64,000 nt of DNA from Alphaproteobacteria bacterium (GTDB taxonomy: Bacteria > Pseudomonadota > Alphaproteobacteria > Rhizobiales > Devosiaceae), in NCBI GenBank assembly GCA_018818925.1, contig JAHJQZ010000159.1, positions 1-64,000 of the forward strand, written 5' to 3'. Positions 1 to 64,000 of this stretch are shown here, in pieces. The notes beneath the pieces were generated by a model. The model saw only the letters and a program-made list of their open reading frames with translations. It did not search any database and was not told where the DNA came from. Each line of letters begins with the position of its first letter. Position 1 is the first letter of the stretch. The translations under genes were made by a program, and so were the position numbers.

Positions 1-918
1 GGGGCCCGGTTCGATGACCGCATCACCGGCCGGATCGATGCCTTCTCGCCCGATTCGACCAAGATCCATGTCGATATCGACCCGTCCTCGATCAACAAGA
101 ACGTCATCGTCGATCTCGGCATCGTCGGGGATTGCGATCATGTGCTCGAGCAGATGATCCGCATCTGGCGCACCCGCACCAACACGAGCCGCGCCGAGGC
201 GATCGCGCCGTGGTGGGCCCAGATCGGCAAATGGCGCGCCGTCAAGTCGCTGCGCTACACGCCTTCGGACGACGCCATCAAGCCGCAATACGCCATCGAA
301 TGCCTGTATCGGGCCGTCAAGGACCGCGACGTCTACATCACCACCGAAGTCGGCCAGCACCAGATGTGGGCGGCCCAGTATTTCCGCTTCGACCAGCCGA
401 ACCGGCTGATGACCTCGGGCGGGCTCGGCACCATGGGCTATGGCCTGCCGGCGGCGGTCGGCGTGCAGGTGGCCCATCCGGGATCGCTGGTCATCGACAT
501 CGCCGGCGAGGGCAGCGTCCAGATGACGATGCAGGAAATGGCCACGGCCATCCAGTACCGCCTGCCGGTCAAGATATTCATCCTCAACAACGAATATCTC
601 GGCATGGTGAGGCAGTGGCAGGAGCTGCTGCACGGCTCGCGCTATTCGGAATCCTACATGAACAGCCTGCCGGACTTCGTCAAGCTGGCCGAAGCCTTCG
701 GCGCCAAGGGCATCCGCTGTTCCGATCCCAGGCAACTCGATGCGGCCATCGCCGAAATGATCGCCTATGATGGCCCGGTGATCTTCGACTGCCGCGTCAC
801 CAAGGACGAAAACTGCTGGCCGATGATCCCCTCGGGCAAGGCGCATAACGAAATGATCTTGCCCGATACCGCTGATGTCGGGAATATCATCGACGACAAG
901 GGCAAGATACTGGTCTAG
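1..918 (+). CDS. ilvB: Acetolactate synthase large subunit, C-terminal part (5' end outside window)
   Basis: This is the last 305 codons of the thiamine-diphosphate enzyme that makes acetolactate or acetohydroxybutyrate, the first common step of valine, leucine and isoleucine synthesis. The frame is open from base 1, so the start lies upstream. The C-terminal TPP-binding domain is clear: a GEGS motif, then about 26 residues later the NNEYLGMVRQWQ stretch typical of the AHAS family. The Mg-binding position that is Asp in E. coli (GDGS) is Glu here, which may be normal for this lineage. The small-subunit gene follows 21 bases downstream, so the two form one operon. The symbol ilvI is also used for this gene. 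Confidence 0.96.
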   Translation, partial: GARFDDRITGRIDAFSPDSTKIHVDIDPSSINKNVIVDLGIVGDCDHVLEQMIRIWRTRTNTSRAEAIAPWWAQIGKWRAVKSLRYTPSDDAIKPQYAIECLYRAVKDRDVYITTEVGQHQMWAAQYFRFDQPNRLMTSGGLGTMGYGLPAAVGVQVAHPGSLVIDIAGEGSVQMTMQEMATAIQYRLPVKIFILNNEYLGMVRQWQELLHGSRYSESYMNSLPDFVKLAEAFGAKGIRCSDPRQLDAAIAEMIAYDGPVIFDCRVTKDENCWPMIPSGKAHNEMILPDTADVGNIIDDKGKILV

Positions 919-939
919 GCGCGGCAAGGAGTTTTTATC

Positions 940-1494
940 ATGAATGCAAATCTTCAGCCGAGCGGATCGGCCTATTTCATCCCGGACGTCACCCAGGTGC
1001 CCGAACGTCACACGCTTTCGGTGCTGGTCGCCAACGAGCCGGGCATTCTCGCCCGCATCGCCGGGCTGTTCTCGGCCCGCGGCTTTAACATCGACAGTCT
1101 CACGGTCTCGGAAACCGAGCACGAAAAGGGGCTTTCCCGGCTGACCATCGTGACCACGGCCAATCCCAAGACGCTCGGCCAGATCAAGATGCAGCTCGGG
1201 CGCCTCGTGCCGGTGCACAAGGTCCACGACCTCACGGTCGAGGGCGAGGCCGTCGAGCGCGAGCTGGCCCTGGTCAAGGTCGCCGGCACCGGCGAGCACC
1301 GCGTCGAGACCTTGCGGATCGCCGACGCCTTCCGCGCCAAGGTGGTCGACGCCTGCACCGACAGCTTCGTGTTCGAGATCACCGGCAAGTCGAGCAAGGT
1401 CGAGCAGTTCATCGCCCTGATGGTGCCGCTCGGACTGGTCGAGGTGGTCCGCACCGGCATGGCCGCCATTTCGCGCGGCAAGGACAAGATGTAG
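940..1494 (+). CDS. ilvH: Acetolactate synthase small (regulatory) subunit
   Basis: This 184-residue regulatory subunit binds the large subunit and confers valine feedback inhibition. An ACT domain lies at about residues 24-97, beginning LSVLVANEPGILARIAGLFS, followed by the C-terminal domain of the ALS_ss family. The length is slightly longer than the E. coli proteins and is usual for alphaproteobacteria. The start is supported by a strong AAGGAG about 8 bases upstream of the ATG. It lies 21 bases after the large-subunit gene and is followed by a stem-loop, so it is probably the last gene of the operon. Confidence 0.97.
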   Translation: MNANLQPSGSAYFIPDVTQVPERHTLSVLVANEPGILARIAGLFSARGFNIDSLTVSETEHEKGLSRLTIVTTANPKTLGQIKMQLGRLVPVHKVHDLTVEGEAVERELALVKVAGTGEHRVETLRIADAFRAKVVDACTDSFVFEITGKSSKVEQFIALMVPLGLVEVVRTGMAAISRGKDKM

Positions 1495-1524
1495 GCCCGA
1501 AATCCGCCGGGATATGGTTTGAAA

Positions 1525-1551
1525 CCGGGCCGTCCCTCCAAGGCGGCCCGG
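1525..1551 (+). terminator. Stem-loop after ilvH
   Basis: A perfect 8-bp stem (CCGGGCCG / CGGCCCGG) with an 11-base loop lies 31 bases after the ilvH stop. No proper T-run follows (TCGCATTTG), so it may act as a weak or factor-assisted terminator. Confidence 0.55.
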
Positions 1552-1705
1552 TCGCATTTGTAGCGTTGATTTGTGTCAGTTGACCTTTGACCTCCACATG
1601 GCACTGTTTGGGACACAGACAGTGCGAATCGAGATTTCGCACCCAAAAAATGAGGGGAGGCAGCCGCGTCGGGGAGAGACGCCGATGCCTTGTCCGGGAG
1701 GACCT

Positions 1706-2869
1706 ATGACACATTCGACCCCGCGCGGGCGCGTTTTCGCGCTCGACAATCTGCGAGCGGCGCTGGTCATGCTGGTCATTTTGCACCAGGCAGCGCTCGT
1801 GTATTCGGCCTTCGCGCCGTTCTATTATGTCGAACCGCCTTTCGCCGATCCGCTCGCCTTGCTGGTGCTCGGGCTGTTCGCCCTGGTCAACCAGTCCTGG
1901 TTCATGGCGGCGCTGTTCTTCATCGCCGGCTACTTCACCCCCGACAGCTACGACCACAAAGGGCCGGGCCGGTATCTCGGCGGCCGGCTGCTGCGGCTCG
2001 GGCTGCCGCTTCTGGTCGGCTTTTTCATCCTCGAGCCCGTGGCCCGGCTCGGCCTTTTCCTGATGCCGTCGGCTTCGACCGGCATCACCGCGCCACCGAG
2101 CCTTGAGGCCTATCCGAAAATGATCGGGTTCGGACCGTTGTGGTTCGTGGCGCTGCTCCTCGTCTTCAGCTTCTTCTATGCCTTGTGGCGGCAGATCGTC
2201 GGCGGGCATGCGCTGCCGAGCTATCGCCATGAGCCGTCGCGGCTTCAGGGCATCGTCTTCGTGCTCGGGCTGGCGCTCGTTGCCTGGCTGTGGCGCATGC
2301 TGGTGCCGCTCGGGCTCGAGGTGTCGCTCTGGGGCGACGCGCTCAGCTTCCCGACGCTCGCTTATCTGCCGCACTATCTGGCGCTGTTCGTCATCGGCAT
2401 CATGACGCGGCGCAACGGATGGCTGCCGGCGCCGACGCCCAACGCGGCGCGGTTCTGGTTCCTCGCTTCGGTGCTGGCGACGCTGGTGCTGCTTCCCTGG
2501 GCGCTGAGCGGCAGCTTCTTCCAGCTCACCTTCTCGCAGGGTGCCGAATTCACCGGCAGCGGCACCTGGCAATCCGGGCTCTATGCGCTCTGGGACAGCA
2601 CCATGGCGTTCGGCCTGCTCGTTGCCGCGCTCGGCCTGTTCGAGGCCCGCATCAACCGCGAAGGGCCGGTCTGGAAGTTCTTCGCCCGCCAGAGCTATGC
2701 GGCCTTCCTGATCCATGCCGTGGTCGTGGTCTTTGTCGCCTATGGCCTGCACGCGCTCGCCTGGCCGGCCCTGGCCAAATTCGCGCTGCTGGCGGCGATC
2801 GTGGTGCCTTTGTCCTTCGGCATCGCCTGGGTGATCCGGCGCATCCCCGGCGTCGGCAAGGTCGTCTAG
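1706..2869 (+). CDS. Acyltransferase family 3 integral membrane protein
   Basis: This 387-residue multi-pass membrane protein belongs to the acyltransferase-3 family, whose members O-acylate glucans, polysaccharides or other surface compounds. The N-terminus carries the family signature LDNLRAALVMLVILHQ, and about ten hydrophobic segments follow, with conserved aromatic and Arg/His positions in the first two. I chose the ATG at 1706 because GGGAGGA lies 4 bases upstream; earlier in-frame starts at 1571 and 1685 add unconserved residues. It stands alone between two terminators. The substrate cannot be told from sequence; periplasmic glucan (OpgC-like) modification is one possibility. Confidence 0.85.
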   Translation: MTHSTPRGRVFALDNLRAALVMLVILHQAALVYSAFAPFYYVEPPFADPLALLVLGLFALVNQSWFMAALFFIAGYFTPDSYDHKGPGRYLGGRLLRLGLPLLVGFFILEPVARLGLFLMPSASTGITAPPSLEAYPKMIGFGPLWFVALLLVFSFFYALWRQIVGGHALPSYRHEPSRLQGIVFVLGLALVAWLWRMLVPLGLEVSLWGDALSFPTLAYLPHYLALFVIGIMTRRNGWLPAPTPNAARFWFLASVLATLVLLPWALSGSFFQLTFSQGAEFTGSGTWQSGLYALWDSTMAFGLLVAALGLFEARINREGPVWKFFARQSYAAFLIHAVVVVFVAYGLHALAWPALAKFALLAAIVVPLSFGIAWVIRRIPGVGKVV

Positions 2870-2887
2870 CCGAGGGCTATCGAGCTG

Positions 2888-2924
2888 AAAGACCCCGTGC
2901 CGGTTCCTTCGGCACGGGGTCTTT
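2888..2924 (+). terminator. Strong Rho-independent-type hairpin after the acyltransferase
   Basis: A perfect 14-bp inverted repeat (AAAGACCCCGTGCC and its complement) encloses a 9-base loop, 18 bases after the acyltransferase stop codon. The 3' arm ends in CTTT followed by GTATTC. The A/T ends make it potentially bidirectional. Confidence 0.85.
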
Positions 2925-2954
2925 GTATTCTCTTCGCCTTGAATCAGTGTATTG

Positions 2955-2968
2955 CTGACATATATCAG
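2955..2968. promoter_or_regulatory. Possible operator dyad upstream of the first MDR gene
   Basis: CTGACATATATCAG is an imperfect dyad (CTGA/TCAG arms), flanked by two TCAGTG copies at about 2944 and 2965. It lies 27-40 bases before the ancestral ATG of the oxidoreductase, where a repressor site would be expected. No regulator gene is adjacent, so its partner is unknown. Confidence 0.3.
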
Positions 2969-2995
2969 TGCTGTAATTTGATGCGGGGGCGCAAA

Positions 2996-3034
2996 ATGAA
3001 GGCCGCGATCTACGAGCGTTACTGACCGCCGGAG
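2996..3034 (+). other. Ancestral start of the MDR gene, interrupted by an in-frame TGA
   Basis: ATG at 2996 opens MKAAIYERY, then TGA at 3023-3025, then PPEVVRIAEV running straight into the downstream frame (positions 2996 and 3035 share a frame). Members of this family normally read Tyr-Gly-Pro-Pro at this point, so a single GGA-to-TGA change explains the stop. The region shows where the gene originally began. Confidence 0.8.
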
Positions 3035-3970
3035 GTGGTCCGCATTGCCGAGGTTGGGAAGCCGGTGTGCCGGCCGGGCGAGGTGCTGGTCCGCGTGCAT
3101 GCCGCGACGGTGTCGTCCGCCGACTGGCGGGCACGCAGCCTGCGGATGCCGCCGGGCTTCGGCCTGCTGGCGCGGCCTGTGTTCGGTTTCACGGGGCCGC
3201 GCAACAAGGTGCTCGGCGTCGATTTTGCCGGCGTCGTCGAAGAGGCCGGCGCCGAGGTCACGCGGTTCAAGCCGGGCGATGCCGTTTTCGGCCTGACCGG
3301 CTTGGCGGCAGGCGGCCATGCCGAGTTCCTGACGATCAAGGCCGAGGGTGCGATCGCCAGGAAGCCGGACAGGCTCAGTTTCGAACAGGCGACGTGCCTC
3401 TGCTTTGGCGGGTCCACGGCGCTCTATTTCCTGCGCGATCGCGGGGCGATGAAAAGCGGGCAAAGCCTGCTGGTCAACGGCGCCTCGGGCGCCGTCGGCA
3501 CCGCTGCCGTGGCAATCGGCAAGGCGATGGGGCTCGAAGTGACGGCCGTCTGTTCGGCGGGCAATGCCGAACGTGTGACGACGCTCGGCGCCAACCGCGC
3601 CATCGACTATGCGCGGACTGATTTCGCCAGCACCGGCGACGACTACGATGCCATCATGGACATCGTCGGCAACGCACCTTTCGCGCGCTGCAAGGCGGCG
3701 CTCAAGCCGAACGGCCAGCTGCTGGCGGTTCTTGGCGGGCTCGGCAGTCTGCTTTCCGCGCCGTGGTATTCGCTCACCACGGGCCACAAGGTGCATGCGG
3801 GGCCGGCGCCCGAACGGGCAAGCGACATGGAAGACCTCGCCGCGCTCGCCGCGTCGCAACAATTTACCCCGGTGATCGACAGCGTCTACCCGCTCGAAGA
3901 CATCGTCGCCGCCCATGCGCGGGTCGATACCGGCCACAAGGTCGGATCGGTGGTTGTGACCATCTCGTAG
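3035..3970 (+). CDS. Zinc-independent MDR-family NAD(P)-dependent oxidoreductase, 5' end damaged
   Basis: A quinone-oxidoreductase-like medium-chain dehydrogenase. From the GTG at 3035 the product is 311 residues. A GroES-like domain comes first (PGEVLVRVHAATVSSADWRA), then the Rossmann fold with GASGAVGTAAVAIGKAMG. No structural-zinc cysteine cluster is present, as in zeta-crystallin types. The family N-terminus (MKAA.YERYGPP) is encoded at 2996 but is cut off by TGA at 3023, so the protein is made only if translation restarts at this GTG (GGAG sits directly before it) or reads through the stop. The 13 lost residues form the first beta strand. The rest of the frame is intact, which suggests a recent mutation. 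A paralogue follows 27 bases downstream. Confidence 0.7.
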   Translation: MVRIAEVGKPVCRPGEVLVRVHAATVSSADWRARSLRMPPGFGLLARPVFGFTGPRNKVLGVDFAGVVEEAGAEVTRFKPGDAVFGLTGLAAGGHAEFLTIKAEGAIARKPDRLSFEQATCLCFGGSTALYFLRDRGAMKSGQSLLVNGASGAVGTAAVAIGKAMGLEVTAVCSAGNAERVTTLGANRAIDYARTDFASTGDDYDAIMDIVGNAPFARCKAALKPNGQLLAVLGGLGSLLSAPWYSLTTGHKVHAGPAPERASDMEDLAALAASQQFTPVIDSVYPLEDIVAAHARVDTGHKVGSVVVTIS

Positions 3971-3997
3971 GCGGAACGTGACGGCGAGAACGCGGTG

Positions 3998-4969
3998 ATG
4001 AGAGCGCTGGTCCTTGACCGCTATGGCGGCGCCGACGCCTTTCGCGTCGCCGATGTCCCGGTGCCGGAGCCTGGGGCTGGCGAAGTTCGCGTGCGCGTGC
4101 ATGCCGCATCGATCAATTCCTGGGACTGGGAGATCGCGCGTGGCCAGCTTTTCGCGCGTATGGAATCGCCGTTCCGCCCGGCACGCGCCGTTCTCGGCGG
4201 CGATATCGCCGGCACGGTCGATGCCGTCGGCACCGGCGTGACGCGGTTCGCGTCGGACGATGCGGTGTTCGGCGACGTGACCAGCCAGCGCTGGGGCGGG
4301 TTCGCCGAATACGCCCTTGCCCGCGCCGATACCTTGCAACGCAAACCGGATCATCTCGATTTCGTCACGGCCTCGACGTTGCCGCAGGCGGGCGCCTTGG
4401 CGCTTGAGGCGGTTTTCAAGCACAGGCTCGGCCTGGGCAGCGATGTTCTGGTGATCGGCGGCGGCGGCGGTGTCGGCAGTTTCGCCATCCAGCTCGCCAA
4501 ACTCAGGGGGGCCCGCGTCACCGCCATCGACAGTGCGCAAAAGTCCGCCGTCATGGAAGCGGCGGGGGCCGATATCGTCTTCGACCGGGACAATACCGAT
4601 GTCAGGCGTCAACCGGCCCGCTACGATCTCGTCATCGACCCGGTGGCACGCCACGGGCTGTGGTCCAGTCTCGCCCTGCTCAAGCCCGGCGGTTGCTACG
4701 CGGTGATCGGCGGGCGCGTCGGCGCATTGGTGCAGACCGGACTTCTGGGCTCGCTGATCGCGCCGCGTTTCGGCAAGACCGCCGGGCTCGTCTTCTGGCG
4801 ACAGAACGATGCCGGCGAGATGGCCGAACTGGTCGAGCGCATCCGGGCGGGCAGGCTCAAGCCCATGATCGAGCGCGTTTACCCGCTCGAAGACGGCGTT
4901 GCGGCCTTCCGCCATTTCGCTTCCGGCAGGGCGCTCGGCAAGCTTGTCATTGCGCCGCACACGGACTGA
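3998..4969 (+). CDS. MDR-family NAD(P)-dependent alcohol dehydrogenase / quinone reductase
   Basis: This 323-residue protein is the second of two tandem MDR oxidoreductases. It begins MRALVLDRYGGADAFRVADV, showing the intact form of the N-terminus that is broken in its neighbour. The GroES-like domain occupies about residues 1-125, and the nucleotide-binding motif GGGGGVGSFAIQLAKLRG lies around residue 150. The start is the ATG at 3998; a GTG immediately before it is also in frame. Its 27-base spacing from the upstream gene suggests cotranscription. The substrate is unknown. Confidence 0.82.
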   Translation: MRALVLDRYGGADAFRVADVPVPEPGAGEVRVRVHAASINSWDWEIARGQLFARMESPFRPARAVLGGDIAGTVDAVGTGVTRFASDDAVFGDVTSQRWGGFAEYALARADTLQRKPDHLDFVTASTLPQAGALALEAVFKHRLGLGSDVLVIGGGGGVGSFAIQLAKLRGARVTAIDSAQKSAVMEAAGADIVFDRDNTDVRRQPARYDLVIDPVARHGLWSSLALLKPGGCYAVIGGRVGALVQTGLLGSLIAPRFGKTAGLVFWRQNDAGEMAELVERIRAGRLKPMIERVYPLEDGVAAFRHFASGRALGKLVIAPHTD

Positions 4970-5042
4970 TTCTCCTTGCCGAGAACGGCAAAAAGGTCGA
5001 GGAGTGTCGGCGGGCGCCAACTCTCTCAATCGTGGATTTTTC

Positions 5043-5933
5043 GTGCGTAACCTGTCGACCAACGAACGCGGCATCGTCATGGTTGTGCTCGCGATGGCCT
5101 GTTTCGCGACCAATGACACCCTGCTCAAGCTGACGACGGCGACGTTGCCGCCTTTCGAGACGATCTTTTTCCGCTCGATGTTCTCGATCGTGTGGAGCCT
5201 TGGTCTTCTTGCCGCGACCGGCGGCTTGCGCAATGTCCGGCAGGTGGCGCAGCCGCGCGTTTTCCTGCGCAATTTCGCCGAACTGATCGCCGTGCTCGGC
5301 TTCATCATCGGATTGTCCAATGCGCCGATCGCCGAATTCACCGCCCTCAATCAGCTTGCTCCGATCATCCTGATGCTGATTGCCGGCCTTGGTCTCGGCC
5401 TGCGCGTGTCGCGGCTGCAATTCGCCCTGGCCGGAATCGCCTTTATCGGAGCGCTCTTGGTGGCGCAACCGGGCAGCGCCGCCTTCACATGGTTCTACTT
5501 GTTCGGCGTGTGGAATGCGGTTCTCGCCGCCATCCGCGAACTGATCGGCCGTTCGGTGCCGGCGGGCATTTCCGGCATCATCATCGCGCTCGGCGCCGCG
5601 ATCATCTGCCTGTTCGGCGCCGGCGCGGCGGCGCTGCTGTTCGAACCGGTGCGTCTGCCCGAATTGAGGGAACTGGCTCTGCTCGCCAGCGCGGCCCTGT
5701 TCCTGACCGGCGGCCACATCTTCGTCTTCATGGGGTTCCGCCAAGCCGATCCCGGTGTGGTCTCGCCCTTCGGCTATACCGGCACGCTGTTCGCGGTCGG
5801 CGCCTCGCTGCTGGTTTTTGAGGTCGTTCCCAATCCGCTGGCCTTCTTCGGCATGTCGCTGATCGTTTTGAGCGGCATCGGGGTCATCCTTTTCGCCCGC
5901 GATCGCACCGCGCCGCTGAAGTCGCCCGCGTGA
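5043..5933 (+). CDS. EamA/DMT-superfamily transporter
   Basis: An inner-membrane permease of about 296 residues with two EamA repeats and about ten transmembrane helices, the drug/metabolite transporter fold that usually exports amino acids, metabolites or drugs. The N-terminal helix GIVMVVLAMACFATNDTLLK is typical of the S-adenosylmethionine/EamA group. The start is uncertain: GTG at 5043 fits the family length, GTG at 5004 has GAGGA too close upstream, and ATG at 5079 would trim the first helix. The gene stands 73 bases after the oxidoreductase. Confidence 0.82.
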   Translation: MRNLSTNERGIVMVVLAMACFATNDTLLKLTTATLPPFETIFFRSMFSIVWSLGLLAATGGLRNVRQVAQPRVFLRNFAELIAVLGFIIGLSNAPIAEFTALNQLAPIILMLIAGLGLGLRVSRLQFALAGIAFIGALLVAQPGSAAFTWFYLFGVWNAVLAAIRELIGRSVPAGISGIIIALGAAIICLFGAGAAALLFEPVRLPELRELALLASAALFLTGGHIFVFMGFRQADPGVVSPFGYTGTLFAVGASLLVFEVVPNPLAFFGMSLIVLSGIGVILFARDRTAPLKSPA

Positions 5934-6029
5934 GCGCAATCAGGCGCGGCGATCGCGTCATCAGCGCTTTGATTTTGCCTTCGCATTTTCGCCGCGCTAA
6001 AAGAGCGACCCGTAATTGAGGATCAGACC

Positions 6030-6764
6030 ATGACCAAGCTGTCGGTCAATCTCAACGCCGTGGCGCAATTGCGCAATCGCCGCACCATCGGCTGGCCGGA
6101 CGTGACCCGCATCGGCCGCATGGTGCTCGATGCCGGCGCCGACGGCCTGACGGTCCATCCGCGGCCGGACGAACGCCATATCCGGCGCCAGGATGTCTTC
6201 GATCTCAAGGCGCTGCTCGACAATTATCCCTCGGCTGAGTTCAACATCGAGGGCTATCCGGCCGATCCGTTCCTCGAACTGGTCGAGACGGTCGTCCCCG
6301 ACCAGGTGACGCTGGTGCCGGACGATCCGTCCCAGTCGACCTCCGATCACGGCTGGCCCATTCCGCAGCACGAGGACTTCCTGCGCCGCGTGATCGAAAG
6401 GCTGCACGCAGCCGACATCCGGGTGTCGCTGTTCGTCGACGAGGACCCGGCCATGGCCGGCTGGGCCCATGCGGTTGGGGCCGACAGGATCGAGCTCTAT
6501 ACCGGCCCCTACGGCGCCGCCCACGGCACCGCCAATGCCAATGCCCATCTGGCGCGCCTGGCCGATACGGCGCGCGCCGCCCGGGCGGTGGGTCTCGGGG
6601 TCAATGCCGGCCACGATCTGACGCTCACCAACCTGCCGACCTTCATTATCGGCATGCCGACGATCGACGAGACTTCCATCGGCCACGGCATCACCGCCGA
6701 CGCCCTTGAATGGGGTTTCCCCGAGACGGTGCGCCGCTACATCGCGGCACTGAGCAAGCGCTGA
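6030..6764 (+). CDS. pdxJ: Pyridoxine 5'-phosphate synthase
   Basis: PdxJ condenses 1-deoxyxylulose 5-phosphate with 3-amino-1-hydroxyacetone phosphate to form pyridoxine 5'-phosphate in the DXP-dependent B6 pathway. The 244-residue product has the usual length. Family landmarks are [15 protein letters not shown] at the start (family NVDHVATLRQARG-like), [16 protein letters not shown], and [13 protein letters not shown]. The start ATG has GAGG about 9 bases upstream. It appears monocistronic, ending at a hairpin shared with the convergent lipoprotein gene. Confidence 0.95.
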
Positions 6765-6798
6765 GGGCGATCGCGACCGCAAACAAAACCGCTCCTGC

Positions 6799-6821
6799 TC
6801 CCTCCCCGGGATGGGGAGGGA
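6799..6821. terminator. Hairpin between convergent pdxJ and lipoprotein genes
   Basis: A perfect 9-bp stem TCCCTCCCC / GGGGAGGGA with loop GGGAT sits between two convergent stop codons and can serve both genes. The CCCTCCCC / GGGGAGGG core recurs at 38941, so it may also belong to an intergenic repeat family. Confidence 0.5.
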
Positions 6822-6857
6822 ACTCGTTGCGGTGGCTCTTTTGCGTTGCGACGAACC

Positions 6858-7568
6858 CTAGCCGCCGACCGGATGCACCACGGCGAAGGTGAAGGCGTTG
6901 GCCGCGGCGACATGGGCGGCAACCACGTCGGAAAAGACGATCTCGGCGCTTTGGCGCCGGTCGAGCACGATCGGGTCGCCGACCCCGGGCAGGCCGGGCG
7001 CGTCGTTGACGAAGACGAAATTGGGCGTGAGCGTCACCGGATCGCGGGAATCGTTCTCGAAGGCGAAGATGAAGCGCGGCTGTTCCTTGTCGTCGGGCGA
7101 GATGGAGAAGCCGCTGTTCTCGCCACGGCCGATGGCGTCCTGAACGTCTTCGAGGCTGCGGTTCATGCGAAGGCTGAGGGCGAGCCCCGGTCCCAAATCG
7201 TCGGTGATCGGCGTGACCGTCAGAACCGCCAGGTACGCCCCTGCGAGTTCGCCCGTTTCGGTGACGAGCGGCAAATCGACGGTGAACTGCGAGAACTGGC
7301 TGTTGTTGAGCTCGACGCATTCGCCCTCGCCGCTGATCGGGGTGATCTCGCCGAGCTTTAGGGCGAGATCGGCGAGGCCCTTGGCGCATTCCTCCGCCGT
7401 GCTCTCCGGAATGCGCAGGCTGGCCGGAACGACGAGGGTTTGGCCGCTTGCGGCCACCTCCGCGACATCCTGCATGTAGAGGCGCCCTTCGAGTTCCGGA
7501 GCGCAGGCGGCGATCAGTGCGATGCCGGCAAGGCCGACAAAACGCAAGGCGACGGATTTGGCAGACAT
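6858..7568 (-). CDS. Putative lipoprotein of unknown function
   Basis: A 236-residue protein with a short basic N-terminus, a hydrophobic stretch and a lipobox ending IAAC, which puts the lipidated Cys at residue 22. The mature part contains a 160-residue region of beta-rich character (LGPGLALSLRMNRSLEDV, then RFIFAFENDSRDPVTLTPNF) and no motif I can name. It is probably anchored to the inner or outer membrane facing the periplasm. I chose the ATG at 7568 because it begins the signal peptide directly; upstream in-frame codons are not conserved in character. It is convergent with pdxJ. Confidence 0.75.
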   Translation of the reverse strand: MSAKSVALRFVGLAGIALIAACAPELEGRLYMQDVAEVAASGQTLVVPASLRIPESTAEECAKGLADLALKLGEITPISGEGECVELNNSQFSQFTVDLPLVTETGELAGAYLAVLTVTPITDDLGPGLALSLRMNRSLEDVQDAIGRGENSGFSISPDDKEQPRFIFAFENDSRDPVTLTPNFVFVNDAPGLPGVGDPIVLDRRQSAEIVFSDVVAAHVAAANAFTFAVVHPVGG

Positions 7569-7700
7569 GTTCGGGGTCCCTCCGCGATTGAGGAGGACAT
7601 GCTGGCGCAAAGCGCGAGAACTGTCGAGCCAAGCTTTGGCGGCGCTACCCACTGCCGCCTTGGGGCGTTTCATGTATTGATGGAACCGGGCGCTTCTTTC

Positions 7701-7749
7701 ACCTCTCCCTTTGGGGGAGAGGTCGACGCGAAGCGGCGGGTGAGGGGGC
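7701..7749. repeat. Intergenic hairpin repeat (ACCTCTCCC family)
   Basis: A perfect 9-bp stem ACCTCTCCC / GGGAGAGGT with a 5-base loop is followed by GAAGCGGCGGGTGAGGGGG. This layout is common in Rhizobiales intergenic palindromes and resembles the elements near 6799, 28671 and 38941. It lies between two minus-strand genes and contains no frame. Confidence 0.5.
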
Positions 7750-7789
7750 CTTGCTGCAACGAGGCGAAGGCCCTTCACCGTGAAATAGC

Positions 7790-8497
7790 TTAGTGTCCGG
7801 TGTCGCCGACCCAGCCCCGCCGTCGTGCAATCAGATAGACGACAACGACCAGCACCACGGCAATCACCGGAATGCCGATGGCCCATTCGACCGGCAGGTG
7901 TTCGATATTGGCGCCATAGAGCACCGACACCATGATGATCGGCAGCATGCCGATCGCCGAAGTCCAGATGAAGGTGAACCAGGACACCGGCGTCAGCCCG
8001 GCGGCATAGGACACGAGGGTAAAGGACATGAAGGGCAACAGGCGACTGACCAGCAGCGCCACGGTGCCTTCGGCCTTGGCGTGTTTGTCGATCCAGGCGA
8101 GCTGGCCGGGATTGAGCGCCCGCTCGAAGAAGGTCCGCCCGAAGCGCTTGGAAATCCAGAACGACAAGATGCCGCCGAGCACGGTGCCGACCCAGGTCAC
8201 GGCGGTGCCGATCCAGAACCCGTAAGTGATGCCGGCGGCGACCGCGGCGAATTCGAGCGGAAACGGCACGAAGGAGTGCAGAACCAGCAAGACGATGAGC
8301 ACCAGCCAACCCCAGGGCCCGGCGGCTTCGACCCAGCCGGTAAAATGATCCTGCAGGGTCAAAAGGATGGTGTGTTCGAGCGACAGGACGGCGATGACCG
8401 CAACAATAATGATGCCGGCAACGATCAGCGCCAGCTTCTTCCAGCCTCGGCCCGAAGTCCTGCCGGCTTCTGGATTTGTGTTCTCCGGGTCCGTCAC
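7790..8497 (-). CDS. TVP38/TMEM64 (SNARE-associated/DedA-like) membrane protein
   Basis: This 235-residue inner-membrane protein belongs to the TVP38/TMEM64 (VTT-domain) group. It has an N-terminal helix (residues about 23-45), a second helix near 60-80, and the re-entrant FxPFPLE motif (VPFPLEFAAVAAGITYGFW). The conserved SRLLPFMSFTLVSYAAGLT segment and two C-terminal helices complete the family pattern. VTT proteins act in lipid or cation handling at the membrane; no specific role can be assigned here. The N-terminus MTDPENTNPEAGRTSGR is soluble and acidic. Confidence 0.82.
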   Translation of the reverse strand: MTDPENTNPEAGRTSGRGWKKLALIVAGIIIVAVIAVLSLEHTILLTLQDHFTGWVEAAGPWGWLVLIVLLVLHSFVPFPLEFAAVAAGITYGFWIGTAVTWVGTVLGGILSFWISKRFGRTFFERALNPGQLAWIDKHAKAEGTVALLVSRLLPFMSFTLVSYAAGLTPVSWFTFIWTSAIGMLPIIMVSVLYGANIEHLPVEWAIGIPVIAVVLVVVVYLIARRRGWVGDTGH

Positions 8498-8613
8498 ATG
8501 CGCTTTCCAGTTGTCGGCACCGACTTATCTAGTCCGGCCGGCGACAAGGTACAATGGCCAGTGCTGCAAATCGGCGTGGTCTGCCTAGGGTGCGGCAGGC
8601 GCAACTGGTGTAT

Positions 8614-9723
8614 TCATGCTTTGTCGAGTGCCTTGTGCAGCCCCCTGACGGCATAGCCCGCCTGCTTGGCATGAAGCGCGTAGACCTCCGGGGCGCCCGT
8701 TGCCGCCAAAGCCCGGACCGGCCAGTTCGGGTCCTCGAGGGCCGGGCGCGCCAGCGCCACCAGATCCGCCTTGCCCTCGGCGATCGCCGCTGCGGCCATG
8801 TCGGCATCGCCCATCAGGCCGACGGTCATGGTGGCGATGTCGGCACCCTTGCGCACCGCATCGGCAAGGCCGAGCTGGTAGCCGGGGCCGGCTTCGATCC
8901 TGCTTTCGGCGAACCCGCCCGAGGAACAGTCGATCACATCGACACCGCGCGCCTTGAATGCACGGGCGAGAACGACGCTGTCCTCGACCTGCCAGCCGTC
9001 CGTGTGCCAGTCCGTGGTCGAGATGCGGGCGAAAAGCGGCTTGTCCGCCGGCCAGACCTTGCGCACGGCTTCGGCGATTTCGAGAGGCAGTCGCATGCGG
9101 TTCTCGCGCGCGCCGCCATATTGGTCCTCGCGCCGGTTGGCGAGCGGCGACAGGAACTCGTTGAGCAGATAGCCGTGGGCGCAATGCAGCTCGATCACGT
9201 CGAACCCGGCTGTCCCGGCTCGCTTCGCCGCGTCGACAAAGGCCGTTCTGATGCCGGCGATCTCCTCGAGGGTGAGGGCATGCGGCACCTTGGAACCGGC
9301 ATCGTGCGGGAAAGCCGAAGGCGCCACCGGCTGCCAGTCCTCATAGGAATGGCGCGCCTTCTGCTCGGCGTCCGGATCCTTGAGGAAGGGCAGGGGCGAG
9401 GAGGCCTTGCGGCCGGCATGGGCAAGCTGGATGCCGATGGCGGCGCCCTGGGCATGGACGAAATCGACGATGCGCCCGAGCGGCGCGATCTGCGCGTCGC
9501 TCCACAGGCCGAGGCAGCCATAGGTGATGCGGCCGCGCGGCTCGACGCCCGTCGCCTCGACGATGACCAGGCCGAACCCGCCGATGGCGAAGCGGCCGAG
9601 ATGGACGAGGTGCCAGTCGTTGGCGAGACCCATCTGCGCCGAATACTGGCACATCGGCGCGACGACGGTTCGATTGCGCAGGGTCAGACCGCGCAGGGTG
9701 AGCGGCGAGAAAAGCTGTGACAT
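8614..9723 (-). CDS. NADH:flavin oxidoreductase, Old Yellow Enzyme family (YqjM-like)
   Basis: This 369-residue FMN-dependent ene-reductase starts MSQLFSPLTLRGLTLRNRTV, followed by APMCQYSA, which carries the Cys characteristic of the YqjM/thermophilic-like OYE subgroup. The substrate-binding His pair is in ELHCAHGYLLNEFLSP, with NRREDQYGG after it, and the C-terminal phosphate-binding segment reads ADLVALARPALEDPNWP. These enzymes reduce activated C=C bonds of enones and nitro compounds using NAD(P)H. The start at 9723 matches the family. The frame stays open far upstream of it, but that extension is not conserved. It is divergent from the sugar dehydrogenase. Confidence 0.9.
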   Translation of the reverse strand: MSQLFSPLTLRGLTLRNRTVVAPMCQYSAQMGLANDWHLVHLGRFAIGGFGLVIVEATGVEPRGRITYGCLGLWSDAQIAPLGRIVDFVHAQGAAIGIQLAHAGRKASSPLPFLKDPDAEQKARHSYEDWQPVAPSAFPHDAGSKVPHALTLEEIAGIRTAFVDAAKRAGTAGFDVIELHCAHGYLLNEFLSPLANRREDQYGGARENRMRLPLEIAEAVRKVWPADKPLFARISTTDWHTDGWQVEDSVVLARAFKARGVDVIDCSSGGFAESRIEAGPGYQLGLADAVRKGADIATMTVGLMGDADMAAAAIAEGKADLVALARPALEDPNWPVRALAATGAPEVYALHAKQAGYAVRGLHKALDKA

Positions 9724-9946
9724 GGGTGTGCTCGCAATAGGGAGAGCGAAAGGGGAGCGGCAGGTGGAGAAGGCCGGCATAAGGCGCCATGCTGCACCCA
9801 AGCCGCACCTATCGGCAAGCGCCGATGAAGCGAAACCATATGGCGAATTGCCCCGTTCACGCGCGCGTGCCTTGCGCGCGGCGCCTGCCGCTGGAACGCT
9901 GGGGCGCGTCCGGCGTTGCACCGCAAGCCTATCAAGGAGACACACC

Positions 9947-11278
9947 ATGCCGTTTCCTCCGTCTGTTGCCGCCCTGATACTTGCCGTTCTAGCGGCGGTC
10001 GCAGCGCCGGTCGCGGCACAGCAAACGCGCAGCGGCGCCGGCGCCTTTGGCGGCTGGCGCGACGATGCGCCCGGCGTCAGGCGGCTGATTACGGCCGATG
10101 ATATCGGCGCCGCTCCCCGCTCGGGTTCGGTCAGCAACGGCTCGCGGGTGGTGCCGCAGCCCGCCGGCGCGGCACTGAAAGTGCCCGACGGCTTTGCCGT
10201 CGAAAAGCTCGTGACCGGCATCGCCAGCCCGCGCGCGCTCGCCTTCGCCCCCAATGGCGACCTCATCGTCTCGGACAGCCATGCCGGCCGCGTGCTTGCC
10301 CTGCGCTTTGAGGGCGGACGGAAACTGACGGCGAGCGCCGTGTTCGCCGAGGGTCTCAACCAGCCCTATGGCCTGGCCTTTTATCCCGAGGCCGATCCGG
10401 ATTGGCTCTATGTCGCGACGACCAACGGTCTCGTGCGTCTGCCCTATGCCGGCGAACTGACGGCTGCCGGGCCGGCCGAAATCCTGTTCGACGACATTCC
10501 CGGTGGCGGCCACTGGACGCGCTCGATCGCCTTTTCGCCGGAGGGTGAAACGCTGTTCTACTCGGTCGGCTCGCAAACCAATGTCGCCGAAGGGCTCGGC
10601 GCATCCCCGCCCGGCGGCATTGCCGGCTGGGAGGCGCTAACCGGTCTCGGCGCCGCCTGGGGCGACGAGGCGGGGCGGGCGCTCGTCTATGCCATGAACT
10701 CGGACGGCAGCAACCGCCGCGTCTGGGCCACCGGGCTGCGCAATTGTTCGGGCATGGACGTCCAGCGGGCAACGGGCGCGGTCTGGTGTGCGGTCAACGA
10801 GCGCGACGGCCTCGGCAACGACATCCCCTTCGATTATGCGACCTCAGTCCAGGACGGCGGATTCTTCGGCTGGCCCTGGTACTCTATCGGGGCCAATGCC
10901 GATCCGCGCCACTCCGGCGCCCGTCCCGACCTCGCCGACCGGGTGCGTGTGCCCGACGTGCTGTTCCAGTCGCACTCGGCACCGCTCAATATCAGGTTCT
11001 ACACTGCCGATGCCTTCGGGTCCGACTATCGCGGCGACGCCTTCGTCGCCTTGCACGGCTCGTGGAACCGCGACCCGCGCACCGGCTACAAGATCGTCCG
11101 CCTGCTGATCGACGAGAGCGGCGCGCCGACCGGCGTCTACGAGGACTTCGTCACCGGTTTCGTCATCGATGACCGATCGGTTTGGGGCCGCCCGGTCGGC
11201 ATCGCCGTCTCGCCGGACGGCGCGCTCTATTTCTCCGAGGACGGCAATGGCACGATCTGGCGGGTGACCCGGCAATGA
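9947..11278 (+). CDS. PQQ-dependent sugar (sorbosone-type) dehydrogenase, exported
   Basis: A 443-residue periplasmic beta-propeller dehydrogenase. The signal peptide (ILAVLAAVAAPVAAQQ) is cleaved near residue 25. The mature part opens the propeller with GFAVEKLVTGIASPRALAFAPNGDLIVSD (in two halves: PRALAFAPNGDLIVSD is the first blade) and ends PVGIAVSPDGALYFSEDG, typical of soluble aldose sugar and sorbosone dehydrogenases. LHGSWNRDPRTGYK is a conserved cofactor-site segment. The start is supported by AAGGAG 8 bases upstream. Such enzymes oxidise sugars in the periplasm and pass electrons to the respiratory chain. Confidence 0.86.
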   Translation: MPFPPSVAALILAVLAAVAAPVAAQQTRSGAGAFGGWRDDAPGVRRLITADDIGAAPRSGSVSNGSRVVPQPAGAALKVPDGFAVEKLVTGIASPRALAFAPNGDLIVSDSHAGRVLALRFEGGRKLTASAVFAEGLNQPYGLAFYPEADPDWLYVATTNGLVRLPYAGELTAAGPAEILFDDIPGGGHWTRSIAFSPEGETLFYSVGSQTNVAEGLGASPPGGIAGWEALTGLGAAWGDEAGRALVYAMNSDGSNRRVWATGLRNCSGMDVQRATGAVWCAVNERDGLGNDIPFDYATSVQDGGFFGWPWYSIGANADPRHSGARPDLADRVRVPDVLFQSHSAPLNIRFYTADAFGSDYRGDAFVALHGSWNRDPRTGYKIVRLLIDESGAPTGVYEDFVTGFVIDDRSVWGRPVGIAVSPDGALYFSEDGNGTIWRVTRQ

Positions 11279-11401
11279 AGACGGTTGGCCGCCTGCCATC
11301 TCGAACGGGGTAGTTGCAGCACATAAATGGCGCCGCGCCGTCAATGCCGGCAACGCCCATCCGATCGAGCGCCGGCGATCCCCTCAAACCGCCGGCGGCG
11401 C

Positions 11402-11722
11402 TTAGTGCTTGGACACGAGCTCCCAGGTGCCCTTGGACGGCACGTAGCGGCCGGTTTTGCTCGGCGTGTACAACACGTCGAGCTCGCCGCTGGCGTGCAG
11501 CGGCAGGTCGTCGATCTGCTCGGCCAAGTGCAGCACGGCCTGCATGCCGGCCGTGCCGGCCAAGCCGAGATCCCTGCCGGTCCAGGTCGGTACGCCGTTC
11601 GGCGCCTTGAAGAAATTCGGCCCGGCCGACCAGGTCTTGATCCCGTGTCCGAAATCGACGGTGACCTCCGTCGAATTGGCGCCTGCCTTGAGTTCGAAAA
11701 CGAAGTTCGAGCAAGAAGACAT
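11402..11722 (-). CDS. Conserved hypothetical small protein
   Basis: I do not recognise this 106-residue protein. It starts MSSCSNFVFELKAGANSTEV with GGAGGGGA 5 bases before the ATG, a very good ribosome site. It has no signal peptide or membrane segment and seems beta-rich, ending TGRYVPSKGTWELVSKH. Its upstream region (11760-11880) is strikingly AT-rich, about 37% GC by my count against clearly GC-rich flanks, which may hold its promoter or mark acquired DNA. It is convergent with the sugar dehydrogenase. Confidence 0.6.
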   Translation of the reverse strand: MSSCSNFVFELKAGANSTEVTVDFGHGIKTWSAGPNFFKAPNGVPTWTGRDLGLAGTAGMQAVLHLAEQIDDLPLHASGELDVLYTPSKTGRYVPSKGTWELVSKH

Positions 11723-12043
11723 GATTCCCCTCCATGAATGCGGGCATAATACCACTTCGCGTCTCTCAGCGCTTTGTCGAATGTCAAAACGTTTAGATTT
11801 CTTTAATCCTGATTTTTGGCGCATTTGTGGAATTTTGCATAAGGGCAACTTGAATACTAGATTTTGGAAGGCGAATATTATCAGCTAGTTAGGCGGCAAG
11901 CGCGCAAGACCGCTTCTTTCCCGACAGGAAAGCCCGCATGATTGCCATGACGATGCCGCGCAGGGAGTTGAGCGCCGCGAATCACCTGGCGCTGTAGCGG
12001 CCAACGTCAGGTCCGCCGACGGCGCGGCGGCGTCATGGACGCT

Positions 12044-12076
12044 GGCAAGGGCTGTTTTGTCCTCAAGGCCCTTGCC
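12044..12076. terminator. Inverted repeat in the gap before tetR
   Basis: GGCAAGGGC and GCCCTTGCC form a perfect 9-bp stem with a 15-base loop containing TTTTG. There is no upstream gene for it to terminate on the plus strand. It may be a remnant structure or part of the regulatory region. Confidence 0.3.
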
Positions 12077-12104
12077 ATTCCGGATTCCAGTTGCCATTTG
12101 CCGA

Positions 12105-12120
12105 ACCGTACGGTACGGTA
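12105..12120. promoter_or_regulatory. Candidate TetR operator
   Basis: The perfect palindrome ACCGTACGGT (12105-12114) overlaps a second copy of the TACGG half-site, giving ACCGTACGGTACGGTA. This pattern is typical of TetR-family operators. It lies about 245 bases before the adjacent tetR gene, consistent with autoregulation from a long leader, though the distance is large. Confidence 0.35.
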
Positions 12121-12363
12121 CGCGACGAATTGAAAATCGCGTCGGGCGTGTCGCCGGATGTGGTCGGTGGTGCGGGTGCGGAATTCCGGACTGGACAGCG
12201 TGAAGCCCGCCGAGACCCTGCCAGCTAGCGACGACGTGTCATGATTGGCGCGCGGCCTTCCGGGTGGTCTCGGCGCTCTGTGCCGCGCAATGACGATCGG
12301 CTCGGCGAGAGCAAAAACGGGTGCCGGGCAACCGGCGTATTGGGTGCGATTGGAACGACAGCC

Positions 12364-12990
12364 ATGACAGCCGTTGCAGCAGTGAAGCCGGAAACCTGGA
12401 CGCCGCGCCAGGGCGAGGTGCTCGAGGCGGCGCTGAGCCTGCTCGTCGCCGGTGGCGACAAGCTGACCATGAACGGGGTGGCGCGCATCGCCCATTGTTC
12501 CAAGGAAACACTCTACAAATGGTTCGGCGACCGCGATGGGCTTCTGGTCGCGACGGTGCAGTGGCAGGCGGCCAAGGTCGGCGTGCCGAGGCTCGACCGC
12601 GCCCATCTCGACGCCCGGGCGCTTGGGCGTGTCGTCGAGGATTTCGGGCGGGCGCTGCTGAGCGTGCTCGCAAGCGAGAACTCGGTGGCGCTCAACCGGG
12701 TGGCGGTCTCCCATGCCGGCACGACCGTGCCCGATCTCGGCACGATCGTCCTGCAGAATGGCCGGCTCGAAATGGGAAGGCGGCTGAAGCCGGTGCTCGA
12801 GGCAGGCAGGGCGGTCGGCCTGTTGCGCTTTGCCGACAGCGAGCAGGCTTTCCGTACATTTTTCGGTCTCGTCGTCCGCGACGTGCAGATTCGGCTACTG
12901 CTTGGTGACCGCTGGCGGCCGAGCGAAGCCGAAATCGACGCGGAAGCGAAGGCGGCGGCGGAGCAGTTTTTCGCGCTTTTCGGAACCTGA
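12364..12990 (+). CDS. TetR/AcrR-family transcriptional regulator
   Basis: This 208-residue repressor has the N-terminal helix-turn-helix at residues about 15-60 (EVLEAALSLLVAGGDKLTMN, then KETLYKWFGDRDGLLVATV). The C-terminal ligand and dimer domain resembles the AefR-like TetR_C group, with GRRLKPVLEAGRAVGLLRF. I took the ATG at 12364; an upstream in-frame start at 12241 adds basic residues of poor quality. It lies alone before ilvC on the same strand. Its target is not evident; a TetR-type palindrome at 12105 suggests autoregulation. Confidence 0.85.
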   Translation: MTAVAAVKPETWTPRQGEVLEAALSLLVAGGDKLTMNGVARIAHCSKETLYKWFGDRDGLLVATVQWQAAKVGVPRLDRAHLDARALGRVVEDFGRALLSVLASENSVALNRVAVSHAGTTVPDLGTIVLQNGRLEMGRRLKPVLEAGRAVGLLRFADSEQAFRTFFGLVVRDVQIRLLLGDRWRPSEAEIDAEAKAAAEQFFALFGT

Positions 12991-13030
12991 ATCTGATTCA
13001 AAACCGAAGCGCCTGCAATCAACCATCTGA

Positions 13031-14086
<1,056 letters not shown>

Positions 14087-14114
14087 TCTGGCGCCGGAGA
14101 GCCAGCCGATCAGG

Positions 14115-14144
14115 AAAGGGCGGATTATGCGATCCGCCCTTTTT
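14115..14144 (+). terminator. Rho-independent terminator of ilvC
   Basis: A perfect 11-bp stem AAAGGGCGGAT / ATCCGCCCTTT with a 6-base loop is followed by TT, making a T-run of five. It lies 29 bases after the ilvC stop and can also work for the convergent ABC permease gene. Confidence 0.88.
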
Positions 14145-14206
14145 GCCGTCTGTGCGCCCCGGCCCTCGTCGCATCCGGGCAAAGGGCGCTCGGATCGCGC
14201 CGCGAT

Positions 14207-15742
14207 TCAGATCGGCGTGGCCTTGCGGCGGAACAGCCAGACCAGAAGGACGATGGCCATGGCCGGCAGGGCGGCGATGGCCCCGGCGACGAGACTGACC
14301 ACGGCGACGCCGGTGGCGCCGGCCCAGGCGGTGGCGGCCAGCGCCTCGGTCATGGTGGCTAGGCGCGGCGAGCCCTCGCGCCGGGCGAAATGGCGGCGGT
14401 CGCCGCGGCCGCGGAACAGCATCTGCACAATGATCGCCGAGGCCGAGGCGAGAACGGCGCCGGCCGCTGCCACCGGCAGCACATGCGGGTAGAAGAATGC
14501 CAACCCGCCGAGAACCGGCAGGATCGCGACGGCCACCATGGCGGCGATGGCCTCGATCTTGGCGAGATGGATGGCGCGCGGCTCAAGCGGCGCCGTCATG
14601 ACGAGGTCATGGGCCTGTTCCCCCGAAATCGTCAGCCAGGCGAGCCCGCCCGACAATTGTCCGGCCGCCATGGCCAGCATGGCGGCGAGCACCGGTCCGG
14701 CGACGACGCTGTCGCCGGCGGTGAACAGGATCAGGGCGAACAGCGGCACCAGATACAAAAGCTGCATCAGGGATTGCGACACGAGCCACGGATCGCGCCA
14801 GACCAGCCGCCATTCCTTTTGCCGCAGCAGTGCCATGGCGCCGGCGCCGGAAAACCGGTGCGCCTTGTGCTCGTGCGCCGTGCCGGAGGTCTCGCTGAGG
14901 GCGGCGAGCGCCAGCCCGGCGAAGCTTTTTCCCGAAACATGAAGCGCCAGCGCGACGCAACCGGCGGAAACGCCAGCAAGCAGCGCGAAGGCACCCCAAT
15001 CGCCCCTGGCGGCGCGGGCCGGTAGCCAGACGAGGCTGTCGCCGCCGCCGGTGACGAACAGCAGGAAATCGGCAATCGGGCCGGCGATAGTGCCCGGCGC
15101 GCCGTGACTGAGTATGAGCGAAGTCTGGATGCCGACGAACAGCGAGGCGCCGACCACGGCGCTCGCCACCTGCGCCGCGAGCCGTGTATGGCGCGGCCCG
15201 ATGGCCCGGAACAGGAAGATGGTGATGAAGACGGCGAGGGCCGTCACCATGCCGCTCAAAACGAAAGTCACTGGGTAGGCCATCAGCCAGCGCGCCCCGT
15301 CACGCCAGGCGAGCACGTTGACAAAGGGCGAGACCATCAGCGCCGATAGAATGGCGGAGGTCAGCGTCACCATGAAGGTGCGGGCCCAGAAGACCGAGCG
15401 GGCCGGGGCGGGGGATGAGAGCACGAGGTCGAAATCGCCGCGCGTGTAATAGGCCCGCGTCACCGATTCGATGGCCTGCGACAGCGACATGACGACAAAG
15501 AACGTCGCGCTCGCCGTGATCGAAGCCAGGGCCGGGACGCTATCGGTCACGCCCCCGGCGACGAAGGGGCCGACGAGGAAATTGGCGAGCGCGTGCAGGC
15601 TTAAAAGGATGAGGACGAAGAACACGATGGCCATGATGCGGCGCGCCCCGCCGGTGCCGAGCAGGCCCTGCCAGAGTTCGCGCCATTGCAGGCGGAACTC
15701 CATGGCGAAGAACCATGGCACCGATCCGGCCGCCGCGGCCAT
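14207..15742 (-). CDS. ABC exporter permease, large ABC-2-like type
   Basis: This 511-residue membrane protein has about 12 hydrophobic segments in two halves. The N-terminus WFFAMEFRLQWRELWQGLLG, then helices around residues 35-80, match the family of large exporter permeases paired with a single ATPase. A second region RQKEWRLVWRDPWLVSQSLM repeats the amphipathic connecting-helix pattern, suggesting two fused permease halves. Its ATG overlaps the ATPase stop by one base (ATGA), so translation is coupled. The substrate is unknown. Confidence 0.8.
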   Translation of the reverse strand: MAAAAGSVPWFFAMEFRLQWRELWQGLLGTGGARRIMAIVFFVLILLSLHALANFLVGPFVAGGVTDSVPALASITASATFFVVMSLSQAIESVTRAYYTRGDFDLVLSSPAPARSVFWARTFMVTLTSAILSALMVSPFVNVLAWRDGARWLMAYPVTFVLSGMVTALAVFITIFLFRAIGPRHTRLAAQVASAVVGASLFVGIQTSLILSHGAPGTIAGPIADFLLFVTGGGDSLVWLPARAARGDWGAFALLAGVSAGCVALALHVSGKSFAGLALAALSETSGTAHEHKAHRFSGAGAMALLRQKEWRLVWRDPWLVSQSLMQLLYLVPLFALILFTAGDSVVAGPVLAAMLAMAAGQLSGGLAWLTISGEQAHDLVMTAPLEPRAIHLAKIEAIAAMVAVAILPVLGGLAFFYPHVLPVAAAGAVLASASAIIVQMLFRGRGDRRHFARREGSPRLATMTEALAATAWAGATGVAVVSLVAGAIAALPAMAIVLLVWLFRRKATPI

Positions 15743-16491
15743 CAGGCGGCGTCCCGCGTCGCGACGAGGTCGAGAAAGACCTCTTCGAGCGTCGAGCCGC
15801 TCCGCCCCGAGCGCTGCTGCAATTCGCCGAGCGTGCCCTCGGCGATGACGCGTCCATTGGCGATGACGCCGATTCGTTCGGCCATGGGTTCGGCAACGTC
15901 GAGAATGTGGGTGGTCATGACGATGGTCGCGCCGCGGCGGACCTTGTCGATGAGGACATCCTTGACCTGGCGGGCGGCACCGGCGTCGAGCCCGGTCAGC
16001 GGCTCGTCGAGGATGATGAGGTCCGGATCGTGGATCAGCGCCCCGGCCAGCGCCATTTTTTGCAGCATGCCCTTGGAAAAGCCGCCGCAGCGCTTGTTGG
16101 CAGTGTCGGCGAGCGACAGCCAGTCGAGCAGGTCGTGGGCCCGCATCTGGGCGACATCGGACGGCACAGACCACAGGCCGGCGACGAATTCAAGGTATTC
16201 GAGCGGAGTCAGTCGGTCGTAGACCATCGGTTCGTCCGAGACCCAGGCGAGGCGCTGCTTGGCCGCAACCGGATCGGCGAGAGCGTCGATGCCGCAGACG
16301 CGGATCGTGCCGGAATCGGGCTTCAGAATGCCCGAGACCATGCGCAGAAGCGTCGTCTTGCCGGCGCCGTTCGGACCGAGCAAGACGTAGAACATGCCGC
16401 GCGGGATCGACAAGGAAATGCCGTCGACGGCCGGCTTGTCGAAGCTCTTTTTGAGCGCGACGATTTCAAGGGCATTGTCGGATTGGATCAT
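15742..16491 (-). CDS. ABC transporter ATP-binding protein
   Basis: This 249-residue ATPase of the ABC-2/CcmA type carries Walker A LLGPNGAGKTTLLRM, signature FSKGMLQKMALAGALIHDPD (degenerate LSGGQ as FSKGM), and Walker B LIILDEPLTGLDAG. I placed the start at the ATG at 16491; a TTG 21 bases upstream extends it by seven residues. It is the first gene of a two-gene exporter operon with the permease. The energised substrate is unknown. Confidence 0.9.
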   Translation of the reverse strand: MIQSDNALEIVALKKSFDKPAVDGISLSIPRGMFYVLLGPNGAGKTTLLRMVSGILKPDSGTIRVCGIDALADPVAAKQRLAWVSDEPMVYDRLTPLEYLEFVAGLWSVPSDVAQMRAHDLLDWLSLADTANKRCGGFSKGMLQKMALAGALIHDPDLIILDEPLTGLDAGAARQVKDVLIDKVRRGATIVMTTHILDVAEPMAERIGVIANGRVIAEGTLGELQQRSGRSGSTLEEVFLDLVATRDAA

Positions 16492-16590
16492 GGCGCCGGT
16501 CGGGCTCCGCAAGCGAACCGATGCACTGTAGTGGCAAGGGCTTGCCGCAAGATGAATCCAAACCGCGCAGTTTGCCGGCCTGTTGCCCGA

Positions 16591-16950
16591 TCAGGTGCCG
16601 ATCTGCCCCTGCTCGCGGTTGGCGACGCGTGTCAGAAGATCGGCCAGTGCGTCGAGCCGGCCACTCGGTGGCAAATGCGCGCGGCGCTGGCCGATCCACG
16701 CCTCAACCGCCGAGAGCGCTTCGCGATCGAGCCGGCAGGTGCGCACGCGACCCATCTTGGAACTGTGCACCAGTCCGGCCGATTCCAGTATGCCGAGATG
16801 CTGCAGCGTCGCCGGCAGCGAGATGCCGAGGGGTGCGGCAAGCGCCGAGACGGACTGGTCCCTGCGGCTGAGCCGTTCGATCATCGCCCGCCGGTTGTGA
16901 TCGGCGAGGGCGGTGAATACCAGATCGAGTTTGTCGTCAGGATTAGGCAT
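16591..16950 (-). CDS. ArsR-family helix-turn-helix repressor
   Basis: This 119-residue winged-helix regulator has the order typical of the SdpR-like ArsR group: ALADHNRRAMIERLSRRDQS, then LAAPLGISLPATLQHLGILE (recognition helix), then SAGLVHSSKMGRVRTCRLD. No metal-binding Cys pair of ArsR/SmtB type is present. Such repressors usually sit beside an SRPBCC/AHSA1 gene, but none is found here. Its start codon lies inside a perfect palindrome (16943-16958), which suggests autorepression. It is divergent from the UPF0303 gene. Confidence 0.88.
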   Translation of the reverse strand: MPNPDDKLDLVFTALADHNRRAMIERLSRRDQSVSALAAPLGISLPATLQHLGILESAGLVHSSKMGRVRTCRLDREALSAVEAWIGQRRAHLPPSGRLDALADLLTRVANREQGQIGT

Positions 16951-16958
16951 GTGCCTAA
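16943..16958. promoter_or_regulatory. Palindromic operator overlapping the arsR start codon
   Basis: TTAGGCA-TG-TGCCTAA is a perfect 7-bp inverted repeat with a 2-base centre. On the minus strand the gene's ATG lies in its middle. A repressor dimer bound here would block transcription or translation start of its own gene. Confidence 0.6.
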
Positions 16959-17082
16959 CTAATGCCGGGCGAAATTTGTCGTCAACCCGAAGCGGAATCT
17001 TTGGTAAAGAAAACGGCCCGCGGCAGGCGCGATCCGGGTCCGCCCCTGTCAATTTGCCGGCATGGAAAAATTGGAGCACGCG

Positions 17083-17568
17083 ATGACTCACGCCGACTTG
17101 CCGGGTGTCCTCAGGCAGGAACAAACGCTCATCTTTTCGAACTTTGACGAAAACACGGCCTTCACCCTGCTCGGCCACGCCCGCGACCTGGCGCTGGCCG
17201 AAGGCGTCGGCGTCGGCGTTCTCGTCAAGTTCTGGGACCGGCCGCTCGCCTTCGGCTCGACGCCCGGCTACACCCACGGCAATTATCTTTGGGCCCACCG
17301 CAAGGCCAATACGGTGCGGCTGGTGCTGAAATCGAGCTATCGCGTCCGCATCGAGCAGGACCGGCAATTGTTCGAGGACCGCTGGGGGGTCTCGGCCGAG
17401 GAATATGCCATATCCGGCGGTGCCTTTCCGATCACGGTCAGGGGCGCCGGCATCGTCGGAGCGGCGGTCGTGTCCGGCCTCGACGAGCGCGACGACCACC
17501 GGCTGATCACCGCCGCCATTGCGCGAACGCTCGGCCTCGATCCGGCCGAATACGCGCTGCCGGGCTAG
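17083..17568 (+). CDS. UPF0303 / GlcG-HbpS-like protein
   Basis: This 161-residue cytosolic protein belongs to the haem-degrading/HbpS-like fold family (UPF0303). Hallmarks are ARDLALAEGVGVGVLVKFWD near the start, YLWAHRKANTVRLVLKSSY in the middle and the C-terminal AFPITVRGAGIVGAAVVSGL that closes the fold. Members bind small cofactors or haem, but the function is not settled. I chose the ATG at 17083 because GGAG lies 7 bases upstream; ATG at 17062 adds seven residues without a ribosome site. Its TAG stop forms the first bases of the RIME-like repeat that follows. Confidence 0.82.
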   Translation: MTHADLPGVLRQEQTLIFSNFDENTAFTLLGHARDLALAEGVGVGVLVKFWDRPLAFGSTPGYTHGNYLWAHRKANTVRLVLKSSYRVRIEQDRQLFEDRWGVSAEEYAISGGAFPITVRGAGIVGAAVVSGLDERDDHRLITAAIARTLGLDPAEYALPG

Positions 17569-17670
17569 GGCATGTTCAGCAAAAGTGGTTACCGGCTTTG
17601 CGGTTCGAACATGCGACCACGAAAAGGCTTAGGTCATGCGCTTTGATTCCATCAAAAGTGACATGACCTA
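17566..17670. repeat. RIME-like intergenic palindromic element, copy A
   Basis: About 105 bp made of two palindromes. The first has arms ATGTTC / GAACAT (from 17572), and the second AGGTCATG / CATGACCT (17631-17669) with inner TTTGAT / ATCAAA. It closely matches the reverse complement of 28766-28872. Both copies begin TAG(A/G)G(C/T)ATGTTCAG at a gene's stop codon. The two-palindrome layout is that of the Rhizobium-specific intergenic mosaic elements. Confidence 0.75.
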
Positions 17671-17717
17671 GGCTCGGTCCGGCCCGCCCATTCACTCAGT
17701 CGCATTGGCACACCAGC

Positions 17718-18410
17718 ATGATCGAAACCATTGCCGGCACCGACTTGCGGATGACCGACACCGCCTGGCCCTTCGCCGAGGCCAATCGCGACGCCATTGC
17801 CGCGCACTGGCGGCAGGCGCAGCAGCGGCGCCCGGCGCTGTTCGACGGGCAGGTGCTCGGCGCCCTGGCGCCCCGCGTCGTCGGCGGCATCCTCACGGCC
17901 GAATTGATCGTTACGCGCTTTTCCGCCTTTCTGGCCTGGCGCGACTGGGGCTTTCCCGACCAGAGCTATTTCAACGCCTTCGGCTCGGCGATCATCGCCG
18001 GCAATGATGGTGGCCTGATCTATGGCGTCATGGGCGAGCACACCTCCAATGCGGGTCACGTCTATCCCTGCGGCGGATCGCTGGAGCCGGGCGATGTCGG
18101 CTCGGACGGCGTGGCGGATGTCTTTGCGTCGACGGCGCGGGAACTGGCCGAGGAGACCGGGCTCGATGCCCGGGACGCAAGCTGTGGCGGCGACTTTCTC
18201 GTCAGCACCGGACAATTGCTGTCCATCGCCCGGCTCTATGTCTTTGACATGCCGGCGGCGGCGCTGGCCACGCGCATCAGGGACAATCTCGACCGGCAGA
18301 CGGATCGCGAACTCAGCGACGTGGTGGTGCTCACGCGTGCCGCCGATCTCGATCCGGCCGCGTCGCCGCGCTACGCGCTCGAAGCCGCGCGGCACCTGCT
18401 CGGCGGCTGA
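17718..18410 (+). CDS. Nudix-family hydrolase
   Basis: This 230-residue protein carries a Nudix box in the middle: GGSLEPGDVG leads into ASTARELAEETGLD, with the REL-EE-G metal-binding core. Nudix enzymes cleave nucleoside diphosphates linked to another moiety. The long N-terminal part (residues 1-95) is larger than in minimal Nudix proteins and resembles those of uncharacterised bacterial homologues. The start at 17718 is weakly supported, since I see no good ribosome site. It stands alone after the RIME-like element. Confidence 0.78.
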   Translation: MIETIAGTDLRMTDTAWPFAEANRDAIAAHWRQAQQRRPALFDGQVLGALAPRVVGGILTAELIVTRFSAFLAWRDWGFPDQSYFNAFGSAIIAGNDGGLIYGVMGEHTSNAGHVYPCGGSLEPGDVGSDGVADVFASTARELAEETGLDARDASCGGDFLVSTGQLLSIARLYVFDMPAAALATRIRDNLDRQTDRELSDVVVLTRAADLDPAASPRYALEAARHLLGG

Positions 18411-18485
18411 GCGCCCCGCCGCGCCAGCGACGGCATTTGACCGACTCGGCGAAATACGCGACGTGAGCAGCAGGAGGGCGGCACC

Positions 18486-19376
18486 ATGAAGCTCAAGTAT
18501 TTCCTGCTCGACGTGTTCACCGACAAAGAGCTGGCCGGCAATCCGCTCGCGGTGGTCATGAAGGCCGATCACGTGTCGGACGAGCTGATGCAGAAGATCG
18601 CCACCGAGTTCAATCTCAGCGAGACGGTCTTCGTCCGCCAGCCGCGTCTCGATTATCATGCCGCCGCCCTCAGGATCTTCACGGCGAAGACCGAGTTGCC
18701 CTTCGCTGGACACCCGACGGTCGGAACCGCGGTTCTGCTCGGACTCGAACAGCGCCTGTCCGGAGTGCGCCTCGAAGAGGAGATCGGGGTCGTCACCTGC
18801 GTGATCGAACGGACCGGCAAGCGCAGCGGCACCGCCCATTTCAGCCTGCCGCAACTGCCCGAACGGCTTGGCGAAGCCCCATCGTCCGAAGCGATGGCCG
18901 AAGCGCTCGGTCTCGGGGTCGAGGATTTCGGCTGCGGGGATTTCCTGCCGGCGCAATGGTCCGCCGGCGTGCCCTTCTATCTGGTGCCCCTGCGCGATGC
19001 CGCGGCGCTGGCCAGAATCAGGATCGAGCGGCGCGGCTGGTTCGACGTCTTCCCAGACGGCCGAAACGCCGTCTATGCCTTCACGGCAACGCCCGAGGAG
19101 AAGAGCAACGACTTTGCCGCGCGCATGCTTTCACCCCATATCGGGCAGGGCGAGGACCCGGCGACCGGGTCGGCCGCCGCCGCGCTGATCGGGTTGTTGT
19201 CCGATCATGCTCCCGGTGATGGTCCGTCCGATTTCAAGCTGCGCCAGGGCCATGAAATGGGGCGGCCGAGTCTGATTTCCCTGCGATTCTCCAAGCAGGC
19301 CGGCAAGCTCGACCGCGCCGGCATCGGCGGCAGCGCCGTGGTGATCGCCGAAGGGGAAATGGACTTGTCCGCCTGA
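18486..19376 (+). CDS. PhzF-family isomerase
   Basis: This 296-residue protein of the PhzF/diaminopimelate-epimerase-like fold has the signature start YFLLDVFTDKELAGNPLAVV with the catalytic Glu in FNLSETVFV. The second domain contains GEDPATGSAAAALIGLL, a hallmark of the family. Members isomerise small acids, but most outside phenazine clusters have no known substrate, and no phenazine genes are near. A strong AGGAGG lies 8 bases before the ATG. Confidence 0.9.
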   Translation: MKLKYFLLDVFTDKELAGNPLAVVMKADHVSDELMQKIATEFNLSETVFVRQPRLDYHAAALRIFTAKTELPFAGHPTVGTAVLLGLEQRLSGVRLEEEIGVVTCVIERTGKRSGTAHFSLPQLPERLGEAPSSEAMAEALGLGVEDFGCGDFLPAQWSAGVPFYLVPLRDAAALARIRIERRGWFDVFPDGRNAVYAFTATPEEKSNDFAARMLSPHIGQGEDPATGSAAAALIGLLSDHAPGDGPSDFKLRQGHEMGRPSLISLRFSKQAGKLDRAGIGGSAVVIAEGEMDLSA

Positions 19377-19422
19377 TCCGTGCCCGCTAATGTGCGACAT
19401 TCTGTCGCATCGAGAGGGCGAA

Positions 19423-19851
19423 ATGGACATCGTTGTCAACATCCTTGTTGCCCTGCATCTGTTGGGCCTGGTCATCGGCATGGGGTCGGGCATGGCGCTC
19501 GGCGTCCTCGGTGCCCGGACACGGACGGCGCCGCCCGATCACAAGGGCCTGCTTTTCGCCATCGGCAACGTTCTTGGACGCAACGGCCAGATCGGACTCG
19601 GCCTGTTGTGGGTCACCGGAATCGCCGTCGTCCTGCTCAAGTACAATGGCGTCGCCGGGCTGACCTGGTGGTTCTGGGTCAAGATGGCCCTGGTCGTCGT
19701 GCTCTCGGCTTCGGTCGGCATCGGCGGGGCGGCCTATCGCAAGGTCCAGGCCGGGGATGCCGGCGCCGGCAAGCGTCTGGCGATGGCCGGCAAGGTCAAT
19801 CTGGTCACCGGCCCGCTGATCATTCTCGCGGCGGTCTTCGCCTTCGCCTGA
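19423..19851 (+). CDS. Small four-helix membrane protein, unknown function
   Basis: A 142-residue protein with four predicted membrane helices: residues about 3-28, 47-67, 78-98 and 120-141. The second half contains YNGVAGLTWWFWVKMALVVV. The pattern resembles DUF2269-like or CopD-type small integral membrane proteins, but I cannot assign a family firmly. The ATG at 19423 has GAGAGGG 5 bases upstream; an earlier in-frame start at 19390 would add unlikely residues. It follows phzF by 46 bases. Confidence 0.72.
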   Translation: MDIVVNILVALHLLGLVIGMGSGMALGVLGARTRTAPPDHKGLLFAIGNVLGRNGQIGLGLLWVTGIAVVLLKYNGVAGLTWWFWVKMALVVVLSASVGIGGAAYRKVQAGDAGAGKRLAMAGKVNLVTGPLIILAAVFAFA

Positions 19852-19964
19852 GGGCAGGATGGACGCCGCCGCGCGACCGCCGCGCCGTGCCACGGGCTTG
19901 CACGCGGCGGCGAATTGAAGCATTGTCCGGCGCAAAGACGGTAGAACGCCCTGAAGGCAGACTG

Positions 19965-20087
19965 ATGCGCGCCAAAGCGATCGCATATGCAGCGACCACG
20001 ACCGAAACGGCCGAAGCCCGTTTGCGGCTGATCGCGGCCGGCCTTCTGCTGCTTCCCGCCCTTCTTCTCCTCCTTATCGGCCCCTAG
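19965..20087 (+). CDS. Leucine-rich 40-codon frame, candidate leuA leader peptide
   Basis: The frame encodes 40 residues and ends RLIAAGLLLLPALLLLLIGP. Eleven of its 40 codons are Leu, nine of them in an 11-codon run (4 Leu, Pro-Ala, 5 Leu). It has a modest AAGG before the ATG and ends 110 bases before leuA. Its last codons form the 5' arm of a strong stem-loop. This is the layout of a ribosome-stalling leader for leucine control. It could instead be a tiny one-helix membrane protein, because the same stretch is hydrophobic. I see no classical terminator with a T-run downstream, so the attenuation reading is an inference. Confidence 0.45.
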   Translation: MRAKAIAYAATTTETAEARLRLIAAGLLLLPALLLLLIGP

Positions 20088-20122
20088 ACACCGACGGCTC
20101 CGAGCGAGCGGGTGTGTAGGGG
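20081..20122 (+). promoter_or_regulatory. Stem-loop spanning the stop codon of the leucine-rich leader
   Basis: CCCCTA-G-ACACC pairs with GGTGT-G-TAGGGG: 11 base pairs with one G-G mismatch. The inner loop can form a further GCTC/GAGC hairpin. The 5' arm contains the leader's stop codon (20085-20087). A ribosome ending translation would cover this arm, while one stalled on the Leu run would leave it free, as in an antiterminator. Confidence 0.45.
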
Positions 20123-20197
20123 AGTGTTGAGCCGAACAGGACAATGTCCGGCCCGAACGGCTGCCATGCCCGAGGCCGAAACCATCAGGATCAGAAG

Positions 20198-21772
20198 ATG
20201 CCGACCACGCAAGACGCCCAAACCAACGCCGACCGCGTCTATATTTTCGACACGACCCTGCGCGACGGCGAGCAATCGCCCGGCGCCACCATGACGCTTT
20301 CCGAAAAGCTGCAGATCGCCGAACTGCTCGACGACATGGGCGTCGATATCATCGAGGCAGGCTTTCCCATCGCCTCGAACGGCGATTTCGAAGCCGTGGC
20401 CGAGATCGCCAGGCGCTCGAAGAATTCGGTGATCGCCGGGCTGGCCCGCGCCATTCCCGCCGACATCGACCGGGCTGGCGAGGCGGTCAGGCACGCCCGT
20501 CGCGGCCGCATCCACACCTTCGTTTCGACCTCGCCCATCCATCTGGCCCACCAGATGAACAAGACCCAGGACGAGGTCCTGGAAATCGTCACGCGCACCG
20601 TGACCCAGGCCCGCAACCTCATCGACAATGTCGAGTGGTCGGCCATGGACGCGACGCGCACGCCGATCGATTTCCTCGCCCGCTGCACCGATGCGGCCAT
20701 CCGCGCCGGCGCGACGACCATCAACCTGCCCGACACGGTCGGCTATTCGACCCCCGAGGACTACGCGGCAATGTTCATCGCGGTGATGACCAAGGTGCCC
20801 GGCTCGGACAAGGCGATCTTTTCGACCCATTGCCACAACGATCTCGGCATGGCCGTCGCCAATTCGCTGGCCGGCGTCCGCGCCGGCGCCCGTCAGGTCG
20901 AATGCACCATCAACGGCCTCGGCGAGCGCGCCGGCAATGCCGCACTCGAGGAAGTGGTCATGGCCATCCGCACCCGCGGCGACAGCCTGCCGTACATGAC
21001 CGGCATCGAGACCACGCACCTGTCGCGCGTATCCAAGGCTGTCTCGGCCGCCTCGAACTTCCCGGTACAGTTCAACAAGGCCGTGGTCGGCAAGAACGCC
21101 TTCGCCCATGAGAGCGGCATCCACCAGGACGGCATGCTCAAGAACGCCCAGACCTACGAGATCATGACGCCCGAAAGCGTCGGCATCAAATCGACCTCTT
21201 TGGTCATGGGCAAGCATTCCGGGCGGCATGCCTTCAAGGAAAAGCTCCGGGATCTCGGCTACGACCTCGCCGACAACCAGTTCCAGGAAGCCTTCCAGCG
21301 TTTCAAGGACCTGGCCGACAAGAAGAAGAACGTCTACGACGAGGACATCATGGCCCTGGTCGACGACGAACTCGGCTCGGCCGCCGACCGCATCAAGCTC
21401 GTCGAGATGGAAGTCGTCTCCAAAACCGGCGGCACGCACAGGTGCAACCTGACGCTCAGCATAGACGGCGCGGTCAGCGCGGTCTCCTACGAAGGCACCG
21501 GCTCGGTCGACGCCATCTTCCAGGCGATCAAGAAGGCCGTCGATGCCGATCCACATCTCGTGCTGTTCGCCATCGACGCGGTCACCGGCGGCACCGACGC
21601 CCAGGCCAACGCCCATGTGCGCCTCGAGATGAACAACCGCATCGTCTCCGGCAATGCCGCCGAACCCGATACCCTGATGGCCTGCGCCCGCGCCTATCTC
21701 AACGCCTACAACCGGCTGATGATGGAACGCGGCGCCCCGGCCCAGGGGGCGATGGAAAGCGCGGCCGGATAG
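20198..21772 (+). CDS. leuA: 2-isopropylmalate synthase
   Basis: LeuA condenses acetyl-CoA with 2-oxoisovalerate, the committed step of leucine synthesis. The 524-residue product has the TIM barrel with FDTTLRDGEQSPGATM at the start and the metal-binding HCHNDLGMAVANSL. The C-terminal regulatory domain binds leucine for feedback inhibition. I prefer the ATG at 20198 (MPTTQDAQTNADRVYIF), with AGGA about 10 bases upstream, over an in-frame ATG at 20144. It lies behind a leucine-rich leader frame. A GNAT gene begins 4 bases after its stop. Confidence 0.95.
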   Translation: MPTTQDAQTNADRVYIFDTTLRDGEQSPGATMTLSEKLQIAELLDDMGVDIIEAGFPIASNGDFEAVAEIARRSKNSVIAGLARAIPADIDRAGEAVRHARRGRIHTFVSTSPIHLAHQMNKTQDEVLEIVTRTVTQARNLIDNVEWSAMDATRTPIDFLARCTDAAIRAGATTINLPDTVGYSTPEDYAAMFIAVMTKVPGSDKAIFSTHCHNDLGMAVANSLAGVRAGARQVECTINGLGERAGNAALEEVVMAIRTRGDSLPYMTGIETTHLSRVSKAVSAASNFPVQFNKAVVGKNAFAHESGIHQDGMLKNAQTYEIMTPESVGIKSTSLVMGKHSGRHAFKEKLRDLGYDLADNQFQEAFQRFKDLADKKKNVYDEDIMALVDDELGSAADRIKLVEMEVVSKTGGTHRCNLTLSIDGAVSAVSYEGTGSVDAIFQAIKKAVDADPHLVLFAIDAVTGGTDAQANAHVRLEMNNRIVSGNAAEPDTLMACARAYLNAYNRLMMERGAPAQGAMESAAG

Positions 21773-21776
21773 TCCG

Positions 21777-22226
21777 ATGCCCTACAGATTGGAAGTGCCT
21801 GCCAGCCAGAACGACTGGCAGGCGTTTCACGACATCCGCGAGACCGAGCTTTTCCTCGCCCGGCATAGCGACACCGCGTACGACCGCAACCATGTCGACG
21901 ACTTCGTCTCCTGCAATCATCCGCTGCTGTTCAAGCGGGCCGGCAGGGCGATCGGGGTTGTGCGACTCGACAAACTGGGCGCGGGCAAGGGCGCGGTGCG
22001 GCTGGTGGCAATCACCGCCGCCGAACAGGGCAAAGGCCATGGGCGCGTCATGGCCGACATGTGCGAAGGCATCGCCCGTGCCCTCGGCATGCACACCCTG
22101 TTTGTCAATGCCGCGCCTGAAGCCATTGGCTTTTATGAGAAAACCGGTTTGGAACGGTTCGACTGGGATCCGTCCGAACTCGTCTCGATCGCCAGCCAGT
22201 GCGTGCAGATGCGCAAGCGTCTTTGA
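21777..22226 (+). CDS. GNAT-family N-acetyltransferase
   Basis: This 149-residue acetyltransferase contains motif A AITAAEQGKGHGRVMADMCE, which binds acetyl-CoA through the Gln-Gly-x-Gly-x loop, and the beta-5 segment LFVNAAPEAIGFYEKTGLER. The start is 4 bases after the leuA stop, so the two are cotranscribed and probably coupled. The acceptor substrate is unknown and no functional link to leucine synthesis is evident. Confidence 0.85.
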   Translation: MPYRLEVPASQNDWQAFHDIRETELFLARHSDTAYDRNHVDDFVSCNHPLLFKRAGRAIGVVRLDKLGAGKGAVRLVAITAAEQGKGHGRVMADMCEGIARALGMHTLFVNAAPEAIGFYEKTGLERFDWDPSELVSIASQCVQMRKRL

Positions 22227-22325
22227 CGAACGATCACGCCGCGGCTCGCGCATTCGTGGTGAAACTTGAATGTCATTTCGTTTTGCCGCCGATTAGGACA
22301 AGCGGGACAAAAGGGAGCAAACCTC

Positions 22326-22928
22326 ATGCGTTCATTGATCGCGGCACTCGTTATCGCTGGTGCCGGCCTGTTCACCTCCTCCTCCGCAGCCGCCGAGACC
22401 GAAACGGCCATCTTCGCCGGCGGCTGTTTCTGGTGCGTCGAAAGCGATTTCGACCATGTTGAGGGCGTGCTCGACACCACCTCCGGCTATGCCGGCGGCA
22501 CCATCGACAACCCGACCTACGAAAACCATCCCGACTATATAGAGGCGGTCAAGCTGACTTTCGACCCGTCGGTCGTCAGCTATGAGGCGCTTCTGACCGC
22601 CTATTGGCATTCGGTCGATCCCACCGATGGCGGCGGCCAGTTCTGTGATCGCGGCCATTCCTACCTGACGACGGTCTATGTCGACGGTCCGGAACAGCGG
22701 GCGGCGGCGGAAGCCTCGAAGCAGGCGATTAAGGACGATCTCGCCTTCACGGCCGAAATCTTCACGCCCATCGTCGACGCGACGACCTTTTATCCCGCCG
22801 AGGACTATCATCAGGACTATCACCTGAAGAACCCGATCCCCTACGAGTTCTACCGCTTCCGCTGCGGGCGCAACGCCCGGGTCGACTATGTGTGGGGCGA
22901 CACGGCCTACAAGGGCATCAATCACTGA
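22326..22928 (+). CDS. msrA: Peptide methionine sulfoxide reductase A, exported
   Basis: This 200-residue MsrA reduces the S-epimer of methionine sulfoxide in proteins. The catalytic motif GGCFWCVESDF is at about residues 35-45. It is preceded by a signal peptide (LIAALVIAGAGLFTSSSAAA), so this copy acts in the periplasm or at the membrane, unlike the usual cytosolic enzyme. GGGAG lies about 9 bases before the ATG. Reducing power would have to come from a periplasmic thioredoxin-like partner not present in the window. A hairpin follows the stop. Confidence 0.93.
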   Translation: MRSLIAALVIAGAGLFTSSSAAAETETAIFAGGCFWCVESDFDHVEGVLDTTSGYAGGTIDNPTYENHPDYIEAVKLTFDPSVVSYEALLTAYWHSVDPTDGGGQFCDRGHSYLTTVYVDGPEQRAAAEASKQAIKDDLAFTAEIFTPIVDATTFYPAEDYHQDYHLKNPIPYEFYRFRCGRNARVDYVWGDTAYKGINH

Positions 22929-22936
22929 ATTGGCCG

Positions 22937-22968
22937 GCCGCCGGACCGAACCCGGCGGCGGCCCTTTT
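22937..22968 (+). terminator. Terminator after msrA
   Basis: GCCGCCGG / CCGGCGGC make an 8-bp stem with a 7-base loop, 9 bases after the msrA stop. GGCC and a TTTT run follow, so it is a plausible Rho-independent terminator. Confidence 0.6.
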
Positions 22969-23283
22969 CACGGGCAAAGCGCAGCCACCCGGCGCAACAC
23001 GCTCGCGGACGGCGCGCGAAAACTGGTCATGCCGCATCTACGCAGTTCCCGGCGGTGCGGCGATAGCGCTCACGCGACATGTGGCCTAATTGACGCTCGG
23101 GCCTTCCTAAACCCAGTTTGCCGGCTGTGACGCGGCATAAGGGAAGGCCAATCGCGACGTGTCCTATCCAGCGGTCAACCGGCTCAATCGACATTCCGCC
23201 CATCGGCGCGACAGCCAGTTCCGCCCGGCCGGACGCATGTCCGGCCTTCGTGTCCGCTGAACCTCCCGCCGGGGCCGCAGACC
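22969..23283. other. 315-bp intergenic region, no gene seen
   Basis: Between the msrA terminator and the methyltransferase gene I find no frame with a ribosome site and no strong repeat. It presumably contains the promoter of the methyltransferase. Confidence 0.5.
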
Positions 23284-23904
23284 ATGTCGATCCGTTCGGA
23301 GATAGCCAAGCAGTTTGCCAATCCGCGCGGTTTGCTCGGCGGTCTGGTCGGCATCGTCATGGCCAACCGGCCGTCCAATCGGCGCCGCTATCGCTGGACG
23401 ATCGGCTGCCTCGACATCGCGCCCGACGACCGTGTCCTCGAGATCGGCTGCGGCCCGGGGCTCGGCATAGCCGGCATTGCCGCGCGGCTTGAAACGGGCA
23501 GGGTGGTCGGCGTCGATCATTCTGCGGTCATGATCGACCAGGCCCTGTGCCGCAACCGCGCCGCGCTGCGCAGCGGCAAGGCCGAGCTCATCGTGCGCGA
23601 CATCGACGACCTGCCCGAGATCGCCGGCGGGTTCACCAAGGTCATGGTCGTCAATGTCCTGCAATTCGTGCCCGGCCTCGACATTGCCGCCAACCGCATC
23701 GCCGACATCATGGCGCCGGGCGGGCTCCTGGCAGCGACCTACCAGCCACGTCGGCGCCGGCCGACGCGCGAGGCCGCCATCGCCTTCGGCGATCGCCTCG
23801 CCATTGCGTTCGGCCATGCCGGTTTTGTCGACATCCGCATGATGGAAATGCCGGAGGGCACCGCGCCGGTGATCACCGTTCTGGCGGTCAAGCCGAAGAG
23901 CTGA
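23284..23904 (+). CDS. Class I SAM-dependent methyltransferase
   Basis: This 206-residue methyltransferase binds S-adenosylmethionine through VLEIGCGPGLGIAGIAARLE (motif I), followed by GVDHSAVMIDQA (acidic loop). The C-terminal half contains LAATYQPRRRRPTREAAIAF. It most resembles methyltransferase-11 proteins acting on small molecules, and the substrate is not known. The ATG at 23284 gives the full fold, but the ribosome site is weak. It is convergent with the VOC gene, 20 bases apart. Confidence 0.82.
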   Translation: MSIRSEIAKQFANPRGLLGGLVGIVMANRPSNRRRYRWTIGCLDIAPDDRVLEIGCGPGLGIAGIAARLETGRVVGVDHSAVMIDQALCRNRAALRSGKAELIVRDIDDLPEIAGGFTKVMVVNVLQFVPGLDIAANRIADIMAPGGLLAATYQPRRRRPTREAAIAFGDRLAIAFGHAGFVDIRMMEMPEGTAPVITVLAVKPKS

Positions 23905-23924
23905 CGCCTGGGGACGGACCGGTT

Positions 23925-24299
23925 TCAGCGGTGCTGGTCGACCAGGATGACATTGCCGTCCGGATCGGCGATGACGAAATGGTTCGGGCCTTCGGGCTTG
24001 TCCGTGTCGATCGACGTGGCGAAGGCGATGCCGTGTTTTTGCAGCGCTGCGGCGATGTCGCGCACGTCGTCGAACGGATCGGCGGGCGTCGCGTTTTGCG
24101 TCCAGCCGGGATTGAAGGTGATGATATTGCCCTCGAACAGGCCCTGGAACAGGCCGATGACGGCGTCGCCGTTCTTGAGCATGCAATACTGTTCGGAGTG
24201 GGAATCGCCGAGCGCGACGAAGCCGAGCTTTTCGTAGAACGCCCGCGAGGCCGCGAGATCCTTGACCGCAAGGGAAATCGAAAAGGCGCCGAGTTTCAT
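23925..24299 (-). CDS. VOC-family (glyoxalase/bleomycin-resistance-like) protein
   Basis: A 124-residue vicinal-oxygen-chelate protein starting MKLGAFSISLAVKDLAASRA with FYEKLGF, and ending NHFVIADPDGNVILVDQHR. The two beta-alpha-beta-beta-beta modules are present. Family members bind a metal and act on diverse small substrates; none can be named here. GGGAG upstream of the ATG at 24299 supports this start over one 18 bases earlier. Confidence 0.85.
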   Translation of the reverse strand: MKLGAFSISLAVKDLAASRAFYEKLGFVALGDSHSEQYCMLKNGDAVIGLFQGLFEGNIITFNPGWTQNATPADPFDDVRDIAAALQKHGIAFATSIDTDKPEGPNHFVIADPDGNVILVDQHR

Positions 24300-24445
24300 C
24301 CGTTTCTCCCGTCTCATGGCTGCGCATCGACCGCCAGTGCCGAGCGTCGGGCAGACACTAGTCCGAAAAGCGCGCCTCCGCCTACCGCCTGCGCCTGGCG
24401 CGATCGCTCACGTTCGCGCGAGGACCGGGGGTGCGTCCGGATCGG

Positions 24446-24673
24446 CTATTCCCCGGACGGCCCGTCCGCGCCGGATTCATGGCGCAGGATGTCGCCGGGC
24501 TGGCAGTCGAGAAAGCCGCAGATGGCCGACAGCGTCTCGAAGCGCACGCCCTTCACCCGACCCTGGCGCAACAGCGACAGATTGGCCTCGGTGATGCCGA
24601 TGGCTTCGGCCAGGTCCTTGGACTTGACGCCGCGTTCGGCGAGCACGAGCGCGAGGGTGACGCGGATGGCCAT
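24446..24673 (-). CDS. XRE-family regulator (YozG-like)
   Basis: This 75-residue Cro/C1-type helix-turn-helix protein starts MAIRVTLALVLAERGVKSKD, with the turn in LAEAIGITEANLSLLRQGRV and the C-terminal FLDCQPGDILRHE. It is the size and type of regulator that accompanies DUF2975 membrane proteins. Its ATG overlaps the DUF2975 stop codon (ATGA), so translation is coupled. Confidence 0.9.
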   Translation of the reverse strand: MAIRVTLALVLAERGVKSKDLAEAIGITEANLSLLRQGRVKGVRFETLSAICGFLDCQPGDILRHESGADGPSGE

Positions 24674-25224
24674 CACACGAACTGGGCGTTTTCTTCGGAC
24701 AGGGCGCTGGCTTCGGTCAGCACCCACGACACGATCAGAACGCAGAGCGCGAATACCGACATCAGGATGAAATCGCTGCCGATCTGCACAACGATCTGCC
24801 GGCTGCCCTCCGGGCCCCCGAAGGTCAGGATCATCGAATAGGCGGCGCGGAACAATGGCTGCGCCAGGGTCCAGACCAGCATGGCCCCGGCAAAATCGCG
24901 CAGGCCGGCAATGGTCGAGGGTGCGAACAGCGCCCCCCGCGCAAAGCCGCCGAAACAGGCGGCGAGGCGGATCAGCCCGAAGCTGAGCGGCAGCGCCGAA
25001 GCCAGCGCGAAGATGCCGAACAAGAGGCGCGCCCCATCGGCCGCGTCGACCGAGCCGGGCTGGAGCGGCGCCACCCCCGCCATCGCCGCCAGCGTGTCGA
25101 TGGGTGCCAGAAGTGCGAGGAAGAACAGGACGAAAGGGCCGACGGGCATCAGAACGGCACAGATCACCGACATGGCGGCGCTGAAACGGACGATGCGGCG
25201 GCGGTGCGACGAGTTGGCATTCAT
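24673..25224 (-). CDS. DUF2975 membrane protein
   Basis: This 183-residue protein has four membrane helices, near residues 14-40, 65-90, 108-128 and 145-170. It matches the DUF2975 family: FGLIRLAACFGGFARGALFA in the middle and the GLRDFAGAMLVW helix are typical. It forms a two-gene unit with an XRE regulator, an arrangement seen in many bacteria where the membrane protein may sense a signal for the regulator. That role is an inference. It is divergent from the small exported protein at 25299. Confidence 0.85.
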   Translation of the reverse strand: MNANSSHRRRIVRFSAAMSVICAVLMPVGPFVLFFLALLAPIDTLAAMAGVAPLQPGSVDAADGARLLFGIFALASALPLSFGLIRLAACFGGFARGALFAPSTIAGLRDFAGAMLVWTLAQPLFRAAYSMILTFGGPEGSRQIVVQIGSDFILMSVFALCVLIVSWVLTEASALSEENAQFV

Positions 25225-25251
25225 CTCGAAAAAATCATTGTTGCACGATAA

Positions 25252-25270
25252 TTCGTTTCTGTATTACGAA
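25252..25270. promoter_or_regulatory. Possible operator in the DUF2975/exported-protein divergent region
   Basis: TTCGT and ACGAA form a 5-bp dyad spaced by 9 bases in the AT-rich stretch between divergent genes. It is a candidate site for the XRE regulator encoded in the same unit, but the dyad is short. Confidence 0.25.
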
Positions 25271-25298
25271 AAGGCATTCTCGTCAATGGAGCCATGAA

Positions 25299-25676
25299 GT
25301 GACCAAGACCCGTGCTATGAATCTCGCTGCTTTCTGTCTTTTCGCCGCCTTCGCGCTGTTGCCAGCCCCCGCCGCCGCCGCGCCCGAAATCGGTCCGCTC
25401 TCGGTTGCCAAGGTCCTCGAGCTGTTCGACACGCTCGACAGCGATCCGGAATCCGGCAAGCTGCTGTTCGCCTATTTGTCCGGCATCGGCGAGACCGCCG
25501 GCATTCTGATCGGCATGGCCGGCCAGTACGGCGCCAGCCTGACCTGCCAGCAGGCGCTGACGCTCGACGGTGACACGGTGCAATCGGCCTTGCGCCGGTC
25601 CGGAGGCGCTCCGGAGGAGCGTTCGGCCACACCCGTCATCGTCGAGGACATGTTTCGCCGCGCTCTCTGCCGGTGA
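25299..25676 (+). CDS. Small exported protein, Rap1a/Tai-like
   Basis: A 125-residue secreted protein with a signal peptide (NLAAFCLFAAFALLPAPAAA) cleaved near residue 28. The mature part has KLLFAYLSGIGETAGILIG and a Cys in SLTCQQALTL, with another near the C-terminus (RRALC), a pattern like Rap1a/Tai-type periplasmic proteins. I favour the GTG at 25299 because GGAG lies 11 bases upstream; the ATG at 25317 is also possible. An ATG at 25294 is followed at once by a stop. The function is unknown. Confidence 0.65.
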   Translation: MTKTRAMNLAAFCLFAAFALLPAPAAAAPEIGPLSVAKVLELFDTLDSDPESGKLLFAYLSGIGETAGILIGMAGQYGASLTCQQALTLDGDTVQSALRRSGGAPEERSATPVIVEDMFRRALCR

Positions 25677-25790
25677 GAGCCTTCGGCACCGGCCGGGCCG
25701 GGCAGGGCGCGCCTGCGAAAAAAGCGCGCCCCGCCGGTCGTCGCGCTGGACAGGGGTGGGGGTGTTTGCTAGAGAAGCCGCCTTGGTAAC

Positions 25791-25866
<76 letters not shown>

Positions 25867-25893
25867 ATTTCCCCGATCGTTGACGTTCCGACG

Positions 25894-25912
25894 GCCCGCG
25901 CGCCGGGCTTTT
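25894..25912 (+). terminator. Terminator of the tRNA-Lys gene
   Basis: GCCCG-CGCGC-CGGGC followed directly by TTTT, 27 bases after the tRNA 3' end: a short but classical Rho-independent terminator. Confidence 0.7.
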
Positions 25913-26073
25913 GCCGCGTCCGCCGACGTTTTTCCAGCGCCGCTCAGGTTTCCGAAACCATAGCGCCCGCTTTTTCTCGGCGCGGGTGTTGCGCGAAAGG
26001 AATTTGGCACCCGCGGCGCCTAGGTTGGCCTGACCTCGCCTGACCGGAGGTGCGCAACCGGCACGGAGACATC

Positions 26074-27258
26074 ATGGACGCCAACACCTCGACCGCAACC
26101 GAAAAGGCCCGGGACGTGACCGCGCCGCCGCAATCGGCGGCGGAGGTCGAGCGGCCCACCGGAAAACGGGAACACGTCCAGCTCAAGCTCAAGCGCATTC
26201 CGCTCGACAAATGGGACGCGCTCGTTGCCACTTTCGACGGCGTCTGCCAGGAAATGACCGCGGTCTTTGCCAAAAGACGCTGGCCGAAAGTCGATCTCGA
26301 ACCGGTTGTCATGCTCAACAAGGGTGAAGCGGTCGCCGGCGCGCTGGTCATGATCCAGCGCCTGCCGCTCGGGCTCGCCAAACTGGCCATCGTCAAATGG
26401 GGACCGGCGCTCAGGAACGAGACCGGCGGCCAGTGCCAGGCCATCTATGCCCAGGCCATCGACCTATTGGTCGAGGAATACGCCGAAAAGCGCGGCATGA
26501 TGCTGTCGGTGATGGCGCGCGCGCCGCGCCGCAAGGGCGCCGAGTGCGTCGAGTTCCTGGCCTGGCGCGGCTTCCGGCGCGGTTCGGGCCTGCTGTTTCC
26601 CGAACGCTACATGGTCAAGCTCAGGTACGACGACAAGGTGCTTCGCGCCGGCCTGTTGCAGAAATGGCGCTACCATCTCGGCAAGTCGGAAAAGGAGGAT
26701 CTCGTTTTCGAGCATGCCGCGCCTGACCGCCTGCCCGAATTCGACCGGCTTTACCAGGCCATGGCCGATCGCAAGAAATTCCCCGACTATTCGGCCTACG
26801 ACACATTGCCCGACCTGCTCGCCTCTACCTCCGAGGCGCTGCGGCCCGAGCTGTTCTTCGTCACCAAGGATGGTCAGCTGCTCGCCGGCGCCGTCATTTT
26901 CACCGCCGGCCGCACCGCCGTCTATCTCTACGGCGCCACCGCCGACGAGGCCCTGCCCCTGAGGGCCGGCTATTTCATGCACTGGCAGATCATGCGCTGG
27001 CTGCGCGACAATACCGGCGCCGACCTCTACGATCTCGGGGGCACCGACGGCTTCCAGGGCCTGCGCCAGTTCAAGAAGGGCATGGTCGGCTCGACCGGCA
27101 TCATTGCCCCGGTGCCGCCGATCTACAATTTCGCCTCCAATCCGCTGGCCCTTTTCGTCGGCACCGCCGCCTACGCCGCCCGCGACGCCGTGCAGCAGAC
27201 CAAGCGGTTCATCAACTGGATGCGCACCGACATGGCGCGCCCCAACCAGGAGCGCTGA
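26074..27258 (+). CDS. FemAB/GNAT-like (Acetyltransf_6) protein
   Basis: A 394-residue cytosolic protein of the FemAB/BioF2-like acetyltransferase fold, found with polysaccharide and cell-envelope genes. Recognisable segments are the double-GNAT core, LEPVVMLNKGEAVAGALVMI in the first half and GADLYDLGGTDGFQGLRQFK in the second, a conserved FemAB-type signature. ACGGAG precedes the ATG at 26074. The next gene, a flippase, starts at the base after its stop codon, so the pair probably handles one cell-surface saccharide or lipid-linked intermediate. Confidence 0.83.
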   Translation: MDANTSTATEKARDVTAPPQSAAEVERPTGKREHVQLKLKRIPLDKWDALVATFDGVCQEMTAVFAKRRWPKVDLEPVVMLNKGEAVAGALVMIQRLPLGLAKLAIVKWGPALRNETGGQCQAIYAQAIDLLVEEYAEKRGMMLSVMARAPRRKGAECVEFLAWRGFRRGSGLLFPERYMVKLRYDDKVLRAGLLQKWRYHLGKSEKEDLVFEHAAPDRLPEFDRLYQAMADRKKFPDYSAYDTLPDLLASTSEALRPELFFVTKDGQLLAGAVIFTAGRTAVYLYGATADEALPLRAGYFMHWQIMRWLRDNTGADLYDLGGTDGFQGLRQFKKGMVGSTGIIAPVPPIYNFASNPLALFVGTAAYAARDAVQQTKRFINWMRTDMARPNQER

Positions 27259-28593
27259 GTGAGTCTTCTGAGGCGCCTGGCGTCGCAATCGGCAGTGATC
27301 TTTGTCGCCCGGCTGACGGGCGCCGGCATGATGTTCGTCGGACAGGCGGCCATCGCCCGGTTCTGGGGCCAGGCCGTGCTCGGCGAATACCTCGTCGTCA
27401 TCGCCACGGCCAACCTCGTCGCCGCGTTCATGCCGCTGGGCTTTCAAACCGTCGGCACCTATTTCGCCTCCGAATACCGGGCCAGGGCGCAGGGGCGGAT
27501 GATCCGTCGCTTCGCCCTCATGGCCTATCTGCAATGGCTTTGCATGGCGGCGCTGCTGGCGATCGGCGGATTGTCCGCGGTCAGGCTGATCGGTCCGGCC
27601 GGTGCGGTCGTGGCGGCGCATTTTCCGGCAATGGCCATGATTGCCGGGGTCAGCGCCCTGATGTTCGTCAATTCGAGCCTGCTGGTCGGGCTCAAGCGCC
27701 CCTTTGCCGGTTTCATCGCCGACACGCTGATCCGGCCGTCGCTGGTCGTCGCCGGTTTCATCGTCGCCCTGACGCTGCTCGAAGGCGGCATCGATGACAT
27801 GCTCAACGTCTTCGCCATCGGCTATGCCGCTATCGGTGTTGCGCATTTCGCCGTGACCCTTTGGAGCCTGCGCCGCATAAAGGATACCGGCGAGCCAGTG
27901 CCGATGGGCAGGGAGGTTGGGCGCTGGTGGCGCTTCGCCCTGCCATGGGTGCTGATCGCCCTCGCCACCGATTTCTTCTTCGACATCGACCTTGTCGTGC
28001 TGTCGGCCATCCTGCCGCCGGCCGAACTCGCCATATTCGGCGTCTGCGCCCGCATTTTCTCGCTGGCGGCTTTCGGTGTTTCCTCCGTTTATGCCGTAAC
28101 CTTGCCGGACGTGTTCGAGGCGGAGGCCGGCAGGGACCGCGTCGGTTTCCTCAAGCGCATCGGCGACGCCAATCTCGTCGCCGCCGGCCTGTCGCTGGTT
28201 CTGTTCGCCTTTGCCGGGCTGCTCGGACCGTTCGCCCTTTTGCTGTTCGGCCCCGGCTTCCTGATCGGCTCAGGCCCGCTAGCCGTGCTCTGCCTGTCGC
28301 TCGCGGTGCGTTCGGCCTTCGGGCCGACAAGTCTGGTGCTGTCGATCTACGACCACCCCTATGCCAGCCTGCCGGCCGTCGCCGCCGGCCTGGCCACCCT
28401 GGTCGGTGCCAATCTGGTGCTGGTGCCACCCTTCGGGCTGATGGGGGCATCGGTCGCGGCGCTGATCGCCATCTCGGTCTGGTCTGCCGCTCTGTGGGTC
28501 GTGGCGCGCCGAATCACCGGCATCGATGTTTCGATCATGCCGCGCCTGACCGGCGCCACGAGTCTTGCCGCGCAACTGGTCTCGGCCAAGTAG
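27259..28593 (+). CDS. Oligosaccharide flippase / polysaccharide export membrane protein
   Basis: This 444-residue MATE/Wzx-type flippase with 12-14 membrane helices belongs to the MOP superfamily that moves lipid-linked saccharides across the inner membrane. It starts at a GTG directly after the FemAB stop, with CCAGGAG in the end of that gene as ribosome site. Segments such as LTGAGMMFVGQAAIARFWGQ at the start and YAAIGVAHFAVTLWSLRRI are characteristic. No polymerase or priming transferase is near, so the product it exports is unknown. Confidence 0.82.
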   Translation: MSLLRRLASQSAVIFVARLTGAGMMFVGQAAIARFWGQAVLGEYLVVIATANLVAAFMPLGFQTVGTYFASEYRARAQGRMIRRFALMAYLQWLCMAALLAIGGLSAVRLIGPAGAVVAAHFPAMAMIAGVSALMFVNSSLLVGLKRPFAGFIADTLIRPSLVVAGFIVALTLLEGGIDDMLNVFAIGYAAIGVAHFAVTLWSLRRIKDTGEPVPMGREVGRWWRFALPWVLIALATDFFFDIDLVVLSAILPPAELAIFGVCARIFSLAAFGVSSVYAVTLPDVFEAEAGRDRVGFLKRIGDANLVAAGLSLVLFAFAGLLGPFALLLFGPGFLIGSGPLAVLCLSLAVRSAFGPTSLVLSIYDHPYASLPAVAAGLATLVGANLVLVPPFGLMGASVAALIAISVWSAALWVVARRITGIDVSIMPRLTGATSLAAQLVSAK

Positions 28594-28670
28594 CGGACAG
28601 GGCGTCTATTCAGCCGCTGCTACCCCGGCGTCGCGAATGGGAGAGGGTGACCGGAAGCGGTCGCCCTTGT

Positions 28671-28735
28671 CCTCCCCCGCGAAGCGGGGCGAGGGGGACC
28701 GCCGGAACGGCGGTGGAGGGGGCAGGCAATCGGCG
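28671..28735. repeat. Intergenic GC-rich hairpin repeat
   Basis: CCTCCCCCGC-GAA-GCGGGGCGAGG forms one stem and CCGCC-GGAA-CGGCGG a second, ending TGGAGGGGG. The style is that of the elements near 7701 and 38941. It lies directly before RIME-like copy B. Confidence 0.45.
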
Positions 28736-28765
28736 AAACAGAAGCGCCAGGCCGCGCCCGGCTTC

Positions 28766-28872
28766 AGGTCATGTCACGTTTTGATGGAATCAAAACGCAT
28801 GACCTAAGTCTCTGAGTGGTCGCATGTTCGAACCGGAAAGGTGGTATCCACCTTTCCTGAACATACTCTAGC
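28766..28872. repeat. RIME-like intergenic palindromic element, copy B (inverted)
   Basis: It is the reverse complement of copy A (17566-17670). The AGGTCATG / CATGACCT palindrome lies at 28766-28805 and the ATGTTC-containing palindrome ends at 28866. It includes an inner stem GGAAAGGTGG / CCACCTTTCC better preserved than in copy A. The stop codon of the adjoining GNAT gene (28868-28870) lies at its edge. Confidence 0.75.
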
Positions 28873-29551
28873 GTCCGCGGAAAGGCAGCATGCGGGCGAG
28901 GCGGTAGCGCAGCCCCGCCACGATTCCGGCGCTGATGCCGCGGTCGTAGTCCGGCTTGGTCTTGTTCAACGGATATTCGTAAAGCAGGTAGTCCTCGCCG
29001 AACAGGTGCTGCTTGAGCTCGGCCACGCGCTTGTAGCCATAGCGTTCCATCAGCGCGATGGAGACTTTGTTCTCGGGACGCGAATAGGTCAGGATCTTGT
29101 GGAAGCGATCGTTCTGCCAGACGGTCTGGTAGTGCCGCATCACCCGCATGGCGAGCGTGCCGCTGCGATGCGCCGGGTCGAGATAGGACCAGTATTGCCA
29201 CAAAACGCCGAATTCGGGACCGGACAGGATGAAACCGGCCAGTTCGCCGTTTTCCCGCAAGGTCATGACATGGCGCGGATCGGTGCCAAGGAGCTGCGCC
29301 AGATAGCCATGGGTCAGGCGGGCGCTTTCGTAGGCTTTGAAATCATCGCAGTAATAGGGCGAGGTCCGGACGGCATCCATGACCATTTTGTGGACCGCGT
29401 CGATTTCGTCGAACCGGGCGGGGACGAGCACCTCGCCCATGTCCCGGGCCTTTGCCGGCGCCGGCTTCGCTTTTTCCGAAATGTCCGGGGCGGGCGAGCC
29501 TTCGGCGTCGCGCCCCTTGGTCAGTCCCATCGTATCAACCGCAGTCGACAT
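28868..29551 (-). CDS. GNAT-like acetyltransferase
   Basis: This 227-residue protein has a disordered N-terminus (residues 1-45, Lys/Ala/Pro-rich) and a GNAT domain from about residue 48. Motif A-like DPAHRSGTLAMRVMRHYQTV and LTYSRPENKVSIALMERYGY are present. I chose the ATG at 29551, where GAGGA lies 4 bases upstream. The gene ends inside the RIME-like element. It is convergent with the flippase, and similar acetyltransferases occur beside surface-polysaccharide genes, but no link is proven. Confidence 0.78.
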   Translation of the reverse strand: MSTAVDTMGLTKGRDAEGSPAPDISEKAKPAPAKARDMGEVLVPARFDEIDAVHKMVMDAVRTSPYYCDDFKAYESARLTHGYLAQLLGTDPRHVMTLRENGELAGFILSGPEFGVLWQYWSYLDPAHRSGTLAMRVMRHYQTVWQNDRFHKILTYSRPENKVSIALMERYGYKRVAELKQHLFGEDYLLYEYPLNKTKPDYDRGISAGIVAGLRYRLARMLPFRGR

Positions 29552-29798
29552 GGCGTCCTCGCTTGGCGTGCCGAAAAACAACGTGCCGGACAGGCTAGCA
29601 CAAGCCTGTTCCGACCCCCATCTCCCAACCGATTTACCATTAATCCTCGTAATTGCCGGCGAATGCGGAAGCTAAAATCGATGCACGCTCGTTAAGTTCT
29701 TGTTGAGCGTGTTTCGCGCCGCTTCGAAGATATTAGCGTATCCTGAAGGCTTTTTGCTTTCACCTTGGCGATCGATGAGTAGAAGCTGGACCTCGGTC

Positions 29799-30806
29799 AT
29801 GAACAGCCTGCACGCAATCGCCCGCGCCTTGCTTTTGGGAATTTTCATGCTGCTTGTCGCCGTTCCGGCAGCGCTTGCCGACGACTGGCAGGCGGTCAAG
29901 CTGCGCGGCGGCGTCTTCGCCTTGGTTGGCGAGGCGTGGGTGCAACTGGCGCGCGGCGACGTCGTTGCGGACGAGCGCATCATCCGCACCGCGCCGAACG
30001 GGCGGGTCCAGTTCATACGGGGAAACGAGACCATCGATCTCGGGCCCAATACCCAGATCCGCATCTACGACCGCGAAGGCACACAGTTCACCATCGTCCA
30101 GCAGCATTTCGGTGACGTGTCCGTCGATGTCGAGCGCCGCAACGTCCAGCATTTCGCCATCCAGACCAAGTATCTGGCTGCAATCGTCAAGGGCACGCGC
30201 TTTTCGGTCAGCGCCGATGCCGACGGTGCCGTGGTCAAGGTCGGCCGCGGCCAGGTCCAGGTGCGCGACGTGGTCCGTCATCTCATGGTCGATGTGAGCC
30301 CGAACCAGAGCGCCAGCGCCGGCAGCGCCAGCATTCTGTCGGTGAGCGGCGCCGGCACGCACGCTCCCATCGTGCAGTTCGCCGGCGAGCCCCTTGCCGC
30401 CGACGTGGAAACCATCGCCGTCGTGCAGACGATCGAGGAGGGCAGCACCAGTGTCGTGGCGCTGTCGGCTGCCGGCGTCGTCGCCAGCACGCCTGCCACG
30501 ACCAAGACGACGGTCGCCGCGGACGGCACGGTCATCACCACGCTCGTCGTCACCAGCCCGGCGGTGGCCAATACCGCCACCACGCCGGCAGCCAGCGTCG
30601 TCGCCGGAACGCCGGCGGCGACCAGCACGACCGTGACCACCAGCACGCCGACCAGTACTGCGGTCACTACCACGGTCAGCAGTGCAACCGGCACGCCGGC
30701 CGTTTCCAACACGGCCGACACGCCGGCGGCCAGCGTCGTCGCCAACACGCCGGCGGCCACCAACACGCCGCCGTCCCACTCCAATGCCGGCGGAAAAAAC
30801 AAGTAA
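29799..30806 (+). CDS. FecR-domain exported protein with Thr/Ala-rich tail
   Basis: A 335-residue protein with a signal peptide (ARALLLGIFMLLVAVPAALA), a FecR-type domain at about residues 30-150 (RIIRTAPNGRVQFIRGNETI, KYLAAIVKGTRFSV) and a long Thr/Ala/Val-rich tail. The tail contains a near-repeat of NTATTPAASVVAGTPAAT as NTADTPAASVVANTPAAT. FecR domains of this class occur upstream of CHASE2 sensor proteins, and one follows here after 108 bases. The start is uncertain: ATG at 29775 is also in frame. The tail is low complexity and probably spans or coats the envelope. Confidence 0.75.
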   Translation: MNSLHAIARALLLGIFMLLVAVPAALADDWQAVKLRGGVFALVGEAWVQLARGDVVADERIIRTAPNGRVQFIRGNETIDLGPNTQIRIYDREGTQFTIVQQHFGDVSVDVERRNVQHFAIQTKYLAAIVKGTRFSVSADADGAVVKVGRGQVQVRDVVRHLMVDVSPNQSASAGSASILSVSGAGTHAPIVQFAGEPLAADVETIAVVQTIEEGSTSVVALSAAGVVASTPATTKTTVAADGTVITTLVVTSPAVANTATTPAASVVAGTPAATSTTVTTSTPTSTAVTTTVSSATGTPAVSNTADTPAASVVANTPAATNTPPSHSNAGGKNK

Positions 30807-30914
30807 AACGGTGCCGGGGACCTACTTTGCGGTAACCTATTCGGTAACATTTGCGGTTAGGCTTTCCAAAACAGACTAGACAGCGGTTCTTTGCGCCCGC
30901 GGAACGGAGCTTGC

Positions 30915-33674
30915 GTGACGTCCAACCTCAGATCGCCGGTGACGATGGCGGTTCTGTTCGCGGTCTTTCTGTTCGCGCTCGCGGGATGGCTGCGGCCGAT
31001 CGACGACCTGATCCGCGGTATCCGCTTCGATGCAGTGCATCACGCAGCCAGCGGCGAAATCGTCTTTGTCGATATCGACGCCAAGAGCCTGCGCGAGGTC
31101 GGGGTCTGGCCGTGGCCGCGCACGCTTCATGCCGACCTTATCAACAAGCTCGTCGCGGCCGATGCCGCCGACATCGTGCTCGATGTCGATCTCAGCACCA
31201 GCTCCAGCGAAAGCGAGGATGCCGCGCTCGAAGCCGCTCTCGAAAAGGCCGGCGGCTATGTGCTTCTGGCGAGCTTCCTGCAATCGGACGATGCCGACGG
31301 CGGAAGGGTGCTCAACCTGCCGCTGCCGCGTTTCGCCGAAAGCGCCACGCTGGTCAGCGTCAACGTGCCGGGTGACCGCGACGGTCTGGTCAGGCGCTAC
31401 CGGACCAGCTACAGCGCCGACGGCGTCGTCTACCCCACCATCGGCGCGGCCCTTTCGCTCGGACATGTCATGCCCGAAGACGGTTTCGCGCTCAATTTCG
31501 GTTTCGATCTCAATTCGGTGCCGCATTATTCGATCGCCGAGGTGCTCGATGGCATCGTCGGCGCCGAGCAGCTTTCGGGCCGTCAGGTGATCGTGGGCGC
31601 CAGCGCCCAGGAGTTGCGGGACATTTTCGCCGTGCCGCGCTACGGGACCGTACCCGGGGCCCTGATCCACCTGCTCGCTGCCGAAAACATCAAGCAGGGC
31701 CGCGACGTCAAGGAAGTGCCTATCGCCGCCTCGGTCCTGCTCGGTCTGGTTACGGCGCTTTTGATCGGCGTCATCCTGTCCCGCGGCTCGACCCGCGCCG
31801 CCGCCGCCGCCGCCGCCACCACCATCATCGTGGTCGAGACCGCGGCCGTGGTGCTGCTGTCCGAATTCTCGGTCATGGTCGACACCTTCGTGATCCATGC
31901 CGGCATGCTCGCCTTCGGCATGGTCAGCCTCGGCTACGAGGTCACGCGCAAGGGCTCGATGCTCGACACCACGACCCGCGCCCATGCCGAAACGCGCAAC
32001 GTCCTGGATCGCGTCATTTCCAACAATTTCGACGGCATCGTCGTCTGCGATGTCGCCGGCAGCGTGCTGATGACCTCCCGGCTCGCCGAGGAGGTTCTGG
32101 GCGGCGGCATTGATCTGGTCGGGCGTCCGATGGAGGAATTGCTGCCCGAGACGCTGCAGGCGCTGATGCGCCGGGCGCTGGCCACCCCCGAAGGCGAAGG
32201 GCAGGGCGCGCTCAGCGAATTGGAGATCGATGTCGACGGCAAGCCGATGATCATCGAATTCGTCATCACCGTCTCCGAGCCGGAACACGCCCCGGGCGTG
32301 CGCACGCTCGGGGGCAGGGTGGCCTGTCTCACGTTCCGCGACGTCACCAGCCGCCGCGCCAACGAGGAGCGGCTACGCTATCTTGCCGGCCACGATCCGC
32401 TGACGGGGCTGGTCACCCGGACGCGGCTGGTCGATATCGTCAACCGGGCCATGGCCGACCCGCAGCGCCGCGCCGCCGGCATGACGGTCTTCCTGCTCGA
32501 TCTGTCGCGGTTCAAGGCGGTCAACGATTCGCTCGGCCATTCCTATGGCGACGCCGTGCTGCAACAGGTCGCCAAGCGGCTGCGCAATGGCGAGGTAAGC
32601 GTGGTCTCGCGCCTGGGCGGCGACGAATTCGCCATGATCCGTCCGGGTGTCTATTCCGAAACCGGCACCGAGTCGTTCTGCGACGCCATCCTCAGGCTGG
32701 TGAGCGACGTCTATCAGCTCGGCGAGCACCGCGCCATCATCGGCGCCAAGCTCGGCGTGACGACGACCGCCGTGTCGGGCTACGATCCCGAGGTTCTGCT
32801 CAGCCATGCCGACATGGCGCTGAGCGCCGCCAAGCGCCTGCCGGGCAACGCCTATCACGCCTATGCGCCGGAAATGGAGCAAAAGCTCAAGGAGAGCCAG
32901 CGCCTCGAAGTGGCGATGCGGCAGGCGCTGAGCCTTGACCAGATGCACCTGACCTACCAGCCGCAGGTCCTGCTGTCCGACGGCAGCCTGATCGGCGTCG
33001 AGGCGCTGGTGCGCTGGAACCATCCGCAGCTCGGGCCGATCCCGCCCAGCAAGTTCATCCCGGTGGCCGAGGAAACCGGCCTCATCATCGATCTCGGGCG
33101 CTGGATTCTCGAAACGGCCTGCCGCGAGGTGGCGCAATGGCCCGACGGCATCAAGCTGGCGGTCAATGTCTCGCCGCTGCAGTTCGAGTTCGGCGACGTC
33201 GTCGGCGACGTCGTGCGGGCGCTGACCCAGTCCGGCCTGCCGGTCGAGCGGCTCGATCTCGAAATCACCGAGGGCATGCTGATCTCCAATCCGCGCCTGA
33301 TCACCGACAGTCTCAACACGCTTCGGGGCATGGGCATCGGCATCGCCATCGACGATTTCGGCACCGGCTATTCCTCGCTGAGCTATCTGGGCAAGCTGCC
33401 CATCGACAAGATCAAGATCGACCAGAGTTTCGTGCGCGGCTTGCCGGGGGACGAGGAATCCGCTGCCATCATTCGCGCCGTCATGACTTTGGCGCAGTCG
33501 CTTGGCAAGACCGTCGTCGCCGAGGGAATCGAAAATGCCGACCAAGCGACGCTTCTGCGCCTTGCCGGGTGCCAAATCGGCCAAGGCTATCATTTCGGCA
33601 AGTCGCTGCGCGCCGCAGAAATGTCGGCGCGCGCCGCGCGCCTGTCGCAGGAGCGCGAACGCGCCACGGGCTGA
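30915..33674 (+). CDS. CHASE2-PAS-GGDEF-EAL membrane sensor, cyclic-di-GMP enzyme
   Basis: This 919-residue protein has a short N-terminal helix, a periplasmic CHASE2 domain (about 30-270), two or three membrane helices (about 275-345), a PAS-like region (about 370-490), then GGDEF and EAL. The GGDEF motif is intact at residues 568-572 with no upstream RxxD inhibitory site visible. The EAL motif is at 696-698, and NVSPLQF, DDFGTGYSSLSYL, KIDQSFV and VAEGIEN are all present, so it should hydrolyse cyclic di-GMP and may also make it. GTG at 30915 has CGGAG just upstream. It pairs with the FecR gene and is followed by a GH3 gene. Confidence 0.92.
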   Translation: MTSNLRSPVTMAVLFAVFLFALAGWLRPIDDLIRGIRFDAVHHAASGEIVFVDIDAKSLREVGVWPWPRTLHADLINKLVAADAADIVLDVDLSTSSSESEDAALEAALEKAGGYVLLASFLQSDDADGGRVLNLPLPRFAESATLVSVNVPGDRDGLVRRYRTSYSADGVVYPTIGAALSLGHVMPEDGFALNFGFDLNSVPHYSIAEVLDGIVGAEQLSGRQVIVGASAQELRDIFAVPRYGTVPGALIHLLAAENIKQGRDVKEVPIAASVLLGLVTALLIGVILSRGSTRAAAAAAATTIIVVETAAVVLLSEFSVMVDTFVIHAGMLAFGMVSLGYEVTRKGSMLDTTTRAHAETRNVLDRVISNNFDGIVVCDVAGSVLMTSRLAEEVLGGGIDLVGRPMEELLPETLQALMRRALATPEGEGQGALSELEIDVDGKPMIIEFVITVSEPEHAPGVRTLGGRVACLTFRDVTSRRANEERLRYLAGHDPLTGLVTRTRLVDIVNRAMADPQRRAAGMTVFLLDLSRFKAVNDSLGHSYGDAVLQQVAKRLRNGEVSVVSRLGGDEFAMIRPGVYSETGTESFCDAILRLVSDVYQLGEHRAIIGAKLGVTTTAVSGYDPEVLLSHADMALSAAKRLPGNAYHAYAPEMEQKLKESQRLEVAMRQALSLDQMHLTYQPQVLLSDGSLIGVEALVRWNHPQLGPIPPSKFIPVAEETGLIIDLGRWILETACREVAQWPDGIKLAVNVSPLQFEFGDVVGDVVRALTQSGLPVERLDLEITEGMLISNPRLITDSLNTLRGMGIGIAIDDFGTGYSSLSYLGKLPIDKIKIDQSFVRGLPGDEESAAIIRAVMTLAQSLGKTVVAEGIENADQATLLRLAGCQIGQGYHFGKSLRAAEMSARAARLSQERERATG

Positions 33675-33711
33675 CCGGCCTTTCGGCCTCCTCGCGGTTC
33701 TGCTTTTCCTT

Positions 33712-34764
33712 ATGGCCTCTTCCGCCGCGGCGCAGTCGGCCGACGCCGTACTCGACGACATGGCCGGCCAGATGATTCTGGTCGGCTTTGCCGGAGACAG
33801 CGTCGCCGATACGCGGGCGCTTGCCGACATGATCGGAGAGGGGCGCCTGGGCGGCATCATGTATTTGAAGCCCAATGTCGCCGACCTCGACACGGTCAAG
33901 CGCATGAACGCCGCCTTCGTCGCGGCCCGGCCCGACCTGCCGCCCTTCATCGCCCTCGACCAGGAGGGGGGCAGCGTCGAGCGGCTGACCAAGGCGGTCG
34001 GCTTTGCCGAGATCCCGTCTGCCGGCGAGGTGGCGCGCAACACTGACGCGCTCGGCGCCGAGGCGATCTATCTCAGGATGGCCCGGTCGCTCAAATCCTA
34101 CGGCTTCAACCTCAATTTCGGCCCGGTCGTCGACCTGGCCCTCAACCCCGACAACCCGGTCATCGCCAAATACGGGCGCGCCTTCGGCGCCGACCCGGAC
34201 GATGTCGTGCGTTATGCCGAGGCCTTCGTCGGCGCCCACCGCCAGGCCGGCATCCTGACCGCGCTCAAGCATTTCCCCGGTCACGGTTCCTCCGCCGCCG
34301 ACAGCCACGAAGGTTTTGTCGACATCACCGGCACGCTCGAGGCGAAAGAACTCGATCCGTTCCGCCGGATGATCTCGCGGGGCGAGGCGGACATGGTGAT
34401 GGTCGCCCACCTCTATCACGCCAAATTCGGAGTCGATCCGGTCAGCCAGCAGCCCGCCAGCCTCAATCCGTCCTGGATCGAGGGGACGCTGCGCGATCAG
34501 CTCGGCTTTGACGGCGTGGTGATCACCGACGACCTCGAAATGGGCGCCATCCGCAAGCGCTTCACCCTCGAGCAGAGCGTTCTTGCCGCCGTCCGCGCCG
34601 GCGTCGACATCCTGTTGTTTTCCAATACCGCCGATCCGCGCCTCGGCCTTGCCGACGAGGTGCGCGGGATTCTGGTCGCCGAGGCGGAACGCGATCCCGC
34701 CTTCAGGGACCGCATCGTCGAAAGCCATGCGCGGATTGTCGCGCTCAAGAACGGCCATCTTTGA
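33712..34764 (+). CDS. nagZ: GH3 beta-N-acetylhexosaminidase (NagZ-like)
   Basis: A 350-residue glycoside hydrolase family 3 enzyme that removes GlcNAc from muropeptides during cell-wall recycling. The His-Asp loop KHFPGHGSSAADSHEG and the nucleophile in VVITDDLEMGAI are intact. The ATG at 33712 gives a product lacking a complete export signal. The codons just before it in the same frame read RPFGLLAVLLFLMASSAAAQ, a good signal-peptide core, but the only upstream ATG (33535) overlaps the sensor gene by 140 bases. The true start is therefore open, and the enzyme may be exported, unlike E. coli NagZ. Confidence 0.82.
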   Translation: MASSAAAQSADAVLDDMAGQMILVGFAGDSVADTRALADMIGEGRLGGIMYLKPNVADLDTVKRMNAAFVAARPDLPPFIALDQEGGSVERLTKAVGFAEIPSAGEVARNTDALGAEAIYLRMARSLKSYGFNLNFGPVVDLALNPDNPVIAKYGRAFGADPDDVVRYAEAFVGAHRQAGILTALKHFPGHGSSAADSHEGFVDITGTLEAKELDPFRRMISRGEADMVMVAHLYHAKFGVDPVSQQPASLNPSWIEGTLRDQLGFDGVVITDDLEMGAIRKRFTLEQSVLAAVRAGVDILLFSNTADPRLGLADEVRGILVAEAERDPAFRDRIVESHARIVALKNGHL

Positions 34765-34785
34765 CCGGCGCCGCCAATCGCTGGC

Positions 34786-34829
34786 TTGACGCGGCTGTGT
34801 TTCCGGCCTAATAGGTCAGTAACACTGAC
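34786..34829 (+). promoter_or_regulatory. Sigma-70-type promoter with an adjoining palindromic operator, lysE
   Basis: TTGACG (34786-34791), a 17-bp spacer and TAATAG (34809-34814) form a good -35/-10 pair. Directly after lies the perfect palindrome GTCAGT-AAC-ACTGAC (34815-34829), about where transcription would begin. A repressor bound there would block initiation. The regulator is not in the window. Confidence 0.6.
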
Positions 34830-34851
34830 ATAAACCCGCAGAGCCCATGCC

Positions 34852-35445
34852 ATGAACACCGCGATGATCGGCGCCTTCCTGCTTTTGGCGGTCCCGGCCT
34901 TTTTCACCCCCGGACCGAACAACCTCATGTTGATGACCTCGACGGCCAGGTTCGGCGTCGCGCGCACCCTGCCGCATGCCATCGGCATCGTCGTCGGTTT
35001 TCCCTTCATGGTGTTCGTGGTTGCGCTCGGCCTTGGCGAAGTGTTCGCCGCCTTTCCCGCGCTCAAGCTCGTGCTCAAATATCTTGCCGCCGCCTATCTG
35101 TTGTGGATGGCCTGGAACCTGCTCGGCCTCAGGATCGGCGAGGGCGAAACGCGCGAACGCCCGCTCAGGCCGCACGAGGCGATACTGTTTCAATGGATCA
35201 ATCCCAAAGGCTGGGTCATGGCGACAAGCCTTGCCGCCGCTTTCGTCTCCACCGGGCCGGATCGCCTGTTCAGCGTTGCGGCGATCACCCTTGGCTGTCT
35301 CGTCCTGTCGCCGCTCTCGACCGGCCTGTGGATGCTGTTCGGCGAAAGCCTGCAGGCTTTCCTCAAAAAGACCGGCACCGAACGTTTCCTCGGTGCCGTT
35401 CTGGCCTTGCTCATGGTCGCCGCAGTAATCATGTTTTTCATTTGA
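34852..35445 (+). CDS. LysE/RhtB-family amino-acid exporter
   Basis: A 197-residue inner-membrane exporter with six helices. The family signature PAFFTPGPNNLMLMTSTARF is at the N-terminus and QWINPKGWVMATSLAAAFVS in the centre. Such proteins export basic or hydrophobic amino acids or analogues. The promoter with a palindrome just upstream suggests single-gene control by a repressor. Confidence 0.9.
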   Translation: MNTAMIGAFLLLAVPAFFTPGPNNLMLMTSTARFGVARTLPHAIGIVVGFPFMVFVVALGLGEVFAAFPALKLVLKYLAAAYLLWMAWNLLGLRIGEGETRERPLRPHEAILFQWINPKGWVMATSLAAAFVSTGPDRLFSVAAITLGCLVLSPLSTGLWMLFGESLQAFLKKTGTERFLGAVLALLMVAAVIMFFI

Positions 35446-35532
35446 TCGGTTCGGGTTACACTGTCACACAGGCGTAGTCCAACTGGGTCATGGTCCCCGC
35501 GAATTCGGCGCATCAAGGAAACGAGTCGGTTC

Positions 35533-36339
35533 ATGGCAGAGACGAGCGAGATCAGGCGTGTGCGCGCCTTGTTCATCTCCGACTTGCATCTTGGCATGCG
35601 TTCGGCCTGCATCCGCCAGCTTCTCGGCTTTCTAGGCCGTTACCAGACGGACACGCTTTATCTGGTCGGTGACATCGTCGACGGCTGGAAGCTGCAAAAA
35701 ACCTGGCTGTGGCCGCCCGAATACAACCGCTTCGCCCAGGCGATTCTCAACATGGCGGCCTCGGGCACCAAGGTCTATTACCTGCCGGGCAATCACGACG
35801 AGTTCCTGCGCGAGTATCAGGGCACCTATTTCGGCGATGTCGAACTCGTCGACCGCGCCATCCATACCAGCGCCACCGGCAAGACCTATCTGGTCATCCA
35901 TGGCGACCAGTTCGACATGGTGGTCGGCCAGTTCCCGCGCCTGTCTCATTTCGGCCATTGGGCCTATGACATGGCATTGAAGGTCAACATTCCGATCAAC
36001 TGGGTCCGGCGCCGGCTCGGCCTGCCCTACTGGTCGCTGTCGCAATGGGCCAAGGAGCAGGTGAAGAATTCCTCGGCCATCAAGGACCGCTTCCAGGCCG
36101 CGCTGGTGCGCGAGGCGCGGCAGACCGGCGTCGATGGCGTCATCTGCGGCCATATCCACGTCGCCGACATGCACGACACGCTGGGCGTCGACTACATGAA
36201 TTGCGGCGACTGGGTGGAAAACTGCACCGCCATCGCCGAGCATTTCGACGGAAGCTTCGAACTCGTGCGCTGGCCGCGGGAATTGCCGGCGCGGCAGCCC
36301 GAGCGCCGCAGACTGAGAGTGGTGCGTATTGCCCAGTAG
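35533..36339 (+). CDS. LpxH-like metallophosphoesterase (UDP-2,3-diacylglucosamine diphosphatase type)
   Basis: This 268-residue calcineurin-fold enzyme carries the metal motifs FISDLHLG, LVGDIVDGW, YLPGNHDEF, IHGDQFD and CGHIHVADM in the usual order. The long middle insert (NWVRRRLGLPYWSLSQWAKE) is typical of LpxH-related proteins in this order of bacteria. LpxH removes UMP in lipid A synthesis, but this subgroup is often paired with a glycosyltransferase as here, so another envelope-lipid role is possible. Its last 11 bases overlap the glycosyltransferase gene. Confidence 0.85.
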   Translation: MAETSEIRRVRALFISDLHLGMRSACIRQLLGFLGRYQTDTLYLVGDIVDGWKLQKTWLWPPEYNRFAQAILNMAASGTKVYYLPGNHDEFLREYQGTYFGDVELVDRAIHTSATGKTYLVIHGDQFDMVVGQFPRLSHFGHWAYDMALKVNIPINWVRRRLGLPYWSLSQWAKEQVKNSSAIKDRFQAALVREARQTGVDGVICGHIHVADMHDTLGVDYMNCGDWVENCTAIAEHFDGSFELVRWPRELPARQPERRRLRVVRIAQ

Positions 36340-37366
36340 AATCGTCATCGTGACCGACGCCTGGACGCCACAGATCAACGGCGTCGTCAGGTGCCTGACC
36401 GCCGTCGGCGACGAACTCGCCGAGCGCGGCCTGGACGTGTTCTACCTGACGCCCAGTCAGTTCTGGACCGTGCCGCTGCCGACCTATCCCGAAATCCAGC
36501 TCGCCCTGGCGCCGCAGAGCCATGTGGCCGCCTATTTCGACCGGGTGCAGCCCGACCATATCCACATCGCCACCGAAGGCCCGCTCGGCCTGCAGGCGCG
36601 CCTGTTCTGCGAGTGGAACAAGGTCGGTTTCACCACGAGCTACCACACCCGTTTTCCCGAATACCTCGCCGCCCGCGTGCCCATCCCGACCGAGGTGAGC
36701 TACGCCTATCTGCGCTGGTTCCACGCCGAGGCGTCCGCGACCATGGTGCCGACCAAATCGGTTGCCGAGGTGCTGATGGCGCAAGGCTTCCGCAATTTGA
36801 GGATCTGGTCGCGCGGCGTCGACGCGGCCGCCTTCCATCCCGGCTCCAAATCGCTGTTCCGCGACCTGCCGGGCCCGCATCTTTTGTATGTCGGGCGCGT
36901 CGCGGTCGAAAAGAATGTCGAGGCCTTCCTGCGCCTCGACACAACAGGCTCGCGGATCGTGGTGGGCGATGGTCCGCAACTCGAGGACCTCAGGAAGAAA
37001 TACCCCGAAACGCGTTTCGTCGGGCCGAAATTCGGCGAGGATCTCCGGGCCCATTACCAGAGCGCCGATGTTCTGGTCTTTCCCTCGATGACCGACACGT
37101 TCGGCAATGTCATGATCGAGGCCATGGCCTGCGGCACGCCGGTCGCGGCTTTCCCGGTAACCGGCCCGGTCGACGTTCTGACCGATCCGCGCGCCGGCGC
37201 CATGCATGCCGACCTTAATACGGCGGTCCGGCAGGCACTGACGCTCGACAGGGCCGACGCGCTCGCTCATTCCAGGCGCTTTTCCTGGGCGCACACCACC
37301 GACCAGTTCGCCTCGTGGCTGGTGCCGGCCCGGCTCGACGCCCGCCGCAGCCGAACCGCCGCCTGA
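36329..37366 (+). CDS. Glycosyltransferase family 4 (mannosyltransferase-like)
   Basis: This 345-residue GT-B enzyme reads IVIVTDAWTPQINGVVRCL at the start, LYVGRVAVEKNVEAFLRL at the domain junction and PSMTDTFGNVMIEAMACGTP at the donor-binding site, as in MgtA-type alpha-mannosyltransferases. The start is a TTG at 36329 that overlaps the phosphoesterase gene, so the two are coupled. They probably act on one lipid or glycolipid product of the inner membrane. Confidence 0.86.
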   Translation: MPSRIVIVTDAWTPQINGVVRCLTAVGDELAERGLDVFYLTPSQFWTVPLPTYPEIQLALAPQSHVAAYFDRVQPDHIHIATEGPLGLQARLFCEWNKVGFTTSYHTRFPEYLAARVPIPTEVSYAYLRWFHAEASATMVPTKSVAEVLMAQGFRNLRIWSRGVDAAAFHPGSKSLFRDLPGPHLLYVGRVAVEKNVEAFLRLDTTGSRIVVGDGPQLEDLRKKYPETRFVGPKFGEDLRAHYQSADVLVFPSMTDTFGNVMIEAMACGTPVAAFPVTGPVDVLTDPRAGAMHADLNTAVRQALTLDRADALAHSRRFSWAHTTDQFASWLVPARLDARRSRTAA

Positions 37367-37639
37367 GCGCTGCACGCCGGCGCCATGGCGTTTCTCCCGC
37401 ATCGAACCGATGCATGGCGTCCCGCACTATTTGCGGCACCGGCTTGGCGGGAGCACTATAAGAGCGGCGAGTCCCGTGCGGGCGAGCGTCTGGCGCTTTT
37501 GCGGGACAGGCGGATAGCCCTTTCCGGTTCGAACGTGTAATCACTCGGCCGCTTCGGCCATGCCACCCGTTTTCCTCGCAACCCGACACGGTCGTCGCCG
37601 CGCGGCCTGGCGCGTCCGGCGGTTCTTCTGGAGTTCTCA

Positions 37640-38905
37640 ATGCATTTTCCGCAATTGCGCGGTTCGATCTCACCCGAAGCCCGGACGGCGCTGTTCTATT
37701 TCATCGCCTACGGCATGCCCGGCGCTCTCGGCGCCTATTTCGGCATCTGGCTGACCGACCGGGGGCTGAGCGCCGGTGAGATCGGCTGGATCAATTCGGC
37801 GCCAATCTTTTTGTCGCTGTTGCTCAATCTTTCTGTCGGCCGGCTTGCCGACCGGGCCGGGGACTGGCGCAGCGCCATCGTCATCGGCGCCTTCGTATCG
37901 CTGCTGCTGACCGGCGGACTGTTTTTCGCCAGCGGCTTTTGGAGCATGCTGGCGGTCTTTACCCTGATGATCCTGCCTTTCGCGCTGGTCATGCCGGTGC
38001 TCGATGCCGCCACCATGCGGCTGACGCGCCGCAACGGTTCCAATTTCGCACTGGTGCGCGCCTTCGGCACCGTCGGCTACGTTACCTTCCTGTTCGGCGC
38101 GGCCCTCGTTGTCGGCATGTTCGGCGCCGGCGCCTATGTGCCCTTGGTGTTCGCCATAGCCCTGGCGCGCGCCATCGTGTCGCTGGTCCTGCCGCGTTTC
38201 CGCGCCAGGGCGGACGCGCCGCCGCCTGTTGTGGCAGCGGTTCCGGCACCGATGGCGGAAGCCGCGCCGCCCGCCATTGCGCCGGCGACGCATCTGGCGC
38301 CGACCTCGCGGCTCGCCGACGTTCTGAAGCCCTGGTTCGTCGCGCCGATCGTCGCCTTCGCGCTCATGCAGGGCCTGCACTTCATTCTCGGCGCCTTTTC
38401 CGGCCTCATCTGGCGCGACAACGGCATCGACGAAACCCTTGTCGGTCCGCTGCTGGCGCTCGGCTCGATCGCCGAAATCTTCGCCATGCTGTCGTTCAGG
38501 CGCTTCGCCGCCCGCTTCACCGCCCGTCACCTGATGCTGTTCGCCGTGCTGGTCTCGGCCATCCGCTGGGGCGGCATGGCGCTCAACCCGCCACTTTGGG
38601 TCCTGGCGCTGCTGCAGCTGACCCATGCGGCGACCTTCGCCATCGCCTATCTCGGCCTTTTGAACTTCATCGCCAACTGGACCTCCGAAGACATTGCCGC
38701 CGAGGCGCAAAGCTTTGCCATGGTGGTCCAGACCGGCGTGATCGTGGTCTCGCTGTCGAGCTTTGGCTATCTGGTCGACCTGTTCGGCAATCTCGCCTTC
38801 GCCAGCGGCGTCGTTACCTCGCTCCTCGCCGCCGCCTGCCTCGTCTGGTCCCTCAATCTCAAGCCGGCGGCCGATACCGACCCGCCGGAAAACGCGACGG
38901 GCTAG
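37640..38905 (+). CDS. MFS transporter (MFS_1-like / nucleoside-H+ symporter type)
   Basis: This 421-residue major-facilitator protein with 12 helices begins ARTALFYFIAYGMPGALGAY. An Ala/Pro-rich central loop (residues about 192-225) separates the two six-helix halves. It resembles the MFS_1-like group related to sugar and nucleoside permeases. GGAG lies 8 bases before the ATG. The substrate is unknown. The 273 bp before it contain CTTTCCGGTTCGAACGTG (near 37520), which matches part of the RIME-like repeats. Confidence 0.82.
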   Translation: MHFPQLRGSISPEARTALFYFIAYGMPGALGAYFGIWLTDRGLSAGEIGWINSAPIFLSLLLNLSVGRLADRAGDWRSAIVIGAFVSLLLTGGLFFASGFWSMLAVFTLMILPFALVMPVLDAATMRLTRRNGSNFALVRAFGTVGYVTFLFGAALVVGMFGAGAYVPLVFAIALARAIVSLVLPRFRARADAPPPVVAAVPAPMAEAAPPAIAPATHLAPTSRLADVLKPWFVAPIVAFALMQGLHFILGAFSGLIWRDNGIDETLVGPLLALGSIAEIFAMLSFRRFAARFTARHLMLFAVLVSAIRWGGMALNPPLWVLALLQLTHAATFAIAYLGLLNFIANWTSEDIAAEAQSFAMVVQTGVIVVSLSSFGYLVDLFGNLAFASGVVTSLLAAACLVWSLNLKPAADTDPPENATG

Positions 38906-38940
38906 CGCCGGTCATTTACTCATGGCATCGGCACGAGCTT

Positions 38941-39053
38941 CCCTCCCCTTTGACGGGGAGGGTGGCCCGGCGCAGCCGGGTCGGGTGGGGTGGGGCGGCA
39001 AACGCCGGCGCAGGTACCCCCAATCTCAATCCCGCCCCGCAAGGGGGAGGCAA
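38941..39053. repeat. Intergenic palindromic element with CCCTCCCC termini
   Basis: It begins with the stem CCCTCCCC / GGGGAGGG (38941-38962) and ends CCCCGCAAGGGGGAGG. The same termini occur in the shorter elements near 6799, 7701 and 28671. Elements of this type are common between genes in Rhizobiales. Confidence 0.55.
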
Positions 39054-39125
39054 GCAAAGGCGCTGCTTCCGTCAATAGATGACAGGCTCCAGAGCGCTTC
39101 ACGTTTTGATGGAAATGCCCCACCG

Positions 39126-39231
39126 CCGTCATTGCGAGCGCCCACGGGGCGCGCGGCATTCCAGTGGCCACAAGCATTTGCGCCTGTATCTGTCTGGATT
39201 ACCGCGTCGCTATCGCTCCTCGCAATGACGG
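39126..39231. repeat. 106-bp element with terminal CCGTCATTGCGAG inverted repeats
   Basis: CCGTCATTGCGAG (39126-39138) and its exact complement CTCGCAATGACGG (39219-39231) bound 80 bases with inner TGGATTACCGCGTCGCTATCG. The GTCATTGCGAG motif is a widespread dispersed repeat in proteobacteria. No transposase is present, so this would be a non-autonomous element. Confidence 0.7.
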
Positions 39232-39342
39232 CAGCGCTTCAGGTGAAACGTGAATTTGGCCAATTTGCCGGCAAACGGCGCGCCAAAGAAAATGGGCGAC
39301 CCGAAGGCCGCCCAGAGGGATGTGCCGCAGGCTGGACCTGGT

Positions 39343-42300
39343 TCAGGCAAGCCGCCCGGCCGCGTGCGCCAGCATGGTATAGACCTTGCCGCGGTCGCTC
39401 AGCAGCAGGCCGCGGGTTTCGCCCTGGGCCTGCGGACCGGCGGCGGCGCGGCGCAGATACTGCTCGAACTCTTCCATATAGGCATTTGCCGTCGCGGCGA
39501 AATCGGAGTCGCGCTGCAGCTTCTTGCGCACCTCGTCGTAAACGCCCTGGCCGCTCAGCGTATAGATGCGGCGCGAAAAGACATTGGACTCGCCGGCCTG
39601 GTAGCGCTGCCACGCCTCGTTGAGGGCGCCCTGGTCGATGGCGCGGGCGATCTCGCTCGATAGATTCGAGAAGCTGTTCTGGGCGGCACGCGGGGCGCTG
39701 GCCTGGCTGGCCGAAGCGTTGCGCAACACATCGCGCAGCCAGCCGCCGCCGTTTTCACCGTTGTCGGCGACCGGAGCGCGCGGCGCCGTGTGCGGCTGCG
39801 GGGCCGAGAGCACGCCTTCGAGCGCCGTGGCGATGTCCGCCGTCGAGGCGGGCGGCGTGGACGGGCGCACGATCGGCTGACGGGCCTCGATCGGGCGCGA
39901 TTCCTCGCGACGTGGCTCCTCGCGGCGCGGTTCCGGCCGGCGCGAGGCGGGAGCCGGGACCGGTTCCTCGCGACGCGGCGGACGCCTTACGCTGACGTCA
40001 TGCGTGCTCGACTGCGACCGCACGATGGCGTTGAGCTCATTGAGCGCCTCGATCTGCTCGGCCACGACGCGGCGCATGGCGGCGGCGCTGGCCCGGGTTT
40101 CCTCCGGCAGTTCCAAGACGCCGCGCTGCAGTTCCGAACGGGTGGCTTCGAGTTCGTGGCCGACCTGGCCGGCCGTGGCGCGCATGGCCGAAGCCGTCTC
40201 GTTGAACCTTCGCGTCGCCTCGTCGAGCGTCGCCTGCATCTCGGAGAGCATGGTCTGCTGCGCGTCGCCCAGAATCTGGTTGGCGCGGCGGCTCTGGCTG
40301 TCGGCCGACATCGAGAAATTCTCGATGCCTTCGGTGACGGCGCTGGCAGTCGAGGCCAGGGCGTTTTCCATCGCCCGCCGCGCGGCGACGAGGCGCTGCT
40401 CGGTCTCGGACACGGTTTCGGCGATGGAATGGGCGAAGGTGCGCATGCGCTCGTCGATCTCGTCGGCGCGGGCCGTGAAGCTTTCGGCGAGGGCCTCCAT
40501 GGCGCCGCGGCGGTTCTCGAGCGTGTCGATCGAGAAATTGCCGGCCTGGGTGAGGCTGTTGGCGGCACGGTCGATATTGATGGCCTGGCTGTCGAGCGAG
40601 CCGATCAGCGCGCCGAACTCCTCGGTCATCGAACCGATGGCCCGCTGGAAGGCGCCGACATGCTGGCTGACCAGCGTGCCGGCCTGTTCGGTCGCCGTGA
40701 GCGCGTCCTTGACCGTGGTCGAATAGGTCGAGGTCTGGGTGGCGACCTTGCTCTCGAGGTCGGCGAGATTGGTCGTCGTGGTTTCGAGCACGCGTTGCAG
40801 CAACAGGTTGGAATCGTTGAGCCGCTTCAGCGCATCGCCCAGTTCGCTCTGGATGCGCCGGGTCGTCTCCGACATGACGTGCTCGGTGTCGCCGGCCGAC
40901 TGGGCCAGGGCATCGCGCAACAGGTTGCCGTGGTTCCTCAATGAGGCGTCGAGCCGGCTCGAACTGGCGTCGATGATCTGGGCGAAGGCCGTCGACTGCT
41001 CGGAAACGACCTTGTTCATCTGGCCGATCCGAGCGTCGAGCTGTTCGGCCGTGGCGACGGCCTTGACCTCGACCAGGTCCTCGATATGGCGGGCCGCGTC
41101 CTTGACCTGTTCGAGCGCCGTGCGCACGGCAACGTCCATGCGGGCCGCCGTCTGCTCGACATCGGTCGACAGCGAGGCGGTCGCCTGCGAGATGCGGGTG
41201 GCAATGGTTTCCTCGATGCGGTCGGCGCCGGCTTCGAGGTCGGACATCGACTTGGTGATCGATGAATTGAGCGTCTTGTTGAGCTCGGCCAGCCGGTCGG
41301 CGGTGATCTCGGTGCGGGCGGTGATGGCCTCGGGCAGGGTGCCCAGCCGCTGGTCCACCATGTCGGTGATCGAGGTGCGGGCGTGCTCGACGCTCGATTC
41401 GACCGCCTGGGCGGCTTCGCGGGCGCTTTCGACGATCTTGGAACTGACCGAACTCAGGCGCGCCGTCAGGCCGGATTCGACGTCGCCGAGGCGGGAAACG
41501 GCGGCGGCGACGCCGCTGCCGAGATTGGCGTTGACCGCCTCGACCTTGCCGTCGATCAGGGTACTGACCCGGTTCGACTGTTCGGTCATGGTGTTGACCA
41601 CATGCGTCATGGCCTGGCCGACGCGATTGTCGAGCGCCATGCCCTGGCTTTCGATGGCGGTCGAAATCTGCACCGTGCGCGTTTCGATCTCGTCGCTTAA
41701 GGCGCGCGTGCGCGTGTCCAGCGCCTTGGACAGCAGGTTGGTCTCGTGCGCCAGCGCCTCGGAGAAGCGTTCGGTGCGCGTCGACAGGGCGTCGCCGAAT
41801 TCCTGGGTGCGGGTCGACAGCGCCTCCGAGAGCTGCTGGGTGCGCGTGGCGATGCGTTCGGCAATGGCGCGTGTCTGGGTGCCCAGCGCCTCGCCGAGGG
41901 CGCGGGTGCTCTCGTCGATGGCGAAGCTCATCTCGCCGGTCTTGCCCTCAAGCGTTGTGGCGAACTCCGCCGTCCTCAGGGCAATGGCCTCGTCGAGGTC
42001 GCCGGCGGTCTTTTCGATGGCGGCGCTGAATTCGTCGGACCGGCCCTCGATCATCTTGCCGAAGCTGTCGGCGCGATGGTCGAGGATATTGGACAGGCCT
42101 TCGGTCTTGGAGGCGAGGGATTCATTGATCAGGTTGGCGCGGTCGTCGAGCCTGGTGATGAAGCCGCCCAGATGGGTTTCGAACGTCGTCTCGATTTCGC
42201 GGGTGCGGCCCTCGATGGTCGCGCCGAGCCCGGAGGTCATGTCCTCAAGCGTTGCGGCGAGGGCCTCGGTTTTCTCATCCGCGGCCAAAAGGAAGTTCCG

Positions 42301-43971
42301 GGTGCCGGCGTCGAGCGTTTCGCCGAGCCGGCCGGTCTTGTCGTTGAGCGCCGTTTCGAGCTGGCTGGCGCGGATGTCGAAACTCTGGGTGTGATCGCCC
42401 AGGTGGGTGATCAGCCGCTCGCCCTTTTCGGAAACGACATTGTCGAGGGCGTTGAGGCGGTCGTCGAGCATGACCGTGACTTCGTCGACGCGGGTCGACA
42501 GCGTCGACAGGGCCGCCCCGCCGGCGGAGGACAGCGCGTCACGGGCCGTTTCGGCGTTTTCCTCGATGACCGCGCCGATCTCGATGATCGCCGACTGGAA
42601 ACGGCTCTCGATGGCGTTGACGCGGATCGACATCGATTCCTCGAGCCGGTCGATCAGATTGGTCAGCACTTCCTCGGCCCGCACCGTGCGGCCGCCGATA
42701 TCGCCGACAATGCGCGACCCGAGCGCTTCGAGCGCCCGGGAAAGCGCGGCTTCGCGTTCGTCGAGACCAGCGATCATGGCGTCGCCGCCGGCGGACATGG
42801 CGGCCGAAATCTGGCCGGTCTTGTCCTCGAGCGAGGCGCTGACCACCTCGGCGCGGCCGTCGATGGCCTCGATGAGGGAGTCCATGCGGGCATCGATGGA
42901 GGCGGCGAGGTTGTTGGTCCGGTTGTCGAACACCTGGGCCAGTTCGCCGGCGCGCTGTCCGAACAGCCCGTCGAACCGTTCGAAATGGCCGTCGAGCGCC
43001 GCGGCCATGTCCGAACCGCGGTTGTCGATACCGGCGATCAGGCGTCCCGAGCGGTCGTCGAGCAGCGACTGGAACTGCCCGGTGGCGTTCTCGATCTGGC
43101 TGCGCGCCGCGGCGCCGTGTTCGGTGATCGTGGCGCTCAATGTGGCGCCGATCTGCTGCAGGTCGCCGATCATGGCGGTATGGGCGCCGCCAATGGCGTC
43201 GCGCACCCGGTCGGAATTGTCGATGACGGCGTCGCGCTGGACGGCCAGGTCCTGGATGAGGGCGCGCAGCCGCATCTCGTTTTCCGAATAGGTGCGTTCG
43301 AGGGCGGTGACTTCGTTGTGCACCATGACCTCGAGCTCGCCGGCCCGGCTGAGGGCGCGTTCGAGCCCGTCGCCGAGGGCGTTAACCTCGCGCCGGACAG
43401 CCTGTCCGACCGTCGCCACCTTGTCGGCGGCCGTGGTTTCGGGATCGGTCAGGCGGATGGCGGCCTGGGTCATGGACGAGGCGGCGATTTTGAGTTCCTG
43501 GGCGCGGCGCACCAGGATGGCGACCGCGAAAAATCCGACGATCGGCAGGGCGATCAGCGCCACAAGGCCGGCGAATTCGGGCGAGGCGAAAAAAGCGTTG
43601 GCGCCGCCGGCGCTGGCAAGCTCGGCATTGTAGCGCAGAAAACCGACCCCGCCGGTCATGGCGAGCCAGATCAGCGACAGAACCGAAGCGAGGATCAGCG
43701 GGGTGTTCGAGGTGCGCGATTGCAGCGAGTACAAAAGGCCGGCGCTCGGCATGCGGTCGTCATTGGCGACCGAGCCGGTCTGGCTGGCGATCTTTTCGCC
43801 CGAGCGGCGGCGTTCGGCCGGCTTCATCGGCTCGTCCTCGCGTTTTCGGGGCAGGCGCCTCGGCGACCCGCCCGCCTCGGACGGAAACACGGAATCCTTG
43901 AGCGCGTTTTCGACGGCAGAGAATGCCAGGGCCGCGGGATCGTCGGACTTGGAGGTCGGTTCGTTCGCCAT
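39343..43971 (-). CDS. Giant coiled-coil membrane protein, growth-pole-ring (GPR/RgsE)-like
   Basis: This 1542-residue protein has a cytosolic N-terminus, two membrane helices (about 91-113 and 133-154), then more than 1100 residues of apolipoprotein-like helical repeats. A Pro/Arg/Glu-rich linker follows (about 1310-1370), then a folded C-terminal domain ending YTMLAHAAGRLA. Around residues 690-780 the repeat has an exact 11-residue period, for example SEALSTRTQEF, GDALSTRTERF and SEALAHETNLL. This architecture matches the polar-growth scaffold GPR (Agrobacterium) and RgsE (Sinorhizobium); the assignment rests on architecture, not alignment. It is divergent from an Hpt gene across a gap with a CtrA-type box. 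Confidence 0.8.
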   Translation of the reverse strand: MANEPTSKSDDPAALAFSAVENALKDSVFPSEAGGSPRRLPRKREDEPMKPAERRRSGEKIASQTGSVANDDRMPSAGLLYSLQSRTSNTPLILASVLSLIWLAMTGGVGFLRYNAELASAGGANAFFASPEFAGLVALIALPIVGFFAVAILVRRAQELKIAASSMTQAAIRLTDPETTAADKVATVGQAVRREVNALGDGLERALSRAGELEVMVHNEVTALERTYSENEMRLRALIQDLAVQRDAVIDNSDRVRDAIGGAHTAMIGDLQQIGATLSATITEHGAAARSQIENATGQFQSLLDDRSGRLIAGIDNRGSDMAAALDGHFERFDGLFGQRAGELAQVFDNRTNNLAASIDARMDSLIEAIDGRAEVVSASLEDKTGQISAAMSAGGDAMIAGLDEREAALSRALEALGSRIVGDIGGRTVRAEEVLTNLIDRLEESMSIRVNAIESRFQSAIIEIGAVIEENAETARDALSSAGGAALSTLSTRVDEVTVMLDDRLNALDNVVSEKGERLITHLGDHTQSFDIRASQLETALNDKTGRLGETLDAGTRNFLLAADEKTEALAATLEDMTSGLGATIEGRTREIETTFETHLGGFITRLDDRANLINESLASKTEGLSNILDHRADSFGKMIEGRSDEFSAAIEKTAGDLDEAIALRTAEFATTLEGKTGEMSFAIDESTRALGEALGTQTRAIAERIATRTQQLSEALSTRTQEFGDALSTRTERFSEALAHETNLLSKALDTRTRALSDEIETRTVQISTAIESQGMALDNRVGQAMTHVVNTMTEQSNRVSTLIDGKVEAVNANLGSGVAAAVSRLGDVESGLTARLSSVSSKIVESAREAAQAVESSVEHARTSITDMVDQRLGTLPEAITARTEITADRLAELNKTLNSSITKSMSDLEAGADRIEETIATRISQATASLSTDVEQTAARMDVAVRTALEQVKDAARHIEDLVEVKAVATAEQLDARIGQMNKVVSEQSTAFAQIIDASSSRLDASLRNHGNLLRDALAQSAGDTEHVMSETTRRIQSELGDALKRLNDSNLLLQRVLETTTTNLADLESKVATQTSTYSTTVKDALTATEQAGTLVSQHVGAFQRAIGSMTEEFGALIGSLDSQAINIDRAANSLTQAGNFSIDTLENRRGAMEALAESFTARADEIDERMRTFAHSIAETVSETEQRLVAARRAMENALASTASAVTEGIENFSMSADSQSRRANQILGDAQQTMLSEMQATLDEATRRFNETASAMRATAGQVGHELEATRSELQRGVLELPEETRASAAAMRRVVAEQIEALNELNAIVRSQSSTHDVSVRRPPRREEPVPAPASRRPEPRREEPRREESRPIEARQPIVRPSTPPASTADIATALEGVLSAPQPHTAPRAPVADNGENGGGWLRDVLRNASASQASAPRAAQNSFSNLSSEIARAIDQGALNEAWQRYQAGESNVFSRRIYTLSGQGVYDEVRKKLQRDSDFAATANAYMEEFEQYLRRAAAGPQAQGETRGLLLSDRGKVYTMLAHAAGRLA

Positions 43972-44283
43972 ACTCTACAACTCTCGCATTGGCTTCAGGC
44001 CTGATACGGCGTGTGCGAGATGCGATGTCAGCCTCCCCGCCGGGCGCCGATGCGGCGTGAAACCCCCCGGCCTCCGACCGCCTTTGCTTGCACCTGCGCC
44101 GCCGCGCGCTGGTAACATGCCTTTATACACGCCGAACCGGCGATTTAGAACATTTTCTTAATGAAAGGTTAATTTGTGTGCAAATCTCCGGCCCTGGCGG
44201 GGCCGCATCGCCCCGCTCGCGGCGAAGGAGAAGATTAACCGGCGCCGGATACACTGCGCCCCGAAAAGACCGGAGTGCGGAAC
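43972..44283. other. 312-bp divergent promoter region of the growth-pole and Hpt genes
   Basis: There is no gene. It contains a CtrA-type box at 44158-44172 in a locally AT-rich stretch (44120-44190), and AATTTG-TGTG-CAAAT, a short dyad at 44171-44185. The likely promoters of both divergent genes lie here. Confidence 0.6.
44158..44172. promoter_or_regulatory. CtrA-type box TTAA-N7-TTAA
   Basis: TTAA-TGAAAGG-TTAA is a perfect match to the core consensus of the cell-cycle regulator CtrA of alphaproteobacteria. It lies 112 bases before the Hpt ATG and 187 bases before the giant-protein ATG on the other strand. Confidence 0.55.
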
Positions 44284-44667
44284 ATGGTGCGTGCCATAAA
44301 GACCAATACCGATGCGTTTATCCGGGCCGGCGAGCTGGCTGGCCGGCCGATCGATCTGGTCTATCTCGCCCGCCAGACGCTCGGGGATCCCGGTCTCGAG
44401 ACCGAAATCCTGACACTGTTTTCGGAAATGGCCGCCGCCTATTTCCACCGTGCTGCCCAGTCCGGCGACAGCGGCGAGATCGCCATCGGCCTTCACGCGC
44501 TCAAGGGCGCCGCGGCCGGGGTCGGCGCCGGGGCGATCGCCACGGAAGCCGCCGCCGCCGAAGCCGAACTGCGTGAGGCCGGCGCGGTCAGCGCCGAGCG
44601 CATGAGCGATCTCGGCATTGCCGTCGAGGAGACGCGCGCCTTCATATCCGGCCTGCTGGCGAAATAG
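44284..44667 (+). CDS. Hpt-domain histidine phosphotransfer protein
   Basis: This 127-residue single-domain protein forms the four-helix Hpt bundle. The phosphorylated His is residue 71 in GLHALKGAAAGVGAG, the family HxLKG motif. Helix 2 reads LGDPGLETEILTLFSEMAAA. GGAG lies 8 bases before the ATG at 44284; a GTG at 44275 is less likely. No kinase or receiver gene is adjacent, so it serves a phosphorelay encoded elsewhere. Beside a CtrA box and a polar-growth gene, a role in cell-cycle signalling is possible but unproven. Confidence 0.88.
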   Translation: MVRAIKTNTDAFIRAGELAGRPIDLVYLARQTLGDPGLETEILTLFSEMAAAYFHRAAQSGDSGEIAIGLHALKGAAAGVGAGAIATEAAAAEAELREAGAVSAERMSDLGIAVEETRAFISGLLAK

Positions 44668-44774
44668 CGCCGCGGCCGGCGCGCCCGCCGGGCACAACGC
44701 CGCGGCCTGAAGGCTTGTGCCGGTCCGTTCGCCCCGCTATCACGCGCTGAACGCTCACCATCAGGCCAAGAGTC

Positions 44775-45095
44775 ATGACCAAGCTCATCTTCGTTGACCC
44801 CGACGGCACCCGCCACGAGGTCGAGGCGGAAAACGGCGCGACCGCCATGGAAACGGCGCTCAGGAACGGCATTTCTGGCATCGTTGCCGAATGCGGCGGC
44901 TCGCTGACCTGCGCTACCTGTCACGTCTATGTCGACACGGCGTGGGCCGATGCGGTGGGTGGCCCCTCGGCGCCGGAAGAGGACATGCTCGATTTCGCCT
45001 ATGATTTGCGGCCGACGAGCCGGCTGAGCTGCCAGATCAAGATTCGCGACGAACTCGACGGTCTTGTCCTGCACATCCCCGAACGGCAGGGCTGA
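44775..45095 (+). CDS. [2Fe-2S] ferredoxin
   Basis: This 106-residue ferredoxin of the adrenodoxin/FdxB type has cluster ligands Cys40, Cys46, Cys49 and Cys86 (ECGGSLTCATCH and RLSCQI). It is a soluble electron carrier. It lies 107 bases after hpt and 203 before cysG, with a terminator after it, so it is probably transcribed alone. A second, similar ferredoxin is encoded at 50731. Confidence 0.93.
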   Translation: MTKLIFVDPDGTRHEVEAENGATAMETALRNGISGIVAECGGSLTCATCHVYVDTAWADAVGGPSAPEEDMLDFAYDLRPTSRLSCQIKIRDELDGLVLHIPERQG

Positions 45096-45096
45096 G

Positions 45097-45134
45097 CTCT
45101 CCGGCGATACCTTCCGGCAAGAGAAAAGTTTTTT
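45097..45134 (+). terminator. Terminator after the first ferredoxin
   Basis: CTCT-CCGG pairs with CCGG-CA-AGAG (two-base bulge), followed by AAAAG and six T. It starts 1 base after the stop codon. A second small hairpin, GGCGC-T6-GCGCC, lies at about 45151-45166. Confidence 0.65.
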
Positions 45135-45298
45135 ATTCGAGCCATTTCGTGGCGCTTTTTTGCGCCTGCGGCGTTGCCGGTACGTGCTGCGTTCTGCCGC
45201 CGGAGCGTGAAGCGGAAAATAAAAGCTATTTAATATCAGTAGCTTGAGCCGATGGCTGCGCTTTCGTATTGTATCGTCGACAAGCGAAAGGCGCGGAC

Positions 45299-46348
45299 AT
45301 GGCTCTGCTTGACACATTTCCGGTCTCGGTCAAGGTTGCCGGCCGCGCCATCGTCGTGATCGGCGGCGGCATCGAGGCGCTCAACAAGACGCGGCTGGCG
45401 CTGCGAACCAGCGCCGATATACGCGTCTGGGCGCGCCGCTTCGAGGCGGGCTTCGATGAACTCGACAGCGGCAGGCTGACCCTCAACCGCCGCGAGGACG
45501 GGCTCGAAACGCATCTCGTCGGCAGCTTCTGGCTCGACGATGCCGTGCTGGTCTTTGTCGCCGATAGCGGCGCGGACGGTCGCTTTGCCGAGGCGGAAGC
45601 GCGGGCACGCGGCATTCCGGTCAATGTCGTCGACACGCCCGAGCGCTGCGACTTTTATACCCCCGCCATCGTCGATCGCGCCCCCTTGAGCGTTGCCATC
45701 GCCACCGAGGGCGCCGCGCCGGTGATCGCCCGCCGCGTTCGCGCCGCTATCGAGGCGGTTTTGCCGCCGGCCCTCGGCGAGCTGGCCGCCCTGGCCGGAT
45801 CGCTGCGCGGCGCGGTGGAAAAACGCCTGCCCGCCGGTCCGGCGCGACGGCGCTATTACGAAAGGCTGGTCGACAGCGCGGACATCGCCGCTCTACTCAC
45901 CTGCGATCCGGAAACGGCCCGCCGCAAGGCCCTCGACCTCATCGACAGCCAGACCGGTGCCGAGCCGGGCGCCGTGGCATGGGTTGGGGCCGGTCCCGGC
46001 GCCGAGGACCTCCTCACCCTTCGGGCCCAGCGCCTGCTGCAGGCCGCCGACATCATCGTTCACGATCGCTCGGTTCCCGCCGTCCTGATCGACATGGGCC
46101 GGCGCGACGCCGAGCGCCTGCCGGTCGATCCGGCGCGCTCGCCCGTCGCCGCCGCCGAAACCGGGGCGCTTGCCGCAGGCCTCGCCCAAAAGGGCAGGCG
46201 GGTGGTGCGGCTCGTTGGCGGCAGCGGCGGCGAGGCGGGCGATATCGAAATCGAGATCGCCGCCGCCCGCCGCGCCGGCATTTTCGTTTCCGTCGTGCCG
46301 GGCGTCGCCGCCGCCGCGTCCCAGTGCGACATCCACAGGATCGCCTGA
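45299..46348 (+). CDS. cysG: Siroheme synthase CysG-like, with shortened and degenerate SUMT half
   Basis: This 349-residue protein starts the sulfite-reduction cluster. The N-terminal part (about 1-200) is the precorrin-2 dehydrogenase/ferrochelatase: VSVKVAGRAIVVIGGGIEAL binds NAD and VNVVDTPERCDFYTPAIVDR is the family signature. From residue about 222 the uroporphyrinogen-III methyltransferase domain begins (AVAWVGAGPGAEDLLTLRA). It ends after about 125 residues instead of about 240, and the usual GGDPFVFGRG loop reads GGSGGEAGDIE. The methylation step therefore probably needs another enzyme. AAGG lies just before the ATG at 45299. Confidence 0.85.
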   Translation: MALLDTFPVSVKVAGRAIVVIGGGIEALNKTRLALRTSADIRVWARRFEAGFDELDSGRLTLNRREDGLETHLVGSFWLDDAVLVFVADSGADGRFAEAEARARGIPVNVVDTPERCDFYTPAIVDRAPLSVAIATEGAAPVIARRVRAAIEAVLPPALGELAALAGSLRGAVEKRLPAGPARRRYYERLVDSADIAALLTCDPETARRKALDLIDSQTGAEPGAVAWVGAGPGAEDLLTLRAQRLLQAADIIVHDRSVPAVLIDMGRRDAERLPVDPARSPVAAAETGALAAGLAQKGRRVVRLVGGSGGEAGDIEIEIAAARRAGIFVSVVPGVAAAASQCDIHRIA

Positions 46349-46349
46349 G

Positions 46350-46667
46350 GTGAAAGCGGAATTGGACATCGTCACCGCCAACGAATTGCTGTCCGGCGCC
46401 GTCGTCTATCTCGGCAGAGACGGCGCCTTGCATGCTGGCCTCGCTGCGGCGCGGCTGTTCGGACCGGATAAGACGGCCGAGCGCGACGCGCTCATCGCCA
46501 AGGCAAGGGCCAGCGGCCGCATCGTCGGCATCGAAACCGAAAAGGTTGCGGTCGAGGCCGGGGGCGTCTTGCCGCAGCGCCTGCGCGAGCGCATCCGCGC
46601 CAATGGCCCGACGGCGCCCTATGGCCCGGAACGGCAGGATTTGGGAGCGCCCCATGTATCGCTATGA
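46350..46667 (+). CDS. DUF2849 protein
   Basis: A 105-residue small protein of the DUF2849 family, which is regularly found between cysG and cysI in alphaproteobacteria. It starts with GTG one base after the cysG stop (VKAELDIVTANELLSGAVVY). The middle LAAARLFGPDKTAERDALIA is characteristic. Its last 14 bases overlap cysI. The biochemical role is unknown; its fixed place suggests a part in siroheme or sulfite reductase function. Confidence 0.88.
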   Translation: MKAELDIVTANELLSGAVVYLGRDGALHAGLAAARLFGPDKTAERDALIAKARASGRIVGIETEKVAVEAGGVLPQRLRERIRANGPTAPYGPERQDLGAPHVSL

Positions 46668-48295
46668 CGAGTTCGACCATGGTTTCGTCAAGGCCCGCAC
46701 CGAGGAGTTCCGCGACCAGGTCGAGCGGCGTGTCGCCGGCCAATTGAACGAGGACCAGTTCCGGCCGCTCAGGCTGATGAACGGGCTCTATTTGCAGCTT
46801 CACGCCTATATGCTGCGCGTCGCCATTCCCTATGGCACGCTCAGCGCCACCCAGATGCGGCGGCTCGCCCATATCGCCCGCACCTATGATCGCGGTTACG
46901 GCCATTTCACCACCCGCCAGAACATCCAGTTCAACTGGCCGAGGCTCAAGGACGTGCCCGCCATCCTCGATGAACTGGCCGGGGTCGAGATGCACGCCAT
47001 CCAGACCTCCGGCAATTGCATCCGCAACGTCACGACCGACGCCTTTGCCGGCGCGGCGGCCGACGAGGTCATCGATCCGCGCCCGGTCGCCGAGATCATC
47101 CGGCAATGGTCGAGCGTCCATCCCGAATTCACCTACCTGCCGCGCAAGTTCAAGATCGCCATCACCGGCGCCCCGAACGATCGCGCCGCCGTCAAGTTCC
47201 ACGATATCGGCCTGATGGCCTCGGCCAATGCGCAAGGCGAGATCGGCTGGGCCGTTCATGTCGGCGGCGGCATGGGCCGCACCCCGATGATCGGCAAGCT
47301 GATCAACGGTTTCGTGCCGCATGCCGACCTGCTCGCCTATCTCGAGAGCATTTTGCGAGTCTATAACCGCTACGGACGCCGCGACAACAAGTACAAGGCC
47401 CGCGTCAAGATCCTCGTCCATGAGGAGGGGCTCGACGCGATACGCGATCAGGTCGAGGCCGAATTCGAGGCGGCGAGGGGCGGCGTGCTGACCCTGCCGC
47501 AAACCGAACTCGACCGCATCGCCGCCTACTTCGTGCCGCCCGAATTCGCCGAGGTAGCCACCGAATTCGATCTCGAAGTCGAAAGGCGGCGCGATCCGGC
47601 CTTTGCCCGTTTCGTCGAGAACAACAGCTTTCCGCACCGCCAGCCCGGCTATGCGAGCGTCACCGTTTCATTGAAGCCGGTCGGCGGCGCGCCGGGCGAT
47701 GCCTCGGCCGAGCAGATGGACGTTCTGGCCGATCTGGCGAAAAAATATTCCTTCGGCGAGCTGCGCGTGAGCCATGAGCAGAATATCGTTCTGCCGCACG
47801 TCGCCATATCCGATCTGCGCGATCTTCATGCCGGTCTGGTCGCCGCCGGGCTTGCCACCGGCAATATCGGTTCGATCACCGACATGATCGCCTGCCCGGG
47901 ACTCGATTATTGCGCTCTCGCCAATGCCCGTTCCATTCCCGTGGCACAGGAATTGTCGCGGCGTTTCGCCGATCCGGCGCGGCAGAAGCAGATCGGGCCG
48001 CTCAAGATTAAAATCTCCGGCTGCATCAATGCCTGCGGCCACCACCATGTCGGCCATATCGGCATTCTGGGCGTCGAAAAGAAAGGCACCGAACTCTACC
48101 AGATCACCATTGGCGGCGACGCTACCGAACAGGCCTCCATCGGCACCATTCTCGGGCCGGGCCTTAGCGCCGAACAGGTGCCGGGCGCCGTCGAGACCCT
48201 TGTCGACACTTATCTTTTGGCGCGCGCCTCGCCCGAGGAAAGCTTCATCGCCGCCCATCGCCGCCTCGGCGATGCCCCGTTCAAGGAGGCGCTCT

Positions 48296-48309
<14 letters not shown>
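46654..48309 (+). CDS. cysI: Assimilatory sulfite (nitrite/sulfite) reductase, siroheme [4Fe-4S]
   Basis: This 551-residue hemoprotein reduces sulfite to sulfide with six electrons. The cluster and siroheme ligands are present: Cys414 and Cys420 (ACPGLDYCALA) and Cys457 and Cys461 (SGCINACGHHH). The two ferredoxin-like half domains and the GHFTTRQNIQFNW substrate-site segment are typical. GGGAGCG precedes the ATG. It overlaps DUF2849 and cysH by 14 bases each. No flavoprotein CysJ is present, so electrons should come from ferredoxin. Confidence 0.95.
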
Positions 48310-50703
<2,394 letters not shown>

Positions 50704-50730
50704 GCCGCGCCATCCACAGAGTACCGGCCC

Positions 50731-51054
50731 ATGAAGCTCATCGTCGTCGATCACGAAGGCAACGAACACGCGCTCGAGGCGTTGGAGGGCTGGCGGGCGA
50801 TGGAAGTCATCCGCGACTGGGGCTTCGACATCAAGGCCGAATGCGGCGGCGCCTGTTCCTGTGCCACCTGTCACGTCTTTGTCGACGACACCTGGATTGA
50901 AATGCTCGACACCGCCAGCGAGGAAGAAGAGAACATGCTCGACATGGTGCCCGATGTCGAAGCCAATTCAAGGCTTTCGTGCCAAATCCTCATGTCCGAC
51001 GCCCTTGACGGCCTCAGGCTGAAGTTGGCGCCGAGCGCCCGGGGCGACGAATGA
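50731..51054 (+). CDS. [2Fe-2S] ferredoxin, partner of the adjoining reductase
   Basis: This 107-residue plant/adrenodoxin-type ferredoxin has cluster ligands Cys38, Cys44, Cys47 and Cys84, with an extra Cys42 inside the loop (ECGGACSCATCH). It is similar to the ferredoxin at 44775 but distinct in sequence. It overlaps otsB by 4 bases (ATGA). Its place after the FNR gene suggests that it carries electrons to CysI. Confidence 0.93.
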   Translation: MKLIVVDHEGNEHALEALEGWRAMEVIRDWGFDIKAECGGACSCATCHVFVDDTWIEMLDTASEEEENMLDMVPDVEANSRLSCQILMSDALDGLRLKLAPSARGDE

Positions 51055-51785
51055 TCGAGACGATCCCGCCGGCGCTGACCGGCGCCAATGCCCTGTTTCT
51101 CGATTTCGACGGCACACTGGTCGGCTTCGCCCGCATTCCGCGCGACGTGACGGTCGCACCGCGCCTGGTGCCGACGCTTGAAAGGGTGCGCGACCGGCTC
51201 GGCGGGGCGCTCGCCATCGTCACGGGACGCGAAATCGCCAACGTCACCGAAATGCTGGCGCCATTGGTGACGCCGGTGGCGGGCAGCCACGGCGCCGAGC
51301 GAAGGCGGCCCGACGGCGGCATCGAGACGCCCGGCGCCGATGTCGCGGCCGAGGCGGCCGAAATCGCCGCGCGCTTCCGCGCCGAGCTGGGCGACATCGA
51401 CAACATGATCATCGAGCACAAGGTCTATTCGGTCGCTCTGCACTTTCGCAACGCGCCCGCGGCCGAGGACCGCGTCCGCGCCGCCGCGCATGCGGTGCTC
51501 TCGCATCGGCCCGACTGGGAAGGCACGCCGGGCAAACTGGTCGTCGAGGTGCGTCCCGCCGCCTTTTCAAAGGGCAGCGCCGTCCGCGCCTTCATGGCCG
51601 AACCGCCCTTTGCCGGCCGGGTGCCGGTCTTTGTCGGCGACGACGTGACCGACGAGGCGGGCATGGAAGCCGCCGCGGCGCTGGGCGGATTCGGCATCAA
51701 GGTCGGAACCGGTCAGACGCTGGCGCGTTATCGGCTCAGCGGTCCGGACGAGGTTCACGCCTATCTCTCCGCCTTCGCGGACTGA
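51051..51785 (+). CDS. otsB: Trehalose-6-phosphate phosphatase
   Basis: This 244-residue HAD-superfamily phosphatase makes trehalose from trehalose 6-phosphate. Motif I is LFLDFDGTLVGF with the Asp nucleophile, GSHGAERRRPDG is the cap-side motif, and VFVGDDVTDEAGMEAAAALG is motif IV. It overlaps the ferredoxin gene by 4 bases and is followed by otsA after 53 bases, so trehalose synthesis is appended to the sulfur/ferredoxin cluster. Confidence 0.95.
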   Translation: MIETIPPALTGANALFLDFDGTLVGFARIPRDVTVAPRLVPTLERVRDRLGGALAIVTGREIANVTEMLAPLVTPVAGSHGAERRRPDGGIETPGADVAAEAAEIAARFRAELGDIDNMIIEHKVYSVALHFRNAPAAEDRVRAAAHAVLSHRPDWEGTPGKLVVEVRPAAFSKGSAVRAFMAEPPFAGRVPVFVGDDVTDEAGMEAAAALGGFGIKVGTGQTLARYRLSGPDEVHAYLSAFAD

Positions 51786-51838
51786 ACGGACTGGATCGTC
51801 ATCGGTTCCGCCGCACCGCCCGCGGGCTCCGGCACAGG

Positions 51839-53359
51839 ATGGCGAAGGTGGACGAACTCAATGATTTTGCAGACCCGGCGACAGATGCTACAAGCAGCCA
51901 TGATGTCATCGATTTTGCCGGACCGCGCGCCGAGCCGGACAGCCCCGTGAAGCCCATAATCGTTGTTTCCAATCGCATCCCGGGCAAGCGCCCGGCCGCG
52001 GGCGGTCTGGCGGTGGCCCTCAAGAAGGTGCTCGGTGAGCGCCAGGGGTTCTGGTTCGGCTGGTCCGGCGGCTTTTCCGAGGACTATACCGACGAGGCGC
52101 AATTCTCGACCATCGACGGGCTGAGGATCGGCGGCCTCGACCTGCCCGAAAAGGATTACCACGGCTATTACGAGGGCTTTGCCAATTCCGTGCTCTGGCC
52201 GGCTTTTCACCACCGGCTCGATCTGATCAAGATCGCCGAGGAGGATTACGACGCCTATTGCCGGGTCAATGAAGCCTTTGCCAAGGCGCTGATCAACGAG
52301 GCCAGCCCGGAGCACACCATCTGGGTGCACGACTACCACCTCATTCCTCTCGGCCGCGAACTGCGCCGGCTCGGGGCGAAGAACCGCATCGGCTTTTTCC
52401 TGCACATCCCGTTCCCCGGCCCGGAAATCTTCTCCGCCGTGCCGCATTCGGCCGACCTGCTGTCGGCACTCGCCGCCTACGATCTCGTCGGCCTGCAGGC
52501 ACAACGCGACGTCGAAAAACTCAAGACCCAGTTCGAGAGCGCGACGCTGCCCTCGGTCAGCGACCAGACCCAGGCGCCGCCGGAATTCCTGCCGCATTCG
52601 GTCGATGCCTTTCCCATCGGCACCGATCCGCAGGCCTTCCGGCAGCTCGTCGGACGCCCGCGCGCCATGCGGTCCGAAGAGCAGATGGTGGCGTCTCTAG
52701 CCGGGCGCGCCCTCATTCTCGGCATCGACCGGCTCGATTATTCCAAGGGCCTGCCGGAACGCATCGCCGCCTACGACAAGCTCCTTGAGAAATTTCCGAA
52801 ATGGCGGCGGCGCGTCCACATGCTGCAGATCGCGCCGTCCTCCCGCGACACGATCGAGCAATACAGGGACATCAGCGAGGCGCTCGACCTGGCCTGCGGC
52901 CGGCTGATGGGGCGGTTCGCCGAGCCGGACTGGGCACCGATCAACTACGTCAAACGCGCCTATCCGCAAACGGCGCTGGCCGGGCTCTATCGCGCCGCCC
53001 ATGTCGCCTTGGTGACGCCTTTGCGCGACGGCATGAATCTGGTCGCCCATGAATTTCTCGCCTGCCAGGATCCCGAGGATCCCGGCGTGCTGGTGCTGTC
53101 GCGTTTCGCCGGCGCCGCCGAGCTGTTTGCCGAGGCGCTGCTGGTCAACCCGCACAATATCGAGGAGACGGCCGACGCCCTCGATCAGGCCCTCGCCATG
53201 TCGCTCAAGGAACGCAAGGCGCGCTGGGTGGCGTGCATGGAGATGGTCGAGCGGCACGATGTCGATCACTGGGCCGGCGATTTCCTCGGCCGGCTCGCCG
53301 ACGTGCCGCCCTGGGACGCCAAGATGGGCAAGGTCCAGTCTGGCGACAAGGCAGACTGA
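51839..53359 (+). CDS. otsA: Trehalose-6-phosphate synthase (GT20)
   Basis: OtsA transfers glucose from UDP-glucose to glucose 6-phosphate. The 506-residue product has [20 protein letters not shown] at the acceptor-binding N-terminus, [14 protein letters not shown], and the donor-binding [20 protein letters not shown]. With the ATG at 51839 it has a 37-residue acidic extension; a GTG at 51947 gives the usual family start. It forms a trehalose pair with otsB. Trehalose protects against osmotic and drying stress. Confidence 0.94.
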
Positions 53360-53389
53360 CGCCGCCGCCCCGCCGGTCCTAACGCGTCC

Positions 53390-54355
53390 CTACAGCCCGT
53401 CGAACAGCGCCGTCGACAAATAGCGCTCGGCAAAGCTCGGGATCACCGTGACCACGGTCTTGCCGGCAAATTCCGGCCGCGTCGCCACCTTGAGCGATGC
53501 CGCCACGGCCGCGCCCGAGGAAATGCCACCCGGAATGCCCTCGTAGCGGGCCAGGGCCCGCGCCGTTTCGAGCGCCGTGTCGTTGGAGACGGTGACGACC
53601 TCGTCGATCACCGAGCGGTCGAGAATGTCGGGCACGAAGCCGGCGCCGATGCCCTGAATCTTGTGCGGGCCGGCGGCGCCGCCGCTCAGCACCGGGCTCG
53701 CCTCCGGTTCGACGGCGAAGATTTTGAGGTCCGGCCTGCGCAGCTTGAGGACCTGGCCGACGCCGGTGATGGTGCCGCCGGTACCGACGCCGGCAACGAA
53801 GGCGTCGATTTCGCCCCGCGTGTCGTTCCAGATTTCTTCGGCGGTGGTTTTGCGATGAATGTCCGGGTTGGCCGGGTTCTGGAACTGCTGGGGAATGATG
53901 GCATGGGGATTGTCGCGCGCCAGTTCCTCGGCGCGGGCGATGGCGCCCTTCATTCCGGCCGGGGCGGGCGTCAGCTCCAGTTCGGCGCCGAGCAGGGCGA
54001 ACATCTTGCGCCGCTCGATCGACATGGATTCCGGCATGACGAGGATCAGCCGATAACCGCGCGCCGCCGCCGTGAAGGCAAGCGCGATGCCGGTATTGCC
54101 CGAGGTCGGCTCGATCAGGACCGTCTGCGGCCCGATCCGGCCCTCGGCCTCGAGGGCGTCGATCATGGCGACGCCGATGCGGTCCTTGACGCTGGCGATC
54201 GGGTTGAAGAACTCGAGCTTGGCGAGGATGGTCGCGTCGAGCCCTTGCAGTTGTGGCAGCCGCTTGAGGCGGACGAGGGGGGTATCCCCGATCGTTTCGG
54301 TAATCGAGTCATAAATGCGCCCGCGGCCAGGTTGGTGGATGGCGATGTCGGTCAT
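53390..54355 (-). CDS. cysK: Cysteine synthase A (O-acetylserine sulfhydrylase)
   Basis: This 321-residue PLP enzyme joins sulfide to O-acetylserine. The PLP lysine lies in [16 protein letters not shown]. The substrate loop [19 protein letters not shown] and the phosphate-binding [13 protein letters not shown] are intact. It completes the sulfate-to-cysteine route that begins with cysG-cysH upstream, but it is on the opposite strand and convergent with otsA, so it is separately regulated. Confidence 0.96.
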
Positions 54356-54592
54356 TGTTTGTCTCCGAGTGGCGGACGCGGCATAGGCGCATTCGCGGTA
54401 GCACGTGCAACCAGGCTAGACCCGCACGACCGAAATCGGGAGCCTCGCGCAGAAAAACGCCTTCCGGTCATAACCGGGGCGCGGCGAAAACCCTGCCGCT
54501 CCCGCCCGGCCGGGCGCAATGTTTGTTCCCTTGCTGCCAAATTCTGTCGGTCGGCACCACTATCTCCACCTTCATCGGCGGAGGACGCTCGC

Positions 54593-54971
54593 ATGAACCG
54601 TGGGGAACTCGAACGTTTTGTCGTTGCGGCCAAGAAACAAACCTATGTCGGCGATGGCGAACCGTCGCCGGCCTGTCGGCCGGGTTCGCATGATCTCGTC
54701 TGGGAAAGCGGCGGCTGGCGCTATCTCGATAGCTATTTCGGCGGCACCGATTTTATTGGCCACCAAGGCCGGGCTGACGACCAAAAGCGCCCTCTCGGCT
54801 TTGTACGATGAGGGCCGCTTTCTCGGCGGCTGGCGCTGGGAAGGACGTTACGGCGTCTATGAGGATGCATCGCAAGGCGATGTCGCGCATTTCGCCGGCC
54901 GCGAGATCATCCGCTGCTCCGATTCAATTGCCTATCGGCTCGACCATCATGGCGGATTGATCAGGACTTAG
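54593..54971 (+). pseudogene. DUF5680 gene broken by an internal deletion and frameshift
   Basis: The first part reads in frame from the ATG at 54593 (MNRGELERFVVAAKKQTYVG ... DSYFGGTDFIG) and stops at 54811. The family C-terminus continues in another frame, LSALYDEGRFLGGWRWEG to DHHGGLIRT, ending at 54971. The middle segment expected between FIG and the second part (roughly 30-35 residues, with WAMNYYGR in relatives) is missing. The join lies near 54757-54785. A ribosome site and normal codon use remain, so decay seems recent. It overlaps the ycjF-like gene by 11 bases. Confidence 0.75.
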
Positions 54972-55986
54972 TCTTGGTCTGGGTCTTCTCAACCTTTACC
55001 AGCTCCGGCACGAAATCCATAACCACCGGCTGCCTGAGCACGGAAAAGGGCAGGGGTCGCGTCACCCGCATGGCGGCGATGCCGACCCGGACGGTCATCA
55101 ACCCGTTGACCAGACCCTCGCCGAGCCGGGCCGATAGCCTTGCCGCCAGCCCCTGTCCGAGAAGCTGCTGGATGACGCTATCACCGAGCGCCACGCCGCC
55201 GGTCACGGCAAGATGGCCCAGAATAGCGCCGAACAGCCGCCACGAGCCGAACAGCCCGGGCTGGACGCCGTAGAGCACGGCGATGCGGCGCGCCAGCCGT
55301 ATGCTCTCGAAGGCGACGAAGGCGATATCGACGAGCGCGCGCGGCGAGATGGCGGTCACGAGCGTCACCCGCCGCGCCGCCGCCGCCGTCAGCGCCCGCG
55401 CCCGCGCATCGAGCGGGGTCATCAATGCCCGTTCGGCCGCCTGGATGCGGTCGCTGGCGTCGACGATGTCGCCGAGCACCGGCATGAGCGAGGACTGGGC
55501 CCGCGCCAGGTCCGGCCGGCCGGCATAAAGCGCCGAGACGGAGGAAACGACGGCTTCGCCCTCCGCCATGCGATTGCTGTCGAGCGCCGCCGCCGCCCGC
55601 TCGCGCAGGCGCCCGAGCTTGTTGAGCCGCCGCACGGACAGCCATTCGCGCCAGGCCAGCGCCAGGACGGCGAAGACCAGCACGGCGACGATCGCCGTGC
55701 CGACCCAGCCCAGCCATTCATAGCGGGCGAACAGATCGGCGATAAGCTGCTGCGCCGCGAGACCGAGGCTCAGCGAGACGACGAGACTGAAAGCCGAGAG
55801 GGCGATCCGCAACAGCCAGTTGCGCCGGCGCGGCGGCGGCGCCGGTTCGAGCGCCGTGCCGGCCTCGTCCGCCGGTTCGGGCGCTTCCGGGATGTCCTCG
55901 GCAGAGAAGATCTGCGGCGCGCGGCCGGCAGATGCCTCGTCCGCCGGCTTGGCCGGGCCGACGGGCTGGGCGACGGGCTTTCTCAT
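54961..55986 (-). CDS. YcjF/TIGR01620-family (DUF697) membrane protein
   Basis: A 341-residue protein with a disordered acidic N-terminus (1-55), two membrane helices near 60-82 and 93-112, and a DUF697-like C-terminal region with ISPRALVDIAFVAFESIRLA and GVALGDSVIQQLLGQGLAA. It is the usual partner of YcjX-type GTPase-like proteins and overlaps that gene by 4 bases. The pair is linked to envelope and heat stress in enterobacteria. Its role here is inferred. Confidence 0.85.
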   Translation of the reverse strand: MRKPVAQPVGPAKPADEASAGRAPQIFSAEDIPEAPEPADEAGTALEPAPPPRRRNWLLRIALSAFSLVVSLSLGLAAQQLIADLFARYEWLGWVGTAIVAVLVFAVLALAWREWLSVRRLNKLGRLRERAAAALDSNRMAEGEAVVSSVSALYAGRPDLARAQSSLMPVLGDIVDASDRIQAAERALMTPLDARARALTAAAARRVTLVTAISPRALVDIAFVAFESIRLARRIAVLYGVQPGLFGSWRLFGAILGHLAVTGGVALGDSVIQQLLGQGLAARLSARLGEGLVNGLMTVRVGIAAMRVTRPLPFSVLRQPVVMDFVPELVKVEKTQTKTKS

Positions 55987-57440
55987 CTGAGCTTGTCTCC
56001 GATCAGGAAATCCACGGCCCGGTCGAGCCTGATATGGGGCAGGACCGGCAGTCCGTCATCGGTCCGGCCGAGTTTTGACGGCGGCCGGAAGCGCATGAAA
56101 TTGACGAGAGGCGCGTCGCCGTCGCGGCTGAGCGCCTGTTCCGGCGTCTCCGGCAGGTCGCCGGGGAACAGGGCGATCTCGGTCCGGCCGTCATATTCGG
56201 CACCGTCGAGCCTCTCGCCCGCTTCCGGCGTGCCGATGATGACATCGAGCGGGCTGCCGTCATGGCTGATCCGGCCCTCGCGCGTCGCCCGGACCGCCGC
56301 CATCGCCAGCGAACGCGTCTCGGCTCCAGCGAAGCGGGCGCGGCGCCCGGCGCGGGCCACGAGCCGGTTGAGGATGGCGTCGAGCCGGTCGTGCGAGGTG
56401 TGGTGGATGTGGTCGGCCTTGGACGCGGCGAACAGGATCCTGTCGATGCGCCGCGCCACGATGCCGCTCAAAAGCGAGCCGGAACCCTGACGGAAGCAGG
56501 CGAGAATGTCGGAAAGCGCCGTTTCGAGATCGGCAACGGCGCCGGCGCCGGCATTAAGTGGCTTCAACACGTCGACCAGTACGATCTGGCGGTCAAGCCG
56601 AGCGAAGTGATCGCGAAAAAACGGCTGCACAACGACGTGCTTGTAGGCTTCGTAGCGCCGCTCGAACATCCTGTAGAGCGATTTGTGTCCCACCGGGCCG
56701 TTCGGCGCCGGCAGCGGCGCGAAAGTCAGGGCCGGCGAGCCTTCGAGATCGCCCGGCATGAGAAATCGCCCCGGCGTCAGCGTCGACATGGCTTGCGCCT
56801 CGGCCCGCGCCGCCCGCAGATAGGCGGCGAAGGCGCCGGCAATGCGTTCGACGGTGGTTTCGTCGGCCGGCGACGTCGCGTCCATGCCGGACAATTCCTG
56901 GAAAAATGGTTTGGCAGCCGCTTCACTGTCCAGCCGGGCAGCCCGCGTCAGGGCGATTTCGCTCCATTCGGCAAAGCCCAGCGATAAAAGCGGCAGATCG
57001 AGCAGCCATTCGCCGGGATAGTCGACGATGTCGAGATGCACCTCGCCTGGTCCCATCATGCCGGCGATCCACCTGGCGCTCTGGTATTTGAGGGTAAGCC
57101 TGATCTGCGAGATGCGGCGGGTCGAATCCGGCCAGACCGGATCGGCGCCGGTGAGCGTCGCGATATGCTGCTCGTAGGCGAATCGCGGGACGTGGCGTTC
57201 GGGATGCTCGTCGAGCGCGGCGCCGATCAGCCGACCTTCCGCCTGCGCGGCGAAGCCCGGAAGCCTGACGCCGTTGATGAGGGCATGGACGAGCGCGGTG
57301 ATGAACACCGTCTTGCCGGCGCGACTGAGGCCGGTGACGCCGAGCCTGACGGTCGGAACCAGACCGCCGGTCGCTGATTCGGCCAGATTTGCCAGAATCA
57401 GTCCGACCTCGTCGACCAGCGAAATTGGGGCAGAAGACAT
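55983..57440 (-). CDS. YcjX-family GTPase-like stress protein
   Basis: This 485-residue P-loop protein has GVTGLSRAGKTVFITALVHA as Walker A and HLDIVDYPGEWLLDLPLLSL downstream, both hallmarks of YcjX. FGFAEWSE-like and RRIDRILFAASKADHIHH (TKAD-like) segments follow. I chose the ATG at 57440 (MSSAPISLVDEVGLILANLA); a longer frame upstream is not family-like. It is cotranscribed with the DUF697 protein (ATGA overlap). Confidence 0.9.
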   Translation of the reverse strand: MSSAPISLVDEVGLILANLAESATGGLVPTVRLGVTGLSRAGKTVFITALVHALINGVRLPGFAAQAEGRLIGAALDEHPERHVPRFAYEQHIATLTGADPVWPDSTRRISQIRLTLKYQSARWIAGMMGPGEVHLDIVDYPGEWLLDLPLLSLGFAEWSEIALTRAARLDSEAAAKPFFQELSGMDATSPADETTVERIAGAFAAYLRAARAEAQAMSTLTPGRFLMPGDLEGSPALTFAPLPAPNGPVGHKSLYRMFERRYEAYKHVVVQPFFRDHFARLDRQIVLVDVLKPLNAGAGAVADLETALSDILACFRQGSGSLLSGIVARRIDRILFAASKADHIHHTSHDRLDAILNRLVARAGRRARFAGAETRSLAMAAVRATREGRISHDGSPLDVIIGTPEAGERLDGAEYDGRTEIALFPGDLPETPEQALSRDGDAPLVNFMRFRPPSKLGRTDDGLPVLPHIRLDRAVDFLIGDKLR

Positions 57441-57577
57441 GCGTTTTTCCGATCCGGGCCTCCGCCGAAGGTAGGAGTTCGCGCCGGAAAAGCAAGGCGG
57501 CACAAAGCGAAGCAGCACGGGCAACGCTTTTGAAAAATGCAAGAGCCACAATAGTGCCGGCCACAAAAATGAACCAA

Positions 57578-57605
57578 TTGGAAGCTGTCACGAAAAGGAT
57601 ATAAT
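57578..57605 (+). promoter_or_regulatory. Consensus-like promoter of a short transcription unit
   Basis: TTGGAA, a 16-base spacer and the perfect -10 TATAAT (57600-57605). Perfect -10 boxes are rare in this GC-rich sequence. Transcription should begin near 57612, about 32 bases before the 20-codon frame. Confidence 0.65.
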
Positions 57606-57643
57606 TCCCAACGTACTGCCTCTGTTTGGACAGGAGCTCCATT

Positions 57644-57706
57644 ATGGCAAACGACCCGAAGAAACCCGCTGCAAAGCCCGCAAAGCCCGGCGGCCCCAAG
57701 AAGTAG
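57644..57706 (+). CDS. Tiny 20-residue Lys/Pro/Ala-rich protein
   Basis: The frame MANDPKKPAAKPAKPGGPKK ends at TAG. AGGAG lies 8 bases before the ATG, a strong ribosome site. The peptide is strongly basic with a (K-P-A) pattern and no membrane segment. It is the only frame in a transcription unit of about 210 nt bounded by a consensus promoter and a strong terminator. It may be a real small protein, or the RNA itself may act as a regulator that carries a short frame. Confidence 0.6.
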   Translation: MANDPKKPAAKPAKPGGPKK

Positions 57707-57786
57707 CCATAGTCCGCGGTCGCGCGCGCTTTGCCCGAGCAGGGCCGGCCCGCGCGAAATGACTGAAGCGCTTCACGAACAAGTAC

Positions 57787-57822
57787 GGCCCACCGAGCCA
57801 TCGGCGGGCCGCATAGTTTTTT
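57787..57822 (+). terminator. Rho-independent terminator of the short unit
   Basis: GGCCC-A-CCGA pairs with TCGG-C-GGGCC (9 bp, one A-C mismatch, loop GCCA), followed by GCATAG and six T. It is one of the few T-run terminators in the window. Confidence 0.8.
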
Positions 57823-57952
57823 AGGTGTGCGATCCCCGGATCGTTCCCCTCCCGATACCACCGGCCGAGACGGTCCGCCTACAATCGCAAGACGGGCCGC
57901 ATCGAAATCGGCAAGTCGGACCGGCGGCGACGGGTCGATGGTCAGTCGGGGC

Positions 57953-58894
57953 CTAGAGCCACTCGTTCTCGCCGTCCGGCGTGCCGATCTTGGCCATGTC
58001 GTAGGGCGTGGTCTGGTAGATTTCGTTGATCCAGTTCTGGAAGAACAGGTGGGAATGCGATCGCCAGACATTGAGCGGCTCGCGCGTCGGGTCGTCGTCG
58101 GGGAAGTAGTTGACCGGCAGCGCCGGCGCGAGCCCGGCCTTGATGTCGCGCGCATATTCGTCGGCCAGCGAACGATTGTCGTACTCGAAATGGTTGAGCA
58201 TGTAGAGGGCCCGGTGCTTGTGGTCCTCGAGCATGCAGATGCCGACCTCGTTGCTGTCGATCAAAACTTCGAGCGAGCCGTCATCGGGAAGGGTCGAGCG
58301 GTCGATGTCGTTGTGCCGGCTGACCGGAATGGCGAAATCGTCGGAAAAGCCCCTGAGATAGGGTGAGTTCGGCCGCATGTTCTGGTGGCGGTAGATGCCG
58401 ACCGCCTTTTCACGCCGGCGCTTCCTGAGGACGCCGTGGAAATGGTAGAGCGCCGCCTGCACCCCCCAGCAGATGAACAGGGTCGAATGGACGTTGGTCT
58501 GCGTCCAGTTCATGATCTCGACCATTTCAGGCCAGTACCTGACCTCCTCGAACGGGATGTGGGCGATCGGCGCGCCGGTGACGATCAGCCCGTCGAACCT
58601 GCGGTCCCGTATTTCCTCCCATTTCGAATAGAAGGTGTTGAGATAGTCCTCGGAAGTGTTCTTGGCCTTGTGGTCGGAAATCCTGACAAGGGTGAAATCG
58701 ATCTGCAACGGCGAGGCCCCGACCAGCCTGGCGAACTGGGTCTCGGTCCGCTCCTTGTTGGGCATCAGGTTCAAAAGGCCGAACTGCAGCGGACGGATGT
58801 CCTGGCGCGCGGCGCGCGAGGAATCCATGACGGCGACGCCCTCGGCTTCGAGGATCTTGCGGGCGGGGAGGTCGTCGGGAATGCGTATGGGCAT
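57953..58894 (-). CDS. metA: Homoserine O-acyltransferase MetA
   Basis: This 313-residue HTS-family enzyme acylates homoserine in methionine synthesis. The catalytic Cys is in FICWGVQAALYHFHG, and the His/Glu part follows at SRHNDIDR and HFEYDNRS. The residue that separates succinyl- from acetyl-CoA users (Gly in E. coli, Glu in B. cereus, just after GAP-x) is Ala here (GAPIAH), so the donor cannot be read from it. Its start ATG is at 58894, 67 bases after the ATPase gene on the same strand. I see no SAM riboswitch in the short gap. Confidence 0.93.
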   Translation of the reverse strand: MPIRIPDDLPARKILEAEGVAVMDSSRAARQDIRPLQFGLLNLMPNKERTETQFARLVGASPLQIDFTLVRISDHKAKNTSEDYLNTFYSKWEEIRDRRFDGLIVTGAPIAHIPFEEVRYWPEMVEIMNWTQTNVHSTLFICWGVQAALYHFHGVLRKRRREKAVGIYRHQNMRPNSPYLRGFSDDFAIPVSRHNDIDRSTLPDDGSLEVLIDSNEVGICMLEDHKHRALYMLNHFEYDNRSLADEYARDIKAGLAPALPVNYFPDDDPTREPLNVWRSHSHLFFQNWINEIYQTTPYDMAKIGTPDGENEWL

Positions 58895-58950
58895 CTGGGT
58901 TCTCGGTTGGATGGCGCGGAAGGGCGAAAATTCCGGCGATCGCGCGTGAT

Positions 58951-58975
58951 CCCGTCCGCCTTCAGGCGGTACGGG
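58951..58975 (-). promoter_or_regulatory. Hairpin with the ATPase stop codon in its loop
   Basis: On the minus strand CCCGT-A-CCGCC pairs with GGCGG-ACGGG; the loop TGAA contains the stop codon of the ATPase gene. It lies 57 bases before the metA start and could slow readthrough into metA or stabilise the upstream mRNA. Confidence 0.4.
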
Positions 58976-59828
58976 CTGCGATCGCCCCGCGCATGAGCGC
59001 GAGGAAATCCGCGCCGTCGCGAACCCTGGCGGCATCCCTTGCCTCGACGACATAGCCAAACCGGTCGGCCAGTTGCTGGTAGCGCGGCAGCCGATGCTCG
59101 AGAAGCGCTTCGAATCCCCAGGCGCCGAACCCGGCCGGATCGACCTGATCGTCCTCGGCGATGGCGTTGATCGCCTTGTACTCGTTCCATTTGCGAACGA
59201 GGAAGTCCGGCGGATAATACATCGGCTTTGGCGACTTCTTGAACCGGCGAACCAGCTCGGCGGCGTCCCCGTCGGTGCCGCGGATATAGACAAGGGCCGT
59301 GTGTGCCTGAAGGGTCGCGATCACCGGATCGTCGTCGCGCATGGGATCGACTACCTCGATCAGCGAGCCACCGGTATCGCAGACGAAATCGGTGTATCCG
59401 TAAAGCGCCTCGGCCCGTTCGATGAAATAGGGCACATCGCCGAAGGCGGCGATCTCGGCGACCCGGTGCTGTTCCTGGCGGCGCTGGTATTCGGCAAGAT
59501 TGATGCCGCCGCGCGCCGGATCGCCGGGGGTGCCGAGATAAGTCGAGAGCGGATCGAGATTGTTGAAGGTGATGTTGGACGAGATGTAGATCGAGTCCGA
59601 GATCAAAAGGTCCCTCAGGAACGGCACTTTCATCGCTTCGCGCTTGAAATTGTCGACGATGAACTCGCCCATGTAGCGCGTGCCGATGCGGTAATCGCCC
59701 GAATAGTGAAACCAGCCGTCGCGCCTCAGGATGGCGCTCAGCCGCGTCTTGCCGACCCCGGCCATGCCGAACAGCGTCACGGCGTGACGGTCGGACGAAA
59801 CGAAATCCTCGGCGCGGTCGAACAGCAT
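58962..59828 (-). CDS. P-loop ATPase of unknown function
   Basis: A 288-residue soluble protein with a clear Walker A loop, FGMAGVGKTRLSAILRRDGW. YRIGTRYMGEFIVDNFKREA and VCDTGGSLIEVVDP follow. The rest resembles nucleotide-kinase-like ATPases found in alphaproteobacteria, but I cannot name a function. AAGGGAAGC lies upstream of the ATG. The gene precedes metA by 67 bases on the same strand, so both may share a transcript. Confidence 0.75.
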   Translation of the reverse strand: MLFDRAEDFVSSDRHAVTLFGMAGVGKTRLSAILRRDGWFHYSGDYRIGTRYMGEFIVDNFKREAMKVPFLRDLLISDSIYISSNITFNNLDPLSTYLGTPGDPARGGINLAEYQRRQEQHRVAEIAAFGDVPYFIERAEALYGYTDFVCDTGGSLIEVVDPMRDDDPVIATLQAHTALVYIRGTDGDAAELVRRFKKSPKPMYYPPDFLVRKWNEYKAINAIAEDDQVDPAGFGAWGFEALLEHRLPRYQQLADRFGYVVEARDAARVRDGADFLALMRGAIAARTA

Positions 59829-59983
59829 GGCTCAGCTTCCCTTGCGCTGAGGTGTTTAGGACAAACCCGGTGCATTCTCAAGCATGGCAATTTCTGCCGG
59901 GCTGGCGGCAGATTCGATCCGGCCGATACGGGGCATGCCCGGACACTGTGTCAAATTTCCTTTGAAAATCAATGCTGTTCGGT

Positions 59984-60001
59984 TTGGCATCCGGCTTGCA
60001 T
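59984..60001 (+). promoter_or_regulatory. Sigma-54-type (-24/-12) promoter of flgE
   Basis: TTGGCAT-CCGGC-TTGCAT matches the RpoN consensus: GG and GC separated by ten bases, with TGGCA and TTGCA both intact. It lies 54 bases upstream of the flgE ATG. Confidence 0.65.
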
Positions 60002-60054
60002 TGAACGAAGTGAACAGGTGCATCCCGCACGTATTTGGGACAACGGAGTACAAC

Positions 60055-61839
60055 ATGGGTATCTATGGCGCACTGGCGACGGCTGTGACCGGGCTGAGGG
60101 CCCAGTCATTCGCGCTCGAGAACATCTCGGGCAACATCGCCAATTCGCAGACGACCGGCTACAAGCGCATCGAGACCGACTTCCTCGACTTGATCCCGGA
60201 CGCTCCGGTGAGTCGGCAGACGCCCGGCGCCGTGATCGGATCGTCGCGTGCCACCAACACGGTTGGCGGCGACATCAAGACGGCGTCCTCGGATACCTAT
60301 ATGGCCCTCAACGGCAATGGCTTCTTCGTGGTCGAGCAAAAGATCGGCCAGAACGACGGCAATGCCGTGTTCGGCGGCACCAGCTACTACACCCGCCGCG
60401 GCGATTTCGATCTCGACCGCGAGGGTTATCTGGTCAATGGCGCCGGCTACTACCTCAAGGGCCTGCCGATCAACCAGTCGACCGGCAACATCTCGGGCTC
60501 GGTGCCCTCGGTCATCCAGATTTCCAATTCCTTCCTGCCGGCGCAGCTGACGACGCGCGTCGACTATCAGCTCAACCTGCCGCAATTGCCCAAGACCGCG
60601 GCCTACGACCCCAACACGGTCAATAGCGAGCTGATGAATTCCGCGGACTTCGTCGCCACGGCGGCGGACGTCACCGCGACGGCCACCGGCACCACCGCTC
60701 TCGTCGGCGCCAACGACGCCGACAGCGCCGGCGGCCCGCCCGCCGGTCCGTTCACCGATGGCGACACCTTCACCATCAATATCGACGGCGTCGCCGTCAC
60801 CTTCGAGGCCGAAAGCGCCGGCGGCGTGGCGAGCGGCAACATCGCCTTCGACATCAATGGCGACATCGACACCGCCCTGGCGAGCCTCCAGACCGGCCTG
60901 CAAGCCAATGGCGGCACCGCTGCCGCCGATGCCACTGTCGCGCTGAGCGGCGGCAATGTCAGGTTCACGCTCGGCACCAACCTGACCTCGTCCTTCACCC
61001 TCACGGACGGAACCGGCACGCCGCTCGCCGCGGTCGGCGTCGCGGCCGGCGACTATACCTATACCGACAGCTCCATCGGCGTGCAGGTGCCGACGGTGAC
61101 CGGGGCCCAGTCGGACCTGTTCGTGTCCGAATCGATCGCCGGCGGCGCCATTACCGTCTACGCCTCCAACGGCGCGCCGGTGAACGTGCAATTGCGCTGG
61201 GCCAAGGTCGACAGCGCCGCGCGCGGCGGCACCGACACCTGGCGGCTCTACTACCTGACCAATTCCGAGGCCGGTTCGGCCGATATCGCCTGGCGCGACG
61301 TGGGCACCAATTACAGCTTCGCCGCCAACGGCGCCCTGACGCCGAACGTCGTCTCGACCACGGTCAACAACCTGACCGTCAACGGCGTCACCATCGGCAA
61401 TGTCAATCTGCAGCACAATACCGGCGGCGTCACCCAGTTCGCCGACGCCAACGGCACCAGCCAAGTCACGGCGCTGAGCCAGAACGGCTATGCGGCCGGC
61501 GAGTTCGTCTCGGTGACCATCAACGACGACGGCCGTGTCGTCGCCTCCTATTCCAACGGCCAGCAGGTCGAACTGGCCCAGGTGGTGACGGCGCAGTTCA
61601 GCGCCGCGAATTCCCTCAAGCGCCTCGATGGCGGCATATTCGCCGCGACCTCGGAATCGGGCGAAGCCATTCTCGACAGCGGCGGCGGCATCGTTTCCGC
61701 CTCGCTCGAATCCTCGAACACCGACATTTCGGAGGAATTCACCAAGCTGATCGTGACGCAGCAGGCCTATGCCGCGGGCACGCGCATCGTGTCGACTTCC
61801 GACCAGATGTTGCAGGAAGCGCTGAACATGCTGCGCTGA
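60055..61839 (+). CDS. flgE: Flagellar hook protein FlgE
   Basis: This 594-residue hook subunit begins MGIYGALATAVTGLRAQSFA with the rod/hook motif NISGNIANSQTTGYKR, and ends QQAYAAGTRIVSTSDQML, the paired coiled-coil ends of axial proteins. The centre contains a large variable Gly/Thr/Ala-rich region exposed on the hook surface (about residues 200-390). Export would be through the flagellar type III system, so no signal peptide is present. GGAG precedes the ATG at 60055. flgK follows 139 bases downstream and flgL after that, as a hook operon. Confidence 0.94.
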   Translation: MGIYGALATAVTGLRAQSFALENISGNIANSQTTGYKRIETDFLDLIPDAPVSRQTPGAVIGSSRATNTVGGDIKTASSDTYMALNGNGFFVVEQKIGQNDGNAVFGGTSYYTRRGDFDLDREGYLVNGAGYYLKGLPINQSTGNISGSVPSVIQISNSFLPAQLTTRVDYQLNLPQLPKTAAYDPNTVNSELMNSADFVATAADVTATATGTTALVGANDADSAGGPPAGPFTDGDTFTINIDGVAVTFEAESAGGVASGNIAFDINGDIDTALASLQTGLQANGGTAAADATVALSGGNVRFTLGTNLTSSFTLTDGTGTPLAAVGVAAGDYTYTDSSIGVQVPTVTGAQSDLFVSESIAGGAITVYASNGAPVNVQLRWAKVDSAARGGTDTWRLYYLTNSEAGSADIAWRDVGTNYSFAANGALTPNVVSTTVNNLTVNGVTIGNVNLQHNTGGVTQFADANGTSQVTALSQNGYAAGEFVSVTINDDGRVVASYSNGQQVELAQVVTAQFSAANSLKRLDGGIFAATSESGEAILDSGGGIVSASLESSNTDISEEFTKLIVTQQAYAAGTRIVSTSDQMLQEALNMLR

Positions 61840-61926
61840 AGCCGGAGGAAGTGAAACGTGAAGGTCAACGAGACAGGGCGTGAACCGGGCCGAAGCGGCC
61901 GGGAACGCGGTCTGTGATGGGTCGGT

Positions 61927-61960
61927 CCCGGTCCGGATGTAGCAGCCTTTCCGGACCGGG
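61927..61960 (+). promoter_or_regulatory. Strong hairpin between flgE and flgK
   Basis: A perfect 10-bp stem CCCGGTCCGG / CCGGACCGGG with a 14-base loop ends 8 bases before the flgK ribosome site. No T-run follows, so partial termination, mRNA processing or translational control are all possible. A 19-codon frame with GGAGGA (GTG at 61858) precedes it. Confidence 0.45.
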
Positions 61961-61978
61961 CCGCGCCAGGAGTGGAGA

Positions 61979-63817
61979 ATGGGTCTTTCCGTAACCCTTT
62001 CGAATGCCTTGAGCGGCATGCGCACGACCCAGGACGGCCTCACCGTCCTGTCGCGCAACGTCGCCAATGCCGGCGCCAGCGGCTATCACCGCCAGAGCGT
62101 CGTCATCAAGGACATGAATGGCGGCTCGAGCACCTATTCCAGTTTCGTCGGTGTCGAGCGCGCCTTCGTCTCATCGCTCGAACGCGCCTATGTGCGCGAA
62201 GTCGGCGACATGGGCTATGCCGATGTGCGCAACACCTTCCTCGAGCGGCTGGAGGTCGCCTTCGGCAAGCCGGGCGACGCCAACTCGCTCGACACGCTTC
62301 TGCAGGATTTCACCAATTCCATGCAGGCGCTGGCGGTCAGCCCCGAGGACTATGCCACCCGCGCCACCACCATCTCTTCGGCGCAGACGCTGGCCCAGGC
62401 GCTCAACGGCCTGTCCGGCACCGTCCAGGAGCTGCGCCAGGAAACCGAAACGCAGATCGCCGCCGAGGTCGACACGCTCAACCAGAGCCTGCAATCGTTG
62501 CGCGACATCAATGTCAGGCTGTCCGACTATTCGCTCGACGAGGCCTCGCGCCTCAGCGTGCTCGACGAACGCGACCGGCTGGTGGCGCGGGTATCCGAAA
62601 TCGTCGACACCCAGGCCGTCTACCGCACCGATGGAACGGTGGCGCTGATGACCAAGTCCGGTCTCGGCCTGCTCGACCAGGGGGCGACCACTTTCACCTT
62701 CGCACCGGCCGGTGCCCTCAGCGCCAATTCGCTCTACGCCATCGACGACGCCGAGAACGGCGTCGGCGTCCTGACGGCCTATACACCGTCCGGGTTGCGG
62801 CTCGACGTGCTCGACCAGAAAATCGTCCAGTCCGGCCGGCTCGCCGCGCTCGTCGAGTTGCGCGATACCACGCTGGTGCAGACCCAGGCGCAGCTGGACA
62901 GCATCGCCGCGGCGCTGGCCCAGGCACTCAATACCAATGAGACCGCGGGAACGGCGGTGACCGGTCCGCCGGACGGATTCGATATCGGCATGGCCGACAT
63001 CGCCAAGGGCAACGAGGTCTCGTTCAGCTACGTCCAGTCCGGCCAGAGCCGCGATGTCCGAATCGTTCGGGTCGACGACCCGTCCAAGCTGCCGATGGAC
63101 TACAGAACGCCGGGCGGCGAACGCGTCATCGGCGTCGATTTCTCAGGCGCCGCCGGCTCCGTCGCCGCCCAGCTCAACGCCGTGCTCGGACCGGGCATAA
63201 GTTTTGCCGACGACGGAACGACGCTGAGCATTCGCGACGACGGCGGCGTCAATTCCACGATCACTTCGGCCAGCAAGAGCACCAGCTCGACGGCGACGCA
63301 AGGGGCAGGGCTCGCGCTCAACCTGTTCACCGACCTCGGCGACCAGGCCTATACCGGCGCGCTCGATGGCGAACCGCAGGCGCGCGGCTTTGCGGCGCGC
63401 ATCACCGTCAATTCGGTCATCGCCAACGACAATTCCCTGCTGGTGCAGTATGATTCCGGCGGTACGCTCGGCGATCCGGCCCGCGTCGACTACATGCTCG
63501 ACCGCATGGAGACGGTCAATTTCCGCCCGGACAACCAGCAGCTCAAGGAGCTCGGCGGCTATTCGCTGTCCGGCGACCTCCAGAGCCTCGTCCAGCAGGT
63601 CATCAATTACCAGGGCGACATGATCGCCAACGCCAAGTCGGCGCTCGACACCCAGCAGATCGCCCTCGACGCGGTCGAGTTGCGCATGGATGCCGAATAC
63701 GGCGTCAGCATCGACGAGGAAATGGCGCGCCTCATGGAATTGCAGAACGCCTACGCCGCCAGCGCCCGCGTCGTTTCGATCGCCCAGGAGCTGATCGACG
63801 CATTGATGAACATTTAG
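61979..63817 (+). CDS. flgK: Flagellar hook-associated protein 1 FlgK
   Basis: This 612-residue protein forms the hook-filament junction. The N-terminus LSNALSGMRTTQDGLTVLSR with NVANAGASGYHRQ and the C-terminus MARLMELQNAYAASARVVSI are the paired axial coiled-coil segments. AGGAGTGGAG precedes the ATG. It lies between flgE and flgL in the hook operon. Confidence 0.94.
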   Translation: MGLSVTLSNALSGMRTTQDGLTVLSRNVANAGASGYHRQSVVIKDMNGGSSTYSSFVGVERAFVSSLERAYVREVGDMGYADVRNTFLERLEVAFGKPGDANSLDTLLQDFTNSMQALAVSPEDYATRATTISSAQTLAQALNGLSGTVQELRQETETQIAAEVDTLNQSLQSLRDINVRLSDYSLDEASRLSVLDERDRLVARVSEIVDTQAVYRTDGTVALMTKSGLGLLDQGATTFTFAPAGALSANSLYAIDDAENGVGVLTAYTPSGLRLDVLDQKIVQSGRLAALVELRDTTLVQTQAQLDSIAAALAQALNTNETAGTAVTGPPDGFDIGMADIAKGNEVSFSYVQSGQSRDVRIVRVDDPSKLPMDYRTPGGERVIGVDFSGAAGSVAAQLNAVLGPGISFADDGTTLSIRDDGGVNSTITSASKSTSSTATQGAGLALNLFTDLGDQAYTGALDGEPQARGFAARITVNSVIANDNSLLVQYDSGGTLGDPARVDYMLDRMETVNFRPDNQQLKELGGYSLSGDLQSLVQQVINYQGDMIANAKSALDTQQIALDAVELRMDAEYGVSIDEEMARLMELQNAYAASARVVSIAQELIDALMNI

Positions 63818-63827
63818 GACACCGAAC

Positions 63828-64000
63828 ATGCAGATATCCAGATCGCTGTTTCCGGTTGGTGGCGCGTATAAATCGGTGCAATCTCTCAATCAGGTGCTGC
63901 AAAAACTTCAAGTGCAGCTTGCAACTCAGGAGAAGGCCGCCACCCTTTCCGAACTCGGCACGGACCGCGTGTTCGACCTGACGCTTCGCTCGCGGCTGTC
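63828..64000 (+). CDS. flgL: Flagellar hook-associated protein 3 FlgL, N-terminal part
   Basis: The first 57 codons read MQISRSLFPVGGAYKSVQSL ... QLATQEKAATLSELGTDRVF, the flagellin-like N-terminal helix of FlgL. It starts 10 bases after the flgK stop and runs out of the window in frame. It is too short for more than the family call, which the order flgE-flgK-flgL supports. Confidence 0.85.
   Translation, partial: MQISRSLFPVGGAYKSVQSLNQVLQKLQVQLATQEKAATLSELGTDRVFDLTLRSRL

Follow-up and report, generated by a model that had tools for sequence, protein, structure and literature searches.

The locus between metA and ycjX

The window, the whole stretch of 64,000 nucleotides that was analysed, comes from a genome of 3.18 Mb in 177 contigs (G000 in our samples). 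At 57578–57822 on its forward strand, in the gap between a convergent metA and a divergent ycjX, lies what would be a one-gene transcription unit encoding a cationic microprotein of 20–29 residues (Table 1). The product of metA has a Pfam HTS match, and the ycjX-like neighbour is a DUF463 gene followed by a DUF697/TIGR01620 gene. The gene adjoining metA encodes a protein of 288 aa with GMAGVGKT as a P-loop-like motif; this protein gave no Pfam or NCBIfam match at E 0.001.

Table 1. Features of the candidate unit and adjoining genes in the window, with counterparts in the nearest relative, G001
Feature	Position	Strand	Basis or counterpart in G001
Sigma-70-type promoter match TTGGAA-N16-TATAAT, 10/12 (TTGGAA 57578–57583; TATAAT 57600–57605)	57578–57605	+	Sequence; weak 8/12 counterpart
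Conserved leader TTGGACAGGAGCTCCATT with Shine–Dalgarno AGGAG (57632–57636)	57626–57643	+	Comparison with G001
Short ORF, MANDPKKPAAKPAKPGGPKK, 20 aa (ATG 57644; stop TAG 57704–57706)	57644–57706	+	L002:1520–1609
3′ untranslated stretch, 79 nt, extra hairpin potential	57707–57785	+	No counterpart
Terminator-like hairpin (57786–57811) and T6 (57817–57822)	57786–57822	+	Outer stem CGGCCC/GGGCCG recurs
metA	57956–58894	−	
Gene for 288-aa protein	58965–59828	−	Similar ORF adjoins metA (by eye)

The promoter has the sequence and coordinates given in the original prediction, but on its own the match is within chance: one match of at least 10/12 was seen in the 64 kb on both strands compared to a shuffle mean of 0.67, and five of at least 9/12 compared to 8.09. 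Across the region 50000–64000, three promoter-like sites were found versus 1.6 in shuffles, and seven terminator-like sites versus 10.1. The combination of a promoter, AGGAG or GGAGG, and ATG occurs once in the window and at least once in 8 of 100 shuffled windows, which is suggestive but inconclusive by itself; it is conservation in the nearest relative that lifts the unit above chance. For the further claim that the expression signals are better than those of most neighbouring genes, the comparison covered the promoter only. AGGAG and ATG are both where they were predicted, with a spacing of 7 nt instead of the 8 claimed. A small UGGA/UCCA hairpin with the Shine–Dalgarno sequence in its loop is possible in the leader; its fold is unremarkable in the window (−2.4 kcal/mol, 155 of 200 shuffles equally good), and the G001 leader folds at −7.3 kcal/mol (10 of 200). 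The SD-bearing hairpin is at most a lead.

Downstream, the terminator-like hairpin has 10 pairs with one 1 × 1 mismatch and a predicted energy of −20.9 kcal/mol, and a strong hairpin is present at this end in both genomes, with none of 200 shuffles equally good in either. The predicted hairpin and T-run both exist, but the T-run begins 5 nt past the stem, so that a strict scan gave no terminator on the + strand. On the − strand, the metA side, the hairpin (57784–57813) does scan as terminator-like and may, judging from its sequence, serve metA as well. Together with the convergence of the short ORF and metA, which is common to both genomes, this would suit a device that influences metA through transcription towards it or through a terminator used from both sides, in which the ORF merely protects the RNA. 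However, ∼130 nt separate the end of the predicted RNA from the stop codon of metA, leaving overlap only by read-through, and a terminator requires no conserved peptide; we regard such a device as very unlikely.

The counterpart in the nearest relative

The closest MetA to that of the window, at 82% identity, comes from a MAG, Devosia sp. isolate ih3; the other 79 named relatives kept, mostly Devosiaceae, reach 66–77%, and we place the window in this family. G001 is either ih3 itself or a virtually identical genome, as our search model finds identical coordinates in G001 and in G512, the genome that holds the ih3 locus (L074). At the same place beside metA, G001 carries a 29-codon ORF encoding MATSGPKKPAASAPKKAAPAKPAGGAKKK, preceded by a promoter counterpart at a similar position (TTGGCG-N17-TATTCT, from L002:1447); a promoter as good as this one occurs in 346 of 3000 random 140-nt draws. 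In the stretch AGGAG-N-TCCATTATGGCAA, AGGAG and TCCATTATGGCAA are identical in the two genomes, whereas the flanks of the ORF align poorly. In a blind MAFFT alignment of the DNA, the gaps within the ORF are 3, 18, and 6 nt, all multiples of three, compared to 38, 6, 8, and 63 in the flanks, and differences are concentrated at the third codon position (2, 5, and 9 of 21 at positions 1, 2, and 3). The peptide alignment scores 52.0 against a mean of 25.4 for shuffles of equal composition, with 3 of 5000 as high, and the two peptides are therefore alike beyond composition. With two members, tests for selection have little strength, and an alignment can look better than it is when the sequence is of low complexity. 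The link between the window and G001 rests on place, leader, and alignment, as the peptide searches did not make it at their cut-offs.

Comparison of the two genomes shows that the start site, reading frame, peptide motifs, and terminator stem are kept at the same place, and from these sequence features we infer that the unit is transcribed and translated. A reading frame conserved with its Shine–Dalgarno sequence and start codon is thus found, in two genomes. The small-protein gene, one of the readings originally proposed, is supported by what G001 has kept: the ribosome site and start of the ORF, its frame, and the peptide motifs. Outside the unit, G001 has extra genes between the short ORF and ycjX (L154:7325–7820), including one for a DUF1328 protein, and the corresponding gap in the window is too small for them. 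A GGAAC-N16-CGTT motif lies upstream of these genes on their strand, and we take it to resemble an EcfG general-stress promoter.

The conservation does not extend to the 3′ stretch, where the stop codon and the terminator stem are 79 nt apart in the window and 24 nt in G001. This bears on the other reading originally proposed, a regulatory or dual-function small RNA in which the short ORF is secondary and target pairing falls to the 3′ hairpin region. The promoter and terminator matches flank an RNA of ∼210 nt, as such a reading would have it, and the predicted hairpin potential near 57716–57756 is real in that the segment can fold. The fold of the whole 213-nt RNA, in contrast, is not unusual (z −1.59, 17 of 200 shuffles equally good), and neither is that of its G001 counterpart (z −0.75). 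The 3′ stretch, with its extra hairpin, is not common to the two members, and no Rfam family (Rfam 15) was matched at the gathering score, so that a known Rfam RNA was rejected as well; the nearest approach we record, a Guanidine-III match at 57838–57901, reaches 13.8 bits against a cut-off of 36, is outside the unit, and was rejected. Since what is kept is the start and the coding part, and not the 3′ stretch, the unit reads as a small-protein gene, and a regulatory RNA seems unlikely.

Distribution among relatives

To describe the distribution, we used a model of the leader and start built from the window and G001 genes, which would miss a homologue with another leader; it was run with stricter filters in the large samples, and the family, order, and class samples overlap. 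In the family, 2 of 136 genomes were found at E <1e-10, G000 and G001, the next best match having an E-value of 0.030. The order sample returned only G000 among 397 genomes (next best 0.026; G001 was absent from the listing), and the class sample only G000 among 385, where the next best match, at 0.0069, is not a K/P/A ORF. Among the eight genomes of the nearest named loci, only that of L074 was found. Likewise, when the 900 nt behind metA (801 nt at one locus) were inspected, a K/P/A-rich short ORF was present at 1 of the 80 named loci, again L074.

A DNA search of 101 relatives matched 90 at E up to 1, nearly all with what look like short chance pieces, and the only informative match was G001 (E 0.0015). 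The window peptide matched 12 of these 101 genomes at E up to 1, its own included and G001 not among them. Neither the G001 peptide (matches in 29 of 136 genomes, cut-off E 0.5) nor a two-row profile (51 of 397, cut-off E 0.2) found G000. These peptide and profile searches have little power, and no convincing third member emerged from the 101, 136, and 397 genomes; we give more weight to the leader-and-start model. A pattern search gave matches with at most two mismatches in 51 of 136 genomes (a choice of matches was translated, and matches without a locus were left out), and matches with none in G000 and G001 only. Finally, among 8499 ATG-initiated ORFs of 15–40 aa in 234 records (1.07 Mb, both strands, overlapping copies included), 82 have a Shine–Dalgarno sequence and 10 are K/P/A-rich; these 10 are all copies of the window or G001 gene, each with a Shine–Dalgarno sequence. 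Of the features expected to be conserved in relatives, the peptide and terminator stem are kept in G001 and the promoter is weakly matched at a similar place; no counterpart was picked up in relatives further away.

In the MetA tree, the window groups with L074, L078, and L082 (100/98), and L078 and L082, both on long branches, fall with L074 (99/94) inside this group. The gene is absent from L078 and L082, both in the 700 nt inspected behind metA and genome-wide by the leader-and-start model, which points to losses there or to misplaced tree rows. Downstream of metA, L078 and L081 have a flagellin-like ORF (by eye), and in most neighbours inspected ycjX is found there.

Such a distribution, with the gene recognised in two genomes and not seen within 900 nt behind metA at 79 of the 80 named loci, and the difference in length between 20 and 29 aa could also be expected of a young or decaying gene with no present function, either what is left of a longer K/P/A-rich protein or an ORF that arose recently. 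Yet the start region and motifs are kept although MetA is at the identity given above and the flanks align poorly, and third-position changes are in excess, so we consider this reading improbable. The unit would instead be restricted to a small branch of the Devosiaceae, and we conclude that it is quite probably a real small-protein gene.

A predicted short cationic peptide

Both peptides are cationic and K/P/A-rich (K at least 20%, K+P+A at least 60%), with six lysines and one aspartate in the 20 residues of the window peptide and eight lysines and no acidic residue in the 29 of the G001 peptide. Across the change in length, both retain PKKPAA, PAKP, and the terminal lysines. Neither peptide matched Pfam or NCBIfam at E up to 10, where such short queries have little power, and the G001 peptide had no match in the PDB or in a plasmid search. 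Type I toxin peptides are hydrophobic and membrane-spanning, and a toxin of this type was rejected since no hydrophobic stretch is visible on inspection of either peptide. An amino-acid leader peptide or attenuator was also rejected, as the next gene, metA, is on the opposite strand and no co-directional gene lies directly behind the terminator.

Because these motifs are kept while the length changes, we propose that the peptide is probably disordered and binds electrostatically to a polyanion such as DNA or RNA, in the manner of KPAA-rich tails. This is a first guess at the mode of action, made from composition, and we hold it tentatively. The KPAA-repeat C-terminal tails of AlgP and PhaF and the histone H1-like Hc1 and Hc2 of chlamydiae are likewise cationic and rich in lysine, proline, and alanine, with KPAA-type motifs. 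Neither AlgP/PhaF nor Hc1/Hc2 gave a family profile match here, and the short ORF encodes no N-terminal domain with a long repeat tail: its product is 20–29 aa in total with one KPAA and no domain, and AlgP is much longer. According to the part of PMC9239181 that we draw on, AlgP is 352 aa long, 124 of them in an N-terminal domain, and contains 25 perfect KPAA repeats; disorder and an H1-like character are predicted for its tail, and DNA binding in vitro is reported for KPAA peptides. The portion of PMC2848022 used here gives Hc2 lysine-rich pentamers and a length of 165–237 aa. A bolder version of the proposal is a free-standing mini-histone, a KPAA-type peptide of 20–29 residues that would coat DNA, RNA, or polyphosphate without a folded domain, its translation perhaps tuned by the SD-bearing leader hairpin (UGGAC-AGGAG-UCCA). 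We find this doubtful, the more so because the window leader hairpin is no more stable than shuffles.

The closest parallel in gene type is with lineage-restricted small proteins of Alphaproteobacteria such as those of Sinorhizobium meliloti, whose genes are, in the part of PMC10117765 considered, also very short and poorly annotated. The same part reports Ribo-seq or Western evidence for them, whereas the short ORF described here is known from sequence. Some of them, such as SEP5, are described there as conserved in one genus only; SEP5 lies in a 5′ UTR and is a possible leader peptide, unlike the present ORF, which has no co-directional gene directly behind it. A limited literature search found no paper on Devosia small proteins or short ORFs.

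In summary, the gene is lineage-restricted, narrowly distributed, and ordinary in kind, and it is a modest finding. It adds a likely gene of 20 codons, so small that annotation would usually miss it, and offers a small test case of whether a bare K/P/A peptide, normally the tail of nucleoid or granule proteins, may be useful alone.
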